The notes under the pieces are model-generated. The model was not told the origin of the DNA and made no database searches. It saw nothing but the letters and a program-made list of their open reading frames with translations. Positions 1 through 6,615 of a stretch of 6,615 bases of DNA are shown here, piece by piece. Within the stretch, counting starts at the first letter, position 1; each line of letters opens with the position of its first letter. The DNA comes from Candidatus Bathyarchaeota archaeon (GTDB lineage Archaea; Thermoproteota; Bathyarchaeia; TCS64), in NCBI GenBank assembly GCA_014729945.1, contig WJJC01000099.1:1-6615 (forward strand), written 5' to 3'. Position numbers and translations under genes: made by a program.

Positions 1-1
1 A

Positions 2-1510
2 ATCACGGTCCGTGCCGTAAACTCAAAGACAACCCAACTTGTCTGTGACACAAGTCTAGACCCTATGTATATTTCAAGATACGCAGAGGCTAGAAGCAAG
101 ATTCATAGATCAGAACTGGATGTTCCGGTAATCGTTTATGATGAAGTAGTTGCGGTGATTAACCTTGAACATGAACGTGAGAACGCGTTTAACATGGCTG
201 ATGTTCAACTACTCAGAATATTAGCCCAGCACGTCGCCTCCGCGATTACTCGAATAAGGGCACAGAATAGTCGTATGGAGTATCTTAAGGGCTTGGAGAC
301 GTTACATGCCCACGCGTCCCTACTACAGTCAACTGATAACTTGACTCTCGTGGGGGAGATCTCCTTCGATATAATTGAGGATGTATTAGGGTTTAATGTG
401 GGAGACTTTAACATTATAGAGGATGATTGCGTTAAAGCAGTCTATGTACAGGGACTAAGTTTAGATGATTATAGAGATCTCCCCCTCACCGGCTCAGGGA
501 TAGTGGTTCGAGCCGCGAGGACAGGTTTAACCCAGTATGTGCCTGATACTAGACTTGATCCAGATTATGTGACCGTTACAGTTGATGGCGTCCAGACCAT
601 TTCTGAGCTGGCAGTACCTGTGAAGAACCGAGGAAGAGTTGTTGCTGTTATCAATCTTGAAAGTAAGGTACCTGATAATTTCTCGGAAATAGATCGCACT
701 CTAATGGAGATAATAGCATTACATGTTGCATCCGCAATTTCAAACATAGAACAACTGGATCATCTAGAGAAACGGGTTCGACAGCGAACTAAGGAGCTTG
801 CTGAGAGTAATCGGAAACTGAGAGAGTTAGATGTTCTAAAGTCTCGTTTCATCAATAGAGCTACTCATGAGATTAGAACTCCTCTTACCTCTATACAGGG
901 TTATACCGAGTTGGTTAAATCTGCTCTGGCTTCAGGGGATCTAGATTCCGTTAAGAATTACTTTGATGTTATTTTGAAGAATGTTCAGAGGCTTATTCGG
1001 TTGACGGATGACTTACTGGATCTTCAACGTCTTGAGATGAATAAATTCGATCTACATACCGAGCCAGTGAATATCAGAGACTTAATGGATGAGATCCTGA
1101 CAGAAGTTGAACCGATTCTATCCTCAAAAAATCAGACTTTATCATTTAATCTGAGTTATGAAGGTACAATACATGCAGATAGAGTCAAGCTATTTCAGGT
1201 ATTTTTTAATCTTTTAAGTAATGCGTCAAAGTTTTCGTCAAAAGGGTCATCGATCTTGGTTGAGTCAAGGCTTGATGATGATTATGTTGTTTTCAGCGTT
1301 GTTGATGATGGTAGAGGTGTTTCTCAGGAGGATGTTGATAAGTTATTTAAACCATTCCCAGGTATTGTGAGGGAAAGTGTGCCTGGGACTGGGTTAGGAC
1401 TCAGTATCTGTAAGGGTATCGTGGAAGCCCATGGTGGAAGAATATGGGTGAAATCCACTGGATTGGAGGAAGGGTCACAGTTTAGCTTCACAGTTCCTAT
1501 TGAGAGATAA
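2..1510 (+). CDS. GAF-domain sensor histidine kinase (5' end outside the window)
   Basis: Soluble sensor kinase of two-component phosphorelays. The frame is open from base 2 with no stop, and the codons before the ATG at 65 already encode GAF sequence (VRAV, then DTSLDP), so that ATG is internal and the true start lies upstream. Numbering from the ATG at 65: the end of a first GAF domain reaches about residue 65. A complete second GAF spans about 78-230, with DTRLDPDY and SELAVPV paralleling the first. A charged linker likely to be coiled coil covers 230-260. The HisKA box has phospho-acceptor His268 (THEIRTPL, codon 866-868). The HATPase_c domain has N-box Asn386, G1 DDGRG (414-418) and G2 GTGLGL (441-446). 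All catalytic boxes are intact. No membrane segment or receiver domain is visible in this part, so it probably senses a cytoplasmic signal; its partner is not in the window. The gene ends with tandem TAA codons. Confidence 0.93.
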   Translation: MTVRAVNSKTTQLVCDTSLDPMYISRYAEARSKIHRSELDVPVIVYDEVVAVINLEHERENAFNMADVQLLRILAQHVASAITRIRAQNSRMEYLKGLETLHAHASLLQSTDNLTLVGEISFDIIEDVLGFNVGDFNIIEDDCVKAVYVQGLSLDDYRDLPLTGSGIVVRAARTGLTQYVPDTRLDPDYVTVTVDGVQTISELAVPVKNRGRVVAVINLESKVPDNFSEIDRTLMEIIALHVASAISNIEQLDHLEKRVRQRTKELAESNRKLRELDVLKSRFINRATHEIRTPLTSIQGYTELVKSALASGDLDSVKNYFDVILKNVQRLIRLTDDLLDLQRLEMNKFDLHTEPVNIRDLMDEILTEVEPILSSKNQTLSFNLSYEGTIHADRVKLFQVFFNLLSNASKFSSKGSSILVESRLDDDYVVFSVVDDGRGVSQEDVDKLFKPFPGIVRESVPGTGLGLSICKGIVEAHGGRIWVKSTGLEEGSQFSFTVPIER

Positions 1511-1567
1511 TAACAATTAACGACTCGGAGAATAATCGAGTGTATTAAGTAATATCGTGACAGTACT

Positions 1568-1999
1568 TTGTGTGGTTCTCTGTTGAAGAAAAAAAGAGGT
1601 TCAGCCCATAGTGGAGAAAAATTTTCTCTTGGTAGCGGTGTTCCCTGCAGGGTTCATGACTGTGTAGCGTGTTGCATTGAAACAGAAATGCCCCTCACAG
1701 ATGAGGATATTACGAGGATTATTGAACACGGATATAGTTTCCCTGATTTTGCGGTTAAAAGAGGAGATGAGTTGCATCTAAGAAATCGTAGTGGCAAATG
1801 TTTTTTCCTAGAGGCTACAGGATGCGGGATTTACTCATTTAGACCTGAGGGGTGTCGATTGTATCCATTGGTGTATAATGAGCGCCTAGAGGAGGAAGTC
1901 ATTGATGACTTTTGTCCTTTTGGTGACTGGTTTGAGGTCTGCGCTTCTGATGTGAAGCGTTTACGTGACCTAGTCAATAAGCTCTCCGAGAACTCCTGA
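1568..1999 (+). CDS. YkgJ-family cysteine-cluster (CxxCxxCC-type) protein
   Basis: Small protein of 143 residues matching the YkgJ / putative zinc- or iron-binding cysteine-cluster family. Seen: an N-terminal cluster C27-x4-C32-x2-C35-C36, then the family block GKCFFL (C78), TGCGIY (C86) and RPEGCRLYP (C96), followed by C116 and C125. The family is presumed to bind a metal or Fe-S cluster, but its biochemical role is not established. The start is TTG at 1568: the upstream frame is closed by TAA at 1550-1552 and no ATG or GTG lies before the conserved cysteines. A weak GTGA at 1557-1560 sits 7 bases upstream. The 57-base gap after the histidine kinase allows co-transcription. A second in-frame TTG at 1583 is an alternative start. 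The gene ends TGA-TAG. Confidence 0.85.
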   Translation: MCGSLLKKKRGSAHSGEKFSLGSGVPCRVHDCVACCIETEMPLTDEDITRIIEHGYSFPDFAVKRGDELHLRNRSGKCFFLEATGCGIYSFRPEGCRLYPLVYNERLEEEVIDDFCPFGDWFEVCASDVKRLRDLVNKLSENS

Positions 2000-2134
2000 T
2001 AGTTTAGGGATATTTGAGAAAAATGTGGATAGTTCTCGGTAGGTGTGACGAAATAAATGTTTTAAATTAGTGATATTTCAGCTTGGTGTGATGCTCGCTA
2101 TACGCTAGCGTTATGTTTAATGGTTAGTTAAGTA

Positions 2135-2158
2135 TTATCTACCATAAATATTAGATAA
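2135..2158. promoter_or_regulatory. Inverted repeat flanking a TATA-like box
   Basis: TTATCTA at 2135-2141 and TAGATAA at 2152-2158 form a perfect 7-base inverted repeat with a 10-base spacer. The spacer contains ATAAATAT (2144-2151), a good archaeal TATA-box candidate. Its expected start site, about 25 bases downstream, falls just before the small ORF at 2188. This arrangement would suit a repressor operator over a core promoter. That role is inferred; short AT-rich palindromes also arise by chance. Confidence 0.35.
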
Positions 2159-2187
2159 GATTGAATAACACAGAATAAAAGGACCCA

Positions 2188-2373
2188 TTGTTTACGCTGC
2201 GGTGCACAGATCGAGTTGATCAGAAAATATACAAGGGAAAAGATCTTTTTAGCGATACCTTACTAAAAAAGATGAGTTACATTCCGATGTCCTCTATACA
2301 TATGTCCACTTGCTCTGAAAAATGTGACATGATGAAGGGTTTTCAAGAAGAAGCAGATAAGGACAACAAATAG
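2188..2373 (+). CDS. Doubtful small Cys-containing ORF
   Basis: A 61-codon frame starting at TTG with an AAAAGGA stretch 4 bases upstream, preceded by a TATA-like box at 2144-2151 and ending in TAG. The product is unfamiliar; it has Cys residues near the start (LRC) and a CSEKC motif near the C-terminus. A different frame over the same start region (2165-2263) reads HCLRCGAQIE, which resembles half of a zinc ribbon, but that frame has no ATG, GTG or TTG start before the cysteines and stops at TAA. The stretch could be a real short gene, a frameshifted remnant of a zinc-ribbon protein, or non-coding. Between this ORF and the convergent gene ending at 2459 only T-rich stretches near 2389-2398 and 2440-2445 stand out; they could serve as archaeal terminators. 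Confidence 0.28.
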   Translation: MFTLRCTDRVDQKIYKGKDLFSDTLLKKMSYIPMSSIHMSTCSEKCDMMKGFQEEADKDNK

Positions 2374-2458
2374 ATATTGGATCCAGTACTTTTCTTGTTA
2401 TTAATACACAGCTAAACAGAGTCGAAATCAGTCACGTGTGTTTTTCATATATAATGGA

Positions 2459-4342
2459 TTAAAGTTTCTGTGATAATATTAACTCGTCTAATGTAGTCAC
2501 GTTCTTCTCCGTCTGGATGCTAGATCTATGTTCTGATGGTATCGACTCCAGTGCAAAGTTTTTCAATGTCTCAGTCATCCACACCACTCTTTTATATCCT
2601 CCATCAGCCTGAAGAAACTTGTGTGAGCGTAGATACTGCGTAGCAATAGTGGCTGCTCCATCAGGATATTGTCTACCTGCCACAAGGTTAGCTAACCGAG
2701 ACCAAGTCATATCCCCCGGCGCTATACCCTTGTAGCCTCTATCTACTATGGCTATTCCATCAACTTCTGGAATATAATAAGCAACATTCTGGAAACAACT
2801 ACAGGCTGTATGAGGATATTCGAAAATACTGTGAAGATAAATCCTATCCACTATACCATTCGTCCTGGTATCTGTAGATTCATTTACTCCTTTATACTCG
2901 CCCTTAACGGGGTCAACGCATTCACCTTTTTCTATAAGGGTACATGGATTGTATGTGTCACCGGGAGAAAGAATGGCATAAGCCTTCAACATGTACCATG
3001 GTTTACTACATTGGGCGGGTCTATCCGGAGTAACAGTACAAGCGTGTCCTAATGAAAAGCTTCTGCATCGGGTACATCCATAAAAAGTATCTATATTATC
3101 CTCAGAAGCAGATTCAATTAGTTTTTTCCTCTTATCTCTATAAGCGTCTACCTCTGGACGGAGCCTTTTCTCAGTCTCCTTATCAAGGAAAAAGGATACT
3201 TCAACAGGACCGATCTCTGAGAACTCGTTTCGTAGCTCGGTTATTATCATTTTCCCTATATGATTCAGTGTTACACCTGATTCTTGTGCCTCCTTTGTCA
3301 TCAGGAGCATAACTCCACCCCCGACTCGGCTCTGAATCTTTACACCTTTCGCATATTTAGAGACCCTCTTGATAATAACTTCCACCCAGAGGGTTATCGT
3401 GGGATCTGTCATTGGGTTACCTAGCTCTACTAGGAGACTGAATCCTGAAGCTGTGCTTATTTGACCCTTTACATGAACTTCTTCATGAAGTATGTTACCG
3501 GGTCTACATACCATGAAGCTATTTTCTGATCCTTCTAAACTGACGGTGATTTCACCTTCGTTTAATGTCTCTCTCCGGTAAATTGGTCCGGAGAGGACAG
3601 GTAAATCCGGAGAAGCATGGGTAACGAGTCTAGCCCTAATATTAGGGAGTTTCCAAGCTATATTCATCATCTCGTTTAATGATTTAACACAATAAATGTG
3701 GCCCACTAGCCCCAAGTCTCCCACACAGGAAATAACAGATACACCTAACCCCAGTAGCCCTTGTGTGTATCTTATGCTTTCATCGCTAGGTTCGCCGAAT
3801 AATAGGATTACACCGGGAGCGTATTCCTCTATAGAGTGAGATACCTCATGTGGGTCTCCGCCTAAGTCTCTAGCATATATCAGAGCATACCTAACTAGTA
3901 GTTGAGCAAAGTATATGGCACCAGACTCTCTAGGCCCTAAGTCAATGAACGGGACACCCGCCTGTCTAAGTATTGATGCTGTTTCTCCGTAAGCAAATGG
4001 TTTGAGTTTCCTAGAGTTCAGTCTTGATGTAATCTCCTCTACCTGGGAGGCATCTAAATTCATTAAGAGGGCCCACCCATTTGATCCCTCGTTTAATCCT
4101 ACACAGAGGCTTCTAAATGAGTCATCTGTTATGAAGTAGTTATCGCGATCCGGCTGCTTTGCCTCCTCAAGTTCAGTCATCCATAGCTCGTCAATGTGTT
4201 GTGTATTTTTGGAGGTACACCTGTCTTCTTCTCTTACTTCACTTGAGCTATTTACTCCTTTTACAGCATATAGGATTGGATATTTGAATTCTGTTCCCTT
4301 GAATCCTGTTGAGTTATCATTTTGCTTATTGTTATCATACAT
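2459..4342 (-). CDS. Divergent acetyl-CoA synthase (CdhC/AcsB) homologue
   Basis: A 627-residue homologue of the acetyl-CoA synthase subunit of CO dehydrogenase/acetyl-CoA synthase, which assembles acetyl-CoA from CO, a corrinoid-bound methyl group and CoA. Seen: the A-cluster ligand set C423-x2-C426-x8-C435-x9-C445 (in DTFYGCTRC) plus C514 and C516, the same spacing as Moorella AcsB C506/509/518/528 and 595/597. Phe429 (CRSF) and the family blocks KGECVDPVKG and ADGGYKRVVWM are also kept. Odd points: the Ni site is Cys-Ser-Cys instead of Cys-Gly-Cys; the GQRDxVWIR block of true synthases is replaced near 336-348; the TPCGMKFSTLAG block is degraded to APGDMTWSRLAN. Residues about 70-245 resemble the CODH-facing domain of bacterial AcsB, which short archaeal CdhC lacks. 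The tail after 597 is poorly conserved. The ATG at 4342 is the first in frame after a TAG. No other CODH/ACS gene is present, so activity is uncertain; it may be a paralogue with a changed role. Confidence 0.9.
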   Translation of the reverse strand: MYDNNKQNDNSTGFKGTEFKYPILYAVKGVNSSSEVREEDRCTSKNTQHIDELWMTELEEAKQPDRDNYFITDDSFRSLCVGLNEGSNGWALLMNLDASQVEEITSRLNSRKLKPFAYGETASILRQAGVPFIDLGPRESGAIYFAQLLVRYALIYARDLGGDPHEVSHSIEEYAPGVILLFGEPSDESIRYTQGLLGLGVSVISCVGDLGLVGHIYCVKSLNEMMNIAWKLPNIRARLVTHASPDLPVLSGPIYRRETLNEGEITVSLEGSENSFMVCRPGNILHEEVHVKGQISTASGFSLLVELGNPMTDPTITLWVEVIIKRVSKYAKGVKIQSRVGGGVMLLMTKEAQESGVTLNHIGKMIITELRNEFSEIGPVEVSFFLDKETEKRLRPEVDAYRDKRKKLIESASEDNIDTFYGCTRCRSFSLGHACTVTPDRPAQCSKPWYMLKAYAILSPGDTYNPCTLIEKGECVDPVKGEYKGVNESTDTRTNGIVDRIYLHSIFEYPHTACSCFQNVAYYIPEVDGIAIVDRGYKGIAPGDMTWSRLANLVAGRQYPDGAATIATQYLRSHKFLQADGGYKRVVWMTETLKNFALESIPSEHRSSIQTEKNVTTLDELILSQKL

Positions 4343-4410
4343 CTCTCTGTACGCCTTCTCATGGGGTTCTGATCGCCTAGGTTCTTTACTATTCTAAGAT
4401 TCAATGGAAT

Positions 4411-4432
4411 CACTGGGTATCATGATCCAGTG
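4411..4432. repeat. Inverted repeat in the leader of the acetyl-CoA synthase-like gene
   Basis: CACTGG (4411-4416) and CCAGTG (4427-4432) are perfect inverted arms around a 10-base spacer that itself contains the palindrome ATCATGAT (4419-4426). It lies between the putative promoter element at 4489-4514 and the start codon at 4342, so it would be in the 5' leader RNA of that gene if transcription starts near 4480. It could be an RNA hairpin or a protein-binding site. The 251-base gap from 4343 to 4593 otherwise holds no convincing gene. Confidence 0.35.
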
Positions 4433-4488
4433 GTTGATGTTGAACCAAGCGATGTTTAGGGAAAACAGAGTAGGGAACTCTATTATAG

Positions 4489-4514
4489 TTTAGGGTAAGA
4501 GAAATATACCTTGA
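4489..4514 (-). promoter_or_regulatory. Putative promoter element, copy A (upstream of the acetyl-CoA synthase-like gene)
   Basis: This stretch matches 6219-6242 in 23 of 24 aligned bases with two single-base gaps. On the minus strand it contains GTATATTT (4509-4502), a TATA-like box. Transcription toward the gene starting at 4342 would then begin near 4480 and leave a leader of roughly 140 bases. The promoter role is inferred from the TATA-like core and from its placement upstream of two same-strand genes. Confidence 0.45.
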
Positions 4515-4593
4515 GTTTCTTGCCACAGTTACATTTGGAAAACATATTGAGAGAAATACGAGGAAATAACGAGTGAATTCTCGGAAAGATTTT

Positions 4594-5265
4594 TCAGTCT
4601 TCTTCATGGTGTTTGTTTCTTCTTACAATTTCTCCGAGCCTATGTCCAATAATCTCTGCCCTTCTATAGGCATCGGGGTCAATGATTGGTAGATGATAGT
4701 CCTTTATTTCATCGAGATATCCGTGTTTAGCAACAACAGAACCTGCGGCGCATGTGTGCCCATAACCACATTGGTAGCATTGTGATATGCCACTAAGTTT
4801 CAGGACACCTACGGGTTCTGCCATATAGTTGCTGCGGAAGATTTTTCGAATATACTTCTCAGCTGGATTATTTTCCTGTGATCCTGTAGCCACTATGACA
4901 TTAAGTTTACCAGCTAGTGGGAATTTTTCTCTGTGTCTTAGGCTGAAAGTGCGTTCAAGAAATGCGTGACCAAGAGCGTTGATTTTGCCATAATAATTAG
5001 GCGCGCCGAATACCAGAGCATCTGCCTGAAGTAGCTTGTCTCGGATATTGCCCCAATCATCATCCATTACACAGATATTATCCTTGGCACATCCAAGGCA
5101 TGCTTGACATCCTTTTATAGTCTTGCCACCTAGACTGATAAACTCATAGGGTTCACCTGTCTTCTCAAGGATATATTTGACCATCTCCTCGTTTACCCCT
5201 TTTATGAGCTTACCGCCCTCATCTCTATGGGTTTGTCTTCCACTGGCGCTGATTCCTAGGATCAT
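4594..5265 (-). CDS. Iron-sulfur flavoprotein (Isf-like, NADPH-dependent FMN reductase family)
   Basis: Flavodoxin-fold protein of 223 residues. Seen: an N-terminal FMN-phosphate loop ILGISASGR (2-10), a compact cluster motif C53-x2-C56-x2-C59-x5-C65, and the fold block VFGAPNYYGKINA (85-97). The cysteine spacing is that of archaeal Isf proteins, which bind one [4Fe-4S] cluster plus FMN. In Methanosarcina thermophila, Isf takes electrons from ferredoxin reduced by the CODH/ACS complex. An additional C163-x2-C166-x5-C172 group near the C-terminus could hold another metal site. The start is well supported: GGTG at 5275-5272 is a Shine-Dalgarno match 6 bases before the ATG, which directly follows the TAG ending the upstream frame. 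Translation is probably coupled to the DsrE-like gene. Stop codon TGA. A redox job alongside the neighbouring acetyl-CoA synthase homologue is inferred from context. Confidence 0.9.
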   Translation of the reverse strand: MILGISASGRQTHRDEGGKLIKGVNEEMVKYILEKTGEPYEFISLGGKTIKGCQACLGCAKDNICVMDDDWGNIRDKLLQADALVFGAPNYYGKINALGHAFLERTFSLRHREKFPLAGKLNVIVATGSQENNPAEKYIRKIFRSNYMAEPVGVLKLSGISQCYQCGYGHTCAAGSVVAKHGYLDEIKDYHLPIIDPDAYRRAEIIGHRLGEIVRRNKHHEED

Positions 5266-5598
5266 CTACCACACCATAGGCGTATAGCCTTGTTTGATAA
5301 AGTCGCTGATGATACTTCCCACGTATTCTACCTTAATTCCCATCTAATCCATTTTTTCACTAATACCTTCTATATCGCTTATTGCTTTACAGGCATAGGT
5401 TTCAGATTTGGCTGCTAGTTCTATTGCAGCGTTAGCTATTTCTTCGTCAGTGGTCATTAATTGCTCGATTGGGCCAAAGTAGATTACTTTAACGTCTTCT
5501 AGCCACTCATTTCGGATGGTGGCTCCTGCATACATTAAGGCGGTTAAAGCCTTAGGCTTATTTTCGGTGGCGATTATTACGAGTAGTTTGTCACTCAT
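5266..5598 (-). CDS. DsrE-like protein interrupted by an in-frame TAG codon
   Basis: DsrE/DsrF-like small protein; the family includes sulfur-relay proteins with a functional Cys and many archaeal members of unknown role. The first 84 codons (5598-5347) give the N-terminal strand LLVIIATENKPKA, VKVIYFGP (36-43) and the conserved ACKA with Cys70. A TAG follows as codon 85 (5346-5344). The same frame then runs 25 more codons, encoding GIKVEYVG and ending GYTPMVW, which is how family members usually end, before a second TAG at 5268-5266. The complete protein would be 110 residues, a normal family length, so the first TAG interrupts a gene rather than ending it. Either this is a nonsense-mutated gene making an 84-residue product, or TAG is decoded (pyrrolysine or readthrough). 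The start is supported by GAGGT at 5609-5605, 6 bases before the ATG and overlapping the stop of the upstream gene. Confidence 0.8.
5344..5346 (-). other. In-frame TAG codon inside the DsrE-like gene
   Basis: TAG falls between ISEKMD and MGIKVEYVG, where family members carry an ordinary residue in the stretch before the last beta strand. Its in-frame position and the intact sequence on both sides are seen directly. Whether it stops translation, is read as pyrrolysine, or is a sequencing error cannot be decided from this window. Confidence 0.75.
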
Positions 5599-5608
5599 TG
5601 AATTACCT

Positions 5609-6178
5609 CTATAGCTGGCTTGGTTTTGCCACGATTTCTTTTACTACCATATTGAAGAAGTTGTGGCTGGGGGCGGCACGAAGTATAACCGCTGTGTCCG
5701 CTCCTCGACCAGAGCCCGCGACCACAAGGACGTTCTTATCTACGGGTATCGCCCCTGCATCTGCTGCCATAGCAGCTATCTCAAACACAACTTTCATTCC
5801 CTGTCCGAACATACGCAGTGTCTGAGCGATTATACCTGCCGGGTACATGGTATCGAATTTTGCCTGAATCGCTCTGTCGATTCCGCTGAAGGTGTGAGCT
5901 GCTATAACAATGGCTCCACCTTTTTCTCGTATTTCGTTAGCAGCTTCCTGTGAGAGTTCTTGTTTACCTGGTTCTCTGAACCCTGTTACGTGGGGGACAA
6001 CGACAACGTTGTAATCTTTGAAATAATTTACTGCATGTTTTCCAGTATCGCCCCTTGTGCTAGCAACTACAAGGTCTTTGATCCCTAATTCGTCGGCTCT
6101 TTCTTTTGCGATTTTTAGGGTCTCCTCTCTGTTGGCTTCACCTGTTTGAGTGAAGTATAGTATGTTTTTTCTAGGCAT
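5609..6178 (-). CDS. Stand-alone pyruvate kinase C-terminal (PK_C, alpha/beta) domain protein
   Basis: A 189-residue protein matching the free-standing PK_C domain proteins of archaea. It lacks the catalytic barrel of pyruvate kinase, so it is not expected to be a pyruvate kinase; its role is unknown. Seen from the ATG at 6178: ILYFTQTGEANREET (6-20), DLVVASTRGDTG (35-46), VVVVPHVTGF (58-67), then TLRMFGQGMKV (120-130) and the glycine-rich AGSGRGADTAVILRA (154-168), likely a phosphate- or nucleotide-binding loop in the domain's allosteric fold. The ATG is preferred over the in-frame TTG at 6187 because the family begins close to it; no clear Shine-Dalgarno precedes either, and a short leader from the element at 6219-6242 is likely. 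It ends TAG-AGG-TAA, with the TAG overlapping the ribosome site of the DsrE-like gene. First gene of the three-gene operon. Confidence 0.88.
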   Translation of the reverse strand: MPRKNILYFTQTGEANREETLKIAKERADELGIKDLVVASTRGDTGKHAVNYFKDYNVVVVPHVTGFREPGKQELSQEAANEIREKGGAIVIAAHTFSGIDRAIQAKFDTMYPAGIIAQTLRMFGQGMKVVFEIAAMAADAGAIPVDKNVLVVAGSGRGADTAVILRAAPSHNFFNMVVKEIVAKPSQL

Positions 6179-6208
6179 AATTATCAAAATACTATCAAGG
6201 AGGGAAGG

Positions 6209-6216
6209 TTAATATA
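6209..6216 (+). promoter_or_regulatory. TATA-like box for the rightward gene at 6245
   Basis: TTAATATA lies about 30 bases before the GTG at 6245, the right distance for an archaeal TATA box and a start site near 6240. No Shine-Dalgarno fits between, so the message would be leaderless or nearly so. It overlaps the region of the leftward promoter, so the two divergent promoters share this 57-base gap. Inferred from sequence only. Confidence 0.35.
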
Positions 6217-6218
6217 GA

Positions 6219-6242
6219 TTTAGGTAAGAAAAATATACTTGA
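6219..6242 (-). promoter_or_regulatory. Putative promoter element, copy B (upstream of the PK_C operon)
   Basis: Near-identical partner of the element at 4489-4514: begins TTTAGG, shares AAATATAC and ends TTGA on the plus strand. On the minus strand it offers GTATATTT (6238-6231) as TATA box for the operon starting at 6178, predicting transcription from about 6207 and a leader of about 30 bases. The extent of the match beyond the TATA core suggests a shared regulator site. Confidence 0.5.
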
Positions 6243-6244
6243 TT

Positions 6245-6615
6245 GTGTTGGGGGAAGTAAGTCTAAAGGAACTAAAAAACGAGGTAACCCAGTTACGTGT
6301 GGATATAAACAGGATATCCGATGCCATAGTGGAGCAACGCATAGGAAGCGTTGAGAAGGCAATAGCCTCGAAACATATGAAGGTCTACGCAAACCAAGCA
6401 ACGAGTTATCTCAAGGACTCTATCCAGAAATGCGTTAATATGGAATGCAGCAGAAATCAGGAATGCCTTGAAACGTTTAAAGACGAGGCAAACACGGTCC
6501 TAGGTTCCGTTGAGAGTCCGAGTATAGATGAGGTTTTTAAAAGGATTCATGAAAGATTAACGAGTATTCAATCCGTGATAAATGAGGCTGAGTCCAAACC
6601 CTGTAGGACATGTTA
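6245..6615 (+). CDS. Unrecognised helical Cys-containing protein (3' end outside the window)
   Basis: The frame from GTG at 6245 stays open to the window end, giving at least 123 residues; the upstream frame is closed by TAG at 6221-6223. TTG at 6239 or 6248 are alternative starts. The product is not recognised. It is rich in Glu, Lys, Ser and Ile with heptad-like helical stretches (10-60 and 90-117). It carries C63, C68 and C74, then C120-x2-C123 at the cut end, which may begin a metal-binding motif. The composition is that of a real soluble protein, and the opposite-strand frame (6195-6401) is a low-quality shadow. It is transcribed divergently from the PK_C operon and may share its control region. 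Confidence 0.7.
   Translation, partial: MLGEVSLKELKNEVTQLRVDINRISDAIVEQRIGSVEKAIASKHMKVYANQATSYLKDSIQKCVNMECSRNQECLETFKDEANTVLGSVESPSIDEVFKRIHERLTSIQSVINEAESKPCRTC

Follow-up and report, generated by a model that had tools for sequence, protein, structure and literature searches.

Does the amber codon that interrupts a DsrE-like gene of this uncultured archaeon encode an amino acid, is it a young nonsense mutation, or did it arise in the contig and not in the organism? The window analysed here, which is the whole stretch of 6,615 nucleotides, carries the gene on its minus strand (5598-5266) as a frame of 84 codons, a TAG (5344-5346), 25 further codons and a closing TAG (5266-5268). A sequence-only reading had proposed that the amber codon is decoded or that it is a fresh nonsense mutation, and its coordinates and its description of the 25 in-frame codons after the TAG are accurate by translation. 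We favor the nonsense mutation: the TAG is a real, private and young nonsense substitution in a DsrE-fold gene that is otherwise ordinary, from an uncultured Bathyarchaeia-related archaeon, with a probability of about 0.6.

The 5' part of the gene (5344-5598, minus strand) comprises the 84 sense codons and the premature TAG, which is codon 85 of the family-like frame. It is followed immediately by an ATG (5341-5343), the first codon of the remainder of the frame (5266-5343, minus strand), which presumably is untranslated. The 25-residue peptide encoded in this remainder (MGIKVEYVG...GYTPMVW) is identical over 25/25 positions to P0001, the nearest DsrE relative, and its final Trp110 is present in all 120 of the listed homologues (of 133), which identifies it as the family's own C-terminus, as the sequence-only reading had assumed. 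Sequence comparison thus indicates that the family-like frame after the TAG is not due to chance.

The protein is related in structure to proteins of the DsrE/DsrF/TusD-type fold (PDB 2fb6, 1jx7 YchN, 1l1s MTH1491, 2pd2 ST0148 and 2hy5 DsrEFH) and corresponds to a full-length alpha/beta DsrE fold, but unlike these proteins the window copy is broken by the TAG. Neither Pfam nor NCBIfam has a model that matches it at the limits used, and with the limit raised to 10 the sole model is PF06875 (E 0.099, below cut-off); one of its relatives (P0056) bears the NCBI name 'DsrE family protein'. Codon 85 is placed by the predicted structure at the end of a short helix (residues 80-85), and two strands (89-91 and 106-109) and a helix (93-102) are predicted beyond the premature stop.

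A search of ∼5.8 billion proteins, with the DsrE-like frame read through the TAG as the query, returned 133 relatives, 120 of which were listed and aligned. Among these, residue 85 is Glu (40 proteins), Gly (25), Lys (21), Asp (15), Ser and Arg (7 each), Asn (2) or Val, Gln and Ala (one each); it is Glu in all four nearest relatives. The relatives were clustered at 90% identity, so a truncated copy, even the product of the window itself, could be hidden within the cluster of P0001, which has five members. Genome contigs were also scanned, and while a scan with the single DsrE protein found no relatives there, an alignment-based scan found 70 DsrE loci. At the seven nearest loci codon 85 is GAG (four), GGG (two) or AAG (one). 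The class was covered by 256 genomes, 21 of which have the DsrE family, with 22 matches at E 1e-10 or better, none of which contains an inside stop; 21 of the 22 span codon 85, while the match in G239 covers residues 2-60 only and falls short of it. Two partial matches (L046 and L055) extend into masked sequence and were not counted as truncations. A plasmid search with the DNA of the part that holds the DsrE gene and the pyruvate-kinase C-terminal-domain gene next to it gave no match.

On these alignments codon 85 is a variable position, occupied by a stop in none of the other sequences examined. The sequence-only reading had suggested aligning close homologues to see whether the TAG is conserved or replaced by one residue; it is not conserved, and several residues (Glu, Gly, Lys and others) take its place. 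The stop is private to the window's DsrE gene and its close relatives have a sense codon, and the option of a fresh nonsense mutation draws its support from the sense codons at 7/7 nearest loci and in 120/120 listed homologues.

The DsrE-fold protein is encoded in a cassette (4594-6178, minus strand) together with a pyruvate-kinase C-terminal-domain (PK_C) protein and a flavodoxin that has a cysteine-rich motif. The cassette begins with the PK_C gene (5609-6178, minus strand; PF02887, E 3.2e-08), an open frame ending in TAG that encodes the domain as a stand-alone protein. The flavodoxin or NADPH-dependent FMN reductase-type gene (4594-5265, minus strand; PF03358, E 1.4e-12) is likewise an open frame, and its ATG lies immediately 3' of the closing TAG of the DsrE gene. 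The ribosome sites of the DsrE and flavodoxin genes had been described as intact, and both are plausible when judged by eye against the Shine-Dalgarno consensus: a putative GAGGT (5605-5609, minus strand) precedes the DsrE-like gene, and a putative GGTG (5272-5275, minus strand), located within the C-terminal codons of DsrE, precedes the flavodoxin gene. The flavodoxin gene neighbors DsrE in 7/7 of the closest loci, and a PK_C relative (35%) is found near DsrE in L010. Close copies of the flavodoxin (61 to 74% identity) are present in nine genomes of the class (G001 to G007, G238 and G252), two of which (G238 and G252) had no match to DsrE, and distant copies (45% and 40%) in two further genomes of the class. 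One TAA was reported inside the flavodoxin match of G006.

TAG is a common terminator around the nearest relatives of the gene. In the seven nearest loci (L001-L007), which belong to relatives and not to the source genome, mechanical calling of ORFs with 100 or more residues gave 60, of which 23 end in TAG, 21 in TAA and 16 in TGA. For the DsrE gene the stop is TAG in four of these loci and TAA in three, and in L001 and L004 it is followed immediately by the flavodoxin ATG, as in the window. Since TAG terminates DsrE in 4/7 loci, the PK_C gene of the window and 23/60 ORFs, the closing TAG is best read as a true stop, in agreement with the sequence-only reading.

The age of the premature stop can be considered from the divergence of the cassette. 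Among the matches listed, the nearest relative of the DsrE-like protein (P0001) shares 95% identity over all 110 residues, and the corresponding values are 97% for the PK_C protein (P0241) and 92% for the flavodoxin. The longest contig is 5110 bases for both P0241 and P0001, suggesting that the two probably derive from one contig. Because DsrE diverges no faster than its neighbors, the stop is either young or not in the organism at all, and this neighbor-like divergence, together with the 25/25 identity after the TAG, does not point to a long period of relaxed selection. The same pattern would result from a base error or from working read-through.

We propose that a recent nonsense substitution in a single codon created the TAG in an otherwise normal DsrE-fold gene. 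Translation would stop after residue 84, and the truncated product would lack the final two strands, a helix and the C-terminus, which is highly conserved; this loss would most likely render it non-functional. The rest of the frame would still be family-like because it has had too little time to decay, and the closing TAG would be the ancestral stop. The recency of the TAG and the real presence of its base in the organism are both points that we infer. The private stop, the variable site, the common use of TAG as a terminator in the nearest loci, the absence of PylS and PylD above cut-off from the near relatives searched and a nearby unusual residue (I76, see below) appear to support the mutation. 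The gene matches ordinary nonsense-mutated genes in single-population contigs in having one private stop, sense codons in sister sequences and an intact remainder, and we noted no difference from them.

A base-call or assembly error in the metagenome contig, with the real DsrE gene intact, is the alternative that survives best, and we regard it as possible though clearly less probable than the mutation. It would account for the departure of a single codon from a family-like frame and for the unaccelerated divergence of DsrE, and the two odd codons of the gene, 76 and 85, are 27 bases apart, as in a low-quality patch. Against this, the neighboring genes are open along their length. Codon 76 (5371-5373, minus strand) is ATA (Ile) in the locus DNA, while the alignment has Arg in 102 of the 120 listed homologues and Ile in none. 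The claim that no other disabling change is visible overlooked this residue, although a disabling effect of I76 is unproven. We treat I76 as a warning sign, a hint that constraint has relaxed or that the sequence is poor in this stretch. It carries little weight, since it is the only residue of the window protein unseen among the listed homologues, 76/120 of which have as many unseen residues or more, and in 31/120 one or more such residues fall where conservation is strong.

Decoding of the TAG to give a 110-residue protein, with pyrrolysine or through a different suppressor tRNA, is very unlikely. Pyrrolysine-encoded proteins include MtmB, MtbB, MttB and rarer neutral cases, and a neutral protein of this kind that is not a methyltransferase has reportedly been proposed. 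The window gene resembles them in its in-frame TAG and in the intact, family-like frame on either side. In these proteins the TAG is usually common to relatives at the same position, though this is not required of a neutral new case; the window TAG, in contrast, is private, its site is variable, and the near relatives searched have neither PylS nor PylD above cut-off. In lineages that use pyrrolysine, TAG is typically rare as a terminator. Sifarchaeia are an exception, combining a frequent UAG stop with Pyl encoding according to part of the text of PMC9723677, so frequent UAG termination alone has no power to exclude Pyl. Passages of PMC9499178 and PMC11764691, both reviews, assign Pyl to Bathyarchaeota, and in the available part of PMC7886697 pyrrolysine appears in one reference only.

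Within the class, PylS is over cut-off in 3/256 genomes (G071, G218 and G224) and PylD in 2/256 (G218 and G224), with the control Methanosarcina acetivorans passing for PylD, and tRNA-Pyl lies within two of the three loci that have PylS over cut-off. In G218 and G224, PylS and tRNA-Pyl occur in one locus (L079 and L081) and PylD is also present, while G071 has PylS without PylD above cut-off. A minority of the class therefore has pyrrolysine. None of the three PylS genomes has a flavodoxin match at E 1e-30; two of them gave no match to the DsrE family and the third a weak one (E 1.2e-4). In the 12 genomes to which the DsrE loci led, PylS is never over cut-off. In the eleven genomes with flavodoxin copies (nine close and two distant) neither PylS nor PylD is over cut-off, where the PylD scoring covered only nine candidates in most of the genomes shown (e.g. 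9/25 in G001), so that a copy may have been missed, and where the completeness of the searched genomes is not stated, which makes absence from any one genome soft. Sub-threshold PylD matches are present in G213 (partial, E 9.7e-22) and G169 (E 9.8e-11). The combination of missing pyl genes and sense codons in sister genomes, which the sequence-only reading had set against decoding, is what we find at the level of the relatives' genomes.

Matches to PylS at E 0.001 or better are found in 9/12 near genomes, 220/256 genomes of the class and 13/14 control genomes (Methanosarcina acetivorans among the 13), with one control over cut-off. Being so widespread, the sub-threshold matches were not accepted as PylS and probably represent other class II synthetases. 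No tRNA was found in the 6,615-nt window.

The MttB family offers a further view of TAG usage, and is present in seven of the 12 near genomes with 11 matches, nine of which have no inside stop. For the other two, in close genomes, an automatic scan reported one TAG inside MttB. In the DNA of both loci (L091 and L093), a frame ends in TAG directly 5' of an in-frame MttB-like gene with an apparent TTG start, and the TAG is the stop of this preceding frame, which from its sequence we take to encode a corrinoid protein; it was rejected as a Pyl codon. The in-frame TAG in mttB suggested as a marker of decoding is thus missing from all 11 matches in the near relatives. Overall, the decoded amber codon finds no support in the 0/22 inside stops of the class-level DsrE matches, in the nine genomes with close flavodoxin copies or in the common use of TAG as a terminator.

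It is just as improbable that the gene is split, with termination at the TAG, a restart at the adjoining ATG (5341-5343) and assembly of the two pieces. A stop-ATG arrangement also joins DsrE to the flavodoxin gene, but here the ATG corresponds to Met86, which is common in the family (69/120 listed homologues), so that the adjacency of TAG and ATG is expected by descent. Moreover, no strong Shine-Dalgarno sequence was seen by eye at the usual distance before 5341-5343, and none of the 120 listed homologues ends at the split point. Least probable of all is a source archaeon that, like a few genomes of its class, has a pyl cassette and in which a neutral new TAG encodes pyrrolysine in a non-methyltransferase protein of redox or sulfur type, while other TAGs, including the closing one, terminate.

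The nonsense mutation, as one private stop codon in one gene, is a finding of small weight, and its value is one of caution. An intact frame after a TAG is also what a base error, or a nonsense mutation that is still young, would leave, and claims of amber recoding therefore require that pyl genes be present in the genome concerned and, as a rule, that relatives share the TAG. If recoding were true, the gene would be a test case for the coexistence of Pyl insertion and UAG termination within one gene.

Two other frames were noted in the window. On the plus strand, 6239-6613 is the start of an open frame of at least 125 residues that is cut by the window end and has no family over cut-off. On the minus strand, 2459-4342 encodes a 627-residue protein that resembles the acetyl-CoA synthase (ACS) beta subunit and the fused alpha/beta form; it is below the NCBIfam cut-offs and over the Pfam cut-off for PF19436, and is perhaps a divergent ACS.
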